Below, in pieces: positions 1-64,000 of a stretch of 64,000 bases of DNA (positions within the stretch are counted from its first letter, which is position 1; every line of letters starts with the position of its first letter). Origin of the DNA: Clostridia bacterium (GTDB lineage Bacteria > Bacillota > Clostridia > Oscillospirales > CAG-272). The notes under the pieces were generated by a model. The model was not told the origin of the DNA. It searched no databases and worked only from the letters and a program-made list of their open reading frames with translations. A program made the translations under genes and the position numbers. Location: NCBI GenBank assembly GCA_017446155.1, contig JAFSRI010000003.1, positions 1 through 64,000 of the forward strand. Reading direction: 5' to 3'.

Positions 1-118
1 CATTCAGCTTAAAACAAAACTGACTCCGATGGAATACCGAAGCCAGTTTGTTGCTTAATCTTTTATTCTTGTATCATAGGGGCTTTTTTGTGCTGTCCGT
101 ACAATTTGGGGCACTTCA
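1..118 (+). mobile_element. Right end of an IS3-family insertion sequence (partial)
   Basis: The window opens inside an insertion sequence. The last 18 codons of a transposase are followed by a short tail and end at about base 118. Read on the minus strand, the end begins TGAAG and continues GTGCCCCAAATTGTACGGAC, the type of terminal inverted repeat seen in IS3-family elements. The left end lies outside the window, so the target duplication cannot be checked. Family assignment rests on the transposase tail and the terminus. Confidence 0.7.
2..58 (+). CDS. IS3-family transposase, C-terminal end only
   Basis: The frame reads from base 2 to the TAA at 56-58 and encodes the closing residues of a transposase, with the characteristic LTPMEYRSQ tail that follows the DDE catalytic core in IS3-family OrfB proteins. 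The catalytic residues are outside the window, so it is unknown whether the gene is intact. It sits 60 bases inside the element's right end, as expected. Confidence 0.7.
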   Translation: MQLKTKLTPMEYRSQFVA

Positions 119-212
119 ATATATCTATTCTACCATAGGAGGGTGTTTTTTTTCAATTGTCCGTTTTTAACGGACTTGTGCAGATCCTCTCGGAGCAGTT
201 TTATTTATTTTC

Positions 213-1643
213 TTAAATTTCAACGTCATTATCCCACTTGTCCGAAATGTCGGCATAAGCGCGGGTATATGATTTGAACAGCTGACGTATTTGCAGCATA
301 TTTTCTTTTGTATCGGCCTCGAATATAAGCACAAGCTCGGGGAGGTTCGAGGAAGCTCTTACAAGTCCCCAACCGTGCTCAAACTGAACTCTTGCGCCGT
401 TAATGTCGCATACTTTGCCGGGGAAATCAGCTTTGAGTTTTGCGGTGAGCTCGTCTACGATGCCGTATTTGACATTGTCAGGGCAATGAGCTTTTATCTC
501 GGGGGACGTTACATAGTGCGGAAAGTCAGCGATTATCTCCGATACGGTTTCGTCTTGATTTGAGAGATACTCAACGAGCTTTGCCGCAACGAACGTGGCG
601 TCGTCAAATCCATACCAGTCGTCGCCGGAAATGAATATATGTCCGCTTCTTTCGCCCGCAAGCTCTGCGCCCGTCGAGTGGAGCTTGGACTTAATATATG
701 AGTGACCCGTTTTCCACATTATCGGTTTGCCGCCGTACTGCTCGATAACGTCCGTCAGCGTCTTTGAACATTTTACGTCGAAAACGACCTGTGCGCCGGG
801 CTTCTTTTCAAGAAGCTGTTTTGCGATGATTGCAAGTATCGTGTCGCTCCAAACGTTGTTGCCTTTTTCGTCTATAACGCCTATTCTGTCGCCGTCGCCG
901 TCAAAAGAAAGACCGATGTCGGCGTGAATATAGGGGTGCAGGATCATCTTGCGAAGAAGCTCGCGTCCCTTGACGTCGGATGGGTTGGGGAAATAACGCG
1001 GATACGACGTGTCGGGATCGCAGTTGAGCTGGAACGTCATACAACCGAGCCGCTGGAACACTTCATAAACGAAAACTCCGGCGCCTCCGTTTGCGGCGTC
1101 AAGCACAACGCGCAGTTTCTTTTTGCCCATGTGTATGCGGGAAACGATAGCGTCGATATACGCGTCTCTTATATCCACCTCTGTATAACTACCCTCGGCT
1201 CTGCCGGATGAGGGCGTGTCGAGCAGGGAATAAACTTCTTTTATGTCGTCGGGTTCAAGTGTTTTTGAATATCCGTTTGCGAGCTTAAATCCTGACCAGC
1301 CGTCGGGGTTGTGACTTGCGGTTATCATCACGAGTCCCTCGGAGTGAAGGTGATACTGCGCGAAATATGCCGCGGGGGAAAGAGTAAGACCGATGAAATA
1401 AACGTCGATGCCCTCTTCTCTCAGTGCCTTTATCGCAGCCTCTGCAAACGCAGGAGAGCAGGTACGGTTGTCGTATCCGACGACGCTTTTTAAAATGTTA
1501 CGTTTGATGAGATATTTCGAGTATGCCTTGACAATTTTATATACGTTGTCGGGGCAGAGCTGTTCATCGCTTACTCTGCCGCGAATGTCATATTCGCGGA
1601 ACATACTGCGAAATTCTTCCGAATATTTTGTGTCTACAATCAT
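213..1643 (-). CDS. Phosphomannomutase/phosphoglucomutase
   Basis: A 476-aa alpha-D-phosphohexomutase that interconverts hexose 6- and 1-phosphates for cell-wall and polysaccharide precursors in the cytoplasm. The phosphoserine loop TASHNP is at residues 108-113, the metal-binding loop DGDGDR at 248-253 and the sugar-binding loop GERSGH at 330-335; the C-terminal phosphate-contact domain follows. Length is normal for the bacterial PMM/PGM group. The start follows a promoter 80-100 bases upstream. It is monocistronic, and the IS end lies downstream. Whether mannose or glucose phosphate is preferred cannot be told from sequence. Confidence 0.93.
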   Translation of the reverse strand: MIVDTKYSEEFRSMFREYDIRGRVSDEQLCPDNVYKIVKAYSKYLIKRNILKSVVGYDNRTCSPAFAEAAIKALREEGIDVYFIGLTLSPAAYFAQYHLHSEGLVMITASHNPDGWSGFKLANGYSKTLEPDDIKEVYSLLDTPSSGRAEGSYTEVDIRDAYIDAIVSRIHMGKKKLRVVLDAANGGAGVFVYEVFQRLGCMTFQLNCDPDTSYPRYFPNPSDVKGRELLRKMILHPYIHADIGLSFDGDGDRIGVIDEKGNNVWSDTILAIIAKQLLEKKPGAQVVFDVKCSKTLTDVIEQYGGKPIMWKTGHSYIKSKLHSTGAELAGERSGHIFISGDDWYGFDDATFVAAKLVEYLSNQDETVSEIIADFPHYVTSPEIKAHCPDNVKYGIVDELTAKLKADFPGKVCDINGARVQFEHGWGLVRASSNLPELVLIFEADTKENMLQIRQLFKSYTRAYADISDKWDNDVEI

Positions 1644-1720
1644 TTTGTGTTACCTCTTTTTTTGCTTCCTTGCCACATTATATGCGTTAGCGGGGAGCAA
1701 CGTTTATTTTTACGCGCTAT

Positions 1721-1749
1721 ATTATATCATATCATGTGTCGAAAATCAA
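1721..1749 (-). promoter_or_regulatory. Sigma-A promoter of the phosphohexomutase gene
   Basis: On the minus strand TTGATT (1744-1749) and TATAAT (1721-1726) are 17 bases apart, about 80 bases before the ATG at 1643. Confidence 0.7.
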
Positions 1750-1990
1750 CATAAAATGATATATAAAATTGTGAAAAATTCAAATAAAAACGGTATATTT
1801 TATATAAATTCTTCCGTGATTTGTTGATATTGGCGCCCACAGGCGTGCTTGTGCAGTGCTTTTGAACACTATTTTGCTTTTATAAAACCGACTTTCGGGA
1901 AAAAAGAAACATATAGAAAAAAATCGTAGAATAAAAGCTGAAATATGCGACAGCAAGTTTGCGGATATAAACGCTTTCGGGTAATCTCAC

Positions 1991-2024
1991 AAAAAAACTT
2001 CCCCTTGTGTTCGGGGAAGTTTTT
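1991..2024 (-). terminator. Terminator of yebC
   Basis: Stem AAACTTCCCC (1995-2004) pairs with GGGGAAGTTT (2013-2022). On the minus strand it is followed by a run of T, just after the yebC stop. Confidence 0.85.
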
Positions 2025-2035
2025 CGATTTAAAAA

Positions 2036-2773
2036 TTACTGACCGTCCCAGTTGTGCCAAACGTTTACGATGTCGTCGTCCTCTTCAAGATGTTCAAGGA
2101 GTTTTTCCATCTTTTCGGCGTCCTCGCCGGAAAGTGAAACGTAAGTCGAGGGAACTTTTTCAACATCGGCAGACTCGAATACATAGCCTTTTTTGCTAAG
2201 ATCTTCTTTAATACCTTCAAGGTCGTCCGGCTCGCAGGTTACTTCAAAAATACCGCTGTCCTCGGAAAAGTCCTCGGCGCCCGCATTGAGTGCGTCCTCC
2301 ATAAGTGTGTCGCCGTCAACGACTTTGTCGCCATATTCGTCTGTTTCGGAAATAACGATGACGCCCTTGGATTCAAACAAGTAGCCTACGCACCCGGTCT
2401 GACCGAGGTTTCCGCCGAACTTGTCGAAATAGTGACGAACGTCACCCGCGGTGCGGTTTTTGCTGTCGGTTGCCGCCTCGACTATAAGCGCAACGCCACT
2501 CGGACCGTAGCCTTCGTACGTTATCTCTTCGTAATTTACCGCGTCAGCGCCCGAAGCTCTCTTGATTATTCTTTCGATGTTGTCGTTGGGAACGTTGAGC
2601 GATTTTGCCTTTGCGATGAGAACGGCGAGCTTGCTGTTTGAAACGGGGTTAGGGCCGCCTTCTCTTATCGCTATCGACATTTCCTTGCCGATTTTCGTAA
2701 ACACTTTGGCGCGCGCGGCGTCCGTCTTTGATTTTTTAGCCTGAATGTTATGCCACTTGCTGTGTCCTGACAT
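2036..2773 (-). CDS. yebC: YebC/PmpR family protein
   Basis: A 245-aa member of the YebC/PmpR family, known both as DNA-binding regulators and, more recently, as ribosome-associated factors that help translate proline-rich stretches. The signature N-terminus MSGHSKWHNIQAKK is complete, followed by the conserved block around residues 60-130 containing YEGYGP and GGNLGQTGCVGYLF. An acidic C-terminus (EHLEEDDDIVNVWHN) is typical. The start has an AAGGAG site 7 bases upstream. It lies 250 bases downstream of argS on the same strand and ends in a strong terminator. Confidence 0.95.
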   Translation of the reverse strand: MSGHSKWHNIQAKKSKTDAARAKVFTKIGKEMSIAIREGGPNPVSNSKLAVLIAKAKSLNVPNDNIERIIKRASGADAVNYEEITYEGYGPSGVALIVEAATDSKNRTAGDVRHYFDKFGGNLGQTGCVGYLFESKGVIVISETDEYGDKVVDGDTLMEDALNAGAEDFSEDSGIFEVTCEPDDLEGIKEDLSKKGYVFESADVEKVPSTYVSLSGEDAEKMEKLLEHLEEDDDIVNVWHNWDGQ

Positions 2774-2849
2774 AATTTTTTCTCCTTATATAATATTTTA
2801 AATTTTTCTTTGCCTTTTTCGCCTAAAATATGGGCGAGTATTTGATTTT

Positions 2850-2995
2850 GCCTGATTATTCTGCCGATGTGACGCGCATAAGAACATAAACCCACTGACC
2901 GAACGGGTTTTTGAGAAGAGAAGTGAAAGAATGATGACGTAAATCACTCCTCTGACAAATGTGCATCGAAGATGGAAAACCCAGCGGCGGAATAA
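2850..2995. ncRNA. Possible structured RNA between argS and yebC
   Basis: Three short stems occur in a row in this spacer: AAACCC/GGGTTT (2888-2893 with 2905-2910), GAGAAGTGA with TCACTCCTC (2918-2926 with 2944-2952, one mismatch) and CATC-GAA-GATG (2964-2974). The layout of a gapped rod made me think of 6S-type RNA, but I could not match conserved 6S bases with certainty. It could equally be the yebC leader. The call is weak. Confidence 0.22.
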
Positions 2996-3024
2996 AAACG
3001 GAAAACATTTTGTTTAATTGCCGC

Positions 3025-4758
3025 TTAAATCTTCCGCGGCGTTTTCATGCATATCAGCGGCAGAGCCGAGCCGAGCACGGTATTCGTTGCTTTTGTAAGC
3101 GCCGTTCTCGTCTGTTTTTCGGCTTCGTCTTCCGCCGTGATTATCGGGCAGTCATGGTAAAACCTGTTGAACGCGGTGCAAACGTCGAGGATGTATCTCG
3201 TTATATCCGACGGTTCATAGTCGTTTAACGCATTTTCCACCGCTTCTCCGAAACGCGAGAGAATCTTTGCCAAGTCCTCTTCCGCCTTTTCAGTGATTTT
3301 TATTTTTTCTGCTTTATATTCGCCCGCTTTTTCAAGTATCGAGCAGGTGCGCGCATATGTGTATTGAACGTAAGGTCCGGTGTTACCGTCGAACGAAAGT
3401 GCGTCGTCCATGACGAAATTGATGTCTTTTATTCTGCTGTTAAGCAGATAATGGAACACAACGGCGCCCACGCCTACGGCTTGCGCCGTTTCTTCTTTGT
3501 TTTCAAGATCAGGGTTCTTTTCATTTATAACAGCCGTAACTTTTTCAACTGCCGCGTCGATGAGGTCGCGGATGAGTATAACGTTGCCTGTTCTTGTGGC
3601 GAGTTTCTCACCGCCGATGCTTACCATTCCGTAAGGAACGTGAACGAGTTTATCATAAAAGTCATAGCCCATAAGCTCGACGACCTTGAACCACTGCGAA
3701 AAATGCAAGCATTGAGCGGATGCCGTGACATAGATGCATTTTGCAAAGTCGTATGTGTTGTATCTGTAAACCGAGGCGGCAATATCTCTTGTCGGATAAA
3801 GCGTGGAGCCGTCGGTTTTAAGAATAAGGCACGGCGGCATATTATATTCGGAAAGATCGACGATAGAGGCGCCTTGATCTATTTTGAGCAACCCCATCTC
3901 GCGCAGTTTTTCGACCTGCGCCGGCATTTTGTCGGTATAGAACGATTCGCCCGCATAACTGTCGAAGTCTACGCCGAGTTTTTTGTAGGTGCGGTTGCAT
4001 TCTTCAAGGGAAATATCGACAAACCATTTCCAAAGTCTCAGGTTTTCTTTGTCGCCCTCTTCCAACTTGTGAAATTCCGCGCGCGCCATATCGGCCAAGT
4101 CTTTTCTCGGAGCTATCCCGTTTTCTTCGTCGCCTGAAATTTCATTGTTAATTCTTACATACAGGCGCGCCAGCTCGTCAACTCCGCCTTTTTTCACTTC
4201 TTCTTCGTTGCCCCACAGCTTATATGCTGCAATTTGCTTGCCGAATTGGGTGCCCCAGTCGCCGATGTAGTTTATGCCTACGCAGTTGTATCCGCAGAAC
4301 TGATGTATCTTTTTAATTGAATGACCGATCATGGTAGATGCGAGGTGACCTAAGTGGAACGGCTTGCAGAGGTTCGGGGAAGAGTAGTCGAGCACGACAG
4401 TTTTGCCTTTTCCGACGTCGCTTTTGCCGTAATCCTCACCCTTTTGCAAAATTTCGGGAATAATTTTTTCTTCATAATATTCGCGTGATACGAAAAAGTT
4501 GAGATACCCCGATACCGGCTCGACTTTTGCAAAATCGCGCGAGGAGATGACGCGGGAAAGTTCTTCCGCTATCATCACGGGGCTTTTGCGAAGCGTCTTG
4601 CTCAATTTAAAGCACGGGAACGCCAAGTCACCCATGTTCTCATCGGGGGGATATTCAAGCATTGCGGCAAGTTCATCGCGCGCGAAGGGCGCTTGTCCGT
4701 ATGCCTGCTCTATTGCGGCGCGAATAAGTTCCGCCGCTGTAAGTTTTATTTCCGTCAT
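3025..4758 (-). CDS. argS: Arginyl-tRNA synthetase
   Basis: A 577-aa class I synthetase that charges tRNA-Arg in the cytosol. The N-terminal Add1 tRNA-binding domain occupies about residues 1-95. The class signature appears as HLGH at 135-138. The Rossmann core then runs to about 400, and the helical anticodon-binding (DALR-type) domain ends near the C-terminus. Length is that of full bacterial ArgS. The gene has its own promoter (4814-4842) and ends 250 bases before yebC. Nothing is broken. Confidence 0.97.
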   Translation of the reverse strand: MTEIKLTAAELIRAAIEQAYGQAPFARDELAAMLEYPPDENMGDLAFPCFKLSKTLRKSPVMIAEELSRVISSRDFAKVEPVSGYLNFFVSREYYEEKIIPEILQKGEDYGKSDVGKGKTVVLDYSSPNLCKPFHLGHLASTMIGHSIKKIHQFCGYNCVGINYIGDWGTQFGKQIAAYKLWGNEEEVKKGGVDELARLYVRINNEISGDEENGIAPRKDLADMARAEFHKLEEGDKENLRLWKWFVDISLEECNRTYKKLGVDFDSYAGESFYTDKMPAQVEKLREMGLLKIDQGASIVDLSEYNMPPCLILKTDGSTLYPTRDIAASVYRYNTYDFAKCIYVTASAQCLHFSQWFKVVELMGYDFYDKLVHVPYGMVSIGGEKLATRTGNVILIRDLIDAAVEKVTAVINEKNPDLENKEETAQAVGVGAVVFHYLLNSRIKDINFVMDDALSFDGNTGPYVQYTYARTCSILEKAGEYKAEKIKITEKAEEDLAKILSRFGEAVENALNDYEPSDITRYILDVCTAFNRFYHDCPIITAEDEAEKQTRTALTKATNTVLGSALPLICMKTPRKI

Positions 4759-4813
4759 AAAAAATCCTTTGTTTACCGGCGCTGATAATACAGCGCATTA
4801 TTTCATAACTTAT

Positions 4814-4842
4814 ATTATACTATTAAATTCCTTTCGATGCAA
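4814..4842 (-). promoter_or_regulatory. Promoter of argS
   Basis: Minus strand TTGCAT (4837-4842), 17-base spacer, TATAAT (4814-4819); about 55 bases before the argS start. Confidence 0.6.
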
Positions 4843-4896
4843 TATGAAATTGTCATAAAAAACAAAAAAAATAAAAAAGTTTATTTGCATGAATGA

Positions 4897-4925
4897 TTGA
4901 AATGTGAAAAATATTATGATATAAT
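4897..4925 (+). promoter_or_regulatory. Promoter of the oligopeptide-binding lipoprotein gene
   Basis: TTGAAA (4897-4902), 17-base spacer, TATAAT (4920-4925). It is divergent from the argS promoter across a very AT-rich stretch. Confidence 0.75.
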
Positions 4926-4990
4926 ATATAAGTAAATTTATCTCTTTCGAGATTTAACGACAAAACTATGTTTCGGAGGAAGCTGAAATC

Positions 4991-6811
4991 ATGAAGAAAA
5001 CATTATCGCTTTTGCTGGCGCTTATGATGCTTGTGATATGTCTTGCCGGTTGTTCGCAGATAAAATCAAGCGACACGACAAAGAACGGCGCTATCATCGA
5101 CGTATACATGGGAACAAAGGTGATGAACCTCGACCCGGCGACGGCATACACCGATGAGAATGCGGTAAAAATAATAAACCTTTTGTTCGAGGGATTGATG
5201 AAGCTCGACAGCAAGGGCAAACTTTCCAAAGCGCTTGCAAAGAACTATAAAGTTTATACCGACGACAAAACGGGCGAAACTGTCATGCAGATAACGATAA
5301 ACACGACGTATTGGAGCGACAGCTCTCTCGTTCAGGCAAACGACATCGTTTACGCATGGAAGCGCATCCTCGACCCCGAATTTAAAACCGAGGCGGCGTC
5401 GCTGCTCTATTATATCAAAGACGCCAGAAAAGCAAAGCTCGGCGAGGTCGGTATCGACGACATCGGTCTTTATTCGCTTTCAAAGAACAAACTCGAAATA
5501 AGATTTGAAGAAGGCGCCGATACAAACGAGTTCTTGTATAACCTTGCAAGTCCGGCACTTGTTCCGCTTCGTGAAAATAAAATATCGCTTTACCGCGACA
5601 CATGGTCGCGTTCAAGCACAGACCTTTCGTCAAACGGCCCGTTCAGAGCAAGAAAGTTTTCGAGCAAAGAGGGTGAGGTGCTCGTTCTTGAACGCAACAA
5701 ATATTATTACAGAAGCCCTGTCCTTAACAAAAACCGCAACGTAGACGCGCTTGATAAATACGTAACGCCTTATCAAATATACTTCCATTTCTCCGATCCT
5801 CTCGATCTTGAAACCGTATATTCAACCACGGCTGAAACAGACATCGCCACAATGTACAGCGAAGGGCAGATCCTCTACGCTTCAAACATAACGAGCAGCG
5901 TTTCCGACAAGTTCCCGAAAGCAAAAACGACAGAGCTTGCGTCCACTTATTCATATTTCTTCAATACGTCGGTTGCTCCGTTCAACAATCCAACGGTCAG
6001 ATACGCGCTCTCTATCGCCATTGACCGTTCGGCAATAGCGGCGGACGTCGGCGGCGGCGTTAAAGCCGCGACGGGACTTGTGCCCGGAATGCTCTTCAAC
6101 ACTTCAAAAGGCAATTCCTTCCGCAAGGTCGGAAAAGACATCCTCTCTAAAACTTCCGAGATCGAAAGAGCCGCCGAGATTTTGAATGAGGCGGGTGTCA
6201 ATCCGAGAAGTTATGACGACATTTACCTTTATTATCTCGCCGATTCGACAAACGACAGCTACTATTCCGCGCAGATGGGATATAAGAGCAAAGAAAAGAT
6301 AGCCGCCGAATACGTTGAGCAGGCATGGGAAGAGCTCGGTTTCTCGGTTGTACTTAAAGGCGTTCCTTCCGCGGAATATGAAGAAGTTTATGCGTCGAAA
6401 GATTACGACGTCATCGGCCTCGATATTCAGGCTGTTTCGCCTTATCCGTTCTATATGCTTGCACCGTTTGCGTCAGGCTTTTCAGGCGGAATGAATACAA
6501 CTCATACGTCCGGCTACAAAAGTGACGAATATGATGCGCTTATTGAGGAAGCGTTCGCTGCCGTAAAACAAAAAGACAGAGCCGCTATTCTTCATACAGC
6601 CGAGCAGTTGCTCATCGACGACGCCCCCGTCGTTCCCGTTCTTTTCAATGCAGACAGCTATGTTGTTTCAAATAAGCTCTCAGGCATTGAAATAAATTAC
6701 TTCGGCTCCAAGCTGTTTACAAAGACAGCCGTTAAGAACTATATGAAATCTTACAGCTACCTTTCACACAACAATCTCCTTCCAAAAGAAGAGGAAGATA
6801 CCGAAGAATAA
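4991..6811 (+). CDS. Oligopeptide ABC transporter substrate-binding lipoprotein (OppA/family 5)
   Basis: A 606-aa extracellular solute-binding protein of family 5. A lipoprotein signal peptide ends in LAGC, with the lipidated Cys at about residue 20. The family hallmark follows: a 'NLDPATAYTDENA' opening, 'LFEGLMKLD', and the later segment 'ALSIAIDR'. These proteins capture peptides for an Opp-type transporter. No permease or ATPase genes lie next to it, so it is an orphan binding protein that probably feeds a transporter encoded elsewhere. GGAGG lies about 11 bases before the ATG, and a strong terminator follows the stop. Specificity is unknown. Confidence 0.93.
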   Translation: MKKTLSLLLALMMLVICLAGCSQIKSSDTTKNGAIIDVYMGTKVMNLDPATAYTDENAVKIINLLFEGLMKLDSKGKLSKALAKNYKVYTDDKTGETVMQITINTTYWSDSSLVQANDIVYAWKRILDPEFKTEAASLLYYIKDARKAKLGEVGIDDIGLYSLSKNKLEIRFEEGADTNEFLYNLASPALVPLRENKISLYRDTWSRSSTDLSSNGPFRARKFSSKEGEVLVLERNKYYYRSPVLNKNRNVDALDKYVTPYQIYFHFSDPLDLETVYSTTAETDIATMYSEGQILYASNITSSVSDKFPKAKTTELASTYSYFFNTSVAPFNNPTVRYALSIAIDRSAIAADVGGGVKAATGLVPGMLFNTSKGNSFRKVGKDILSKTSEIERAAEILNEAGVNPRSYDDIYLYYLADSTNDSYYSAQMGYKSKEKIAAEYVEQAWEELGFSVVLKGVPSAEYEEVYASKDYDVIGLDIQAVSPYPFYMLAPFASGFSGGMNTTHTSGYKSDEYDALIEEAFAAVKQKDRAAILHTAEQLLIDDAPVVPVLFNADSYVVSNKLSGIEINYFGSKLFTKTAVKNYMKSYSYLSHNNLLPKEEEDTEE

Positions 6812-6823
6812 TCTAAATAACAT

Positions 6824-6861
6824 AAAAATCTCCGCCTTCGTTTCCGTCGGCGGAGATTTTT
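6824..6861 (+). terminator. Terminator of the oligopeptide-binding protein gene
   Basis: AAAAATCTCCGCC (6824-6836) pairs perfectly with GGCGGAGATTTTT (6849-6861). Confidence 0.88.
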
Positions 6862-6865
6862 ATGT

Positions 6866-6952
6866 TGCTTCAATGACGCCACACATAATTGCCGGACAGG
6901 GCGAACATCATTCAAAAAAACGCCTTTTGTCGGTAGACAAAAGACGCTTCTT
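6866..6952. repeat. Hairpin repeat, copy 1 (left of the GNAT gene)
   Basis: The block contains 'ACATCATTCAAA' followed by an inverted repeat with CTTTTGTC, loop GGTA, and GACAAAAG (6919-6949). Copy 2 at 7557-7650 has the same order and orientation (ACATCGTTCAAA, then a stem ending TTTGTC, GGTA-containing loop, GACAAA). The stem sequences differ but keep pairing, so this is a structured repeat family rather than a recent duplicate. Confidence 0.6.
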
Positions 6953-7034
6953 CGATGTATAAGACTTACAAAAAGTACGGATTTTGAGGTAAGAAAAGTT
7001 ATTTGTACGGATATTCACTTTGACAAACCGGAAT

Positions 7035-7490
7035 TTAAGGATATAAAACAAACACTTGATTGGGATACCCGAATTCCTCTGTCATTTCGCCTTCCTGAAA
7101 CCCGAATTTTTTATACAGAGCCCTTGGCGCGATCCCTTTATCGTCATTTTCGCGAAACGTTGATACTGTTATTTCCTTGCTTCTGTCCAACTCATCCAAC
7201 GCTTTTCTCAGCAGGATCGAAGCAAGCCCCTGCTTTCGATACTCAGGATCTACAGCCAGACAGCAGATCATGTTTTTGCTGTGCGAAAACAGAAGCACCC
7301 CTACGACGGTTTCTTTGTTTCTGACACATAAGGCTTGCTTCTTGCTCATGAACTTCAACACGGTCTGTTTATGTTCATCTAAACTTTCTTCTGTTTCAAG
7401 ACCCGGAAAGCTCCGGCTGACCTCTCGAACAAGCTGCATCCATGAATCAATGCAGGAGTTGTCTCCGAATACTGCCTCCATCTCTTTCAC
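7035..7490 (-). CDS. GNAT family N-acetyltransferase
   Basis: A 151-aa acetyltransferase of the GNAT fold. The acetyl-CoA binding signature is visible as VDPEYRKQGLASILL at about residues 80-94 (R/Q-x-x-G-x-A type), and the C-terminal 'ALYKKFGFQ' motif is typical. The substrate cannot be inferred. It is a single gene bracketed by two copies of a hairpin repeat, a context often seen for small genes that move between Clostridia genomes. No strong promoter was identified. Confidence 0.88.
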   Translation of the reverse strand: MKEMEAVFGDNSCIDSWMQLVREVSRSFPGLETEESLDEHKQTVLKFMSKKQALCVRNKETVVGVLLFSHSKNMICCLAVDPEYRKQGLASILLRKALDELDRSKEITVSTFRENDDKGIAPRALYKKFGFQEGEMTEEFGYPNQVFVLYP

Positions 7491-7556
7491 CTCGTCAAAT
7501 CCCGATTTGTCGATCCCTTTTCTTAATTATATTCGAAAAGTGTGAATAATTCAAGA

Positions 7557-7650
7557 ATGATGTATGCCGCAAGGTACATCACGTTCCGCGACAGCGGAAC
7601 ACATCGTTCAAAGAAACCGGATTTGTCTGGTAGACAAATCCGGTTTCTTT
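7557..7650. repeat. Hairpin repeat, copy 2, also the tRNA-Glu terminator
   Basis: Consecutive small palindromes are followed by an 18-bp perfect stem (7610-7627 with 7633-7650) and a TGGTA loop. On the minus strand the long stem lies directly downstream of tRNA-Glu and probably ends its transcription. It shares the core TTTGTC-GGTA-GACAAA with the copy at 6866-6952. Confidence 0.65.
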
Positions 7651-7652
7651 TA

Positions 7653-7727
7653 TGGTGACCCCTACGGGAATCGAACCCATGATTGCGCCGTGAGAGGGCG
7701 CCGTCTTAACCTCTTGACCAAGGGGCC
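7653..7727 (-). tRNA. tRNA-Glu (anticodon CTC)
   Basis: The minus strand folds into a full cloverleaf: acceptor GGCCCCT with AGGGGTC, D stem GTC/GAC, anticodon stem GCGCC/GGCGC with loop CTCTCAC (anticodon CTC, reading GAG), and T stem ATGGG/CCCGT with TTCGATT. The 3' CCA is encoded. A promoter lies just upstream. Confidence 0.95.
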
Positions 7728-7742
7728 TTAGTCAACGGTGTA

Positions 7743-7771
7743 ATTATATCATAACGATTTTCAAATTGCAA
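7743..7771 (-). promoter_or_regulatory. Promoter of tRNA-Glu
   Basis: Minus strand TTGCAA (7766-7771), 17-base spacer, TATAAT (7743-7748), 15 bases before the tRNA. Confidence 0.8.
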
Positions 7772-7780
7772 GAGTTTTTT

Positions 7781-8431
7781 TCAATTTTGAGAATATTTTA
7801 TATATTCTTCAAGACAAACCCCCGCGTTCTTAATTTTCTCTGCGTGCAAAACCCCAACATATCGCCAATGCCATGGCTCAAATCCGATACCGGTCAGCTG
7901 TTCTTTATCTTTCGGATACCGCAAGATAAATCCGTATTTGTGGGCGTTTTCGCAAAGCCACTTGTATTGAGGTGTTGACGCAAATGAAGATGATGCGGAC
8001 GTCATATTGTGAAAGTCCGCCGCGAGTCCGCTTTGGTGTTCGCTTTCGCCTGCGCGAGCAGTGAACCGTCCGGTTAGTTTTTTTGCCTCTTCTTCGCTCA
8101 TACCATCGGAAATATATGCTTCAACTGAACGGTCGAACAAATAGGCTTGATATTTAAAGCTGCGGTAGCCGCTGGTGACTGTGACCGCAACGTCATTCGG
8201 AAACGCGGCGTTGAGGTCATACAGCATTCTGTCAAGTGCCTCTGCCGCATCGGCGCACATTTTCTGCGTCGGGCGACCGTCCTGCCTTGTGGAGTTTATC
8301 TCAACAAGGTCCTCCGGAACGTAATCTTCGGGCAGGGGATTTGATGAGTTTATAAGCGGTAAATTTTGCGAGTTTATCGTACACAACAAACAAAGCGCGG
8401 CAAGAGCCGCGCTTATTTTTGATATTAACAT
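7781..8431 (-). CDS. VanY-type D-alanyl-D-alanine carboxypeptidase (M15B)
   Basis: A 216-aa secreted or membrane-tethered peptidase that trims the terminal D-Ala from peptidoglycan stem peptides. Residues 1-20 form a signal peptide. The zinc site is complete: SEHQSGLAAD at 130-139 (His and Asp ligands) and EPWHWR near 187-192 (catalytic Glu and third ligand). 'TSGYRSFKYQ' at about 86-95 is the family's substrate motif. A second VanY-type gene lies at 24478-25776. There is no van resistance cluster here, so a housekeeping wall role is likely. Confidence 0.9.
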   Translation of the reverse strand: MLISKISAALAALCLLCTINSQNLPLINSSNPLPEDYVPEDLVEINSTRQDGRPTQKMCADAAEALDRMLYDLNAAFPNDVAVTVTSGYRSFKYQAYLFDRSVEAYISDGMSEEEAKKLTGRFTARAGESEHQSGLAADFHNMTSASSSFASTPQYKWLCENAHKYGFILRYPKDKEQLTGIGFEPWHWRYVGVLHAEKIKNAGVCLEEYIKYSQN

Positions 8432-8555
8432 ACTTTCGCAGTCCTTTTTTATTTTTAGGATTGCAACTTTAAGCCGTTTTTATGCGAAAAAGCTTTAATA
8501 AATCCGCCTGAAAAATATCCGATAAAGGAATGCGGCTTTTTTGCTCAATTTCCGA

Positions 8556-9464
8556 TTATAAGATTTTCTGCGTTTTAAAATCAATAATTCCGGAAAGATC
8601 ATTCATCAGTTTATCAAACTCTTGGTGCGAATATTGTTTAAGCGGCGGGGTGCATTCACCGACGTTAAAGCCGAGCAAACCGCGTATTGCCGCTTTTGTT
8701 GCGGGAAGTGCGTTGTTTTTAAGCAGCACGTCGATGACTTTGTTTATCGCGTGCTGAATTTCCCTTGCGCGCGTGACGTTTCCGGCGTTAAATTCACGGT
8801 AAAGTTCAACGAACAGCCCGGGCATCAAATTATATGTAGTGCCTATACCGGCGTCAGCGCCTATTGCAAGCCCGCATACGAGCATTTCGTCCGGGCCGTT
8901 TATTACGTTTATGTTGCCGCCGTCAATATCCTTTATTTTTCCGAGCGTGAAATAATCGGGATACGTCCATTTAAGCCCTATCGCATGGGGAAGTTCCATT
9001 ACTCGTTTAACGGTGTTGAAGCTGAGCTGAATACCGGTGTTTCCTATGCCATACATTACAAGGGGAAGCGAGCAAGCGTCGGTTATTGCTTTATAGTAGT
9101 TTACTATCTCGTCTTCGTCGTATCTGAAATATATCGGCGGAATGGATGAAATCGCCGCGGCGCCTGCTTTTTCGGCATGTTTGGCAAGCTCTATCGTGGT
9201 TCTCAGGTCTATCGCGCCTATGTGATCGATCACCGGCACTTTGCCCTCTGTCGCTTCCAAAACCACTTCAAGCAGTTTTTTTCTTGCTTCCGGCTTCATC
9301 ACAAGCCCTTCTCCCGTCGAGCCGCAGATGTAAAAGCCGTTGACGCCCCATGACATTTCCCATTTGACAAGGCGTTTCGTTTCTTCGACAAGAATATCTC
9401 CGTTTTCGTCAAAAGGGGACACAAGCGCCGGGAAAATTCCCTTGAAAAGAACTTTGTTTTCCAT
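8556..9464 (-). CDS. Dihydrodipicolinate synthase/N-acetylneuraminate lyase family aldolase
   Basis: A 302-aa TIM-barrel class I aldolase. The GSTGEG motif (about residues 48-53), the YGIGNTG segment after the catalytic-Tyr region, and the Schiff-base lysine in IGLKWTYPDYF (about 163-173) are present. The K-W-T sequence and GADAGIGTTYN resemble sialic-acid lyase more than DapA. The likely reaction is cleavage of N-acetylneuraminate to ManNAc and pyruvate. nagA lies three genes upstream on the same strand, which fits amino-sugar use, though the two are not in one tight operon. DapA-like or other keto-acid aldolase activity remains possible. Confidence 0.8.
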   Translation of the reverse strand: MENKVLFKGIFPALVSPFDENGDILVEETKRLVKWEMSWGVNGFYICGSTGEGLVMKPEARKKLLEVVLEATEGKVPVIDHIGAIDLRTTIELAKHAEKAGAAAISSIPPIYFRYDEDEIVNYYKAITDACSLPLVMYGIGNTGIQLSFNTVKRVMELPHAIGLKWTYPDYFTLGKIKDIDGGNINVINGPDEMLVCGLAIGADAGIGTTYNLMPGLFVELYREFNAGNVTRAREIQHAINKVIDVLLKNNALPATKAAIRGLLGFNVGECTPPLKQYSHQEFDKLMNDLSGIIDFKTQKIL

Positions 9465-9630
9465 AAAAATCTCCGTTCTGCCGCCGACATATATCGAAAA
9501 ACGGCAAATTTATTTTTCGCGTTATGAGATAGCGCGTTATTATTTTTTATAAGAGTGCGTTTAGATCAATCCTACCGATAGCGTTTGTATTGAGACGGAA
9601 CAGACGCATCTGTGCTTTATCGGTTGACTT

Positions 9631-10416
9631 TTAATTCTTAATATTGAATATTCTGTGTGCGTTTTCAACTTCGCGCCGACAAAACTCGTCATATTCAACC
9701 CCAAGCAACTCCGCCGCCTTTTGCGCCGTATATTTCATATATCCGCTGTGATTTATTTTGCCGCGCATAGGCACCGGGGCAAGATACGGGCAGTCGGTTT
9801 CAACGAGTATTCTGTCTATCGGCACGACCTTGGCGGCTTCGAGCAGCTTGCTTGCGTTTTTGAACGTAAGCGAACCGGAAAAAGAAATGAAGTAGTTGCG
9901 TTTTAGAAATTCCTTTACATGCTCGGCGCTGCAACTGCAACTGTGAATTATCCCGAAAGAGTCGGGGTGAGCTTTCACAATGTCAAGTACGTCCCCGTGG
10001 GCTTCTCTGTCGTGAATAACAATGGGCAAGCGCAACTGCTCAGAGAGCGTTATTTGCGCGTCAAAAAACTCTTTTTGCATTTGCCGCGGGGAAAAATCGT
10101 AATAATAATCAAGCCCGATCTCTCCCAGCGCCACCGTTTTCTCATCGCTTAGCAACGGCAAGAGCGCATCTATCGCCTCTTGCATTCCGCCGTGTTTTTC
10201 GCTTTCCGCCGCACACTCATGCGGATGAATCCCCGCCGCCGTATACATATTATTGTATTTTTTTGCAAGCGAAAGAGAGTCGCGCGAGGTTTTTTCGTCT
10301 GTTCCAACGCAAAGTATTCCGCAAATATCATCGCGAAACAGCGAGTCGATAAGTGACGTCGGGTTGCCGAATTTTTCGTCGGTGTAGTGGGCGTGAGTAT
10401 CGAACAGCATGCTCAT
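9631..10416 (-). CDS. tatD: TatD family metal-dependent hydrolase
   Basis: A 261-aa TIM-barrel hydrolase of the TatD/YcfH DNase family. Metal ligands are seen as THAHY near residue 8, the GEIGLDYYYD block at about 98-107, IVIHDREAH at about 134-142, IIHSC near 157-161, and VETDCPYL near 207-214. The ATG overlaps the metG stop by four bases (ATGA), so it is translationally coupled to metG, a pairing common in Firmicutes. Confidence 0.94.
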   Translation of the reverse strand: MSMLFDTHAHYTDEKFGNPTSLIDSLFRDDICGILCVGTDEKTSRDSLSLAKKYNNMYTAAGIHPHECAAESEKHGGMQEAIDALLPLLSDEKTVALGEIGLDYYYDFSPRQMQKEFFDAQITLSEQLRLPIVIHDREAHGDVLDIVKAHPDSFGIIHSCSCSAEHVKEFLKRNYFISFSGSLTFKNASKLLEAAKVVPIDRILVETDCPYLAPVPMRGKINHSGYMKYTAQKAAELLGVEYDEFCRREVENAHRIFNIKN

Positions 10417-11990
10417 TTTGCGGCGTTTTCGGCTTCTATCTCAGCGAGTTTTTTCTGCGAGTCGATTCGTGCGAACAACACAAACGATTCGCCCACCTCA
10501 CCGCCGACGGCGAGCTTGCCGTACTCTTTTGCACTTTCAAGCGTTTGGTCATTTACGCCGAGCGAGGCAAGAATTTTTTCCGCCGACGTAGGAATTGCGG
10601 AGGTAAGCAGTACGCCGAGAATTCGTATACATTCAAGCAGGTTGTAAATTACGGTTGCGAGCACGGGACGTTTCTCTTCATCTTTTGCTAACGCCCACGG
10701 TGCAGTTTCGTCGATATACTTGTTTGCGCGGCGAGCAAGGGAGAATACGGCGTCGAGCGCGTCGGAGAGGTGATATTCCTCCATGTTATTGACATACCCA
10801 TCGTATGCCGCTTTTGCGGTGGCTTTCAGGTCTTCGTCAAATTCCGTTGTGCCTTCGGGCGAGGGGATAACTCCGCCGAAATATTTTTTTGTCATTGAAA
10901 GCGTCCTTGCCACAAGATTGCCAAGTGTATTTGCAAGGTCGTTGTTGTATCTTAAAATAACGTTTTCATAAGTTATCGTTCCGTCGGACGCAAACGGCAT
11001 TTCTGAGAGCAGATAATATCTTACGCCGTCAAGCCCGAAATGACGGATGAGGTCGTCGGGGTATACCACGTTTCCGCGCGATTTGCTCATCTTGTCCATG
11101 CCGGAGAGCATCCATGGGTGAGCGAATATCTTTTTCGGCAACGGCTCGCCGAGCGCCATAAGGAATATCGGCCAATAAATCATATGGAAACGGATAATGT
11201 CTTTGCCGATTATATGCACGTCTGCCGGCCAATATTTTGCGTATTTTTCGCCGCCTTGCTCACCGTCAAAGCCGAGGGCGGTGATATAGTTTGTAAGCGC
11301 GTCAAGCCAAACGTACGTCACGTGCTTCGGGTCTGAGAGGACGGGTATTCCCCATGTAAACGACGAGCGCGAAACGCATAGATCTTGAAGTCCGGGCTTT
11401 AAGAAATTGTTTACCATTTCCTTGCGGCGCGAATCGGGTATGATGAAATCGGGGTTTTCATCTATATATTTCATCAGGCGATCCTGATATTTGCTCATTT
11501 TGAAGAAATACGCTTCCTCATGCTCGCGGCGCAAAGGTCTGCCGCAATCGAGGCAAACGCCGCTCTCCGCCTGTGTGTCGGTGAAGAACGATTCGCAGGG
11601 TTCGCAATACCAACCCTCGTATTTATCTTTGTAAATGTCGCCCTGAGCGAGCAGTCTTTCAAATATCTTCTGAACGGCGCTGATGTGATAGCTGTCCGTT
11701 GTGCGGATGAAATGGTCATAGCTTATGCCGAGCATATCCCAAATATCCTTTATCTGTCCTGCGACTCCGTCAACGAACTGTTGAGGAGTAACTCCCGCCG
11801 CCGTCGCCTTGTTTTCTATTTTCTGGCCGTGCTCATCGGTACCTGTGCAAAAGAACACGTCATACCCCTGCGAGCGTTTAAATCTGGCCACGGCGTCAGC
11901 CGCTACGGGATCGTAAACGTTGCCTATATGTGGCTTGCCGGAAGCATATGCAATCGCCGTTGTAATATAAAATGCCTTTTTGTTTTCCAT
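10413..11990 (-). CDS. metG: Methionyl-tRNA synthetase
   Basis: A 525-aa class I synthetase that charges tRNA-Met. HIGN is at residues 21-24, a four-Cys zinc knuckle at 129, 132, 146 and 149, and KMSKS at 300-304; an all-helical anticodon domain completes the protein. The C-terminal Trbp111-like dimerisation/tRNA-binding domain present in the longer B. subtilis-type enzyme (about 660 aa) is absent. The gene is 20 bases downstream of nagA and overlaps tatD. Confidence 0.96.
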   Translation of the reverse strand: MENKKAFYITTAIAYASGKPHIGNVYDPVAADAVARFKRSQGYDVFFCTGTDEHGQKIENKATAAGVTPQQFVDGVAGQIKDIWDMLGISYDHFIRTTDSYHISAVQKIFERLLAQGDIYKDKYEGWYCEPCESFFTDTQAESGVCLDCGRPLRREHEEAYFFKMSKYQDRLMKYIDENPDFIIPDSRRKEMVNNFLKPGLQDLCVSRSSFTWGIPVLSDPKHVTYVWLDALTNYITALGFDGEQGGEKYAKYWPADVHIIGKDIIRFHMIYWPIFLMALGEPLPKKIFAHPWMLSGMDKMSKSRGNVVYPDDLIRHFGLDGVRYYLLSEMPFASDGTITYENVILRYNNDLANTLGNLVARTLSMTKKYFGGVIPSPEGTTEFDEDLKATAKAAYDGYVNNMEEYHLSDALDAVFSLARRANKYIDETAPWALAKDEEKRPVLATVIYNLLECIRILGVLLTSAIPTSAEKILASLGVNDQTLESAKEYGKLAVGGEVGESFVLFARIDSQKKLAEIEAENAAK

Positions 11991-12010
11991 TGTCTTAATT
12001 CATCCTTTGC

Positions 12011-13129
12011 TTATATTATCTCGTTTCCGCGAGCTATTACTTTTCTTATGTTTAATCCCTCGTCGAGCAGAATCATGTCCGCCCGCTTGCCTTGATCGAG
12101 CGAGCCGATGCTGTCAAACAATCCGACGGCTTTCGCGGGATTTTCGGTGGCACAGACGAGCGCCTCTTCAAATGAAATATCACAGAATTTCATCAAATTC
12201 ATCACCGACGCGTGCATGGATCCCGCACTTCCGACGATCGTCCCATCCGCCTCTTTTGCGCCGTCGGCACTTAATGTAAACGGAATACCGTTCATTCTGT
12301 ATTCGCCGTAGGGAAGCCCCGCCTGAGGGATCGAATCCGTTATTATAACAAACGTTCCGGGGTGGCGCATCTTGGCGTTGTACGCGGCTTTTATCGCCGT
12401 GGGAGAAACGTGAAGCCCATCGCAGATGAACTCTGCAAATGCGCCGGTTGCGAGCGCCGCGCCTGCCGCGCCCGTGTTTCTGTGCGTCAGCGCTGTCATG
12501 GCGTTAAACGTGTGGGTAAAAGAGCTTGCGCCTTCCGACAGTGCCTTTTCGCACTGCTCGGCGGTGGCGTTGGTGTGACCTATGCTTACGCTTGAAAGCC
12601 ACGACAGTTTTTCTATCACGCCGTCGTCGCATTCCTCCGGCGCTATTGTAAATCTTACTTTCAGCGGGAAAATTTTTGCCGCAAGCTCACGCATTTCTTC
12701 AAATATCGGCTTGCGTATGAGGGAAACGTCGTGACATCCGGGTTTTTTTGCGCTTATATACGGCCCCTCGACGTGAATGCCCGAGAATGACGCGCCGGCG
12801 TCGAGCGTCGAGCGGATATTTTCTATTGCGCGCTCGATCTTCTCCATCGGGGCTGTCATTACCGTCGGGAAAACGGTCGTCACGCCTCCTTGCGCGTATG
12901 CCAGCGACAGTTTTGTAAGCTCGGCGCAGTTCGCTTCAAGAATATCAACACCCGCGCGCCCATGCGTATGAATATCGACGTATCCCGGCACGATATATGC
13001 GTTTGTGATTACCGTTCGATCGGCGGTTGTGCCCTCAACTATCTTTCCGTCGGCATAAAATATATCGCGTTCGACGAATTTATGCGTTTTCGAGTCGAAC
13101 ACCTTGCCGCCGGTTATTTTTACCGTCAT
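12011..13129 (-). CDS. nagA: N-acetylglucosamine-6-phosphate deacetylase
   Basis: A 372-aa amidohydrolase that removes acetate from GlcNAc-6-P in amino-sugar catabolism and wall recycling. The metal motif DIHTHG is at residues 52-57, with HVEGPY near 120-125, SIGHTNA near 183-189 and HTFNAM near 205-210. It is the first gene of a nagA-metG-tatD run on the minus strand and has a promoter at 13169-13197. nagB was not found in the window; the nearby lyase-type aldolase suggests a wider amino-sugar pathway. Confidence 0.95.
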   Translation of the reverse strand: MTVKITGGKVFDSKTHKFVERDIFYADGKIVEGTTADRTVITNAYIVPGYVDIHTHGRAGVDILEANCAELTKLSLAYAQGGVTTVFPTVMTAPMEKIERAIENIRSTLDAGASFSGIHVEGPYISAKKPGCHDVSLIRKPIFEEMRELAAKIFPLKVRFTIAPEECDDGVIEKLSWLSSVSIGHTNATAEQCEKALSEGASSFTHTFNAMTALTHRNTGAAGAALATGAFAEFICDGLHVSPTAIKAAYNAKMRHPGTFVIITDSIPQAGLPYGEYRMNGIPFTLSADGAKEADGTIVGSAGSMHASVMNLMKFCDISFEEALVCATENPAKAVGLFDSIGSLDQGKRADMILLDEGLNIRKVIARGNEII

Positions 13130-13168
13130 TGAATTATCCCTCTCTTTATTATTGAATATTACCGTAAT

Positions 13169-13197
13169 AATATATCACATTGCTGTATTTTTTTCAA
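13169..13197 (-). promoter_or_regulatory. Promoter of nagA-metG-tatD
   Basis: Minus strand TTGAAA (13192-13197), 17-base spacer, TATATT (13169-13174), about 40 bases before nagA. Confidence 0.65.
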
Positions 13198-13439
13198 TCT
13201 TTTCTCATTTTTTTCGACAAATTACAATCTTTGCCTCTACAAAGAGTTTATCAAAAAACGATCGCATTTTAATTTGAATGATTGTTTTCTGCGTTGTTAA
13301 AGGTGTTTTTTCAGCCGTTTAAATATTTGCGAAAGAAAAAACGAACTTTTATAATTAAGAGATTCAGTTAAAAATATCTGTTATGAATATATTTCGCCTT
13401 TTTGTCGTTTCCAAAACGGCGCGGCACGGTTTAAAAAAG
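13198..13439. other. Intergenic DNA between nagA promoter and rsmI
   Basis: AT-rich spacer downstream of rsmI. I see no convincing gene, terminator or RNA here. Confidence 0.5.
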
Positions 13440-14315
13440 TTAATCCTTTTTCATTATTTGCGCATATATCTCGCTTTTGCCTACGCCCCTGTCTTTGGCG
13501 GCAGCTTTCATTGCGTCGTTTTTGCTCATACCGAGCGTCAAATAATATTCAACGTGTTCTTCCACCGACATATCAAGCCAAAAGTTGTCCGTTTTATCAT
13601 TTGCGCCTTCTATTACAAGCACATATTCTCCGCGCGGGTCTTTTTCTTCATATAACTTTACAGCGCCTGAAAGGGAAGTGCGGATAACTTCTTCATTCAG
13701 CTTTGTAAGTTCCCGACAAAGCGCGATTTTTCTGTCGCCCAAGTTTGCCAAAAGTTCATCAAGCGTCCTTTTAAGCCTATGCGGCGCTTCATAAATTATC
13801 ATCGTTTTTTTCTCGGTTTTTATATCGATCAACGCCTCTTTTCTCTGTTTGTTCGGCATTGGCAAAAAACCCTCGAAAACAAACTTTCTCGTGTCAAGCC
13901 CCGAAAGCGCCAGCGCGGTTACAGCGGCGCATGGCCCCGGAATTACCGACACGGGTATTCCTTTTTCGGCGCATAAAGACACCATATCCGCCCCCGGGTC
14001 GCTTATCGCGGGCATCCCCGCGTCGGTGACGAGCGCGCACGACTCGCCGCCAAGCAGTCTTGCGGCAATTTCATCGCCCTTTTCTTTTTTGTTGTGTTCA
14101 AAGTAATTTATCAGCGGTTTTTTTATTCCCAGGCGCGCCAGCATCAAACCCGACACGCGCGTGTCTTCGGCAGCGATGAAATCCACCTCTCCCAAAACCT
14201 TTATCGCCCGCTCCGATATATCAGCCATGTTGCCTATCGGCGTGCCGACAAGATACAACACGCCGCCGAGCACCGCGTTTTTCTCTTCATTTTCCCGGAT
14301 TTTTAAATCGTTCAT
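13440..14315 (-). CDS. rsmI: 16S rRNA (cytidine-1402-2'-O)-methyltransferase
   Basis: A 291-aa SAM-dependent methyltransferase (tetrapyrrole-methylase fold) that modifies C1402 in the ribosomal P site. LYLVGTPIGNMADIS at the N-terminus, the AAEDTR motif, SDPGAD and the VIPGPCA loop are diagnostic. I start at the ATG at 14315, because GGAG lies 8 bases upstream of it. The more distal ATG at 14333 would extend the overlap with the upstream gene and lacks such a site. It is the last gene of a four-gene run. Confidence 0.94.
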   Translation of the reverse strand: MNDLKIRENEEKNAVLGGVLYLVGTPIGNMADISERAIKVLGEVDFIAAEDTRVSGLMLARLGIKKPLINYFEHNKKEKGDEIAARLLGGESCALVTDAGMPAISDPGADMVSLCAEKGIPVSVIPGPCAAVTALALSGLDTRKFVFEGFLPMPNKQRKEALIDIKTEKKTMIIYEAPHRLKRTLDELLANLGDRKIALCRELTKLNEEVIRTSLSGAVKLYEEKDPRGEYVLVIEGANDKTDNFWLDMSVEEHVEYYLTLGMSKNDAMKAAAKDRGVGKSEIYAQIMKKD

Positions 14316-15048
14316 CGAAATCTCCGCTTTCATAAATTTTTTTCATGTCTTCCGTATATCCGCTTTGCGTCATCTTGTCTCTTGCTTCATATATTACAAG
14401 AGGTGCCGTCATAAACAGCCCTTCATCAGCACCTTTTTTCGCTTCGCACAGCGCTAAGCACGGCGCGTGGGACAAGGTCGGATACACAAGCGTCAGGCGT
14501 TTCGGTTCAAGTTTAGCCTGCCGCATGGCGCAGAGCATCTCGGCAAGTCTGTCCGGACGGTATACGCATGTGAAATATCCGCCGTGGCGAAGAAGTTTTG
14601 CGGCGGCCACCGCAAAATCGCTTATTCCGCCTTTTATCTCACGCCGGCAAATGTCGGCGGATTCATCCTCGCTGTGGGCGCCGCCGTCGGCTTTAAGATA
14701 CGGCGGGTTTGCGAACACCGTGCCGAACACACCGTTGTACTTTGCGTCGAGGTTCTTTATATCGGCATTCACAACCGTAATTTTGTCGCCCATTCGATTA
14801 AGTTCTACATTTTTCGCCGCGACGGCGCAAAGAGAGGACTGAATGTCAAACATGACAGTCTGCCCAAGTTTTTTTCTCGCCGTTGCGAGCAGCGTTATTA
14901 CGCCGTTGCCGCATCCGAGCTCGGCTGACGGATATTTCGTGTTTTTCCTGAGAAAAGCCGAGAGCAGATATGCGTCCGTTCCGAAATCAAGTGACCCCTC
15001 TTGCGAAAAGAGGGAAATATCGTCGTTTATCTTTTCAAGCTTTTCCAT
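14287..15048 (-). CDS. tRNA1(Val) m6A37 methyltransferase-like protein (TrmN6/YfiC type)
   Basis: A 253-aa class I methyltransferase of the COG4123 group. The SAM-binding motif AELGCGNGVITLL is near residues 40-52, and the N6-adenine/amino-methylase signature NPPYLK is near 114-119. Clostridial relatives commonly sit next to rsmI, as here. It overlaps rsmI by about 30 bases and the upstream TrmH gene by 14 bases, indicating translational coupling. The precise RNA target is inferred from the family. Confidence 0.85.
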   Translation of the reverse strand: MEKLEKINDDISLFSQEGSLDFGTDAYLLSAFLRKNTKYPSAELGCGNGVITLLATARKKLGQTVMFDIQSSLCAVAAKNVELNRMGDKITVVNADIKNLDAKYNGVFGTVFANPPYLKADGGAHSEDESADICRREIKGGISDFAVAAAKLLRHGGYFTCVYRPDRLAEMLCAMRQAKLEPKRLTLVYPTLSHAPCLALCEAKKGADEGLFMTAPLVIYEARDKMTQSGYTEDMKKIYESGDFDERFKNPGK

Positions 15049-15808
15049 CGCTTCTGCCCTTCCTGAAAATCTCGAACGCTATTACCGACGCCGCCGAAGC
15101 CGCCGAGAGGGCGGCTCGGAATTCGCGGCCGTAGTCGAGCATTACGGTAATATCGCACATATCGAGCGCGGCGCGGTTTATCCCGCGTTTCTCGCCGCCA
15201 ATCATCAAAAACACGGGGCGCTTTATGTCTGTATCGTATATCGAGATCGCCTCGTCGGTTTTGTCGGCGGCAACAACGGTATATCCTTTTTTCTTCATCA
15301 TTTCAGCCGCTTTTGCCGGCTCGGAAATGTAAATATCAAATCTTTCGCTCGCTCCCGCTGAGGCGCGGCATACGACGCCCGCTGCGCTCAGCCAATTTCG
15401 CGGCGGAAGTATCACCCCGTCAACTCCCGCGGCGTAGAGAGATCTTAAACAATAGCCGAAATTGTACGGATCCTCTATACCGTCGAGCACGACCCAAAAG
15501 CCGTCGGGCGAAATATCGCCTGCACTAAGTTCCGGCAGTATCCTGTCGGAGCAAACGGCGATAATGCCGCCGTGTGAGTTGCCCACGGTCATATCGTCGA
15601 TCGCTTGCCTGTCGCATCCGACGACCTCAAACCCGAGCTCTTCGCCGCGATGTTTTAGGTAAGCTATCTCTTTTATATGTGCCGTCTCGCGCTCGCGGTC
15701 GAACAATATTCGTTCGATATTTCTGTGCTTTCCTTCAAGCACCGCCCTTATCGACGTCATCCCCTCCATTATTCTCGAATCCGTAAATTTTTCGGCCTCT
15801 TTTTTCAT
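15035..15808 (-). CDS. TrmH/SpoU family RNA 2'-O-methyltransferase
   Basis: A 257-aa SPOUT methyltransferase. The N-terminal substrate-binding segment (about 1-95) is followed by motif 1 (DGIEDPYNFGYCLRS, about 110-124) and motif 2 (LMIGGEKRGI, about 209-218). Motif 3 departs from the usual LNVSVAA form, reading AALSAASAASV near 230-240, so the knotted C-terminal region is somewhat divergent. The RNA target cannot be named. It lies 8 bases after the SLH gene and overlaps the next methyltransferase gene. Confidence 0.87.
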   Translation of the reverse strand: MKKEAEKFTDSRIMEGMTSIRAVLEGKHRNIERILFDRERETAHIKEIAYLKHRGEELGFEVVGCDRQAIDDMTVGNSHGGIIAVCSDRILPELSAGDISPDGFWVVLDGIEDPYNFGYCLRSLYAAGVDGVILPPRNWLSAAGVVCRASAGASERFDIYISEPAKAAEMMKKKGYTVVAADKTDEAISIYDTDIKRPVFLMIGGEKRGINRAALDMCDITVMLDYGREFRAALSAASAASVIAFEIFRKGRSDGKA

Positions 15809-15816
15809 GCTTTCTC

Positions 15817-16488
15817 CTAATATTTCAGTTTTTCGCCGCTGTGGATCATTCTGTAAAGCACAAGCGCCAGCTCTTGCCTTGTAATATCGTTTTGCGGGCG
15901 GAACGTGCCGTCGTCATAACCTATCATCATGTCAAGGGCTACAAGCGTGCTCGCGTTTGTCATATATATCTCGTTTGTTTCCTCAAAATCGGAAAACTTC
16001 TCGGTTTTAAGTGTGGAAACGTATGCGGGAATGAGATTTCCCAACACATACGCCGCCTCTTGCCGCGAAACAAATTCGTTCGGAGCAAAAAACAGCTTGT
16101 CATCCTCTTTTCTCAGCCCCATAATGCCCTCGGCGCACGCCGCCTGAACGTATGCTTGATATTCTTCGGGTATTTCATGCTTGTCCGCAAGTTCCGGCGC
16201 GCGGGAGGAAACCCTGCCGACATTTATTTTAAGAAGCGCCGTCAATATTTTTGCAAATTCCGCTCGGGTAATTGCCTTCTCGGGCATAAAAAATGTGTTT
16301 TCACCGTCGCTTGAATAAAGATCGATAATACCGTGTAAGCATACGTAGTTTATCTCGTCTTTTGCATAGCAATCGTCAATGTCGCATGGCGGTATGTAGG
16401 CGCTCCCGGCAAAAATAACGCCGATGGCAAGGGTGATCGCAACGGCGGAAAGAATGAGTGTGATCGCAAGAGTAAACCGTTTTTTCAT
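15817..16488 (-). CDS. Secreted protein made of three SLH domains
   Basis: A 223-aa exported protein. The chosen ATG (16488) has GGAAG about 11 bases upstream and starts a signal peptide with KKR then a long hydrophobic core (to about residue 28). Three S-layer homology repeats fill the remainder, each with the typical ITRAEFAKIL / VSRQEAAYVL / ITRQELALVL core. SLH domains bind secondary cell-wall polymers. There is no extra catalytic domain. It leads an operon of RNA methyltransferases, an unexpected partnership. Confidence 0.9.
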   Translation of the reverse strand: MKKRFTLAITLILSAVAITLAIGVIFAGSAYIPPCDIDDCYAKDEINYVCLHGIIDLYSSDGENTFFMPEKAITRAEFAKILTALLKINVGRVSSRAPELADKHEIPEEYQAYVQAACAEGIMGLRKEDDKLFFAPNEFVSRQEAAYVLGNLIPAYVSTLKTEKFSDFEETNEIYMTNASTLVALDMMIGYDDGTFRPQNDITRQELALVLYRMIHSGEKLKY

Positions 16489-16597
16489 AGTTTGCAACTT
16501 CCTTTCAAAATACAATATAGGTATTTTGAATATATCACAAACCTATCGCGAATGACAGCACAAACGGTCGCGGGGAAAAAGGGTTTTACAGTCGACC

Positions 16598-17269
16598 TCA
16601 GGCGTTTCTTTCGTTATATGCGCGAGCGCGCGACGCTTTTGGTGAATTATGGTTTATCGCGCGAATAATATCAAGTCTTTGCTTTGTAGAGAGCGTTCGC
16701 GCCTTTGAAAGCGCTTTGATATACTCTACCGAGTCGGCAAGTGAATATATCTGCGGATGCTCGTGTGAAAACGCTACTTTCTCGGACGTAAACACCACCA
16801 TATTATATATTGGCGGGCATGGCACGTTTTCTTTTTCAAGCACTGCTTTTACGGCGTCTACGTGGCGTTCGTTTTGAAGAATCGGGTTTGCAAAATCAAG
16901 CTCTTTCATCTCGCCTGTGCGAGTTCTTACGCTTTGATGCCACATATATTCGCCGTCGGAGGCGATATTCCCGACAAGAGATTTCACCTCGACGCACACA
17001 ATGCAAGAGGGGAGGACGATTATGTCGTCGATTTCGGTGTACAGTTTTCGCCCGCGCGTGTCCTGACAAAGCAACCACTTGTTCGTCAAAACGTTCATCT
17101 CGCCGAACTGCGAGCAGAAAAGCGCCGACGCGGCGTTTTCCGACGGACGCCCGTAGGCAAGGATTCTCTTTTTCGTCGCCGCAGCGCTTATTTTAAGCGT
17201 CAGCTTCATCAGCCCATATGCTATTAAGACGAATATCGCACACATAATTATCGGCGCGAATTTTTCCAT
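16598..17269 (-). CDS. Membrane-anchored NERD-domain protein
   Basis: A 223-aa protein with one N-terminal membrane helix (about residues 6-25) and a nuclease-related domain (NERD) of restriction-endonuclease-like fold. The conserved patch is seen as GEMNVLTNKW, the Asp in TEIDDIIVLPS, and the VEVKSL motif (E-x-K) at about 93-98. NERD proteins are suspected nucleases or DNA-processing accessory proteins; no target is known. It stands alone between the SLH operon and the C_GCAxxG gene. Confidence 0.83.
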   Translation of the reverse strand: MEKFAPIIMCAIFVLIAYGLMKLTLKISAAATKKRILAYGRPSENAASALFCSQFGEMNVLTNKWLLCQDTRGRKLYTEIDDIIVLPSCIVCVEVKSLVGNIASDGEYMWHQSVRTRTGEMKELDFANPILQNERHVDAVKAVLEKENVPCPPIYNMVVFTSEKVAFSHEHPQIYSLADSVEYIKALSKARTLSTKQRLDIIRAINHNSPKASRARAYNERNA

Positions 17270-17321
17270 AACAGACGTCCTTTCTATATATTACTACAAA
17301 TACATAATATCATAAAAACAA

Positions 17322-17343
17322 GCGCTTTTCAAGAGAAAAGCGC
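17322..17343 (-). terminator. Terminator of the C_GCAxxG_C_C gene
   Basis: GCGCTTTTC (17322-17330) pairs with GAAAAGCGC (17335-17343); on the minus strand TTGTTTTTAT follows. Confidence 0.75.
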
Positions 17344-17397
17344 CACAAGTGAAAGTATTATATTATTTTTTGTAATGATTTTCGGCAAGTCTATGTT

Positions 17398-17865
17398 TTA
17401 TACGTTTGTATATCCTTTTTCAATCAGTATCTCGTCAACGATTTTCGCCGCAAGATAGACGAGCTTCGGGCACGGGCGCTTTTTATAAAAATCGGGCGTC
17501 CTCTCAGACGGCGCACCGCCCACCTGTGCCTCACCTAAAAGCTCGCGGCAAATATACGAGCCGCCGGCCCGCGCTTTGAAACGCGCCATAAAGTCCTGTA
17601 TCAAGGCATAATGCGCCGCCTTTGCGGCGTTGTCACCGGGAGTATACCCGCCGAACAAAAGCCCCAACACCATACACGCGCCGCTAACCGTTCCGCACAC
17701 TTCACGCATACGTCCGAACCCGCCGCCGAACGAAGAAGAGATGGCAAGCGCGGTTTTTTCATCAAGTCCCGTCAAATCCGAAAAAGCGCACACCACAGCT
17801 TGCGAGCAATTATATTTTTCATAAAAGAGTTTTTCTGCCGATTTCGCGTGATTCATATTTTTCAC
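17398..17865 (-). CDS. C_GCAxxG_C_C family (redox-associated) protein
   Basis: A 155-aa protein of the family named for its spaced Cys/Gly pattern. Conserved cysteines are seen in NCSQAV (about residue 20), in the VCGTVSGACMVLG block (about 56-68, the GCAxxG site), in CREL (about 106) and in KRPCPKLV (about 130). Members are common in anaerobes and are often encoded near redox enzymes; a metal or redox role is presumed but unproven. It is monocistronic with a terminator. Confidence 0.88.
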   Translation of the reverse strand: MKNMNHAKSAEKLFYEKYNCSQAVVCAFSDLTGLDEKTALAISSSFGGGFGRMREVCGTVSGACMVLGLLFGGYTPGDNAAKAAHYALIQDFMARFKARAGGSYICRELLGEAQVGGAPSERTPDFYKKRPCPKLVYLAAKIVDEILIEKGYTNV

Positions 17866-17926
17866 CTCTTGTTTCGATGATGGGGAATGCTTTAAATTTT
17901 ATAATACCGGCGTAAGAGCAAAATGA

Positions 17927-19150
17927 TTAAATGATCTGGAACAGGTAAAATTTCAAATAATCCGTTTCCGCCACATCAAGCAGCGTGGGGTGATCGGGCG
18001 ACTGACGGCGCGCCTCGATGAGTTTCAGTTGAACACCGGCATCGGCGGCAGCGGAAGCTACGGTTTTCAAAAACAGCTCCTGCGGCATAAAGTGCGAGCA
18101 TGAACACGTCGCCAAATATCCGCCGCGCGGAAGCAGCTTCATCGCGCGGAAGTTGATCTCTTTATATCCTCGTCCGGCTTGCCCCACCGTTTTCCTGCTT
18201 TTCGTAAACGCGGGCGGGTCGAGAATTATAAAATCATAGTCGGCGTGCTCTTCGCACAGCTTCGGCAACAGCTCAAAAACATCGGCGCAGATAAAATCCA
18301 TGTTTTTGTCAAGTCCGTTTCTTGCGGCGTTTGCGCGTGCCATATCCACGGCGATTTGCGAAACGTCAACTGCCGTTACGTGCGCCGCACCGCCTTTTGC
18401 CGCGTTGAGTGCGAACGAACCGGTGTGAGTAAAACAGTCGAGCACTTTTTTGCCTTTGGCTATCTTTGCCACTGCCAGCCTGTTGTATTTTTGATCGAGG
18501 AAAAACCCCGTTTTCTGCCCGTTTTCAACGTCTACCGTATACATTATTCCGTTCTCTGTTATATCGACGCACGCTGATTCATGGGCGGATGTGCTGTCTG
18601 GCGAATACCAACCTTTGTGTTCGTCGAGTCCTTCAAGTTCCCTTATCGCCACGTCGTTGCGCTCAAATATCCCGCGGATATTTACCCCGCGCGCTCTAAG
18701 CTCATCCGTCAGCGCCGAGAAAATCATGTCTTTTCTCATCTCCATTCCATAAGAAAGTACCTGAGTTGAGAGAATATCCTCATACTTATCGACCGTCAGC
18801 CCCGGCAGTCCGTCCGCCTCGCCGAATACAAGACGGCACGACGAAAAATCGTCGCCCATGACGGTAAGCCTATAATCTATGGCATAACCTATTCTGCGCG
18901 CGAAAAACTCATAGCCGAAATCGTCGTTTGCATTCCGCGAAAGAAGTCTTACGCGTATTTTGCTGTGAGTTGACAAAAGCCCCGCGCCGAGCCAGCTCCC
19001 CTTTTGTGAAAAAACGTCTACAACAGAACCGTTTTCACATTCGTCGGCGTATGTTATCTCTGCGTCATACACCCACGGATGCCCTGCCTTGATCGACGCC
19101 TCCGCCTTTTTTGTTACGGTAAATGCCGGATATGGCCTTTGTGTTTTCAT
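17927..19150 (-). CDS. Class I rRNA methyltransferase, RlmI-like
   Basis: A 407-aa protein with an N-terminal PUA domain (GHPWVYDAEI near residues 19-28), a central EEHEE-like region, and a C-terminal Rossmann methyltransferase. The SAM site is DCFTHTGSFALNAA (about 241-254) and the catalytic-loop motif is LDPPAFTKSRK (about 306-316). E. coli RlmI methylates C1962 of 23S rRNA, and the same reaction is likely here. The gene is alone on the minus strand. Confidence 0.9.
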   Translation of the reverse strand: MKTQRPYPAFTVTKKAEASIKAGHPWVYDAEITYADECENGSVVDVFSQKGSWLGAGLLSTHSKIRVRLLSRNANDDFGYEFFARRIGYAIDYRLTVMGDDFSSCRLVFGEADGLPGLTVDKYEDILSTQVLSYGMEMRKDMIFSALTDELRARGVNIRGIFERNDVAIRELEGLDEHKGWYSPDSTSAHESACVDITENGIMYTVDVENGQKTGFFLDQKYNRLAVAKIAKGKKVLDCFTHTGSFALNAAKGGAAHVTAVDVSQIAVDMARANAARNGLDKNMDFICADVFELLPKLCEEHADYDFIILDPPAFTKSRKTVGQAGRGYKEINFRAMKLLPRGGYLATCSCSHFMPQELFLKTVASAAADAGVQLKLIEARRQSPDHPTLLDVAETDYLKFYLFQII

Positions 19151-19567
19151 TTGAGTTTTTTCTCCCGAGAATAGTTTTTCGTAAATAATATATCATTTTT
19201 TCATTCTTTTTTCAATAGATGTGACGTATTTAATAAATTTCGCGTTTTGCTATTGTCTTTCGTAAAATTTTGTGGCATAATAAAACGGGCGGCGAGTATG
19301 ACTTTGGCGCAAACGTCAAAAACTTAAAGGCTGTGCTATCGGCTTTTCTCCGAAATGAAAGCAAAAAACGAAAAGACAACTGCACTTATAAAAATAACCT
19401 CGAACACTCATAAAACGATGTTTCGGCGGCAAAAAGAAGCAATCAGGCGGCAGAAACAGCTGTTTTGCATAAGAGGTGTCAGTTCGTTTTTTGGATTTTT
19501 CGGAAAAACATTGTGAGATGTTGCGTTTCGGCATACCACACTAAAAAAACTGAAAAAGAGGCGTTTT
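19151..19567. other. Intergenic stretch and long leader before the 48-aa gene
   Basis: A candidate plus-strand promoter (19253-19281) would give a leader of about 280 bases. A 53-codon frame at 19355-19516 has no ribosome site and was not called. No clear RNA fold was identified. Confidence 0.4.
19253..19281 (+). promoter_or_regulatory. Candidate promoter of the 48-aa peptide/FAD oxidoreductase pair
   Basis: TTGTCT (19253-19258), 17-base spacer, CATAAT (19276-19281). The distance to the first good start is long (about 285 bases). Confidence 0.45.
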
Positions 19568-19714
19568 ATGAAAAAATTATATCCTTGGATTGCGGTTTTG
19601 GGAAGCATATTCTCGCTTGTGGCGGGTGTGCTTTTCGTTGTAAACAGATATGAAAAATTACTTAGCGACATAGTAGTGCTTGACGACAGCGATTTTGAAG
19701 ATATTGATTTCTGA
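19568..19714 (+). CDS. 48-aa single-pass membrane peptide
   Basis: A short gene with an AAAGAGG site 6 bases before its ATG. The product has a Lys-Lys start, one hydrophobic helix (about residues 6-25, WIAVLGSIFSLVAGVLFVV) and an acidic tail (DDSDFEDIDF). I do not recognise a named family. It ends 21 bases before the FAD-dependent oxidoreductase gene and is probably co-transcribed with it. Confidence 0.6.
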   Translation: MKKLYPWIAVLGSIFSLVAGVLFVVNRYEKLLSDIVVLDDSDFEDIDF

Positions 19715-19735
19715 CGTTGGGGGAATAGAATAAAA

Positions 19736-21115
19736 ATGGAAAAATATGACGTATGTATAATAGGCGCAGGCATAGGCGGGCTTATGGCGGCATACCGTAT
19801 AAAACAAAGAAAGCCGCATGCAAGCGTTATTATTTGCGAAAAGGGAATGACACTTGAAAACCGCAAGTGCCCCGCGTCTGCCACTCAGGGTTGCGCGCAT
19901 TGCAAGATATGCGCCGTGACGAACGGCTACGGCGGAGCAGGCGCGAGAAGCGACGGAAAACTGAATATCGGCACGGCTTACGGCGGCATTCTCGGAAACG
20001 AAATAGGCGAAAACGAGGCGATGAAATATATCCGCCAGGTTGACGACGCCCTCTGCGGATTTGCGGATTTCATCGACGGAAAACGCGATTACCCTGAAAT
20101 GTACCGTTCAAACGAGGATCTTAAACTCAAATGCTTGCAGAACAATCTGCGTCTGCTCGATATGGACGTGCGCCATCTCGGCACCGACAGAAACCTGAAC
20201 ATTCTCAAAAATCTTGTTCGCGGTCTTGACGAGATGGGCGTCGATATGCGCTCGGGATGCGAGGTAGAAAAGATAGAAAAAGACGGCGAAAAATGGATAG
20301 TTTCCTCCGACGGACTTGAAATTGAATCGGGAAAAATCGTTATTGCCGTGGGACGCGGCGGCGCGGGATTTGTGTCGCGCTTCTGCCGGGAGTTTAACGT
20401 AAAGATGAAATCGAACGCCGTTGACATAGGCGTGAGAGTAGAGATGAAAGACATGATATGGCGCGAGTTTTCAAGCCGAATCTATGAGCCGAAGATCCTT
20501 TGCCGCACAAAGACGTTTGAAGACAAAACGAGAATGTTCTGCTTCAATCAAGGCGGTATCGTCAGCGCCGAAAACAACAACGGCGTCATCACAGCCAACG
20601 GCCACAGCTATGCAGATAAAGACAAAAAAACGGAAAACTGCAACTTTGCTATCCTTTCAAGCATCAACTTCACCGAGCCGTTCAACAAGCCGACGGAATA
20701 TGTCGAATCTATCTCCCGTCTTGCAAACAGCATCGGCAACGGCAACGTTCTCGTTCAGCGCTTCGGAGATCTCGTTCGAGGCCGCAGAACGAACGATCAC
20801 CGCTTAGGACAGAACACCGTTATACCGACGCTGAAAGCTACCCCGGGCGATATATCGCTTGTGCTTCCGCACAGAATACTTACAAACATTATCGATACAA
20901 TCTACGCGCTCGATAAAGTCGCCCCCGGCACCGCCAACGACGATACGCTGCTATACGGCTGCGAGGCGAAATATTATTCGATTCGTCCCGAACACACAAG
21001 CGCGTTCGAGGTTCTCGACGGAGCATATATTATTGGCGATTGCAGCGGCATCACCCGCGGACTTTCCCAAGCTGGCGCGATGGGGCTCATCGTTGCGGAC
21101 GATATAACGAAATAA
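19736..21115 (+). CDS. FAD-dependent oxidoreductase (COG2509-like dehydrogenase)
   Basis: A 459-aa flavoprotein. The dinucleotide-binding motif IIGAGIGGLMAAYRI is at residues 8-22. A cysteine-rich insert (about 42-60, with CPASATQGCAHCKIC) and the GGAGARSDGKLNIG block follow; the C-terminal FAD-contact motif is YIIGDCSGITRGLSQAGAMG near 430-449. Such uncharacterised dehydrogenases are frequent in anaerobes; the electron acceptor and substrate are unknown. GGGGGAA precedes the start and a strong terminator follows. Confidence 0.88.
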   Translation: MEKYDVCIIGAGIGGLMAAYRIKQRKPHASVIICEKGMTLENRKCPASATQGCAHCKICAVTNGYGGAGARSDGKLNIGTAYGGILGNEIGENEAMKYIRQVDDALCGFADFIDGKRDYPEMYRSNEDLKLKCLQNNLRLLDMDVRHLGTDRNLNILKNLVRGLDEMGVDMRSGCEVEKIEKDGEKWIVSSDGLEIESGKIVIAVGRGGAGFVSRFCREFNVKMKSNAVDIGVRVEMKDMIWREFSSRIYEPKILCRTKTFEDKTRMFCFNQGGIVSAENNNGVITANGHSYADKDKKTENCNFAILSSINFTEPFNKPTEYVESISRLANSIGNGNVLVQRFGDLVRGRRTNDHRLGQNTVIPTLKATPGDISLVLPHRILTNIIDTIYALDKVAPGTANDDTLLYGCEAKYYSIRPEHTSAFEVLDGAYIIGDCSGITRGLSQAGAMGLIVADDITK

Positions 21116-21130
21116 AAATTTTACTTTTGA

Positions 21131-21158
21131 CCGCCGCGCATTTGCGCGGCGGCTTTTT
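21131..21158 (+). terminator. Terminator of the FAD oxidoreductase gene
   Basis: CCGCCGCGCA (21131-21140) pairs with TGCGCGGCGG (21143-21152), followed by six T. Confidence 0.92.
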
Positions 21159-21328
21159 TGCTGTAAAAGGCAAGCGGTGCCTCAATACTGACTTTTGTAC
21201 GGGAAAACAGAAAGATACAACGTTTTAATAAGATAAGTCTTGCATACAGGGGTTTTTGCTCGATGATCGCACGCGTTTTGCACGTTTTTATCTTCTTAAA
21301 AAAAGCCCCGCCTTTTTAATTTAATCTC

Positions 21329-21357
21329 TTGACAAAAACGAACCGCCATGATATAAT
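21329..21357 (+). promoter_or_regulatory. Consensus promoter of the PLMP-like gene
   Basis: Perfect TTGACA (21329-21334) and TATAAT (21352-21357) with a 17-base spacer, among the best promoters in the window. Transcription would start near 21364 and give a leader of about 130 bases. Confidence 0.9.
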
Positions 21358-21363
21358 GTTTTC

Positions 21364-21499
21364 AACCGAGGGGACGGCACCCATTATAAAAAACGGACGG
21401 TGAGAAAAAGCCACGCGGGGCAGGCACCCATTACAAAAAACAGCATATCGGGGCTTTGTTTTTATTTTATACCAAAGACGAAAGGGGGAGAAACCCATA
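21364..21499 (+). promoter_or_regulatory. Leader RNA with three related GGGG...ACCCAT...AAAAAAC motifs
   Basis: Two leader motifs, 21370-21395 and 21417-21442, share GGGG, GGCACCCATTAYAAAAAAC and flanking purines. The initiation site at 21485-21506 is a third, looser version: GGGG, then ACCCATA and A-rich sequence ending AAAAAAC. Each can form a small GGG/CCC hairpin; in the third, this would cover the Shine-Dalgarno. The leader could be the protein's own binding site, in the way upstream omega-RNA partners IscB. That link is inference. Confidence 0.5.
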
Positions 21500-22126
21500 G
21501 AAAAAAACGTAAAAATCGTCGATGAAAACGGCAATACATTAGGCGCGACCTACCCGAAACGGGCAAAAGGTCTTGTTAAAAACGGCAGGGCACGCTTTGT
21601 GGATGAAACCACCATTTGCCTTGCGTGTCCGCCGAATAAATCAAATTCGGAGGATAACATAATGGATAACAATATAAACATCGACAAAATCACAGGCGAG
21701 GTTACGGAAGCTACCGCTAACGAGTCAAAATACAACCTTGAATACGCGCTCGAACAGATAGAGCGCATTGCAAACGGCATAGAGCATGTTGAAAAGGCGC
21801 TTGATGCCCTTAAAGCAGCCGCCGAAAAAAGCGAGCCGACGTTAGAACAGGGCGGATCGAACGACAAGGTCGCGGAAGCGATCGCCGACACGGTAAAAGC
21901 GCGCGAAGCGACCAATCAAAAGCTAATCGAGTTCTACTCGAAGATGGTAGATGATCTTAAACCAGCAAAGTCCACGACAAGCGAGACGCTTACAAAGACG
22001 CAATTTGTGATAAGCGACCTCATTGACGCGATAAACGAATCAACTTGGAACGATGACGAATACAAAGCTGACGCGATAAAAGGAGTCGCTGATCTTGTGG
22101 CGGAGATGTTTAAGGACAAAATCTAA
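21497..22126 (+). CDS. PLMP/RRXRR-like domain protein with helical tail, apparent AUA start
   Basis: If started at ATA (21497-21499), the product is 209 aa. AAGGGGGAG lies 6 bases before it, and no ATG, GTG or TTG occurs in frame between the upstream TGA (21401) and this point. Residues 5-42 (IVDENGNTLG ... YPKRAKGLVKNGRARFV ... TICL) closely resemble the PLMP/RRXRR domain at the N-terminus of IscB: Asp-x-x-Gly, Pro-x-Arg-Ala, Leu-x-Lys-x-Gly-x-Ala. No HNH or RuvC domain follows. Instead there is a mostly helical, Glu/Lys/Ala-rich tail. A second good site (CGGAGG) precedes an in-frame ATG at 21662, which would give a 154-aa tail-only form. The function is unknown; RNA binding is inferred from the IscB domain. 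Confidence 0.68.
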   Translation: MEKNVKIVDENGNTLGATYPKRAKGLVKNGRARFVDETTICLACPPNKSNSEDNIMDNNINIDKITGEVTEATANESKYNLEYALEQIERIANGIEHVEKALDALKAAAEKSEPTLEQGGSNDKVAEAIADTVKAREATNQKLIEFYSKMVDDLKPAKSTTSETLTKTQFVISDLIDAINESTWNDDEYKADAIKGVADLVAEMFKDKI

Positions 22127-22132
22127 AATTGA

Positions 22133-22158
22133 AAAAAGCCCGCAAATGCGGGCTTTTT
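22133..22158 (+). terminator. Terminator of the PLMP-like gene
   Basis: AAAAAGCCCGCA pairs with TGCGGGCTTTTT immediately after the stop codon. Confidence 0.9.
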
Positions 22159-22205
22159 GTTATGCAAAAACCTAATTTTATACGCAAGTATAAAATGTGT
22201 AAAAA

Positions 22206-24407
22206 TCAGCCGTTGCCGAATCTTTTTGCCATTTCATCAACTCTGAGATGATCAAGCGCGAACGCCTTGCGAAGAAGAGACGCGGGCACGCACGGATCAT
22301 ACTTTTCAAACGTCGGCGCTTCTCCCGCGCCGATGAGAGAATCGAGGTCGATGGGGGAGGTGGCAAGGGTGCTTATGTCGTGCAAAAGCTCGTCGCAGGT
22401 ACGGTCGCTTTTAAACGTTATATAGTAACAGCCGTTGTGCTCGACCGTGCGTATGCCGAGCTGCCCCGCATTCTTTTTCAGCAGACGGACGAGCGTCGCG
22501 TGAGAGCGTGTGCCGAGCCATGCGAACAGGCACTTGGTCGTGCCGCCGAGAGAAACGAGCATATGGCGGTCGACGCCCGTGTTGCGCGCGACGTTGCGCG
22601 CGGCGTCAAGACGAAGGCGCGCGTTAGGCTTGAGATACGGATAGACCGTGTCCTCTTGCAAAACTTTAAGCATTCTTTCAAGAATTTTCGTGTGTACTTC
22701 GCCATAGTCGCCGGGCCATTCGATCTCCATTTTCCCGGGGACGGATTTGACGTATATCAGCTTGCGCGCAAGGTCAAGCTCCTCGACTTCCCACACTCTT
22801 CCGGCGAGGGCAAACCTGTCTCCGACGGGAACAGGCGACGATATTGTGCCGATCTCTTCGCTTTCGCACTTCACCGAATAATCTTCGCTGTCCTTGAATA
22901 CAGCATAGAACTTAAAACTGTTTGTCAGCCGCTCGCCTTTAAGTCCTACAAGCAAGCCGCCGTCCTCGGACATTTGCAAAAAATCTTTCTTTGCCATGTC
23001 CACTATAAGCTCGCGGTAGTCCTCGCGCTCGACTTGAGAAAACGGCGAGAGCGTAAGCACTCGCTGAGCGAGCGTCTTTGGCGTAAGTTCGCCTGACGAC
23101 GACAATATAGAGAGCGTTTGCTGGAAAAGTAAGCTCAGCGGCAGGCGCTTTGGGTATTGAGGCTCGATGAATTTTTCTTCTATATACAACTGTATAACAG
23201 CTATTCCACGGAGCAGATCCCATGGTATGAGTTGCGGCAACGGCGTGTCGGGCAGGGGATTTTCCTCTCTGAATACCATGAACATTTCAGGCGGCGCTCC
23301 GCGACGGCCGCTCCTTCCGAGTCGTTGGAGAAAGCTCGATACTTTGCTCGGCGAGCCGACTTGAATAACGCGTTCAAGCCGCCCGATGTCGATGCCAAGT
23401 TCCATCGTTACCGTAGCGCACGCGACGCACGGCTCGTCGCTTTTCAGTTTTTCCTCCGCCTCCTCGCGGATTGACGCCGAGAGGTTTCCGTGGTGGATAA
23501 AATAAATATCGTCGTCGCCGCGAAGCTCGCTTATCTGGTGCATCGTGGCGCAGACAAACTCGGTTTCCTCGCGCGAATTTGAGAAAATAAGTGATTTTTT
23601 CGGGCGCGAAACGTCATAGATGTATTCATAGCCCGCGTCGAGCATAACTTTTTTTTCGGGCGATTCAAGCTGATTTTCGCCGTGCGAGGTGGTTTGATCC
23701 TGAATATAGAAATGTTCGAGCGCGAGGCTGATTTTGTTTTTTCCGTCGGCAAAAACGGGCGCTTGGGTGTTTCTGCCGGAGTTGCCGCCGAGCCATCTGC
23801 AAGCTGAGGACATATCGCCTATCGTTGCGGAAAGACCGATTCGGCGCGGGGAAAATCCGAGAAAAGCCGAAAGACGGTCGAGCTGGCAGATGACTTGGTT
23901 GCCGCGGTCGGCGCTCATAAGGGTGTGTATTTCATCGACGATGACAAATTTTAGCCCGCCGAAAATTCTGAACAGGTCGCTTTTGCGGTTCATCAGCATA
24001 CTTTCAAGCGACTCGGGCGTGATTTGAAGCACGCCGCGCGGCTCTTCGATAAACTTCCGTTTGTGACTTTGCGAAACGTCGCCGTGCCAGTGAGTGACCG
24101 GTATTCCGGAATCTGCCAAAAGCCCTTCGATGCGATAGAACTGGTCGTTTATCAGGCTTTTCAACGGCGCGATATACAGCACGTCAACGGAGTTTGAGAC
24201 CTGCCCTTCGAGCATCGTGATGATAGGGAAGAACACCGCCTCCGTTTTGCCCGACGCCGTGTCGGAGGAAAGAATGAGGTTGTTGTCGGTGTCGAAAAGC
24301 ACGCGCGCCGCCTCGGTTTGCACCGGGCGAAGCTGCTGCCAGCCGTTTGCATAAATGAAGTTTTGAACGAGCGGGCAAAATCGCTCGAAAATGCTGTTGT
24401 CAGCCAT
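22206..24407 (-). CDS. Lhr-like DEAD/H-box ATP-dependent helicase
   Basis: A 733-aa superfamily 2 helicase. Walker A is SDTASGKT at residues 48-55 and the DEAH-type box is DEIH at 158-161; motif III SATIG (about 199-203) and motif VI QRLGRSGRRG (about 358-367) are intact. The region beyond the helicase core (about 400-733) has the winged-helix and beta-rich layout of Lhr-core proteins. It is shorter than full-length Lhr (about 1500 aa). Lhr helicases act in DNA repair. It lies 70 bases downstream of the VanY gene, past a hairpin. Confidence 0.88.
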   Translation of the reverse strand: MADNSIFERFCPLVQNFIYANGWQQLRPVQTEAARVLFDTDNNLILSSDTASGKTEAVFFPIITMLEGQVSNSVDVLYIAPLKSLINDQFYRIEGLLADSGIPVTHWHGDVSQSHKRKFIEEPRGVLQITPESLESMLMNRKSDLFRIFGGLKFVIVDEIHTLMSADRGNQVICQLDRLSAFLGFSPRRIGLSATIGDMSSACRWLGGNSGRNTQAPVFADGKNKISLALEHFYIQDQTTSHGENQLESPEKKVMLDAGYEYIYDVSRPKKSLIFSNSREETEFVCATMHQISELRGDDDIYFIHHGNLSASIREEAEEKLKSDEPCVACATVTMELGIDIGRLERVIQVGSPSKVSSFLQRLGRSGRRGAPPEMFMVFREENPLPDTPLPQLIPWDLLRGIAVIQLYIEEKFIEPQYPKRLPLSLLFQQTLSILSSSGELTPKTLAQRVLTLSPFSQVEREDYRELIVDMAKKDFLQMSEDGGLLVGLKGERLTNSFKFYAVFKDSEDYSVKCESEEIGTISSPVPVGDRFALAGRVWEVEELDLARKLIYVKSVPGKMEIEWPGDYGEVHTKILERMLKVLQEDTVYPYLKPNARLRLDAARNVARNTGVDRHMLVSLGGTTKCLFAWLGTRSHATLVRLLKKNAGQLGIRTVEHNGCYYITFKSDRTCDELLHDISTLATSPIDLDSLIGAGEAPTFEKYDPCVPASLLRKAFALDHLRVDEMAKRFGNG

Positions 24408-24427
24408 ATTTTGCTCCTTTTACAAGT

Positions 24428-24452
24428 GATCCCAACCTCGCGGGTTGGGATC
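24428..24452. terminator. Hairpin between the VanY-type and helicase genes
   Basis: GATCCCAACC pairs with GGTTGGGATC around TCGCG. The T-rich side is on the plus strand, so termination of the minus-strand VanY gene is possible but not certain. Confidence 0.45.
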
Positions 24453-24477
24453 GTTTTCAAAGTGTATTGTCAATAAA

Positions 24478-25776
24478 TTATTTTGCAACGGTAAGAATGA
24501 AACCGTCGTAGTTGTTGCCGGAGATCGTGTACATACCCGATGCGACGGAGGACTCAGCCGCAAACGAATCGGCAAGTTTTTTGTTGTCCTTTGGAACGGT
24601 GATGTATGTAATATCGGCGCGGTCGGCGGGAACGTAGTAAACGAGAAAATCGCCTATTTCGGTCGATATTTCAAGGGGTGTAGATTCTGCCGACGAGTGA
24701 TTTGTTTTGAGCAAATCAAGGTATTCTTCAAGGCAAAGGTCGTTTTCCGTCATGTACTTTGCGTGAGGTATATCAACGAAACGATAATGCCATTCTTCAC
24801 CGCTGATGCCGGTGATGTCGAATTTACTGTCGGAATATCTTTGAACAAAGCCGAATTTCCATGCGTTGTCGCATATCCATGCATATTCGCTTGCGCGGAA
24901 GTCAATCGTTTTTGTGTCGGCAGTGTATATCTGCATATCGACAACAAGCCCGGTGTGATGCTCGCTTTTGCCGGGCGCCGCTACGAATACCTCGCCTGTC
25001 GGCGAGGGCTTTTCAGCCGCTTCGTCATAAAGGTTTTGCTGATATTCTTTCGAGCGGTATCCGCTTGAAACGAGTATTCTGTCGGTGACTGTTTTTCCGA
25101 ATTTGTCGGTGTATGAGCCGAGCGTTTCCTGGTTTTTGGCAATCATCTCCTCGCACAAGGCGGAGAGCGTTGGAATGATACTGCGGTTGAGCTGAATGCC
25201 CTTATATTGAGTGTCAACATATCCGCCGAGAACGAAATTGCCGCCGGTTTTTCCGTAGAGCGCGGTAAGGCGCGATTGCATCTTCGACGGGAACGTGTAT
25301 TCGTAATCTTTGTTTACGAGTATCAGGTTTCCTTCGTGCAATGAGTTCGAGTCGATGGCAAGGGAGATATATCCCGCGTTCCATTTTATCTCCGGCGCCT
25401 GAGTTGTCGTGGCTTCGGTGGTGGATGTTGAAGTCGATTCGTCCGAGGCTTTCTTCCTGTTGCTTATTCCCTTGACAACGAGGAATATGACAAGGAAAAC
25501 AATGAGTATTATAATGAACAGCTCGGCGAGCGCTATCATGCCTTCTCTTGTCGGCTTAAAGCGGCGGCCGCCTCTTTTGCGTGATGTTGTTCCCGTCCGC
25601 TGCATTTGAGAGGTGTTCATGTTCGTGTTTCTCATTTGCGTTGTGGTGGTCGTCGTCGTGCGGGGACGGTACGTTTGCGACGTTCCCGTTTGAGTCGTTC
25701 TCATGCTTTGTGTGCCGCGCATCGCCTCTTCGTAATTATATCTTCTGTCGTTATTTTCATCTCTTCTGTCGTTCAT
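24478..25776 (-). CDS. Membrane-anchored VanY-type D-Ala-D-Ala carboxypeptidase
   Basis: A 432-aa protein. A cytoplasmic, Thr/Arg/Gln-rich N-terminus (about 1-75) precedes one membrane helix (ALAELFIIILIVFLVIFLVV, about 83-102). A Ser/Thr linker follows, and the M15B peptidase domain is outside the cell. The zinc site is complete: SGYRSKEYQ, then SEHHTGLVVDM (His and Asp), then EEWHYR. The type II topology differs from the secreted paralogue at 7781-8431. It probably trims D-Ala from peptidoglycan stems. It is transcribed divergently from the heparinase-like gene. Confidence 0.9.
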   Translation of the reverse strand: MNDRRDENNDRRYNYEEAMRGTQSMRTTQTGTSQTYRPRTTTTTTTQMRNTNMNTSQMQRTGTTSRKRGGRRFKPTREGMIALAELFIIILIVFLVIFLVVKGISNRKKASDESTSTSTTEATTTQAPEIKWNAGYISLAIDSNSLHEGNLILVNKDYEYTFPSKMQSRLTALYGKTGGNFVLGGYVDTQYKGIQLNRSIIPTLSALCEEMIAKNQETLGSYTDKFGKTVTDRILVSSGYRSKEYQQNLYDEAAEKPSPTGEVFVAAPGKSEHHTGLVVDMQIYTADTKTIDFRASEYAWICDNAWKFGFVQRYSDSKFDITGISGEEWHYRFVDIPHAKYMTENDLCLEEYLDLLKTNHSSAESTPLEISTEIGDFLVYYVPADRADITYITVPKDNKKLADSFAAESSVASGMYTISGNNYDGFILTVAK

Positions 25777-25817
25777 CGGGCAGCCCCCTTTGTCGTAATA
25801 TGGGTTATTATGAAATA

Positions 25818-25846
25818 ATTATATCATATACTCAAAAATAAAACAA
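25818..25846 (-). promoter_or_regulatory. Promoter of the membrane-anchored VanY gene
   Basis: Minus strand TTGTTT (25841-25846), 17-base spacer, TATAAT (25818-25823). Confidence 0.6.
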
Positions 25847-25890
25847 TATATTTTGAAAAGAAAATATATATGGAAAGTTTTACTTTTTTG

Positions 25891-25919
25891 TTGAAAAAAG
25901 CGATTGAGCAGGGTATAAT
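25891..25919 (+). promoter_or_regulatory. Promoter of the heparinase II/III-like gene
   Basis: TTGAAA (25891-25896), 17-base spacer, TATAAT (25914-25919); 31 bases before the ATG. Confidence 0.78.
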
Positions 25920-25950
25920 TGTTTTATAAAGTACTTTGACGAGGTTTTAT

Positions 25951-27720
25951 ATGGAACTGTTTGGCTCAAAAAGATTTTCGATAGCCGGCGAAAGGGCGTT
26001 TTTCACCGATGTGAAATTGCCGGAGATCGACACGTCGCTTGACGCGCAGCTTCTTGCTCGAGCGGACGCGGCGCTCGAATATCAGCTTACCCCTCTTACC
26101 GCCGGAATGTATATGCTTTATTATGAAAACGGCGACAGGAAAACTTTTGAAAGCGCGTTCCATGAGAGAAGATATGCCTTGCTCGACCTTGTGGCGGCGA
26201 GCGTAAGGTTCGGAAACGAAAAGTATATAAGAAAGATTATCGATATAACGTGGGCAATTCTGGAAGAAACGACGTGGGTAGTGCCGGCACATAATTCTAA
26301 TCACGCCCGTCAAGGTGAGGCGATACCGTTGCCGGATGAATTTGACGGGGAGGTTTACACGGTCGATCTGTTTTCCGCGTCCACCGCGGCGGTGCTTGCT
26401 TTGACGCTGAAATATGTCGGGGACGATATGTCGGCACTGACGAAAAACGCAGTTACAGACAGGATAAAACGAGAATTATACACGCGTATAATAAAGCCGT
26501 TTTGTCTATATGAAATGCGCTGGGAACGACAGTGGATAAACAACTGGATACCGTGGATAATATCAAACGTTTTGACGGTGGCGTTTGTTGCCGAGAGCGA
26601 CGGGGAAGTTATGAGAACGGTCGTTCGGCGCGCGATGAGTTTGCTCGATATGTTCTTTGCGACTTATGGCGAGGACGGCGGCTGTGACGAAGGCCCGACG
26701 TATTACACACAGGCGGGACAGGCGTTGTTCGACTGCTGTGAGCTGTTATATGACATCACAGGCGGCGAAATTGACGTTTTTTCAAATGCAAAGCTGAAAA
26801 AGATTTGCGAATACATCGTTCATTTCTGTATTTCGGAGAGTAACGGCAGATTTGTGAACTTTGCCGATTGCAGTCCGAGAGTGAGGCTCGACACGAGAAG
26901 CCTTGCGAGAATGGGCAGAAGATTGCAAAGCGGGCTGCTTTCGGGCTTTGCCCATCGGCTGAATGAAGCGCAGCAAAACGCGATAGTAGCGACGGCATTC
27001 AATCCGCACAGATTTATAAAAGGATTGCTCAAAGAAGAAATGTACGACACTGCCGAAAGGAAAGACGGCGACGTGGTGTATGGTGACATTGAAGTGTTCA
27101 TTTCGCGCCGCGGCAAGTTTTTTGCGGCGCTGAAGGGCGGTAACAACGGGGAAAGTCACAACCATAACGACGTGGGGAATGTGATCATTTATAAAAATGA
27201 AGAACCGGTTTTGATAGACGTCGGAACGATGGAATACGTCAAAAAGACGTTCAGCCCCGACAGATATTCGATATGGGCGATGCAATCGTCGTTCCACAAC
27301 TTGCCGGAGATAGGCGGGGTGATGGAGCACGAATGGAAAGATTATCACAGCGATGAATTCAAAAAAATAGATGACGGCAAGGCTTTTGTTAGTTATACGA
27401 ATGTATATCCTGAGGAGATCCGCCCTGAAAAATGCATAAGAACAGTTGAGGTAAGTGACGACGGTGTGACAGTGGCGGACGAGGTGAAAAGTCCATATGA
27501 CGTGGTGTTCAACTTCATGGTTTGCCGCGAGCCGCAGATAAGCGGCTGTGACGTGTCGCTGGGGCACGCCGTGCTGTCTTTTGAAGGAGCGGAAAAGATA
27601 GAGGCTGAAAAGGTGGATCTGACAATGTCACCACAGCTTATGAACGCTTGGGGAGATGACCATATTTTCCGCCTTCGCGTAACGCCCACCGGAGAGAAAC
27701 TGACGCTTAAAATCTCTTGA
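25951..27720 (+). CDS. Heparinase II/III domain protein (putative polysaccharide lyase)
   Basis: A 589-aa protein. I start at the ATG at 25951 because GAGG lies 6 bases upstream; a TTG five codons earlier has no such site. The first half is an alpha/alpha toroid with Tyr/His/Trp-rich segments, including NNWIPWI and GPTYYTQAGQALFD. The heparinase II/III beta domain starts near 375, with the hallmark ESHNHNDVGN near 401-410. Such enzymes cleave uronic-acid polysaccharides by beta-elimination. There is no signal peptide, which suggests action on imported oligosaccharides. No transporter is adjacent. The substrate is unknown. Confidence 0.83.
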   Translation: MELFGSKRFSIAGERAFFTDVKLPEIDTSLDAQLLARADAALEYQLTPLTAGMYMLYYENGDRKTFESAFHERRYALLDLVAASVRFGNEKYIRKIIDITWAILEETTWVVPAHNSNHARQGEAIPLPDEFDGEVYTVDLFSASTAAVLALTLKYVGDDMSALTKNAVTDRIKRELYTRIIKPFCLYEMRWERQWINNWIPWIISNVLTVAFVAESDGEVMRTVVRRAMSLLDMFFATYGEDGGCDEGPTYYTQAGQALFDCCELLYDITGGEIDVFSNAKLKKICEYIVHFCISESNGRFVNFADCSPRVRLDTRSLARMGRRLQSGLLSGFAHRLNEAQQNAIVATAFNPHRFIKGLLKEEMYDTAERKDGDVVYGDIEVFISRRGKFFAALKGGNNGESHNHNDVGNVIIYKNEEPVLIDVGTMEYVKKTFSPDRYSIWAMQSSFHNLPEIGGVMEHEWKDYHSDEFKKIDDGKAFVSYTNVYPEEIRPEKCIRTVEVSDDGVTVADEVKSPYDVVFNFMVCREPQISGCDVSLGHAVLSFEGAEKIEAEKVDLTMSPQLMNAWGDDHIFRLRVTPTGEKLTLKIS

Positions 27721-27872
27721 TGTAATCAGGGCTTTTGCCAATTTATACAAAAGTATATTTTTAAGTTTTTTCGTTTTATTATTTGATTTTTGCTCTTGTT
27801 GTTTATTTGATTTACAATCGAGCATAGCAGTTGAAACGTAGCAAAAACGTAAATGAGTTTTCCCCAAAAGAG

Positions 27873-27907
27873 CAAAAAATATCCCGCGGTTTTTCGCCGC
27901 GGGATAT
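27873..27907 (-). terminator. Terminator of pnp
   Basis: ATATCCCGCGG (27879-27889) pairs with CCGCGGGATAT (27897-27907). On the minus strand a T run follows. Confidence 0.9.
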
Positions 27908-27922
27908 TGCTTTTTTGTTTTA

Positions 27923-30022
27923 TCAGTTGTCTGAAACAAGTGCGTCTTTTCTTGAAAGATTGATTCTGCCCTTGTCGTCGATGCCGAGGAATTTGACGGT
28001 GACTTTGTCGCCGACGGAAACAACGTCTTCAACGTTCTCGACTCTCTTCGTGTCGAGCTTGGAGATGTGAACGAGTCCTTCTTTTCCGGGGGCGATCTCA
28101 ACGAACGCGCCTATCGGAATGATTCTTGTGACTGTGCCCGTATAGCAACAACCCTCAACAGGCTCAAAGCAGATAGCGTCGATTATGCCCTTTGCGATAT
28201 AAGCGTTTTCTTTCTTTACCGCAAGAATGTAGATCGTGCCGTCTTCTTCGATGTCGATCTTCGTTTCGGTTTCCGCCGTGATCTTCTGAATGACCTCGCC
28301 GCCTTTGCCGATAACTTCGCGAATCTTGTCGGGGTTGATCTTCATCTGGATCATCTTCGGAGCATATTCGTTTACGTCCTCGCGAGGAGCGGGGATTGCT
28401 TTAAGGATTATCTCGTCGATGATATAATCGCGGGCAACGTGAGTTCTTTCGAGTGCGCCTTTGATGATCTCCGGCGTAAGGCCGTCGATTTTAAGATCCA
28501 TCTGAATAGACGTGATGCCTTTGTGAGTTCCGGCGACTTTGAAGTCCATATCGCCGTAGAAGTCTTCAAGTCCCTGAATGTCGATCATCTCGTCCCACGA
28601 ACCGTCCTCGGCGGTGATAAGTCCGCATGAGATGCCCGCAACGGGAGCTTTTATCGGAACGCCGGCGTCCATGAGCGCGAGCGTCGAGCCGCAAACGGAG
28701 CCCTGAGACGTCGAGCCGTTTGAAGAAACGACCTCGGAAACGACGCGGATCGCATAGGGAAACTCTTCCTTCGACGGAAGAACGGGAAGGAGGGAACGCT
28801 CAGCCAAAGCGCCGTGTCCTATCTCGCGTCTGCCGGGTGAACGAAGTGCTTTTGCTTCGCCGGTGGAATAACCGGGCATATTGTAGTTGTGCATATATCT
28901 CTTTTCGGTTTCTTCATCGAGGCCGTCGAGCTGCTGAGCGTCGCTCATGGCGCCGAGGGTTACGATTGAAAGAACCTGAGTTTGACCTCTTGTGAAAAGA
29001 CCTGAACCGTGAACTCTGGGGAGAAGGCCTACTTCTGCGGCGAGGGGGCGGATCTGATCCATTCTTCTGCCGTCAACACGCTTTTTGTCAACGAGAAGCC
29101 AGCGACGAACGATCTTTTTCTGGATCTTGTAGATAAGCTCCGGAAGCTGTACGGGAAGATCGGGATATTCTTCTGAGAATTTTTCAAGGATATCGTCCTC
29201 GATCGGCTGCATTTTAGCGTCGCGAACGTTTTTGTCGTCTGTGTCGAGCGCTTCCATGACTGCCGCTTCGCAATAATCGAAGATTTTGTCGAACATGTCG
29301 TGATCAAGCTCGCACGACGGATAGTCGAATTTAGGCTTGCCGACTTCGGCGATTATCTGATTTATAAATACGAGGAGTTTCTTTATCTCTTCGTGCGCGA
29401 GCATGATTGCGTCGTACATATCTTCGTCGGATACTTCTTTCGCGCCCGCCTCAATCATTACGACTTTCTTCTCGCTTGCCGCAACGGTGAGTTCGAGCAC
29501 GCTTTCTTTTCTCTGCTCGGATGTTGGGTTGACGACGAATTTGCCGTCTACCATGCCGATAAACGCACCGCCTATCGGGCCGTTCCACGGTATATCGGAA
29601 ATGGAAAGGGCGATCGACGCGCCTATCATTGCCGTGATTTCGGGTGAGCAGTCGTGATCAACGCTCATAACCGTGAGCGTGAGCGCCACGTCGTTTCTCA
29701 AATCTTTGGGGAAGAGGGGACGGATCGGGCGGTCGATGACGCGGCTGGTGAGAATCGCCTTCTCTGACGGACGACCTTCGCGGCGGTTGAAACTGCCGGG
29801 GATTCTGCCGACGGCATAGAGCTTTTCGTCGTAGTCTACCGAAAGGGGAAGGAAGTCGATGCCGTCGCGGGGCTTCGGACTTGCCGTAGCGCACGCGAGT
29901 ATCGTTGTGTCACCGTAGTGGATCATGCAGGAACCGTTTGCGAGTCCCGCAACTTTGCCTACCTCAACTTTGAGAGGTCTGCCTGCGTATTCGTATTCGA
30001 ATACTTTGTAATTTTCAAACAT
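27923..30022 (-). CDS. pnp: Polynucleotide phosphorylase
   Basis: A 699-aa 3'-5' phosphorolytic exoribonuclease that degrades mRNA in the cytosol. It has two RNase PH-like domains, with the helical linker between, then KH (IREVIGKGGEVIQKI near 563-577) and S1 (about 625-695) domains. FNRREGRPSEKA near 79-90 and the GTHKG segment of the second core domain are conserved. GGAGG precedes the ATG. It follows rpsO, the classic bacterial arrangement, with a hairpin between them. Confidence 0.97.
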   Translation of the reverse strand: MFENYKVFEYEYAGRPLKVEVGKVAGLANGSCMIHYGDTTILACATASPKPRDGIDFLPLSVDYDEKLYAVGRIPGSFNRREGRPSEKAILTSRVIDRPIRPLFPKDLRNDVALTLTVMSVDHDCSPEITAMIGASIALSISDIPWNGPIGGAFIGMVDGKFVVNPTSEQRKESVLELTVAASEKKVVMIEAGAKEVSDEDMYDAIMLAHEEIKKLLVFINQIIAEVGKPKFDYPSCELDHDMFDKIFDYCEAAVMEALDTDDKNVRDAKMQPIEDDILEKFSEEYPDLPVQLPELIYKIQKKIVRRWLLVDKKRVDGRRMDQIRPLAAEVGLLPRVHGSGLFTRGQTQVLSIVTLGAMSDAQQLDGLDEETEKRYMHNYNMPGYSTGEAKALRSPGRREIGHGALAERSLLPVLPSKEEFPYAIRVVSEVVSSNGSTSQGSVCGSTLALMDAGVPIKAPVAGISCGLITAEDGSWDEMIDIQGLEDFYGDMDFKVAGTHKGITSIQMDLKIDGLTPEIIKGALERTHVARDYIIDEIILKAIPAPREDVNEYAPKMIQMKINPDKIREVIGKGGEVIQKITAETETKIDIEEDGTIYILAVKKENAYIAKGIIDAICFEPVEGCCYTGTVTRIIPIGAFVEIAPGKEGLVHISKLDTKRVENVEDVVSVGDKVTVKFLGIDDKGRINLSRKDALVSDN

Positions 30023-30161
30023 TTTTGCCTCCTGTTTTTTATATTTATCATCGGGGAGGGTTTTTGTTTAGCATTTAATCAAAAGCCGACAATATTCGAC
30101 GCTTGATTAACTGCTATACAAAAGCCGTGCCGCCCGACGAATTTTTACTTGGAAAATTGTC

Positions 30162-30188
30162 AAAAGGGGCGGAAAGACCGCCCCTTTT
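30162..30188 (-). terminator. Hairpin between rpsO and pnp
   Basis: AAAAGGGGCGG pairs with CCGCCCCTTTT, just after the rpsO stop. In other bacteria the rpsO-pnp spacer carries a leaky terminator and an RNase III target; the same role is plausible here. Confidence 0.8.
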
Positions 30189-30196
30189 TCGAGGAA

Positions 30197-30460
30197 TTAT
30201 TTTCTCAGACCGAGTTTTTCGATTATCGCACGATAGCGATTGATGTCCTTCTTTTGGAGATAACCGAGAAGGTTCTTTCTGTGGCCGACCATTTTGAGAA
30301 GACCGCGACGGCTGTGATGGTCGTTGTGGTTGAGTTTGAGATGCTCGTTAAGATGGTTGATTCTTTCGGTAAGAATAGCTATCTGTACTTCGGGCGAACC
30401 TGTGTCGCCTTCGTGCATCTGGTTGCTCTCGATAATCTGCTGTTTCTGTTCTTTAAGCAT
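30197..30460 (-). CDS. rpsO: 30S ribosomal protein S15
   Basis: An 87-aa ribosomal protein that binds the central domain of 16S rRNA early in assembly. The conserved [19 protein letters not shown] block (about 17-35), HHSRRGLL and the [10 protein letters not shown] motif are all present. A GAGGTG site lies 8 bases before the ATG. The leader of about 100 bases is long enough for the S15 autoregulatory structures known in other bacteria, though I cannot assign one. Confidence 0.97.
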
Positions 30461-30574
30461 TGTTTTTCACCTCATAAAAATATTTTCGCTTATTCCGTAA
30501 GGCGAAGCCGACGGCGGGTGAATCGTCATATCAGACCTTATATCCGTGGGCTGCGCGATCGGTCAGCACCGTGT

Positions 30575-30603
30575 ATTATATCATAAGGTTTTTTGATTGT
30601 AAA
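30575..30603 (-). promoter_or_regulatory. Promoter of rpsO-pnp
   Basis: Minus strand TTTACA (30598-30603), 17-base spacer, TATAAT (30575-30580). The leader is about 110 bases. Confidence 0.75.
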
Positions 30604-30675
30604 GAGTTTTTTGAAAAATAAATCTTGTTTTTGAGGAAAAAATAAGCACGGGAGGAGAAAATTTTGTTTTATATC

Positions 30676-30704
30676 TTGCAAAAGGGCGCGATATGGTGTA
30701 AAAT
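30676..30704 (+). promoter_or_regulatory. Promoter of fba
   Basis: TTGCAA (30676-30681), 17-base spacer, TAAAAT (30699-30704); about 64 bases before the ATG. Confidence 0.7.
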
Positions 30705-30768
30705 ACATTGTTGAAAGAATATTTGCCGACGGAAAATATTTTCAGTCGGCGGGAAAGAGGTTTTATAC

Positions 30769-31728
30769 ATGGCAATCGTATCAACTAAAGAAATGTTTGA
30801 AAAAGCGTATAAAGGCGGCTATGCCGTAGGCGCGTTCAACATAAACAACATGGAGATAATTCAGGCGATAGCCGAGGCTGCGCAGGAAACGAACTCTCCT
30901 TTCATACTTCAGGTTTCGGCAGGAGCAAGAAAATATGCAAGACCCGCGTATTTGCTCGCGCTCGCAAACGCAGCCGCACAGGACACGGGCATGGACTTTG
31001 CGCTCCATCTCGACCACGGCGCTGACTTTGACATTTGCAAATCGTGCATCGACGGCGGATTTTCTTCCGTTATGATAGACGGCTCTCACTATGGATTTGA
31101 AGAGAACATCGCTCTTACGAAAAAGGTAGTCGATTATGCTCACGCTCACGGCGTTGTCGTTGAGGGCGAGCTTGGTGTGCTTGCCGGCGTTGAAGATGAA
31201 GTTTCGGCTGAACATTCGTCATATACAAGACCCGACGAGGTAGAAGAATTCGTTACCCGCACGGGCGTCGATTCTCTCGCTATCTCGATCGGCACGTCGC
31301 ACGGTGCATATAAATTCACCGCAAAACAGTGCACAAGAAACGCTGACGGAATCCTCGTTCCACCTCCGCTCCGTTTCGACATTCTCGAAGAAGTTGCAGT
31401 AAGACTCCCCGGATTCCCGATCGTTCTTCACGGCGCTTCGTCCGTTCCGCAGGAATACGTTAAAGAAATCAACTCTCTCGGCGGCAACCTTCCGGACGCT
31501 GTCGGCATTCCGGAAGAGCAGCTCAGAAAAGCCGCAACGATGGCTGTTTGCAAGATCAACATCGACTCCGACATTCGCCTTGCAATGACAGCCGGCATCC
31601 GCCGCGTGTTCAACGAAAAACCCGAAGTGTTCGATCCTCGCGTGTATCTCTCGGTTGCAAGAGATGAAGTTAAGAAGATGGTAAAACACAAGATCGTTGA
31701 CGTTCTCGGCTCCGAGGGCAAAGCGTAA
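30769..31728 (+). CDS. fba: Class II fructose-1,6-bisphosphate aldolase
   Basis: A 319-aa zinc aldolase of glycolysis and gluconeogenesis. FALHLDHGAD (about 78-87) holds the catalytic Asp and a zinc His; the GELGVLAGVED loop (about 133-143), ISIGTSHGAYK near 172-182 and VLHGASSVP near 221-229 supply the other zinc and phosphate contacts. It is monocistronic with its own promoter and a strong terminator. Confidence 0.96.
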   Translation: MAIVSTKEMFEKAYKGGYAVGAFNINNMEIIQAIAEAAQETNSPFILQVSAGARKYARPAYLLALANAAAQDTGMDFALHLDHGADFDICKSCIDGGFSSVMIDGSHYGFEENIALTKKVVDYAHAHGVVVEGELGVLAGVEDEVSAEHSSYTRPDEVEEFVTRTGVDSLAISIGTSHGAYKFTAKQCTRNADGILVPPPLRFDILEEVAVRLPGFPIVLHGASSVPQEYVKEINSLGGNLPDAVGIPEEQLRKAATMAVCKINIDSDIRLAMTAGIRRVFNEKPEVFDPRVYLSVARDEVKKMVKHKIVDVLGSEGKA

Positions 31729-31740
31729 AAACAAAATTCA

Positions 31741-31766
31741 AACCGCGCGAAACGCGCGGTTTTTTC
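31741..31766 (+). terminator. Terminator of fba
   Basis: AACCGCGCG pairs with CGCGCGGTT, followed by a T run. Confidence 0.92.
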
Positions 31767-31768
31767 TT

Positions 31769-32059
31769 TGCCTTGTTATTTTGATATAAGAGAATAGAAA
31801 CGTTTTTCAACATTCGGAGGCGCTCGACTGGTCAAATTTCTTGCGCTGTGGGAAGCGGCAGACGCGACGATTATTTGATCGAAACGAATTTGACAATTTG
31901 AAAAAAGCGGTTATGTGTAAACAAAAAGAGCGCGGAATGCTACTTAAATTTACATTGATTGCAAACAAAAACTGCTTGAAAAAAGCGAATATATGTAATA
32001 TAATTAAAATATAAAGAAAAGTGTGTTTGCTTTTCGTAAAAAAGTTAAGGAGAAACATT
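31769..32059. other. Spacer and leader before the solute-binding protein gene
   Basis: About 290 bases with the promoter at 31976-32004. The stretch 31769-31975 shows no gene or structure I can support. Confidence 0.5.
31976..32004 (+). promoter_or_regulatory. Promoter of the 32-37 kb sugar/ADP-ribose-type cluster
   Basis: TTGAAA (31976-31981), 17-base spacer, TATAAT (31999-32004). Confidence 0.78.
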
Positions 32060-33646
32060 ATGAAGAGATTTGTTGCTGTATTATTTGCCGTTGCAATGAT
32101 TATTTCCGTTTGCTTGTTTGCCGCATCCTGCGACAGCGCAAAGCCGGCGGAAACAACAACGAGCAAAACATCTGAAACGGTGAATACCGACACAGACGTA
32201 ACAACGGCGACCGAAACGACCGCCGCGCAGACCGAAACCGAAAACAATGAATCCGGCTCAACGACTCAGGCGACGCCAGGCACGGATGACAAATATGAAA
32301 ACTGGGACGGTAAATCGAAACTGCCGGGAAAAGAAAACGTAGATTTCGGCGGAAAGACTTTCCTTATCGCCGCGAGAACCGACGAGGTATCAGGCGGATG
32401 GAACAACGGTCGTGAGATTTGGGTTGAAGCTCTGACAAACGACGCGGTAAATGACGCGGTGTTTGAGAGAAACCAGATTATGAGCAAGCTGTACAACTGT
32501 ACGATAATGGTTGACAACGGCGGTTGGGCGAACGGTATTAACGCCGATATTGCGGCCGGCGGCGGAAAATATATAGCGGGTTGCGCAGCGTATTCAAACG
32601 GCGCCAGCGGGCAGTTTTACAACGTTTTGAATTTTGACATCGACTATTCTCAATCCTGGTGGGATCAGGCATTCTTCCGTGACCTTGAATGTAACGGAAA
32701 ATTGTATATGCTTTGCGGCGATTTTGCAATGATCGCAATGAGAGCCGCATGGATAATGTTCTATAACAAGACGATCTATGACCAAAACTTGGCTGATGAG
32801 TATGACATTTATCAGCTCGTGCGCGACAAAAAGTGGACGATCGACGTTCTGCTTACGATGTGCCAGAAGGTTTTATCTGACAATGACGGCGACCAGCAGT
32901 ATACATACACCACGGGTGCAGACGCGGATGTTCTCGGACTTATGACGACGACTCACAACTACCGCGCGCTGTATTATTCTTGCGGCGAAAGATATGTTGA
33001 CAAAGACGAGAACGGCAAAATGGTAAACGCCCTGACAAAGACGGGCAGAGCGAGCGACGTTATCGACGTTATAAGAACGTTAACAACCGATGAATCGTAC
33101 CTTGAAATCGGTTATTCTTACGTTCACCGCGCAATGATGAACGGCACGACTCTGTTTGCGGGAGAGGTGCTCGGAACGCTTGAAGTCGTTACGGCACAAG
33201 AGGGATTGAGATTGGGTATTGTTCCTCAACCGCTGCTTTCGGAAGGCCACGGTGAGTATGTTCACTATGTAAACAACCAGGCGCCGTTCTATCTCATACC
33301 CACATCGTATCCCGATATGCAGGAAATAGCGGATTTCTTTACGCTTTTCGCGGCACATTCACAGAAGATAGTCCGCTCGGCGTTTGTAAACACATATAAA
33401 TATACGTATGCAAGCGACGAAGAATCAGCCGAGATGGTTGACCTTATACTCAACACAAGAATTTATGACCCGGGATACCTTTTCAATTTCGCATCCGGCT
33501 TTGATAGCATGATAACCGGCGGAACGCTCCTCGGCAGAACGGGAAGCAACGTGTTCTCGTCGGCTGCGAAGAGATATTCAAATCAAATAAACGAGTCAAT
33601 AAGCAATTATGAATCAAGAATTGCGGCAATAGACGACCCCGTTTGA
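32060..33646 (+). CDS. Extracellular solute-binding lipoprotein (family 1-like)
   Basis: A 528-aa binding protein. I start at ATG 32060, which follows AAGGAG by 7 bases and opens a lipoprotein signal peptide ending in FAASC. A Thr/Glu-rich linker of about 50 residues tethers the domain. The body carries segments typical of ABC sugar-binding proteins (GGKTFLIAAR, EIWVEALTNDAVNDAVFERN, NLADEYDIYQLV). No permease is nearby, so the partner transporter is elsewhere. It leads the cluster containing the ADP-ribosylglycohydrolase, esterase and ribokinase genes. The ligand is unknown. Confidence 0.82.
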   Translation: MKRFVAVLFAVAMIISVCLFAASCDSAKPAETTTSKTSETVNTDTDVTTATETTAAQTETENNESGSTTQATPGTDDKYENWDGKSKLPGKENVDFGGKTFLIAARTDEVSGGWNNGREIWVEALTNDAVNDAVFERNQIMSKLYNCTIMVDNGGWANGINADIAAGGGKYIAGCAAYSNGASGQFYNVLNFDIDYSQSWWDQAFFRDLECNGKLYMLCGDFAMIAMRAAWIMFYNKTIYDQNLADEYDIYQLVRDKKWTIDVLLTMCQKVLSDNDGDQQYTYTTGADADVLGLMTTTHNYRALYYSCGERYVDKDENGKMVNALTKTGRASDVIDVIRTLTTDESYLEIGYSYVHRAMMNGTTLFAGEVLGTLEVVTAQEGLRLGIVPQPLLSEGHGEYVHYVNNQAPFYLIPTSYPDMQEIADFFTLFAAHSQKIVRSAFVNTYKYTYASDEESAEMVDLILNTRIYDPGYLFNFASGFDSMITGGTLLGRTGSNVFSSAAKRYSNQINESISNYESRIAAIDDPV

Positions 33647-33662
33647 CAAATAAGGAGAAAAA

Positions 33663-35243
33663 ATGACGTTATCACAGACAATTCTGAAACTTCGCACGGA
33701 AGCGAAACTTTCTCAGGAACAGCTTGCCGATAAGCTGAAAGTTTCGCGTCAGGCGATTCAAAAATGGGAAAAAGAAACGGCAGAGCCGGAACTCAGCAAC
33801 CTTGTGCAATTATCGAAACTGTTCAATATTACACTCGATTCCCTCGTGTTCGCAAGCGATACGAGAATAGTTGAAGAGATGCCGAACGAACGCAAAATAA
33901 AGCCGATAATACAGAAAATGCACGATTGGGAAGTGTATTCATCTCAGCTCCGCACGGAATATAAGCAGAGCATGGAAGAGGGACTTGACATTGAACCGTA
34001 TAAGGAACTCTTTGACGCGGTGAGCAAAATGCCGATAGGCGAGGAAAAAGAGAAAATTGCCGACGTGCTGTTCAATATTGTACTCAACGCCCCGATGAGA
34101 AAAGATTACAAATATGAGGAGCCGTCGGACATAGATGGTATTCGCGCACTGAGAGATAAAACCATTCAGCCGAAGAAGGGTTCGATACCGGAAAACTTTA
34201 AGGATAAGGTGGCGGGCGCGTGGTATGGAAGAATTGCAGGATGTTTGCTCGGCAAGCCGGTGGAGGGTATAAAGACAACAGATCTTATTCCATTGCTCAA
34301 AATGTCGGGCAACTACCCCATGCACAGATATATTTTGACCACCGACATCACCGACGAGGTGAAGGAAACGGTAAAGTGGCGGTTTGCCGGCAGATGCTGG
34401 GCGGACGCCGTAGAGGCGATGCCCGTTGACGACGACACAAACTATACCGTGCTTTATCAGTTACTCGTTGACAAATACGGCAGGGACTTTACCCCTTACG
34501 ATTGCTCGAAAATGTGGGTGGCAAGTCAGCCGAAAGACGCATACTGCACGGCGGAAAGAGTGGCTTTCAGAAACTTTATAAACGGATATTTGCCGCCTGA
34601 ATCCGCGGTTTACAAGAACCCTTACAGAGAATGGATAGGCGCGCAGATACGCGGCGATTATTTCGGGTATATCAATCCAGGCGACGCCGAAACGGCGGCC
34701 GATATGGCATGGCGCGACGGATGCATCGCTCAGGTGAAGAACGGCATTTACGGCGAGATGATGGTGGCGGCGATGCTTGCTACGGCGGCGGTTGAAAAAG
34801 ACATAAAGAAAATCATACTCGGCGGTATATCGCAAATACCGAAAACGTCCAGACTCTACGAGCAAATCCGCTCCGTCATCGACAGCTTTGACAGCGGCAT
34901 GAGCGAAAAGGATTTCTTCGACGACCTCCATAAGAGATATGACGAGCGCGACGGTCACGATTGGTGCCATACGATTTCAAACGCAGAGATAGTTTGTGCC
35001 TGCCTTCTTTACGGCGGCGGTGATTACGGCAGATCTGTCTGTATGGCGGTGGAACAGGGATTTGACACCGACTGCAACGGCGCAACGGTAGGGTCTATTC
35101 TCGGTATGCGCGGCGGCATGAGCGCAATTTCAGACGAGTGGACGGCACCTCTTCACGGTAAACTCTGCACGTCTATATTCGGCGTCGGTGTGACGGAAAT
35201 AGACAAACTCGTTGAAAAAACAATGACGCATCTGCCGCAATAA
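33663..35243 (+). CDS. XRE-type HTH fused to ADP-ribosylglycohydrolase (DraG family)
   Basis: A 526-aa fusion. Residues 1-60 form a helix-turn-helix of the XRE class (SQEQLADKLKVSRQAIQKWE). A helical linker follows to about 180, then a DraG-like domain. Its N-terminal motif is GAWYGRIAGCLLGKPVEG (about 185-202). The metal-binding motifs are DDDTNYT (256-262) and FDTDCNGATVG (467-477), the two Asp-rich sites that hold Mg ions in ADP-ribosylhydrolases. It probably removes or cleaves an N-glycosidic ADP-ribose-like group and may sense it to control transcription. The stop of the binding-protein gene is 16 bases upstream. Confidence 0.85.
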   Translation: MTLSQTILKLRTEAKLSQEQLADKLKVSRQAIQKWEKETAEPELSNLVQLSKLFNITLDSLVFASDTRIVEEMPNERKIKPIIQKMHDWEVYSSQLRTEYKQSMEEGLDIEPYKELFDAVSKMPIGEEKEKIADVLFNIVLNAPMRKDYKYEEPSDIDGIRALRDKTIQPKKGSIPENFKDKVAGAWYGRIAGCLLGKPVEGIKTTDLIPLLKMSGNYPMHRYILTTDITDEVKETVKWRFAGRCWADAVEAMPVDDDTNYTVLYQLLVDKYGRDFTPYDCSKMWVASQPKDAYCTAERVAFRNFINGYLPPESAVYKNPYREWIGAQIRGDYFGYINPGDAETAADMAWRDGCIAQVKNGIYGEMMVAAMLATAAVEKDIKKIILGGISQIPKTSRLYEQIRSVIDSFDSGMSEKDFFDDLHKRYDERDGHDWCHTISNAEIVCACLLYGGGDYGRSVCMAVEQGFDTDCNGATVGSILGMRGGMSAISDEWTAPLHGKLCTSIFGVGVTEIDKLVEKTMTHLPQ

Positions 35244-35526
35244 TACAAGTGTATTATATTAGTCGTTGGCGTCGAAAATCCGCTTGACACAAGGGCTTTT
35301 GAAAAACAAATCACCATGATCTGCGCGGAGGTTTGACAAAGTTTGAGCGACAAACCGCAAAAACAAAATGCAAATCTTCGCGCAAATCATAAGTTGAGCA
35401 GACGGCGCAATACGAGTTTTCGCAACGGAAGAGTTTATATTGAAAAAGATATTAAATACAAACAAAACCGGCAGGGGAGATCGCATCATCCTTTGCTCAA
35501 AATGATTTTAACAGAGGAAAACAACA
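35244..35526 (+). other. Spacer within the cluster
   Basis: A 283-base gap between the glycohydrolase and esterase genes. I found no consensus promoter, terminator or supported gene in it. Confidence 0.45.
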
Positions 35527-36363
35527 ATGACTTTTACGGAAATTAAAACATACCCATTGTCGGATGACGCCGACGTTTTTCTTACGGCGTACATCGCACC
35601 GCAAAACGACGACCAGCAGTTTAACGACAAACGCCGTGGATTACTTATTTGCCCCGGCGGTGCTTATGCGTTCGTTTCTCAGCGCGAGGGTGACGCGATA
35701 GCGACGGCGTTCCTTGCAAAAGGCTTTAATACGTTCGTGCTTTCGTATACGGTGAACAATCGCAATCACCGCGGAAAGAAATTTCCGGCGCAGCTGATCG
35801 AAGCGGCAAAGGCTATGAAGCTGATAAAAGACAACGCCGAGCAATTCCATGTTGACCCGGAACTTATTTTTGTTGCCGGATTTTCCGCCGGCGGACATCT
35901 GGCGGCGAGCCTCGGCATTCTGTATAACAGCGATTACGTCAAAGCCGCGCTCGATATTCCGGACGGATACCTCAGACCCGCCGGAATGATACTCAGCTAC
36001 CCCGTGATCACCGGCGGAGAGTTCGCGCACAGGGGTTCGATTGACAATATTTTGCTCGACGAGCGCGATGATGAAAGCAAACGCGATGAAGTTTCCCTTG
36101 AAAAGCGTGTGGATGAAAACACTGTTCCCGCATTTATATGGCATACACGCACGGACAACGTAGTGCCGGTGCAGAACTCGCTTTTGCTTGCGTCGGCTTT
36201 GGCTGAGCACGGAATAGGTTTTGAAATGCACATCTATCCATACGGCGGACACGGCGCGTCGCTTGCAACGGACGTTGTGGGGTGGGATAATCCCACGCTT
36301 GCCGCGTGGTTCGAGCGTGCCGTCAAATGGGCGAAGAGTATAAAGCCGGACGAGAAAGAATAA
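35527..36363 (+). CDS. Alpha/beta hydrolase, esterase type (BD-FAE/acetylesterase-like)
   Basis: A 278-aa hydrolase. The oxyanion region is CPGGAYAFVS (about 42-51), the nucleophile elbow is FSAGGHLA (about 119-126, Ser), and the catalytic His is in YGGHGASL near 239-246. An Asp acts within WHTRTDNVVPVQ. This arrangement matches the esterases that deacetylate oligosaccharides or sugars. It has no signal peptide, so it works inside the cell on imported glycosides. An AGAGGAAAA site precedes the start. It lies 34 bases before the ribokinase gene. Confidence 0.87.
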   Translation: MTFTEIKTYPLSDDADVFLTAYIAPQNDDQQFNDKRRGLLICPGGAYAFVSQREGDAIATAFLAKGFNTFVLSYTVNNRNHRGKKFPAQLIEAAKAMKLIKDNAEQFHVDPELIFVAGFSAGGHLAASLGILYNSDYVKAALDIPDGYLRPAGMILSYPVITGGEFAHRGSIDNILLDERDDESKRDEVSLEKRVDENTVPAFIWHTRTDNVVPVQNSLLLASALAEHGIGFEMHIYPYGGHGASLATDVVGWDNPTLAAWFERAVKWAKSIKPDEKE

Positions 36364-36397
36364 ATCGAAAAAATCCGCAACGGCAGAAAGGATATTT

Positions 36398-37273
36398 ATG
36401 ATGAAAAGGATATTCGTTATCGGCAGTATAAATACTGATTTCAATATTCGTGCGCCAAAAATGCCGAGCAAGGGTGAGACGCTTGTGGGATACGGCTTCT
36501 TTACCGCGCACGGCGGAAAAGGAGCGAATCAGGCGGTGGCGGCGGCACGACTCGGAGGTGACGTCGTTATGTGCGGATGCGTCGGCGACGATACATTCGG
36601 GCGTGAATCGATCGAGGCGATCGAAACCGACGGAATTGACGTAAAAAACATAAGGACGGTTGGCGGTGTTCCGACGGGAAACGCCGTGATAATCCTTTCA
36701 GACGGGGATAACAGAATAATAATCGACAAGGGCGCAAACGCCTTGATTGACAAAAACGACGTCGACAGGACGCTGAGCGAAGCAAAAGCTGGCGATATAT
36801 TGCTCGTTCAGCTCGAAGCGCCGACGGACGTCGTGGGATATGCGATGAAAACCGGAAGAAAAAAGGGTATGACGGTGATACTTAACCCCGCGCCCGCAAA
36901 CCGGGAGATCATTAAATATCTTCCGCTGTGCGATATGCTTATTCCAAACGAAACCGAAACGGAACTGTTGGGCGGCGAAGATGCGCTTTTGTCAGCGTTT
37001 GACGGAACGCTTATAATTACGCTCGGCGGCGATGGATATGCGATAATAGATAACGGAGTGAAAACAAAATATTCGTGTATAAAAATTGAGCCGGTAGATA
37101 CGACGGCGGCGGGGGATACGTTCTGCGGCGGACTTGTGGCAAAGTTAGCTTGTGGAGAAAAACTCGAAACCGCGGCGGCATTTGCCTCTCTTGCGGCGTC
37201 TATCGCCTGCACAAGAACAGGCGCGCAACCATCCGTTCCGACAAAAGAAGAAGTTGAAAACTATAAAAAATAA
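36398..37273 (+). CDS. rbsK: Ribokinase (PfkB family)
   Basis: A 291-aa sugar kinase. The N-terminal motif GSINTDFNIRAPKMPSKGET (about 7-26), the HGGKGANQAVAAARLGG block (about 36-52, PfkB signature 1) and the C-terminal PVDTTAAGDTFCGGL (about 225-239, with the catalytic Asp) are typical of ribokinases. It would phosphorylate ribose, or a related sugar, after release by the neighbouring hydrolases. A hairpin follows the stop. Confidence 0.93.
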   Translation: MMKRIFVIGSINTDFNIRAPKMPSKGETLVGYGFFTAHGGKGANQAVAAARLGGDVVMCGCVGDDTFGRESIEAIETDGIDVKNIRTVGGVPTGNAVIILSDGDNRIIIDKGANALIDKNDVDRTLSEAKAGDILLVQLEAPTDVVGYAMKTGRKKGMTVILNPAPANREIIKYLPLCDMLIPNETETELLGGEDALLSAFDGTLIITLGGDGYAIIDNGVKTKYSCIKIEPVDTTAAGDTFCGGLVAKLACGEKLETAAAFASLAASIACTRTGAQPSVPTKEEVENYKK

Positions 37274-37280
37274 CGGTTTT

Positions 37281-37307
37281 AAACGCTCTGTGTACAACGG
37301 AGCGTTT
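37281..37307 (+). terminator. Terminator of the ribokinase gene
   Basis: AAACGCTC (37281-37288) pairs with GAGCGTTT (37300-37307); only a short T stretch follows. Confidence 0.6.
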
Positions 37308-37340
37308 GCTTTTGTTATATATTCAAAGCAAGGTTTACTA

Positions 37341-37369
37341 TTGACAGGCGCGACGAATAAATATATAAT
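37341..37369 (+). promoter_or_regulatory. Promoter of the RACo-like gene and addA
   Basis: Perfect TTGACA (37341-37346), 17-base spacer, TATAAT (37364-37369). Confidence 0.85.
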
Positions 37370-37465
37370 TAAATATGATATTTTTATGCCGCACGCGACG
37401 GTTAAAACGTATAAAAAGCCTCGGCACGCTTGCGGTGAAACACTTTTACGTTTCGGTGGCTTATG

Positions 37466-38998
37466 ATGGAACAGATAAAACTGAAAGCAATAATAAACGG
37501 GAAAACCGCAGTTTTTACGGTAGAGTGCGGAATGACGGCGCTCGACGCGCTTGAAGCCAACGGTGTGACGGTGTATGCCCCTTGCGGTGGCGCCGGACAT
37601 TGCGGGGGATGCCGCGCAAAAATCAAAGGAAAAATTCGCCCCATTTCCGACGAGGCGGCGGTGCTCGGTGAAGCCTTTGCCGAAAAAGACGTTCACTTGC
37701 TTTGTTCGACCGAGCTTTTAGGTGACGCTGAGGTGGAAATAACGACCGACATAGCCGTAATGGAGAGGGAAATATTTGATTCGGCGGATAAAGGCACCGA
37801 TTACGGCGTGGCGATAGATATAGGCACGACGACGGTGGCGGTATATATTTGCAGGCTCGATGACGGACGGGTGGTTTTTGAGGACGCATTTCTTAATCCG
37901 CAAAGCAGGTTTGGCGCAGACGTGATAACACGCGTTGCGGCGATAAAAAACGACGCGGCGGCGCTGGAAAAACAAAGAAAAGTATTGTTGGAACAGATAA
38001 ACGCGAGTATCGGGAAGTTTTCGTCCGACAGAGCGCGTTTTTCGCGTGCGGTGATTTGCGGAAATACGGTTATGGAACACATAGCTGCCGGATTTGACCC
38101 TTGCGGAATAGCGGAGTACCCGTTTAAATGCGAAAGTTTGTTTGGATATTCAATCGAGGCGGATAAGGTAGGGCTTGACATTAAACACGGGGCGGGAGTG
38201 TATTTTGCGCCTTGTATTGCGTCCTATGTGGGCGGCGATATTTCTTGCGGTTTGGCGTCTGTCAAGTTCGACGAAACGTCGGGCGACGCGCTCTACATAG
38301 ACGTAGGAACCAACGGCGAGATAGCGCTTGTGCACGACGGGGAGTTATATTTTTGCTCCGCCGCGGCGGGGCCCGCGCTCGAAGGAGCCGGTATCTCACA
38401 TGGGATGCCGTCGATCGAGGGCGCGATAAAAGAAGTGCAAGTAAAAGATGATATACTATTGTATAAAACGGTAAAAGACAAGGCGGCACAAGGAATTTGC
38501 GGTTCGGGAGTTATTGACGCGGTGGCGGCGCTGAAAGACGTGCGCGCGATAGATGAAACGGGACGAATGGTTGATAATCCCCTCATATGCACCGTGAATG
38601 GGAAGCGGGCGCTGAAAATTTGCGACGGAGTGTTTTTTAATGAGGACGACGTGCGCGCGGTGCAGCTTGCAAAGGCGGCTATTGCGGCGGGGATAAAGGT
38701 GCTTGTCGAGAGAAGCGGGGCGAAGTTAAGCTCGCTTGAAAAAGTGATTATATCGGGCGGGTTCGGATCGAACATAAATATTGAAAACGCGGTGAAGATA
38801 GGACTGTTCCCGAAAGAAATATTGGGCCGGGCGGTGTCGGTCGGTAATGCGGCGGGCATGGGCGCGGTGGAAATACTTACGGACGACAAGGCAAGAGAAC
38901 GCGCCGAAAGACTTGCGCGAAACGGGAAATATATCGAGCTTTCATTTGATAAACGGTTTGGAGAGCTGTTTGTTGACGAGATGGGATTTGACATTTAA
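37466..38998 (+). CDS. ASKHA-domain ferredoxin (RACo-like corrinoid-activator type)
   Basis: About 510 aa. The N-terminal 2Fe-2S ferredoxin has cysteines in APCGGAGHCGGC (about 38-49) and a fourth in LLCSTE (about 79). A linker leads to a large ASKHA-fold (actin-like ATPase) domain with AIDIGTTTVAVYI near 112-124. This is the RACo/DUF4445 architecture, known for ATP-driven reductive activation of corrinoid methyltransferase proteins. No corrinoid protein or methyltransferase gene lies nearby. Two ATGs occur at 37463 and 37466; either may be the start. Confidence 0.87.
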   Translation: MEQIKLKAIINGKTAVFTVECGMTALDALEANGVTVYAPCGGAGHCGGCRAKIKGKIRPISDEAAVLGEAFAEKDVHLLCSTELLGDAEVEITTDIAVMEREIFDSADKGTDYGVAIDIGTTTVAVYICRLDDGRVVFEDAFLNPQSRFGADVITRVAAIKNDAAALEKQRKVLLEQINASIGKFSSDRARFSRAVICGNTVMEHIAAGFDPCGIAEYPFKCESLFGYSIEADKVGLDIKHGAGVYFAPCIASYVGGDISCGLASVKFDETSGDALYIDVGTNGEIALVHDGELYFCSAAAGPALEGAGISHGMPSIEGAIKEVQVKDDILLYKTVKDKAAQGICGSGVIDAVAALKDVRAIDETGRMVDNPLICTVNGKRALKICDGVFFNEDDVRAVQLAKAAIAAGIKVLVERSGAKLSSLEKVIISGGFGSNINIENAVKIGLFPKEILGRAVSVGNAAGMGAVEILTDDKARERAERLARNGKYIELSFDKRFGELFVDEMGFDI

Positions 38999-39085
38999 AA
39001 AGTGCTGACGGCAACTATGCAATTATTATTTTATTCAAATGTATAAAATCGCGGATAAATGTGAGAGAAAGGAGGGGCAAAACGC

Positions 39086-42000
39086 ATGGATGAGATAAAA
39101 TGGACAGAGGCGCAACGGGCGGCGATAGACGCCGACGGGTGCAGTTTAGCGGTTGCGGCGGCGGCAGGAAGCGGCAAGACGGCGGTATTGACAAGAAGAA
39201 TAATAGAGCGCATACGCGACGGGAAAGCTGACATTTCAAGGATGCTGGTGGTGACGTTTACCCGCGCGGCGGCGGCTGAGGTTGAGAGCAGAATAGGCGA
39301 AGAGTTGTCTAAACTCAGTGCGCTTGACCCTTCCGACAAGAGAATAGCACGGCAACTGTTGCTTTTGCCGTCGGCTGAAATTTGCACGATAGACAGTTTT
39401 TGCCTCGACCTTATACGTCAGAACTTTACCGATACGGGAATATCGGGTTTTTCGGTGACGGATGCGGAAACCGAAAAAATGATAATGGAAGACGTAATGG
39501 AAGAACTTATCACCGACTATTTTGACGGTAACGTAGGAAAGGACGGGCAAATCGAAGATTTCGGAACGTTTTACGACACGGTTGGCTCGCCGTCGAGCGA
39601 CACGGCGTTTTGCCGCGCGGCGCTTGATATTTATGATAAATATACGGTTTGCGTCGACCGTGAAAAAGCGATTTGCGGCGACGGCGACGACAAGTGGTGG
39701 GATAAAATATTAAACTCGCTCAACGCGGGCTTCGACCATTACTTAAAGATCTTTTCCGACGCGCTCGATGAGATCGACTCCACGGAGGGAGCTGAGAACT
39801 GGCGCGTTGGGTTTAATACAGACAAGACATTTGTCGAGGAAGTGTCGGCGGCGCTTAAAAAACGCTTAGGTTACAGCGAGATAAAGGGTATAGTAAACGA
39901 TTATCCGAACAGGAAAGTGACGCTTAAAGCCGTTAAATCATCGTCGAAAACGCCGAGGCTTGTTTTTTTTAGTGAGATGAGGAAAGAATTTGTCGCTTAT
40001 GTGAAAAAAATAAGCGAGAAGTTTTTCGGCTATGACGAAGAAACGGTAAATTTCATTTTTGATGAAACGAAAAAAATGCGCCGCAAGATGTGCGTTTTCC
40101 TCGATGAATACGACAGGCGATTGACGGCGGAAAAAAAGCGCCGTCGCGTGATGAGTTTTTCGGACATAGAGAGGATCGCTTTCGAGCTGTTGTATGACAG
40201 AAAAACAGGCGGGGCGAGCAACGCCGCGCATGAAATTGCAGAGCGGTTCGACGACGTCTATATCGACGAATATCAAGACACAAATGAAATTCAGGATATG
40301 ATTTTCACGCTCATTTCGCGCGATGATAACCGATTTACGGTAGGCGATATAAAGCAGAGTATTTACGATTTCCGCGGAGCGGACCCTTCGCTGTTTTTAA
40401 GACAGCTTGACGCGAGGGAAAAATACGGAGCGGGTGAGACGAAACAGGCAAAGCTGTTTCTATCGGAAAATTTCCGATCTTCCGGGGCGATAATCGACTT
40501 TGTCAACGGCGTTTTCGACACAGTGATGAACGAGGACGGGAAGATTCGCTACGGCAAAGACGAGCGGCTGTATTGCGGGCGAAAAGATATTGAAAATAAA
40601 AAAACAGAGATAAAATTCGTTTGCCGCGGAGATAACGGCGAGATTACAGAAACGGAATACGTCGCGCGAAGAATTGAGAAAATGATTTGCGAGGGGGAAG
40701 CTAAACCTGATGAGATTGCCGTGTTGATGAAAAAAAACGACGGTGCGGCTGAAATGGAAAAAGCGCTGAAAGCCCGCCGCATACCTTGCAAAAACACGGC
40801 GACCGAAGAGTTCTTCATGAATGCGGAAATTTTGCTTGCCATTTCAATTCTGAACACGGTAGACAATCCCTCGCGTGACGTGTATCTTGCGGGAGCGCTT
40901 AAAAGCCCCGTTTACGGGGTAAAGCTCGACGAGCTCATGTTTATTCGCCGATACAAAAAGGATGGGACGCTCTTCTCGGCGCTTAAAGCGTTTACTGACG
41001 AAAACGAATTTCAAAAGGGAAAAAAGTTTCTTTCCGACCACGAAAAGTTCAGACAATATGCAAAGGTTTTCACATGCGCCGAGGCGGTGAGGAGAATATT
41101 TGCCGACACGCATATAATGTCGCTGGCGACGGTCGGCAAGAGCGCGGCGGAGTCCGAAAATTCGCGGGCAAACCTGCAAAAACTGTATGATTACGCGCGT
41201 GAATATGAAAAGGGCGGCGACAAGCGTCTTTACGGGTTTATAAAATTCCTTGATGAATTGAGCACCTCAAAAGCAAAGGTTGACGTTTCGCAATTTTCAA
41301 AATCGGCGGGAGCGGTGAAATTGATGACGGTGCACGGCTCGAAGGGGCTTGAATTCAAAGTGTGTTTTTTGATCAATTCAACAAACGACTTTTTCAGAAA
41401 AGAAGCCGCGGATGACGTGGTTTGCCCGAAAAACGCGCCGATGGCAATGAGAATAATAAAAGACGGGGTTAAACTCGACACACCTATGCGGGAATCGGCG
41501 ATAGACGCCATATTCGACAGACATTCGGACGAGGATATACGGCTGCTGTACGTTGCGTTGACACGCGCGAAAGAGAAGTTGATAATTACCGGCGGCGCGA
41601 AGGACGAAAGCAAGGCAAGAGCGGGGTATGACTTCAACACTGCCGACAGCAGCTGCACTATGGCGGCTGAATATTTCAGCGGTTTTGCACGGAAAAACAT
41701 AAAGAATTTCGCACAGCTGATATGTATTGCGATGTCGAAGACGCCGGATTTATGCAAGGAAGAGTTTATCACGGAATTTGAAGAGGTGACTTCGACCGCA
41801 ACCGAACGCAATGAAGAAGAAAAACGCATGACGGCGGTGGGTGCGAAACGCGACATCAAATGCAGGCTTGACTTTGAGTATCCTTACCGCGTGTTGGCGG
41901 GGGTGCCGTCGAAGCTGTCTGTTTCAAAGCTGTACCCGGACGTACTCGATGACGACGACGGCTCGGCTGAGCTTGAAGAAAAAGAATTGACGGTTGATAT

Positions 42001-42574
42001 GCCGAATTTTTTAAAAGACGAAACGGACGATGTCAGCGCCGCGGAACACGGAACGGCAATGCACACGTTTATGCAGTTCTTCGATTTTGCCAACGTCGAC
42101 AAAAACGGAGTTGAAAACGAGATACGGCGACTGGCCGAGAACAAATTGATATTTGAAAGCGACGCACAAATGCTGGACGCAAAGAAACTCGACGCGTTTT
42201 TCGGTTCGAGCATTGCCGGCCAGATGCGGCAAGCGCGCGCCCTATACCGAGAAAAACGTTTTCTTGTGTATTATCCGGCAGAACGTTTCTCGGAAGAAGA
42301 TGAAACAAAAGCCTCGCTTGCGGGTGAAAAACTGCTTGTGCAGGGCGTTATAGACTGCGCGTTTATAAATTCTGCGGGGGAGTTGATTCTTGTCGATTAC
42401 AAGACGGACAGCTTTTCAGACGACATGGACGAGAGATTTGTGGCAAATATTTTGAGAAAACGCCACAGACGACAACTTGAATATTACAAATACGCATGCG
42501 AAAAGCTGTTTGGGCAGAGCGTTGCCCATACATATATTTATTCGTTTGCGCTCGACGGGACGGTCGAACTGTAA
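39086..42574 (+). CDS. addA: AddA helicase-nuclease subunit
   Basis: A 1162-aa UvrD-like helicase with a C-terminal nuclease. Walker A is AAAGSGKT (25-32); IDEYQDTNEIQDMI (about 391-404) is motif II; VTVHGSKGLEF-type motif V is seen as MTVHGSKGLEFKV. The RecB-family nuclease motif appears near the end as GVIDCAF and LILVDYKTD. AddAB processes double-strand breaks for recombination. The usual addB gene directly upstream is missing here; the RACo-like gene occupies that place. AAAGGAGG precedes the ATG. Confidence 0.94.
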   Translation: MDEIKWTEAQRAAIDADGCSLAVAAAAGSGKTAVLTRRIIERIRDGKADISRMLVVTFTRAAAAEVESRIGEELSKLSALDPSDKRIARQLLLLPSAEICTIDSFCLDLIRQNFTDTGISGFSVTDAETEKMIMEDVMEELITDYFDGNVGKDGQIEDFGTFYDTVGSPSSDTAFCRAALDIYDKYTVCVDREKAICGDGDDKWWDKILNSLNAGFDHYLKIFSDALDEIDSTEGAENWRVGFNTDKTFVEEVSAALKKRLGYSEIKGIVNDYPNRKVTLKAVKSSSKTPRLVFFSEMRKEFVAYVKKISEKFFGYDEETVNFIFDETKKMRRKMCVFLDEYDRRLTAEKKRRRVMSFSDIERIAFELLYDRKTGGASNAAHEIAERFDDVYIDEYQDTNEIQDMIFTLISRDDNRFTVGDIKQSIYDFRGADPSLFLRQLDAREKYGAGETKQAKLFLSENFRSSGAIIDFVNGVFDTVMNEDGKIRYGKDERLYCGRKDIENKKTEIKFVCRGDNGEITETEYVARRIEKMICEGEAKPDEIAVLMKKNDGAAEMEKALKARRIPCKNTATEEFFMNAEILLAISILNTVDNPSRDVYLAGALKSPVYGVKLDELMFIRRYKKDGTLFSALKAFTDENEFQKGKKFLSDHEKFRQYAKVFTCAEAVRRIFADTHIMSLATVGKSAAESENSRANLQKLYDYAREYEKGGDKRLYGFIKFLDELSTSKAKVDVSQFSKSAGAVKLMTVHGSKGLEFKVCFLINSTNDFFRKEAADDVVCPKNAPMAMRIIKDGVKLDTPMRESAIDAIFDRHSDEDIRLLYVALTRAKEKLIITGGAKDESKARAGYDFNTADSSCTMAAEYFSGFARKNIKNFAQLICIAMSKTPDLCKEEFITEFEEVTSTATERNEEEKRMTAVGAKRDIKCRLDFEYPYRVLAGVPSKLSVSKLYPDVLDDDDGSAELEEKELTVDMPNFLKDETDDVSAAEHGTAMHTFMQFFDFANVDKNGVENEIRRLAENKLIFESDAQMLDAKKLDAFFGSSIAGQMRQARALYREKRFLVYYPAERFSEEDETKASLAGEKLLVQGVIDCAFINSAGELILVDYKTDSFSDDMDERFVANILRKRHRRQLEYYKYACEKLFGQSVAHTYIYSFALDGTVEL

Positions 42575-42588
42575 CACGGGAGGGAATT

Positions 42589-43092
42589 ATGAGTAAAACA
42601 AAAAAATTCAACATTTCATATCTTACGGCGCTTTTGCCCGCTGTGCTTGCGGTGATATATATAGCGCTTCTTGCGGCTACGTCGAACATAGACTATACTC
42701 CGGGCGGGTTTCATTTTATCGTTCCGCTGGGACAGCAGGACGTAAGTGACTTTTCGCTTGTCACGTTGCTTATCATTGCGGCGACGTTTTTCGTGTGGGG
42801 ATATGCGGGATATTTTTCCGCAAGACGCAGAGCGCCGCTTTTGCCGGTGCTGCTCGTCGCGCACGCAATACCGATAATTTCAGTCATTCTTTTTGCTGTT
42901 TTTTCGGCTTTGGGCATGCCTGACACGGCGGCGCTGTTCACGGTAGGCTTCGGAACGTTTTTGCTCTTCGGCAACATGGTTTACCAGCTTGTGGCGTTAA
43001 ATTACGTTGAAGTGTTCGTAAATATCATTGCCATGGCAGGCACGTTTATCGTCGGATATTCAATAGGCGTGGCGAAAGGAAAAAAGAAATAA
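42589..43092 (+). CDS. Five-helix membrane protein of unknown function
   Basis: A 167-aa protein. The ATG at 42589 has GGGAGG 6 bases upstream, which fixes the start. It has about five hydrophobic helices (about 10-31, 50-71, 80-104, 109-129, 132-155) and a Lys-rich C-terminus. I do not recognise a named family. It lies 14 bases after addA and is probably in the same transcript. Confidence 0.72.
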   Translation: MSKTKKFNISYLTALLPAVLAVIYIALLAATSNIDYTPGGFHFIVPLGQQDVSDFSLVTLLIIAATFFVWGYAGYFSARRRAPLLPVLLVAHAIPIISVILFAVFSALGMPDTAALFTVGFGTFLLFGNMVYQLVALNYVEVFVNIIAMAGTFIVGYSIGVAKGKKK

Positions 43093-43194
43093 GATTTTTT
43101 ATCACATTTTGTCGGTCGGCTCATATGATAGTATCAGACGGGGGAAAATAATAAAACAGATTTTTTCTTCCGACTTTGATCTATGGAGGATACT

Positions 43195-43290
43195 ATGGGC
43201 AACTGTCTTTGCAATCTCTTAAACGACAACAACACAGTTCTTTGGCTGCTTATCATTGCTTTCATCGTTCTTTGCAGCTGCAACAACTGA
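43195..43290 (+). CDS. 31-aa Cys-containing single-helix peptide
   Basis: GGAGG lies 6 bases before the ATG. The peptide starts MGNCLCNLL, has one hydrophobic helix (about 15-27, VLWLLIIAFIVLC) and ends CSCNN, with four cysteines flanking the helix. Very small Cys/Asn peptides of this shape recur in Clostridia, some linked to sporulation, but I cannot assign a role. A strong terminator follows at once, which supports it as a real gene. Confidence 0.65.
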   Translation: MGNCLCNLLNDNNTVLWLLIIAFIVLCSCNN

Positions 43291-43312
43291 TCATGTTTTC
43301 ACATAAAAAATC

Positions 43313-43340
43313 CGCCGCCCGCTCGGGCGGCGTGTTTTTT
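43313..43340 (+). terminator. Terminator after the 31-aa peptide gene
   Basis: CGCCGCCC (43313-43320) pairs with GGGCGGCG (43325-43332), followed by a T run. Confidence 0.9.
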
Positions 43341-43544
43341 TGCGCAAATGACAAGTCAAATTCGTAATACGTCGGCCTATCGGCGACGTTTTGCGCATTT
43401 ATTCAAAAAGTCGAAGAATATTGGATTTTTGTAAAGATTTTTTTGAAATATAATATTTACTTTTATTAAAATATATGTTATTATATCTTTTGGCATATAA
43501 TATTTAATTTTGCGATATTATAAAAAAACAATGGAGGCAAAAAT

Positions 43545-46500
43545 ATGGCAAGAAAAAAGATTTCTATGGACGGTAACACCGCCGCCGCGCACGTTTCGTA
43601 TGCGTTCACGGAAGTTGCGGCAATTTACCCCATAACCCCTTCAAGCCCGATGGCTGAAAACACGGACACATGGTCCGCGGGTGGGCTCAAAAACATCTTC
43701 GGCGAAAAGGTTAAAGTCGTTGAGATGGAATCCGAAGCAGGTGCCGCAGGCGCCGTTCACGGTTCTTTGGCGGCAGGCGCGCTCACCACGACCTACACCG
43801 CTTCACAGGGACTTTTGCTCATGATCCCGAATATGTATAAGATCGCGGGCGAGCTTCTCCCCACTGTATTCCACATTTCCGCACGCTGCGTTGCGTCCCA
43901 CGCGCTGAACATCTTCGGCGATCATTCCGACGTTTACGCTTGCCGTCAGACGGGATTTGCGATGCTCGCATCGTCCAACCCTCAGGAAATTATGGACCTC
44001 GGCGCCGTTGCTCACCTTTCTACGATCAAGGGCAGAGTTCCGTTCCTTCACTTCTTTGACGGTTTCAGAACTTCTCATGAAATTCAGAAGATCGAAGTTT
44101 GGGATTATGACGATCTCAAAGAAATGATCGACAAAGACGCGCTTGCAGCTTTCAGAGCACGTGCGCTTAACCCCGATCATCCCGTGCTTCGCGGCTCGGC
44201 TGAAAACGGAGATATTTTCTTCCAGCACAGAGAAGCGTGCAACAAATATTATGACGCGCTCCCCGAAATCGTTGAGGAATATATGGACAAAGTCAATGCC
44301 AAACTCGGCACAGACTATAAGCTCTTCAACTACTACGGCGCGGCAGACGCTGACAGAGTTATCATCGCTATGGGCTCCGTTTGCGACGTTGCGGAAGAGG
44401 TTATCGACTATATGAACGCTCACGGGGAAAAGGTCGGTCTTATCAAAGTAAGACTTTACCGTCCTTTCCGTGCCGACAAACTTATTGAAGCTATTCCCGC
44501 TACCTGCAAGAGCATCGCTGTTCTTGACAGAACAAAAGAACCCGGATCTCTCGGCGAACCGCTTTATCTCGACGTTGTAACGGCTCTCGCTCAGGCAGGC
44601 AAGACCGTAAAAGTCGTAGGCGGTCGTTACGGCCTCGGCTCAAAAGATACACCGCCGTCCTCGATATTCGCCGTATATGAAAACCTTTCGGCAAAAGAGC
44701 CGAAGAACGGTTTTACGATAGGCATCACGGATGACGTAACGGGGCTTTCCCTCGAAGAAAAGCCCGCACCCGACACGGCTGCGGCAGGCACGATCTCCTG
44801 CAAGTTCTGGGGCCTCGGCGGCGACGGTACTGTCGGCGCAAACAAGAACTCGATAAAGATCATCGGCGACCATACCGACAAATATATTCAGGCATACTTC
44901 CAGTATGACTCCAAGAAAACAGGCGGCTTTACGGTTTCTCACCTCCGTTTTGGTGACAAGCCCATAAAGAGCCCCTATTATATCACAAAAGCTGACTTTG
45001 TCGCTTGCCACAATCACGCTTACCTCGAACAGTATGATATGGTATCCGACGTTAAGCCCGGCGGCGTATTCCTTCTCGACTGCCCGTGGACAACGGAAGA
45101 ACTTGAAAAACATCTTCCCGGCCAGGTAAAGGCTTACATCGCCAACAACAACGTAAACTTCTACGTAATCGACGCTACCGGCACCGCTATGGGCCTCGGC
45201 AACGTAAAAGTTAAAAACACGGTTCTTCAATCTGCGTTCTTCTCGCTTGCAAACATTTTGCCGGCAGAAGAAGCGAAAGAATATATGAAGAAGATGGCGT
45301 ATAAGTCATACATCAAAAAGGGCGAAGCCATCGTAAACCTCAACTACGCCGCTATCGACGCAGGCGCAGGCGCGGCAAAGAAAGTTGACGTTCCCGCTTC
45401 CTGGAAGACGGCGACGCCGGATGCTCCCAAAGCTCCCGTAACGGGCAAGAGAGCTGACCTTGTTGATTTCGTCAACAACGTTGCCCGTCCCGTAAACGCC
45501 ATGAAGGGCGACAGTCTCCCCGTTTCCGCATTCGAGAACATGGCAGACGGCACATATCCGCAGGGCGCTTCCGCTTATGACAAACGCGGCGTTGCTGTCA
45601 AAGTTCCCGTTTGGCATGCTGAAAACTGCATCCAGTGCAATCAGTGCTCTTACGTTTGCCCGCACGCGGCAATCAGACCGTTCGCTATGAACGCCAAAGA
45701 AGCCGCAAACGCTCCCGCAAACACCAAGTTCACCGCTAAGATGATCGGCAAGGGATGCGAAGAATATAAGTTCACAATAGCTGTTTCGCCTCTCGACTGT
45801 ATGGGATGCGGCGTGTGCGTAGGCGCTTGCCCGACAAAACCCGAAAAGAGAGCGCTTGAAATGGTTCTTACCGAAACACAGCTCGACCAGCAGGCACCGT
45901 TTGATTACGCCGTTGAAAACGTTACGAAGAAAACAACTCCGTTCGCTGACACGACGGTTAAGGGCAGCCAGTTCAACCAGCCGCTGCTTCAATTCTCCGG
46001 CTCTTGCGCAGGATGCGCCGAAACAACTTACGCTCGCCTTGTTACACAGCTCTACGGCGAAAGAATGTATATCTCCAACGCTACCGGTTGTTCTTCAATT
46101 TGGGGCGGCTCGGCTCCTTCCACGCCGTACACGGTAAACAACGAAAGCGGCAAAGGTCCGGCTTGGGCAAACTCGCTGTTTGAAGATAACGCAGAGCACG
46201 GCTTCGGTATGGTAACTGCTGTTAAGACGAGAAGAGAACACCTTGCAAACGTTGTAAGAGAACTCATCGCTCAGCCGCAGACACAGCAGGCTATCAAAGA
46301 CGCAGGCGCTGAATGGCTTGAAAAGATGAACGATTCCAAGGAATCCGAGATCGCGGGCAAGAAACTTGTTGAAGCTTGCCGCGAAAACGTTTCCACAATC
46401 GACGAAAGCATCGCTTTCCTTGCTTCTCCCGTGGCGAAAGAAATGTTCGGCGACAAGGCGAACGAGATGCTTGAACAGGATAAAGCACGCAAAGCTGCCG

Positions 46501-47243
46501 GCGAAAAATACTGCGGCTGCAGCGCTTGCAAGCTCGCGCTCGAAGTGATAGAATCTGCCGATATGCTCGCAAAGAAATCCGTTTGGATCTTCGGCGGAGA
46601 CGGTTGGGCATATGACATCGGTTTCGGCGGACTTGACCACGTTCTCGCTTCCGGCGAAGACGTAAACGTCATGGTATTCGATACCGAGGTTTACTCCAAC
46701 ACAGGCGGTCAGGCTTCCAAGGCTTCTCAGGTCGGTCAGGTTGCTCAGTTCGCGGCGGCAGGCAAGGCGATAAAGAAAAAGAACCTCGCTGAGATCGCTA
46801 TGAGCTACGGTTACGTTTACGTTGCTCAGGTAGCTATGGGCGCTGATATGAACCAGACGATAAAGGCTATCACCGAAGCTGAGGCTTACCACGGTCCGTC
46901 GCTTATCATCGGTTACGCTCCGTGCGAAATGCATGGACTTAAAGGCGGCATGACAAACTGCCAGAGCGAAATGAAGAAAGCCGTTGAGGCAGGTTATTGG
47001 CAGACGTTCCGCTTCAATCCCGCAAACGTTGCCGAAGGCAAGAACCCGCTCACCGTTGACTGCAAGGCTCCGACAGCTGATTACGTTGAGTTCATCAAGA
47101 GCGAAACACGTTACAGCCGTCTTATGACTTCCTTCCCGGAAAGAGCAGAAGCGCTCTTCGCTCAGGCAAGCGAGCTCGCCAAAGAAAAATACGATCACCT
47201 CGTTAAGCTCAAAGATATGTATGAGCCGAAGGTTGAAGGTTAA
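43545..47243 (+). CDS. nifJ: Pyruvate:ferredoxin (flavodoxin) oxidoreductase
   Basis: A 1232-aa single-chain enzyme that splits pyruvate to acetyl-CoA and CO2 and reduces ferredoxin, central to anaerobic fermentation. It starts with the domain I motif AYPITPSSPMAE-like sequence (AIYPITPSSPMAE, about 27-39). Two 4Fe-4S motifs are seen: CIQCNQCSYVCP (about 696-707) and CMGCGVCVGACP (about 755-766). The thiamine-diphosphate region includes GDGWAYDIGFGGLDH and NTGGQASKA (about 1055-1065). GGAGG precedes the ATG. It is a stand-alone gene with a terminator. Confidence 0.97.
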   Translation: MARKKISMDGNTAAAHVSYAFTEVAAIYPITPSSPMAENTDTWSAGGLKNIFGEKVKVVEMESEAGAAGAVHGSLAAGALTTTYTASQGLLLMIPNMYKIAGELLPTVFHISARCVASHALNIFGDHSDVYACRQTGFAMLASSNPQEIMDLGAVAHLSTIKGRVPFLHFFDGFRTSHEIQKIEVWDYDDLKEMIDKDALAAFRARALNPDHPVLRGSAENGDIFFQHREACNKYYDALPEIVEEYMDKVNAKLGTDYKLFNYYGAADADRVIIAMGSVCDVAEEVIDYMNAHGEKVGLIKVRLYRPFRADKLIEAIPATCKSIAVLDRTKEPGSLGEPLYLDVVTALAQAGKTVKVVGGRYGLGSKDTPPSSIFAVYENLSAKEPKNGFTIGITDDVTGLSLEEKPAPDTAAAGTISCKFWGLGGDGTVGANKNSIKIIGDHTDKYIQAYFQYDSKKTGGFTVSHLRFGDKPIKSPYYITKADFVACHNHAYLEQYDMVSDVKPGGVFLLDCPWTTEELEKHLPGQVKAYIANNNVNFYVIDATGTAMGLGNVKVKNTVLQSAFFSLANILPAEEAKEYMKKMAYKSYIKKGEAIVNLNYAAIDAGAGAAKKVDVPASWKTATPDAPKAPVTGKRADLVDFVNNVARPVNAMKGDSLPVSAFENMADGTYPQGASAYDKRGVAVKVPVWHAENCIQCNQCSYVCPHAAIRPFAMNAKEAANAPANTKFTAKMIGKGCEEYKFTIAVSPLDCMGCGVCVGACPTKPEKRALEMVLTETQLDQQAPFDYAVENVTKKTTPFADTTVKGSQFNQPLLQFSGSCAGCAETTYARLVTQLYGERMYISNATGCSSIWGGSAPSTPYTVNNESGKGPAWANSLFEDNAEHGFGMVTAVKTRREHLANVVRELIAQPQTQQAIKDAGAEWLEKMNDSKESEIAGKKLVEACRENVSTIDESIAFLASPVAKEMFGDKANEMLEQDKARKAAGEKYCGCSACKLALEVIESADMLAKKSVWIFGGDGWAYDIGFGGLDHVLASGEDVNVMVFDTEVYSNTGGQASKASQVGQVAQFAAAGKAIKKKNLAEIAMSYGYVYVAQVAMGADMNQTIKAITEAEAYHGPSLIIGYAPCEMHGLKGGMTNCQSEMKKAVEAGYWQTFRFNPANVAEGKNPLTVDCKAPTADYVEFIKSETRYSRLMTSFPERAEALFAQASELAKEKYDHLVKLKDMYEPKVEG

Positions 47244-47269
47244 TTTGACCGTATTATATATTATAGGAA

Positions 47270-47297
47270 AAAAAGCTCCCCACACGGGGAGCTTTTT
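47270..47297 (+). terminator. Terminator of nifJ
   Basis: AAAAAGCTCCCC (47270-47281) pairs with GGGGAGCTTTTT (47286-47297). Confidence 0.92.
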
Positions 47298-47397
47298 GCG
47301 TGTAATTTCAATGGAAGTTGAACAGGCTTATTTTAAATATTTAGACTTGGAAATAGATTTTTTTGAGTTTTTGCTTGGCTATATTTATAAATAAAAA

Positions 47398-47711
47398 TCC
47401 GAGAGCAATAAATACTCTCAGATATATTTGTGTATGGTAAAGTTTCTTTTTGTTATTTATTTAAACAACAAAAAATCCGAGAGCGGTAAATACTCTCGGA
47501 TAAATTTGTATGGGGTAAAGCTTCTTTTTGTTGATTTATTTAATCAACAAAAAATCCGAGAGCAATAAATACTCTCGGATAAATTTGTATGGGGTAAAGT
47601 TTCTTTTGGTTGTTTATTTAAACAACAAAAAATCCGAGAGCGGTAAATACTCTCGGATATATTTGTATATGGTAAAGTTTCTTTTGGTTACTTTTCTTTA
47701 CAAAGAAAAGT
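47398..47711. repeat. Four tandem 78-79 bp repeats, each with two hairpins
   Basis: Units begin at 47398, 47476, 47555 and 47633. Hairpin A is TCCGAGAG with CTCTCGGA; its loop is CAATAAATA in units 1 and 3 and CGGTAAATA in units 2 and 4. Hairpin B is GTTG-xTT with AAx-CAAC. It changes in a compensating way between units 2 (A-T) and 3 (T-A) and is wholly replaced in unit 4 by a 12-bp stem (GTTACTTTTCTT with AAGAAAAGTAAC). The array sits in the convergent gap between nifJ and rplA. The last stem directly follows the rplA stop. Confidence 0.88.
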
Positions 47712-47714
47712 AAC

Positions 47715-48407
47715 TCAGCCGAGTTTGGCAGCGTTAACTTTAACGCCGGGGCCCATGGTAGAAGCAACTACGCAACTCTTGATATACTGACCTTTAGCGG
47801 CAGCGGGTTTCGCCTTGATGACAGCGCCCATAAGCGTGTTGAAGTTGTCGATGAGTTTTTCTTCGCCGAAGGAAGCCTTGCCAATGGGGCAGTGAATGAT
47901 GTTTGTTTTGTCAAGACGGTATTCAATCTTACCTGCCTTAGCTTCTGTAACAGCCTTTGCAACGTCGGGAGTAACCGTGCCTGCTTTGGGGTTCGGCATA
48001 AGTCCCTTAGGACCAAGGACTTTACCGAGACGACCGATAACGCCCATCATGTCAGGGGTAGCGATAACTACGTCGAAATCGAACCAGTTTTCTTTCTGGA
48101 TCTTTTCAACATACTCTGCGCCGCCTGCATAATCTGCGCCTGCGTCGAGGGCTGTCTGAACTTTATCTTCTTTGCAGAAAACAAGAGTACGGATCGTTTT
48201 ACCTGTTCCGTGCGGAAGAACTACCGCACCGCGAACCTGCTGATCTGCGTGACGGCTGTCAACGCCGAGACGAATGTGAAGTTCGATTGTTTCATCGAAT
48301 TTTGCTTTTGATGTTTGAAGAACGAGAGCGACTGCTTCGTTTGCATCATAAAGTTTTGCGCGTTCAACGAGTTTCGCGCTGTCTGTATATTTCTTACCTT
48401 TGCTCAT
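47715..48407 (-). CDS. rplA: 50S ribosomal protein L1
   Basis: A 230-aa ribosomal protein of the L1 stalk, which in many bacteria also represses its own operon. [14 protein letters not shown] at the N-terminus, the [16 protein letters not shown] block (about 130-145) and [15 protein letters not shown] are diagnostic. It is the last gene of the rpmG-secE-nusG-rplK-rplA run. The rplJ-rplL genes that often follow are not present here. Confidence 0.97.
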
Positions 48408-48426
48408 TTTAAGTCACTCTCCTTTC

Positions 48427-48852
48427 TCAGTCTTCTACGACAACGCCCATGCTGCGTACCGTGCCTGCGATCATACTCATTGCGGCTTCGAGGGAAGCGG
48501 CGTTGAGGTCGGGCATTTTTGTTTCAGCGATCTTCTGGACCTGTGCCTTTGTGATCGTGGCAACTTTTGTTTTGTTCGGAACAGCGGAAGCTGTTTCAAT
48601 GTTGCAAGCCTTTTTGATAAGAACTGCTGCGGGGGGAGTTTTCGTGATGAACGAGAAGCTTCTGTCCGCGTAAATCGTGATGACAACGGGGATTATAAGA
48701 CCGATGTCGTTTTTTGTACGTTCGTTGAATTCTTTTGTGAAAGCAGCGATGTTAACACCGTGCTGACCGAGAGCCGGACCAACCGGCGGTTGGGGAGTAG
48801 CTTTGCCCGCGGGGAGCTGAAGCTTTACAAATGCCATTATCTTTTTTGCCAT
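48427..48852 (-). CDS. rplK: 50S ribosomal protein L11
   Basis: A 141-aa ribosomal protein of the GTPase-associated centre. [27 protein letters not shown] at the start and the [12 protein letters not shown] end are standard. The upstream spacer (48853-48963) can pair GGGAG with CTCCC before the GGAGG, similar in layout to the L1-binding leader of other bacteria. Confidence 0.97.
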
Positions 48853-48963
48853 AATTCTTTTACACCTCCGAATGTGGTTTCAATCGGGAGATTACAAATT
48901 TTCTCCCTCCCACTTTGAGCGACGTTCCGTGGCAACGGGCGCCGCCGAAAAACTTGTTTATTT

Positions 48964-49497
48964 TCAGATTTTTTCGATGCTTTGCGCATCGAGCTCCACC
49001 GGAGTTTCGCGTCCGAAAACGGATGCGAGCACCGTGATGGTTTTGAAATCCGCGGAAATTGCGGAAATCGTTCCCTCGAAATTTGCCATCGGGCCGTTTT
49101 TGATTTTTACTCTGTCGCCGACGGTAAAGCCGGTGGTGACAACCTTTGTGTCAACGCCGAGCGCTTCTACTTCTGCGTCGGAGAGCGGCACGGGGCGAGA
49201 GCCGGGACCAACGAAACCTGTCGCGCCTGTGATGTTTCTTACGATATGCCAGGTCGCGTCGGACATTACCATTTTTACGAGAACATAACTTGGGAAGAGC
49301 TTTTCTTCTTTTGTTTTGATCTCACCTGAGGTAGTTGTCGTTTCAACGGTTTCCGTGGGAACTCTTACGTCGCTTATGAGATCTTGCAGACCTCTGTTTT
49401 CGATGATTTTTTCGAGTGTGGTTTTAACCTTGTTTTCATACCCCGAATAAGTATGGACAATGTACCATTTCAGTTCGGGTGAGTATTCGTCCAACAT
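48964..49497 (-). CDS. nusG: Transcription elongation/termination factor NusG
   Basis: A 177-aa factor that binds RNA polymerase. The NGN domain begins KWYIVHTYSGYENKVKTTLEK (about 10-30), with LVKMVMSDATWHIVRNITGATGFVG near 73-97. The KOW domain is near the end (VGDRVKIKNGPMANFEG). It is normal in length and lies 21 bases after secE. Confidence 0.97.
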   Translation of the reverse strand: MLDEYSPELKWYIVHTYSGYENKVKTTLEKIIENRGLQDLISDVRVPTETVETTTTSGEIKTKEEKLFPSYVLVKMVMSDATWHIVRNITGATGFVGPGSRPVPLSDAEVEALGVDTKVVTTGFTVGDRVKIKNGPMANFEGTISAISADFKTITVLASVFGRETPVELDAQSIEKI

Positions 49498-49518
49498 GAT
49501 CGGTTCTCCTGTCTCAGA

Positions 49519-50109
49519 TTACGAAACGGGACGGATCAAATCGAACCAGTCTTTAAGAGCGGTAACGCCCTTGCCGAGGCCGAAGTCTATAAGTGCTAAA
49601 ACAGCGGCGCATACAACGAGTGTAACGAGAACAACGGCGGAGTTTTTCCAAAGCTGTTGTTTTGTCGGCCACACGAGTTTTTTGAATTCCGCGTTATAGT
49701 CTTTCCAGAACTTGTCGGTTTTTTCTCTGAACTTCTTGCTGAAAAGACGGATAGCAAAATAGAGAACGACGAGGAATACGACTACTGCAACCGCTATAAC
49801 AAAGTTGATGTGCTCGGCAAACCAAGATTTTTTCTCGGTAGTCGTTGTTTCTTCCGTTGTTTCGCCGGTTGTTGTCGTGTCGGTGGTTTCAACGGGAGCC
49901 GATGTTTCTGTCGGGTCTTTCGTTTCCGTTTCCTCAGATCCTTCGGTAGGTTCTTCCGTCGACGTGATCGTCATCGTTTCATCTTCTGTTGCGCCAACCG
50001 ATGTAAGCGTCAATGTACCTTCATCGTCAGCTGCGAGAGCGCAAAGACTGAAAACGGAGATCATCATGACTACTGCTATGAGCAGAGCCCAAAACTTTTT
50101 GTTTGTCAT
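49519..50109 (-). CDS. secE: SecE translocase subunit with an unusual secreted-type extension
   Basis: A 196-aa protein. The start at 50109 has AAGGAG 7 bases upstream. The C-terminal half (about 131-180) is SecE: AEFKKLVWPTKQQLWKNS followed by the conserved helix (about 156-177). Upstream is an extra hydrophobic helix (about 101-122). The N-terminus is peculiar: residues 1-26 look like a signal peptide ending ALA-AD, followed by a Thr/Glu-rich stretch of about 70 residues (27-95). Typical Firmicutes SecE has only about 60-75 residues. It sits in the standard rpmG-secE-nusG order. Confidence 0.9.
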   Translation of the reverse strand: MTNKKFWALLIAVVMMISVFSLCALAADDEGTLTLTSVGATEDETMTITSTEEPTEGSEETETKDPTETSAPVETTDTTTTGETTEETTTTEKKSWFAEHINFVIAVAVVVFLVVLYFAIRLFSKKFREKTDKFWKDYNAEFKKLVWPTKQQLWKNSAVVLVTLVVCAAVLALIDFGLGKGVTALKDWFDLIRPVS

Positions 50110-50120
50110 TTCGATTCTCC

Positions 50121-50270
50121 TTACTTTGTTTCTCTGTGAAGCGTGTGTTTGCGGCAGAACTTGCAATATTTGTTCATTTCAAGTCTGTCGGGATCGTTTT
50201 TCTTGTTTTTCATCGTGTCATAGTTTCTTTGCTTGCATTCCGTGCAGGCGAGAGTGATTTTTACGCGCAT
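50121..50270 (-). CDS. rpmG: 50S ribosomal protein L33 (zinc form)
   Basis: A 49-aa ribosomal protein: [17 protein letters not shown] at the start and [16 protein letters not shown] at the end. Two CxxC pairs show the zinc-binding type. GGAGG lies 7 bases before the ATG at 50270. It is the first gene of the secE-nusG-rplK-rplA run. Confidence 0.95.
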
Positions 50271-50300
50271 ATCGGCACCTCCTGATTTTACTTGAAGCTG

Positions 50301-50332
50301 AAAAAAGCTTCTGTTCTTTTGAAAACAGAAGC
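50301..50332 (-). terminator. Intrinsic terminator or attenuator in the rpmG leader
   Basis: On the minus strand GCTTCTGTT (50324-50332) pairs with AACAGAAGC (50307-50315) and is followed by six T. It lies 30 bases before rpmG and well after the promoter at 50463-50491, so it may control entry into the operon. Confidence 0.7.
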
Positions 50333-50462
50333 GCACACAAAATTCCACGGCAATACCGTGATATATATTTTGTTTTTGTGGCGGCACTGTTTTCGTACCT
50401 CCCTCATACTCGGATATGGTGCGTAACAAGAACCGCACGTATACGTCCGCAGAGGTAAACAC

Positions 50463-50491
50463 ATAATATCACACTTTTTCAGTATTGTCAA
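50463..50491 (-). promoter_or_regulatory. Promoter of the rpmG-secE-nusG-rplK-rplA operon
   Basis: Minus strand TTGACA (50486-50491), 17-base spacer, TATTAT (50463-50468). The transcript would have a leader of about 185 bases. Confidence 0.85.
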
Positions 50492-50621
50492 TAGTTTTTT
50501 GAAAATAGTTAATATATATTATATAATACTGTTTCAAATTATTTTACTTGTGTCAAATTGTTTTCACAGCGGAGGTGAGGGTGGGGCGAGTCTTTTAGTT
50601 TAACACTTTTATCGGCGTTTG

Positions 50622-50833
50622 CTTTTTTGTGATTTTGCGGGTTTATTTGAGAAAAGGCATAAAAACGGTGTTTGATCGGATTCTGAGTTCCGCGCCGCCG
50701 CGGCGCTTCGCGCGCGGCGCGCCGTGCGATGCTGTGGTTGAGCGAAATTAGAAAAAAAGTTGCACGGCGCGCCTGTTTCCGTTTTCAACGGAAACGCGGC
50801 GGCGCGGAAATGCAAAAAACCGCAAAAACAAAA
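50622..50833. repeat. GC-rich cloverleaf-like inverted repeat
   Basis: A 15-bp perfect stem (50688-50702 with 50795-50809, TTCCGCGCCGCCGCG) encloses three inner hairpins: GCGC-TTC-GCGC (50703-50713), a 12-bp stem (50716-50727 with 50762-50773) with a 34-base loop, and TTTCCGTT-TTC-AACGGAAA (50776-50794). Weaker AT-rich outer arms (50625-50640 with 50820-50833) extend it. It has no coding potential. It may be a structured RNA, a cruciform, or a miniature mobile element. It separates the ribosomal-protein promoter from the obg terminator. Confidence 0.8.
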
Positions 50834-50855
50834 CCGCGGTGTTTCCGCGGTTTTT
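50830..50855 (-). terminator. Terminator of ligA-NUDIX-obg
   Basis: AAAACCGCGG (50830-50839) pairs with CCGCGGTTTT (50845-50854) directly after the obg stop; T-rich sequence follows on the minus strand. Confidence 0.85.
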
Positions 50856-50856
50856 C

Positions 50857-55087
<4,231 letters not shown>

Positions 55088-55162
55088 AAAATATCTTTTC
55101 GCGTCCTTCGGCGGTGAACGCGAAAAAATAAAATTTATCGCCGGGAAAGTGTTTAACCTTGT

Positions 55163-56424
55163 ATGAAAACAAAAGCTGTAAGACTCTACGGAGTAAACGA
55201 CCTTCGTCTTGAAGAATTTGATTTGCCGGAAATTACCGACGGTGAAATACTCGCGCAGGTAATATCGGACAGTATCTGTATGTCCACATATAAAGCCGCA
55301 AATCAAGGCACCGCGCACAAGAGAGTTCCCGACGACATCGCCGAGAACCCCGTTATCGTCGGGCACGAATTCTGCGGAAAAATAGTTAAAGTCGGCGCGG
55401 AATGGAAAGATAAATATAAAGAGGGCGACAAGTTTGTAATTCAGCCTGCGCTCAATTATAAGGGCAGCCTGCCTCGCCCGGATATTCTTACAGGTACATA
55501 GGCGGCGACGCTACGTATATAGTGATACCTCACGAGGTAATGGAGCTCAACTGCCTGCTTCCTTATAACGGCGACGCGTATTTTTACGGCTCGCTTTCCG
55601 AACCGATGAGCTGTATCGTTGGCGGCTATCACGCTTGCTATCATACAAAGAATGGCTCATACGTTCATCATATGGGTATAAAACAGGGCGGAAACATGGC
55701 GATACTCGCGGGAGTCGGCCCTATGGGTCTCGGCGCCATCGACTATGCGCTTCATAACGACATTCGCCCGTCGCTGCTTGTGGTGACAGACATCGACGCT
55801 GCAAGACTTGAACGCGCCTCGAAACTTCTCACGGTCGAGGACGCGGCAAAACACGGCGTAAAACTCATATACGTCAATACTTCGGGCATGGAAGATCCCG
55901 TGACGTACATAAAAGAACTTAATGGCGGAAACGGTTATGACGACGTGCTCGTTTATGCTCCGGTAAAACCCGTGGTAGAGCAGGGCGACGCACTGCTCGG
56001 CCGCGACGGCTGCCTTAATTTCTTCGCAGGTCCTACAAACCCCGCTTTCGCGGCTATGTTCAATTTCTACAACGTTCACTATTCGTCAACGCACGTCGTC
56101 GGAACTTCGGGCGGCAACGTAGACGATATGAAAGAATCGATAAAAATGATGGAAACGAAAGCGATCGACCCTGCGGTGATGATTACCCACGTCGGAGGAC
56201 TCGACAGCGTTGCGGAAACGACGCTTAACCTGCCGCATATTCCGGGCGGGAAGAAACTTGTTTATACGAATATTTCAATGCCGATGACGGCGATAGCCGA
56301 TTTTGAAAAGCTGGGCGAGGCTGACCCGCTATTCAAAAAGCTGGCGCAGATCGTAAACGATAACAACGGTATATGGTGTGCGGAGGCGGAAAAATATCTG
56401 CTTGCAAACGCCAAAGCCATTTGA
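55163..56424 (+). pseudogene. Zinc-dependent alcohol/sorbitol-type dehydrogenase, frameshifted
   Basis: Two frames together make one medium-chain dehydrogenase of about 420 aa. The first (55163-55501) holds the N-terminal catalytic domain, with EFCGKIVKVG, and ends early at TAG. The correct frame resumes near 55472, where the +2 frame reads PGYSYRYIGGDATY and continues to 56424 through the Rossmann motif LAGVGPMGLGAIDYAL. One missing base near 55471-55474 accounts for the break. The group includes L-sorbose-1-phosphate reductase-like enzymes. It heads the run with the bifunctional aldolase and PHP genes. It may be a true pseudogene or a sequence error. Confidence 0.82.
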
Positions 56425-56445
56425 TATAAAGGAGCGGGATAAAAA

Positions 56446-58434
56446 ATGACAGATTTGATTTTTGCAACTCAAAAGGAACTTGACGCTCTCGTTGAGATGT
56501 CAAACAAATACGGTGCCGACGCGGATTACGTTCTTGCCGGCGGCGGGAACACGTCGTTTAAAACCGGCGACGTGCTTTACGTCAAAGGTTCCGGAACGTC
56601 GCTTGCAACAATTAAATCCGAAGGCTTCGTTAAAATAAGCCGCGCGGAACTTGAAAAAATTTGGCAGATGACTTTTTCGGATATTGAAGCCGAAAGAGAA
56701 GCGCAGGTGCTGGAAGCTATGATGGATTCGCGCCTGAAAGGCGAAGAAAAGAAGCGCCCGAGCGTGGAAACTCTGCTTCACGATCTGCTTGAACAGAAAT
56801 ATATTCTTCACGTCCATCCGTCGCTTGTAAACGGGGTGACATGCGCCCGCGACGGAGAGGAGACGGTTAAAAAACTTTTCCCGGAAGCTATTTGGGTTGA
56901 ATCTACAAAGCCGGGATATATCCTCGCCGCTGCGTGCAAGAAAAAAGTTGACGAATACAAGGCTCAACACGGGCGTGCTCCGCAGGTGATATTCCTGCAA
57001 AACCACGGTATATTCTTTGCCGCCGACAGCACGGACGAGATAGACGCGATAGTTGAGCGCACAATGAGCGCGATCAAGGCGCAGGTTAAGATTTTCCCGT
57101 GTAAAGACGAGGTCGATCACGACGAAGCGCTGGCGGAAAAGCTCGCGCCGCAGATAAGAATGATGTACTCGCCCGACGGTGAAGCCGTCGTAAAATATAC
57201 GGCAAACCATGATATAATCGCATATTCGATGACGGAAAAGTCGTTTGAGCCGATAAAGGGCAGCTTTTCGCCCGACCATATCGTTTACTGCAAGGCGTCG
57301 CCGCTTTACGTTGAAAACAAGGGCGACGATACGATGGACGAACTCGAAAAGAAATTCAACGAATATAAAGCGGAAAACGGATACGCTCCGAAGATAATAT
57401 TTGTATCGGGCGTTGGAATGTTCGCGTGCGGCGCGACGAAAAAAGAAGCCGACACGGCGACGGAAGTGTTCGAGGACGCAATAAAGATAGCCGATTATTC
57501 GGCGTCATTCGGCGGGTATTTGCCGCTCGACGACGAAATGACGAATTTTATAAAGAACTGGGAAGTTGAAAGTTACAGAGCGAAAGTTGCGCTTTCGTCC
57601 GCACCGAAAAAACGCCTTGCGGGCAAGATTTCGATCGTTACCGGGTCTGCTCAGGGCTTCGGTGCGGGAATCGCGGAAGATATGGTAAAAGAGGGCGCAT
57701 ACGTCGTTATTGCCGACATGAACCTGCCCGGCGCTCAGGCGATGGCGCAGTCGCTTTGCGAAAAATACGGCAAGGGCGCGGCATACCCCGTGTTCGTCAA
57801 CGTGACGGATGAAGAATCCGTAAAGAACATGATAAGACAGACCGTGCTCGAATACGGCGGGATTGACATTCTTGTAAACAACGCCGGCATCGTTCGCACA
57901 GGGTCGCTTGAAGAGATGACAAAGCAGAATTTCGAGCTTGTGACGTCAATCGACTACACGGCGTTCTTCGTTTGCACAAAATACTCCGTCGTTCCGATGA
58001 AGATTCAGAGAAAATACTCACCCGATTATATGGCTGACGTCATCGGTATAAACTCAAAATCCGGGCTTGAAGGAAGCAACAAGAATTTCGCATATGCCGG
58101 CGCAAAATTCGGCGGAATAGGCCTTACGCAGAGCTTCGCTCTCGAACTTGCGCCGTATGGTATCAAAGTCAATTCCATCTGCCCCGGAAACTTCCTCGAC
58201 GGGCCGCTGTGGTCGGACCCCGTCAAAGGGCTTTTCGTGCAGTATCTCAACGCCGGAAAAGTGCCGGGAGCAAAGACGGTTGCCGACGTGAGAAAATACT
58301 ACGAAAGCAAAGTGCCGCTTGGACGCGGATGTGTTCCCGCCGACATTTCAAAGGCGCTTATGTATATTGTGGAGCAAAAATATGAAACAGGTCAGGCTGT
58401 TCCCGTGACGGGCGGCCAGACGATGCTCAACTGA
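56446..58434 (+). CDS. Bifunctional class II aldolase/short-chain dehydrogenase
   Basis: A 662-aa fusion. The N-terminal class II aldolase-like domain (about 1-370) contains GGGNTSFKTGD (about 27-37) and the zinc His pair in ILHVHPSLVNGV (about 120-131). The SDR domain (about 390-662) has VTGSAQGFGAGIA (about 399-411), NNAGI, and the catalytic Tyr-Lys pair in YAGAKFG. The same fusion is known in RhaD-type rhamnulose-1-phosphate aldolase/lactaldehyde dehydrogenases. It would cleave a ketose phosphate and process the aldehyde. AAGGAG precedes the ATG. Confidence 0.87.
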   Translation: MTDLIFATQKELDALVEMSNKYGADADYVLAGGGNTSFKTGDVLYVKGSGTSLATIKSEGFVKISRAELEKIWQMTFSDIEAEREAQVLEAMMDSRLKGEEKKRPSVETLLHDLLEQKYILHVHPSLVNGVTCARDGEETVKKLFPEAIWVESTKPGYILAAACKKKVDEYKAQHGRAPQVIFLQNHGIFFAADSTDEIDAIVERTMSAIKAQVKIFPCKDEVDHDEALAEKLAPQIRMMYSPDGEAVVKYTANHDIIAYSMTEKSFEPIKGSFSPDHIVYCKASPLYVENKGDDTMDELEKKFNEYKAENGYAPKIIFVSGVGMFACGATKKEADTATEVFEDAIKIADYSASFGGYLPLDDEMTNFIKNWEVESYRAKVALSSAPKKRLAGKISIVTGSAQGFGAGIAEDMVKEGAYVVIADMNLPGAQAMAQSLCEKYGKGAAYPVFVNVTDEESVKNMIRQTVLEYGGIDILVNNAGIVRTGSLEEMTKQNFELVTSIDYTAFFVCTKYSVVPMKIQRKYSPDYMADVIGINSKSGLEGSNKNFAYAGAKFGGIGLTQSFALELAPYGIKVNSICPGNFLDGPLWSDPVKGLFVQYLNAGKVPGAKTVADVRKYYESKVPLGRGCVPADISKALMYIVEQKYETGQAVPVTGGQTMLN

Positions 58435-58442
58435 GGTGCGCC

Positions 58443-59735
58443 ATGGATATAAAAAAACTTGTCGATCTTCTCAACGCTCCGCACCGCCAGACGCGCCTTG
58501 ACGCTTTGGCTGAGATAAAAATGCTGACGGACGCGGGAATTTTGCCCGAACCCGAGAAAACGGGGCTCGTGAACAATCATATCCACACGATATATTCTTT
58601 TTCGCCCTATTCGCCGACAAAAGCGGTTTATATGGCGTGGCAAAGCGGACTCGCAACGGCGGGAATTATGGATCACGATTCGCTTTCGGGCGCCGACGAA
58701 TTTCTTGAAGCGGCGGCGCTTGTCGGACTTCCCGCAACGGTCGGCATGGAATGCCGCTGTTCGATGAAGAACACTGCGCTTAACGGAAAAAAGATAAACA
58801 ACCCGGATCAAAACTCGGTGGCGTACGTCGCGCTTCACGGCGTTCCGGCGCAGAGTGTAAAACTGCTCAACAATTACTTTGCATATTATCGCTTCCGCCG
58901 AAACGAGCGCAACCGCGAGATGTGCAAAAACATCACCTCGCTTGTAAGCCGCTACGGGCTTTCGCTCGATTTTGACCGCGACGTAGAGCCGCTCTCCGAG
59001 GCGCGCAACGGCGGTTCCGTCACCGAAAGACATATTTTGTTCGCGCTGACAAAAAAGATAGTGTCGATTTACGACACGCCCGAAAAGGTGATAGATTTTC
59101 TTGTCGGCGACATGAAACTTGACATCTCGGAAAAAGTGAGAAAACAGATCCTCGCCGGAAGAGAAACGCCCGATTTCTACCTATATGACATTTTGGGCGC
59201 CTTGAAAAGCAACATGGTTGAAAAATTCTACATACCGGCATATGCAGAATGTCCGGACGTTTATGAGCTTCAAAAGGTTTGCTCGGCGTGCGGAGCCGTG
59301 TTCGCTTATGCGTATCTCGGCGACGTGGGTGATTCTGTGACAGGCGACAAAAAGGCGCAGAAATTTGAGGACGACTACCTTGATTTGCTGTTTGATGAGC
59401 TTGACAGGATCGGATTTGACGCGGTGACGTATATGCCGAGCCGTAACACCGAGGCGCAGCTGAAACGCGTAATGGCGCTTTGCGAGGCGCACGGACTGTT
59501 TCAGATAAGCGGAGAAGACATAAACACACCGAGGCAGAGCTTCCTTTGCAACGCGATGAAAGATGAGATGTTCAGCCACCTTTCCGACGCCGCATATGCG
59601 CTGATCGGTCACGAAAGACACACGACAAAATATAAAAACGAGGCGATGTTCTCGGACAATATAAAGAAAGAATATCCTGACATTCAGGGAAGAATAGATT
59701 TTTATAAAAACCTTGTAAAGAAAACGGAAAAATAA
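58443..59735 (+). CDS. PHP-domain phosphoesterase-like protein
   Basis: A 430-aa protein. The PHP metal motif NHIHTIYSFSPYSP (about 41-54) and DHDSLSGADE (about 78-87) lie near the start, with GMECR near 102-106. Histidinol-phosphatase-type and PolX-like PHP domains use such residues to bind three metals and remove phosphate. A long C-terminal region with CSACGAVFAYAYLGDVGDS follows. It starts 8 bases after the aldolase gene, so it likely acts on the same pathway, perhaps on a sugar phosphate. Confidence 0.8.
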   Translation: MDIKKLVDLLNAPHRQTRLDALAEIKMLTDAGILPEPEKTGLVNNHIHTIYSFSPYSPTKAVYMAWQSGLATAGIMDHDSLSGADEFLEAAALVGLPATVGMECRCSMKNTALNGKKINNPDQNSVAYVALHGVPAQSVKLLNNYFAYYRFRRNERNREMCKNITSLVSRYGLSLDFDRDVEPLSEARNGGSVTERHILFALTKKIVSIYDTPEKVIDFLVGDMKLDISEKVRKQILAGRETPDFYLYDILGALKSNMVEKFYIPAYAECPDVYELQKVCSACGAVFAYAYLGDVGDSVTGDKKAQKFEDDYLDLLFDELDRIGFDAVTYMPSRNTEAQLKRVMALCEAHGLFQISGEDINTPRQSFLCNAMKDEMFSHLSDAAYALIGHERHTTKYKNEAMFSDNIKKEYPDIQGRIDFYKNLVKKTEK

Positions 59736-59781
59736 GCAGAACGCCTACTTTTGTTTGCCTGAAAAGCAAATTTATGTTTTC

Positions 59782-59810
59782 TTGAAAAAACCGAATGTGT
59801 AAGATATAAT
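59782..59810 (+). promoter_or_regulatory. Promoter of the phosphoesterase lipoprotein gene
   Basis: TTGAAA (59782-59787), 17-base spacer, TATAAT (59805-59810). Confidence 0.8.
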
Positions 59811-59855
59811 CAATTTGCGGGTAAAAACCGCACGATCTGTTTTACGGAGGTAAGA

Positions 59856-61469
59856 ATGAAAATTAAAAAAATTATATGTGCCGCAATCGCCATGACGATG
59901 ATAGCGGGCGTGCTTGTTTCTTGCGGAGAAAACGTTAAGCCCGAAGATACGACGTCGTCGATCATATCGACCGAAACCGCGACCGGTCAAGAGATGACGG
60001 ACACAGAAAAGAACACCGAAACGGAGGAAACCACTACGACTACCACAACAACCACCACGACAACTTTCACCACGGTGATAACGAGAACGGACGGCGTAAA
60101 GTATGAAATCGTAAGCGACGGACCGTTTGATCACGAGAACATAGTGTTCCAGTTCGGCGTTGTAAGCGACACGCATCAGACAGGAAACTCCGACGCGTAT
60201 TCGACGAAACTCAGAAACGCGTTCAGCACGATAAAGAAACTCGCGGGCGGAAAGCTCGACGCCGTTCTTTGCGCGGGAGATTTGACCGACAACGCGACGG
60301 AAAGTCAGCTCAAACAATATAAACGCAACTTTGAGGGCGTGTATAATATAGAAGAAGTGCCGATGATATTCTGCTGGGGAAACCACGACGCGCTGACAGT
60401 AAATGCGCCGGCTATACAGAATTTCCAAAATTGGTTTGGCGAAAGTTATTTTACAACGGATACAGACAAAAAAGCGCTTGAAACCGGCAACCGCCATTGC
60501 GTTGTCAACGGTTATCACATTCTTGCCGTAATGCCGGAAACGTTTGCAAGCTACGGCGAGGTGATTCATTCAAAAGAAACGCTTGAATGGCTTGACAAGA
60601 CACTTAAAGAAATAACCGAAAAAGAGCCCGACAAGCAAGTGTTTATTCTTTCGCACGCAATGCCGTATGACACATGTTACGGAAGCACGCTGAAAACATA
60701 CTCAAACGAAACGGGTCTCGGCTGGTACACGAAAGATCTGCTCGACGTCGTAGGCAAATATAATCAAGTAGTTACGTTCAGCGGGCATCTTCATTTCCCG
60801 CTTAACGACGAAAGAAGCCTTATGCAAACGACGTTTACCGCCGTGGGATGCCCCTCGACGCGCTATATGGCGATAGAGAACGGCAACTATCAGAATACGA
60901 GATCGGCGACAGTTATGAACGACTGCGAAGAGTATTCACAGGGACTGCTCGTTTCGATAGATAAAGACGGCAATATGCGCCTTGTAAGAATAGATTTTTA
61001 CGGCGCGGACACGATAAAGACCGCGTGGGTTGTGCCGGCAATCAAGGCTGACGGTTCTCATCTTAAAGCGTATGCAAAAGACAGAGCCGACAACCCCGCG
61101 CCCTCATTTGACGGAGCAAAAGCGACCGTTTCCGTATATCAAAAAACGACAGCCGGCGCGCTTGTTCCCAGCATCACGTTTGACGCGGCGACCGACGACG
61201 ATCTCGTTCACGATTACATCGTGACGATAGTTAACGCCGATACCGGCGCGGGTGAAAGAGTGTACAACATTCTCGCTGACTTTTACAAGCATCCGCTGCC
61301 CTCTCAAATGGCAAAAACCGTAAACCTTGTGCCAAGAGTTACGATGAAAGACGATGCGGTTTATAAAGTTACCGTTGTTGCGCGCGACTCTTGGGAGAAC
61401 AGCGCGGAGCTTGTGTTCTTTATTCAAGCGGATATGACAAACGAAACGATAAACATTGTTGAGAGATAA
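59856..61469 (+). CDS. Calcineurin-like metallophosphoesterase lipoprotein
   Basis: A 537-aa surface protein. A lipoprotein signal peptide ends in LVSC at about residue 24. A Thr/Glu-rich linker of about 45 residues carries a run of Thr. The phosphoesterase core shows the metal motifs VVSDTHQ (D-x-H), AGDLTDN, WGNHDAL, SHAMPY and SGHLHFP in order. A beta-rich C-terminal region (about 400-537) may be an Ig-like or binding domain. The substrate is unknown. GGAGG precedes the ATG. Confidence 0.88.
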   Translation: MKIKKIICAAIAMTMIAGVLVSCGENVKPEDTTSSIISTETATGQEMTDTEKNTETEETTTTTTTTTTTTFTTVITRTDGVKYEIVSDGPFDHENIVFQFGVVSDTHQTGNSDAYSTKLRNAFSTIKKLAGGKLDAVLCAGDLTDNATESQLKQYKRNFEGVYNIEEVPMIFCWGNHDALTVNAPAIQNFQNWFGESYFTTDTDKKALETGNRHCVVNGYHILAVMPETFASYGEVIHSKETLEWLDKTLKEITEKEPDKQVFILSHAMPYDTCYGSTLKTYSNETGLGWYTKDLLDVVGKYNQVVTFSGHLHFPLNDERSLMQTTFTAVGCPSTRYMAIENGNYQNTRSATVMNDCEEYSQGLLVSIDKDGNMRLVRIDFYGADTIKTAWVVPAIKADGSHLKAYAKDRADNPAPSFDGAKATVSVYQKTTAGALVPSITFDAATDDDLVHDYIVTIVNADTGAGERVYNILADFYKHPLPSQMAKTVNLVPRVTMKDDAVYKVTVVARDSWENSAELVFFIQADMTNETINIVER

Positions 61470-61477
61470 CAATGAAT

Positions 61478-61500
61478 GACCGCCGCGTTAAGCGGCGGTC
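61478..61500 (+). terminator. Terminator of the phosphoesterase gene
   Basis: GACCGCCGC (61478-61486) pairs with GCGGCGGTC (61492-61500), followed by T-rich DNA. Confidence 0.8.
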
Positions 61501-61571
61501 GTTATGTTTTTAATGAAAAAATCATTTTGCGTATGATAGATTGCGCTATGGCAATAGATTTTTGATGAATG

Positions 61572-61603
61572 AAAAAATATCGCGCCATGAAAGGCGCGAT
61601 ATT
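61572..61603 (-). terminator. Terminator of the NYN-domain gene
   Basis: AATATCGCGCC (61576-61586) pairs with GGCGCGATATT (61593-61603). The T run is on the minus strand. Confidence 0.85.
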
Positions 61604-61610
61604 CGTTTTT

Positions 61611-62375
61611 CTAAGGCTGAGTCCAAAGTCCGTCGCGTGCGAGAAGTTCCCAGTTCGGTTTGAGTATGTTGATTTTTTTACCCTTTTCTCCCACGGCGGA
61701 TGCTTTATAAACGTAACCTTCGTTTAACATTTGTTCAAGCGCGCTTGAAACGGCCTTTTTTTCTATTTTGCCTTTTTGTGAAACGCGCGCGACGATTTTG
61801 TCAAATGTTCCGTTCTTTTCAAATTCGCGGTGTACGGTGAGATAATCGAACGTTTCTACGATCAGTTTGTAGTATGTTTTGTAAATTTCAGTGTCAGAGG
61901 GTATCTCTTTATACCACGAGGCGCTGTGTTTAAGTTGGCTGCTTGTGGCGTTGGTAACTCCGTAAATACCGACTTTCTTGCGGCATTGATTTATTATAAA
62001 CCGCACGACGGAATTGAAATGTCCGTCACCTGTAAAAATAATGAATGTGTCGATATCCTTTCCCATCATTGCCCGTTGATAGATATGGTCGAGCATGATG
62101 AAATCGGTGAAGTCCTTTTTGTAGTGTTCACTTGGATTTTTTGTGTCGATTATAAAGTTTGTAACATCGCGTATCTTTTCAAGTTCCGCGCGCATACCCG
62201 GATTTGAAAAATCGGCAAAAATAGATATTTCAACTAGGTCATATTGTTCCTTTAAACTGTTAGCCCACGCTTTTACGTCAGGCTTCACGGAATATTGCCT
62301 TTCCATTGAAATATACCAGTGCTCGAAATCCACAAATGCGATGGCACGCGGCAGCGACTGTTTTTTTCTGAACAT
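61611..62375 (-). CDS. NYN/PIN-like ribonuclease domain with winged-helix tail
   Basis: A 254-aa protein. I start at the ATG at 62375, which has AAGGAGG 6 bases upstream. The N-terminal NYN (LabA/DUF88, PIN-like) domain has the acidic residues AFVDFEHW, KDFTDFIMLDHIY and FTGDGHF, as in metal-dependent ribonucleases. A winged-helix-like C-terminal domain (about 175-254) may bind nucleic acid. The target is unknown. It is transcribed divergently from the FabG-like gene. Confidence 0.83.
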   Translation of the reverse strand: MFRKKQSLPRAIAFVDFEHWYISMERQYSVKPDVKAWANSLKEQYDLVEISIFADFSNPGMRAELEKIRDVTNFIIDTKNPSEHYKKDFTDFIMLDHIYQRAMMGKDIDTFIIFTGDGHFNSVVRFIINQCRKKVGIYGVTNATSSQLKHSASWYKEIPSDTEIYKTYYKLIVETFDYLTVHREFEKNGTFDKIVARVSQKGKIEKKAVSSALEQMLNEGYVYKASAVGEKGKKINILKPNWELLARDGLWTQP

Positions 62376-62400
62376 CCGTTTCCTCCTTTCTTCAAAAATC

Positions 62401-62429
62401 ATTTTACAATATTTACCGCCGCTTGTCAA
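62401..62429 (-). promoter_or_regulatory. Promoter of the NYN-domain gene
   Basis: Minus strand TTGACA (62424-62429), 17-base spacer, TAAAAT (62401-62406). Confidence 0.8.
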
Positions 62430-62627
62430 GAAAAAATATAGCTCGGGACGTTTTTTTCATCTCGATTCTTGTTTATCGCTTTTAAGAAATCCACGCTTTT
62501 CCGAAAAGGCAAAACATATTTAATGATATGTAGTGCGAAATAGTATTCGGGTATAGGGGAATATTTTAAAATCATATTGAAATTAAAACAAAATGTCTGT
62601 TAATTGATTATGATGTTCCATTATTTC
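62430..62627. other. Divergent spacer between the NYN and FabG-like genes
   Basis: The 310-base gap holds one promoter on each side (62401-62429 minus, 62628-62656 plus). The centre shows nothing I can support. Confidence 0.55.
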
Positions 62628-62656
62628 TTTACAAAAAAAGAAATATGTGATATAAT
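62628..62656 (+). promoter_or_regulatory. Promoter of the FabG-like gene
   Basis: TTTACA (62628-62633), 17-base spacer, TATAAT (62651-62656); about 30 bases before the ATG. Confidence 0.78.
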
Positions 62657-62685
62657 GGTAAAAAATTCTGTAATGGAGAATTAAA

Positions 62686-63420
62686 ATGAAAAGTGCGGTG
62701 ATAACGGGGGCCTCGCGCGGAATAGGCAAAGCATGTGCAATAGAGCTTGCAAGAGCGGGATTTGCCGTTATTATAAACTATAAAACAAATGAAGCCGCGG
62801 CAAAAGAAACAAAGCGAGAAATTGAACAAGCGGGCGGAAGAGCGCAGATTTATCAAGCCGACGTTTGCTCGCCCGACGAGGCGCGCAGGCTTATCTCAAA
62901 ATGCGTAATGGAGTTCGGCGGGGTTGACGTGCTTGTAAACAACGCGGGAATCAGTTTATCGAAATTGTTTCTTGACACAGAGCCTGAGGAACTTGCGCGT
63001 GTTACGGAGGTAAACTATTTCGGCACGTTTTACGCGTCACGCGCGGCGGCAAAAGAGATGCTGTCGTCATGCAATGGCGGGAGTATTATCAACATCTCGT
63101 CGATGTGGGGCGTCGTCGGCGGCTCGGGCGAGGCGGCGTATTCGGCGTCAAAGGCCGCTGTGATAGGGCTGACGAGGGCGCTGGCAAAAGAGCTTGCGCC
63201 GTCGGGAATACGGGTGAACTGCATCGCCCCCGGGGTAATAGACACCGACATGAACGCGTGCTATTCGGTGGAGGTGATGGAGGCGCTTAAAGAAAAAACG
63301 CCGCTGAACAGGATAGGTTCCGCCGAGGACGTGGCGCGCGCCGTCAGATTTTTGGCAACGGACGACGCTTCGTTTATCACGGGGCAGGTGTTGACCGTTG
63401 ACGGCGGTTTTTCGCTGTAA
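62686..63420 (+). CDS. Short-chain dehydrogenase, 3-oxoacyl-ACP reductase (FabG) type
   Basis: A 244-aa SDR reductase. The cofactor motif is TGASRGIGKACA (about 7-18), NNAGIS is near 85-90, and the catalytic Ser and Tyr-Lys pair are in IINISSMWG and YSASKAAV (about 149-156). The ending TGQVLTVDGGFSL is typical. FabG reduces 3-oxoacyl-ACP in fatty-acid synthesis, but single FabG-like genes outside a fab cluster often have other substrates. GGAG precedes the ATG. Confidence 0.88.
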   Translation: MKSAVITGASRGIGKACAIELARAGFAVIINYKTNEAAAKETKREIEQAGGRAQIYQADVCSPDEARRLISKCVMEFGGVDVLVNNAGISLSKLFLDTEPEELARVTEVNYFGTFYASRAAAKEMLSSCNGGSIINISSMWGVVGGSGEAAYSASKAAVIGLTRALAKELAPSGIRVNCIAPGVIDTDMNACYSVEVMEALKEKTPLNRIGSAEDVARAVRFLATDDASFITGQVLTVDGGFSL

Positions 63421-63421
63421 G

Positions 63422-63745
63422 TCAGCGATAATAGACGTAATAGGCGATTATCTTTCTGACTTTTCCGCCGTGTTCAAGGTCGGGGGCGGTGATAATCACC
63501 CCTTCAAGCGACAGAAGCTCAGACGCATCCATTTCGGCAATGTTACAGCGGAAAATCACGTTGTTGTCGGCGGTTATAATAAGCTGACCGTCGCGGACGT
63601 TAAAACCGCCGTTTTTGCCGATGACAATGTCTGTATCTCCGTCGCGCTCGGTGGCATATTTTAAGCGTTTTTCAACCATGCGCTGTGCCATATTTATTTT
63701 GAATGAGAGTTTTTCTTCGGGTTTTTTACGTTTGAAAAGCGACAT
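63422..63745 (-). CDS. Conserved-looking 107-aa protein of unknown function
   Basis: The start at 63745 has AAGGAGG about 8 bases upstream. The protein begins MSLFKRKKPEEKL and then has a compact alternating beta pattern (DIVIGKNGGFNVRDGQLIIT, VIFRCNIAEMDASELLSLEG). It has no signal peptide or membrane segment. I do not recognise a family. It converges on the FabG-like gene with only one base between the stops. Confidence 0.65.
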   Translation of the reverse strand: MSLFKRKKPEEKLSFKINMAQRMVEKRLKYATERDGDTDIVIGKNGGFNVRDGQLIITADNNVIFRCNIAEMDASELLSLEGVIITAPDLEHGGKVRKIIAYYVYYR

Positions 63746-63929
63746 ATTTTTCGCCTCCTTTTCAAATATAATACCATAAATCATTCAAGAAATAAAGGTG
63801 TCGAGCGGATTTGTCGGAATAAAAAGAAAAGAATGAAACATTTATCCGTTTTTTGTTTTCAAAGTGAGAAAAAAGACGGGCAAAATCGACATAATAAATA
63901 AGGAAAAACAAACACAAAAGAGGTATGAA

Positions 63930-64000
63930 ATGGAAAGCGAACAAACTTTGATGATACCGAAAAGCAGCTTTGCGGCAAGGCTGTGGGAAAGAGTGAAAAA
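63930..64000 (+). CDS. Start of a gene cut by the window end
   Basis: An ATG follows AAGAGG at 7 bases and opens a frame to the window end (MESEQTLMIPKSSFAARLWE and a few more residues). Too little is present to name it. Confidence 0.45.
   Translation, partial: MESEQTLMIPKSSFAARLWERVK

Follow-up and report, generated by a model that had tools for sequence, protein, structure and literature searches.

Why is a short segment of DNA repeated four times in a row between two convergent genes, and what does the array owe to its surroundings? Within the 64,000 nucleotides of a Clostridia genome analyzed here (the window), the array occupies positions 47393-47714, between nifJ on the plus strand (PFOR, pyruvate:ferredoxin oxidoreductase) and rplA on the minus strand (ribosomal protein L1). 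A sequence-only reading had described four tandem two-hairpin units whose stems vary in a paired fashion, and had proposed that selection on structure shaped them, possibly for insulating transcription or protecting mRNA 3' ends. The tandem array itself was borne out by TRF and by a table of the units, and its place between convergent nifJ and L1 genes by the gene assignments. What became of the remaining claims, and what lies at the end of the array, is described below.

The array and the rplA 3' end

TRF reported a repeat at 47393-47689 with periods of 78 and 157 bp. Three units are delimited by TRF and the unit table, i.e., unit 1 (47393-47470, 78 bp, the most distant from rplA), unit 2 (47471-47549, 79 bp) and unit 3 (47550-47627, 78 bp), and a fourth by the sequence and the unit table (47628-47714, 87 bp), which ends in an intact triplex-type hairpin. 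Units 1 and 3 are identical at 71 of 78 positions and units 2 and 3 at 73 of 79. The loops of hairpin A do alternate between two versions (CAA, CGG, CAA, and CGG in units 1-4), and the 157-bp period scores above the 78-bp one, both as reported or expected for growth by copying of a two-unit block; the GGGGTAAAG spacer, on the other hand, groups units 2 and 3, and growth of the array was therefore mosaic, with no single clean two-unit block.

Each of the four stretches folded gives two hairpins (z-scores of -6.5 to -7.5, with none of 200 shuffles equally stable), and stems are conserved in every unit, as had been claimed. Hairpin A lies at 47397-47423 in unit 1 (with its T-tract and one U.G wobble on the minus strand), 47475-47501 in unit 2, 47554-47580 in unit 3 and 47632-47658 in unit 4, nearest to rplA. 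Nine of its 11 pairs are invariant, one reads C-G except in a single unit, where it is U-G (minus strand), and the loop-closing A-T is paired in two units only. Hairpin B is found at 47452-47469 in unit 1 (GTTATTTATTTAAACAAC, with one A.C mismatch on the plus strand that equals G.U on the minus strand), at 47530-47548 in unit 2, where the loop is one base longer, and at 47609-47626 in unit 3. At its position 5, units 1 and 3 have T-A and unit 2 has A-T, a genuine swapped pair, and to that extent the paired changes seen by the sequence-only reading are real. In a count of 15 aligned stem pairs across the array units, none had both partners changed, nor did an excess over column shuffles appear, a test of low power because there are four copies only. 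Compensatory change within the array is thin, and a single swapped pair does not support selection for structure as the force that shaped it. What had been read as a "fully different 12-bp stem" in unit 4 is no substituted stem but part of another, dispersed element, which has a 13-bp stem and is present in many genomes.

Hairpin A with its T-tract, i.e., a G+C-containing stem followed by Ts, is intrinsic-terminator-like in all four units and on the minus strand only (terminator scan; four sites versus 0.6 expected from shuffles). These predicted terminators would act on the rplA operon rather than on nifJ, which possesses a terminator-like hairpin of its own outside the array (47274-47297, plus strand; AGCTCCCC/GGGGAGCT followed by TTTT, G+C-rich with a short T-run, read by eye and unflagged by the terminator scan). 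Judged by its sequence, the site operates at a 3' end; a two-sided insulator is unsupported. Read on the rplA strand, the TGA stop codon (47715-47717, minus) is followed by the hairpin GTTACTTTTCTTTgtAAAGAAAAGTAAC, the tail CAAAAGAAACTTTACC, a spacer, and the terminator-like hairpin ATCCGAGAG..CTCTCGGAT-TTTTTTG, and beyond unit 4 come three further units, each made of a small palindrome, a slightly altered CAAAAGAAACTTTACC tail, a spacer, and a terminator.

None of ten relatives has the element in its orthologous rplA 3' region, where most carry an ordinary terminator; one of the same genus (G003), with an L1 protein 88% identical, has a plain terminator 3' of rplA. The earlier proposal had been held open to refutation by strains with variable or absent arrays and no effect on transcript ends, and the absent arrays, one half of this, are what all ten relatives present at rplA. 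The element and the array therefore look recent in the window genome.

A mirror-symmetric hairpin and its third segment

The core of the dispersed element reads, on the plus strand, TTTCTTTT-GGTTA-CTTTTCTTT-AC-AAAGAAAAG-TAAC, at the rplA-proximal end of unit 4. Its Watson-Crick hairpin (GTTACTTTTCTTT AC AAAGAAAAGTAAC, 13 bp, 47687-47714) immediately abuts the rplA stop codon. The TTTCTTTT block (47678-47685, plus strand; AAAAGAAA on the minus strand) mirrors the purine arm AAAGAAAA and is the proposed third (Hoogsteen) strand, on the basis of mirror covariation across genomes. The block fits the purine arm in parallel Hoogsteen register (U.A-U, C.G-C), and tail and purine arm are therefore mirror images on the other strand. 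Given that neither Watson-Crick pairing nor direct duplication would make such a mirror, the symmetry points to a triplex, and a purine arm that mirrors its adjoining tail is, as far as sequence can tell, the signature of an intrastrand triple helix. Intrastrand triplex motifs (ITxF) are defined by Holder et al. 2015 (PMC4666352) as three stems of 6-15 nt with loops of 1-6 nt and triads of one class, and the window element, read by eye, has stems of 8 and loops GGTTAC and a short one around AC, within this structural rule. The mirror match is lost in array units 1-3 (stems GTTGTTTA and similar), which we count against the triplex explanation and which means that a triplex explains nothing about their present action. 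Below-threshold matches from an Rfam scan of the window were judged to be chance.

Covariation was examined in 80 regions chosen by hand from the matches listed, with unusual variants deliberately included. The hairpin pattern required purines on both sides of GTDABC (GTAABC in the search of 291 genomes of the class, below) and did not require equal run lengths. It yielded 184 distinct short-loop hairpins, of which 92 with a purine tail were kept, the others being largely the same hairpins on the other strand. The A-runs of arm and tail were equal in 86 of these 92 (24 genomes; 3/3 in 32, 4/4 in 49, and 5/5 in 5), with two unequal and four unparsed; among the fully parsed hairpins (23 genomes), n=m held in 83 of 84 and the second run was exactly equal in 67 of 84. 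A mirror and a direct repeat predict differing tails in 62 of the 84 rows (23 genomes), and every one of them followed the mirror and none the direct repeat, which rules out a direct-repeat (branch-switch) origin of the tail and shows a third segment that mirrors the purine arm beyond chance, as an ITxF should. Versions with three and four As stand side by side in 10 of 24 genomes, and the length change is therefore no single ancient lineage split. That arm and third segment co-vary in length, also within single genomes, is direct comparative evidence of constraint on the third segment.

GC-rich and selenomonad copies have a further pairing, between the loop beside the purine arm and bases past the tail (GGGC/GCCC, GCAG/CTGC, CGCGT/ACGCG, and others), i.e., a pseudoknot helix. 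Tested in a fixed register at first, it was found in 36% versus 2.8%, with 35 distinct helices. For loops of 5-20 nt, a helix of at least 4 bp is present in 57% of 113 unique elements versus 9.8% with shuffled partners (maximum 18.5%, 300 shuffles); for loops of up to 4 nt, the figures are 5% of 21 and 9.5%, which we count against our best explanation. The genome counts in the pseudoknot and wobble tests (71 and 83) are upper bounds, each 22-mer locus being counted as its own genome. The window copy is unable to form this helix because its loop has 2 nt. One selenomonad genome (G378, loci L204-L223) has at least 88 pattern matches among those listed, and in most of the 20 copies fetched from it two more hairpins follow, with ATCC-type loops (GGAT on the other strand) and stems that differ yet stay paired (by eye).

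Spread of the element and the question of strand

At least 120 stretches in the collection of genomes contain the exact 22-mer AAAGAAAAGTAACCAAAAGAAA, and the pyrimidine arm accompanies it in 106 of the 120 listed. Carriers named in the 80 titles among the matches listed belong to Pseudomonadota, Bacteroidota, Bacillota, Lentisphaerae, Nitrospirae, and Desulfobacterales/Desulfobulbus groups, and Fusobacteriota join them through a plasmid record (Ilyobacter), in which the hairpin is present and the third segment matches partly. Judged by these sequence matches, the core is found in about seven distantly related bacterial phyla. Closer to the window, the motif occurs in four of 59 genomes (its own included), with 48 copies in G003 and none in the three other relatives of the same genus. 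A broader pattern run on 291 genomes of the class gave true hairpin elements (by eye) in the window genome and one other (G117) only, so that the element is rare in the class. Searched with an Aggregatibacter-type element, the complete E. coli genomes (20,395 records) gave no match, and neither did phage records with the window query. A viral origin was considered and rejected: the 22-mer is present in 17 viral stretches and the pyrimidine arm in just one of them, most viral matches being therefore chance or other sequence. A mobile gene beside the element was likewise rejected, as the largest cluster shared among 556 ORFs near the 120 loci listed (all-against-all comparison) covers five loci, none transposase-like (by eye); gene calls for this and for the stop-codon tests were plain long ORFs.

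Placement at gene ends is frequent. On the purine strand, 13 of 63 hairpins start 0-4 nt past the stop codon of a same-strand gene, and Pasteurella dapF has the same placement (ca. 5 nt); none of 70 downstream opposite genes ends within 20 nt of the tail. This adjacency sits on the purine strand and speaks against an alternative in which the conserved object is a transcribed RNA pseudoknot of the pyrimidine strand with a U.A-U/C.G-C major-groove triple helix, serving as 3'-end protection or as a protein-binding module, and the DNA repeats are its gene copies. The joint covariation of third segment, arms, and pseudoknot helix is in its favor, and so is the third stem pair: in 34 of 135 elements the purine strand has C opposite A here, which amounts to G.U on the pyrimidine strand, and no element has the reverse. 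However, this bias hangs on one position, as other stem mismatches, S1 neighbours, and pseudoknot borders have no clear strand preference, and the wobbles of hairpins A and B in the window favor the opposite strand. Three Rfam families adjoin the pyrimidine strand of the element, i.e., TwoAYGGAY (RF01731) in Psychromonas, Bp1_684 (RF02421) in Burkholderia and AaHKsRNA22 (RF02902) in Aggregatibacter, and RNAs of this neighborhood are described in Weinberg et al. 2010 (PMC2864571) and in PMC3521395, where Bp1_Cand684 figures among the RT-PCR tested sRNA candidates of Burkholderia. Yet the matches cover neighbouring hairpins, none of the three spans the triple-helix part, and none lies in the window. 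Taken together, we regard the RNA reading as less likely than not.

The three Rfam matches (L103:571-780 for TwoAYGGAY, L096:958-1102 for Bp1_684, and L090:4471-4604 for AaHKsRNA22) each terminate at the triplex element or close to it, and these models may stop short of an adjoining triple-helix module. TwoAYGGAY (gathering score 43) has no match in the window and, among 16 loci scanned, lies next to the element in L103 only; as an identity for the array it was discarded, since a search run without a positive control gave no matches in the window's own genome or 59 relatives.

How arrays may arise, and what the element resembles

The sequence-only reading had called for a search of the genome for further copies. 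The 78-bp unit has no second copy (BLAST); the unit-4 hairpin with its tail is present at other genes (contigs C31, C53, and C54), each time with a different tandem unit (about 100, 55, 54, and 102 bp), and the C31 array also repeats a T-tailed hairpin. Tail-side arrays recur in unrelated genomes (68 bp in L046, 71 bp in L239, 85 bp in L274, and 55 bp in L232), and small arrays of the pyrimidine arm, 12-18 bp, are found on the other side in L019, L031, L097, L148, L227, and L243. With breakpoints read by eye from the TRF output, the duplicated unit comprises the tail, in some cases together with the purine arm, or else the pyrimidine arm, and the full hairpin stays single. Because the full hairpin stays single while its flanks are duplicated, we infer slippage by a polymerase stalled at the hairpin or triplex. 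Arrays are common in the window genome and a few others; most copies elsewhere, e.g., in Xanthomonadales, have none, and this counts against the explanation.

Several arrays have peculiarities of their own. In genome G350, the 85-bp tandem unit of L274 has two different triplex-type hairpins (A4 and A3) nested in one array. In the window genome, the copy with the 102-bp array (L013; C53:38345-38411 and 38400 onward) sits immediately upstream of a probable RNase P RNA gene, and its tail points away from that gene. Loci L015 and L031 of G003 contain other repeats, of the CCTTCCCCAGTAGGGGAAGG..GACGGATGAGG type, between the tail copies, as if arrays collect repeats; repeats of this type are widespread in gut bacteria.

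We consider it probable that the array grew by slippage beside a triplex-type repeat and that the predicted terminator of rplA was quadrupled in the process. The starting point would be one copy of the dispersed A/T-rich intrastrand-triplex element right after the rplA stop, with its arms CTTTTCTTT/AAAGAAAAG and mirror third segment. Strand separation in replication or transcription could let one strand fold back twice into a triple helix, which in other genomes, where the loop has at least 5 nt, might be further locked by the pseudoknot helix. Replication would stall at the triplex and the new strand slip back, duplicating neighbouring DNA from the hairpin or tail outward and not the whole hairpin. 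Repeated slippage could thus have built the 78-bp array and taken the intrinsic terminator of rplA with it, so that four terminators now stand in series on the minus strand. The sequence itself shows the array with its terminator-like sites, the covarying mirror and the pseudoknot pairing, the element's spread among phyla and frequent position past stop codons, and arrays that recur with other units. What we infer is triplex formation in the cell, an origin of the array by slippage there, and extra terminators that are for the most part redundant.

The same four minus-strand sites, with stems conserved in all four units, could also mean that selection multiplied terminators, i.e., a functional terminator or insulator array that stops the highly expressed rplA operon and keeps it from running antisense into nifJ. 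The T-tailed hairpin repeated in the C31 array would fit. But the ten relatives do without an array, most of them with a plain terminator after rplA, the C53 and C54 arrays have no clear terminator (by eye), the tail and hairpin B were copied along needlessly, and nifJ is left unserved, which makes this origin rather improbable. Far less probable still is a REP-type element mobilized by a RAYT (Y1 transposase) and present in BIME-like tandem copies: although hairpins past stop codons, high copy number, and patchy spread recall REPs, neither the window genome (G000) nor G003 with its 48 motif copies has a candidate for the transposase (PF01797), relatives lacking the motif carry PF01797, and no protein family is enriched beside the 120 loci listed. 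Type III toxin-antitoxin RNA arrays are tandem pseudoknot repeats followed by a toxin gene; this identity was ruled out, as the flanking genes encode PFOR and ribosomal protein L1.

Slippage beside the triplex-type repeat remains our preferred account of the array. A wider reading, which we offer tentatively and with more doubt than conviction, is that a triple-helix pseudoknot resembling the telomerase RNA core has been maintained, through three-way covariation, across about seven phyla as a dispersed RNA or single-stranded DNA module at gene ends where polymerase stalling begets arrays that multiply terminators. With its phylum spread, its placement past stop codons, and its adjoining arrays, the element offers a clear test of whether tandem repeats and duplicated terminators can originate from non-B structures. 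It is the repeat itself, rather than the array, that we regard as the finding.

Among known systems, the element shares with REP/BIME sequences the palindromes just past stop codons and the many copies, but it has a mirror third segment in place of the GTAG/CGTC tags of REPs (PMC3733652), and its carriers G000 and G003 are without a RAYT. On the pyrimidine strand it would be an H-type pseudoknot with a pyrimidine loop along a Y:R stem in the major groove, like SAM-V and the telomerase RNA pseudoknot; in contrast to these, it is a dispersed DNA repeat with a predicted fold, and the copy in the window leaves no space for a pseudoknot helix.

Bacterial intrastrand triplexes have so far been known mainly through one G/C-rich motif without an assigned function, TM_ECO, which Holder et al. 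2015 (PMC4666352) equate with the PIT elements of Hoyne and Maher. That paper gives its consensus as CCCTCNCCC..GGGNGAGGG..GGGNGAGGG, reports it from 262 proteobacterial genomes, associates TM/PIT repeats with local genome instability or variability, and cites earlier work in which TM_ECO had no promoter or terminator activity; a stable TM triplex was not seen in vivo by DMS footprinting, which we count against our best explanation. Its focus is on G/C-rich motifs because A/T-rich ones were more frequent in scrambled genomes, and the string TTTTCTTT is absent from its main text. Open-access papers were searched for the element's sequence and for triple-helix repeats in bacteria, and none was found to describe the element. 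Like TM_ECO/PIT and other ITxF, the element places a pyrimidine arm, a purine arm, and a mirror purine tail next to each other, is intergenic, and varies patchily in copy number between relatives; an association with local instability, as in TM/PIT repeats, may exist, to judge by the tandem arrays beside several copies. Unlike TM_ECO, it is A/T-rich, which excludes it from the TM_ECO (E. coli PIT) subfamily with its G/C-rich consensus, it reaches about seven phyla, its segments co-vary in length, it often has an extra pseudoknot helix, and it can adjoin large tandem arrays. Judged from sequence, the closest published kind is thus the bacterial intrastrand-triplex repeats, of which the A/T-rich, often pseudoknotted, cross-phylum form described here is new.
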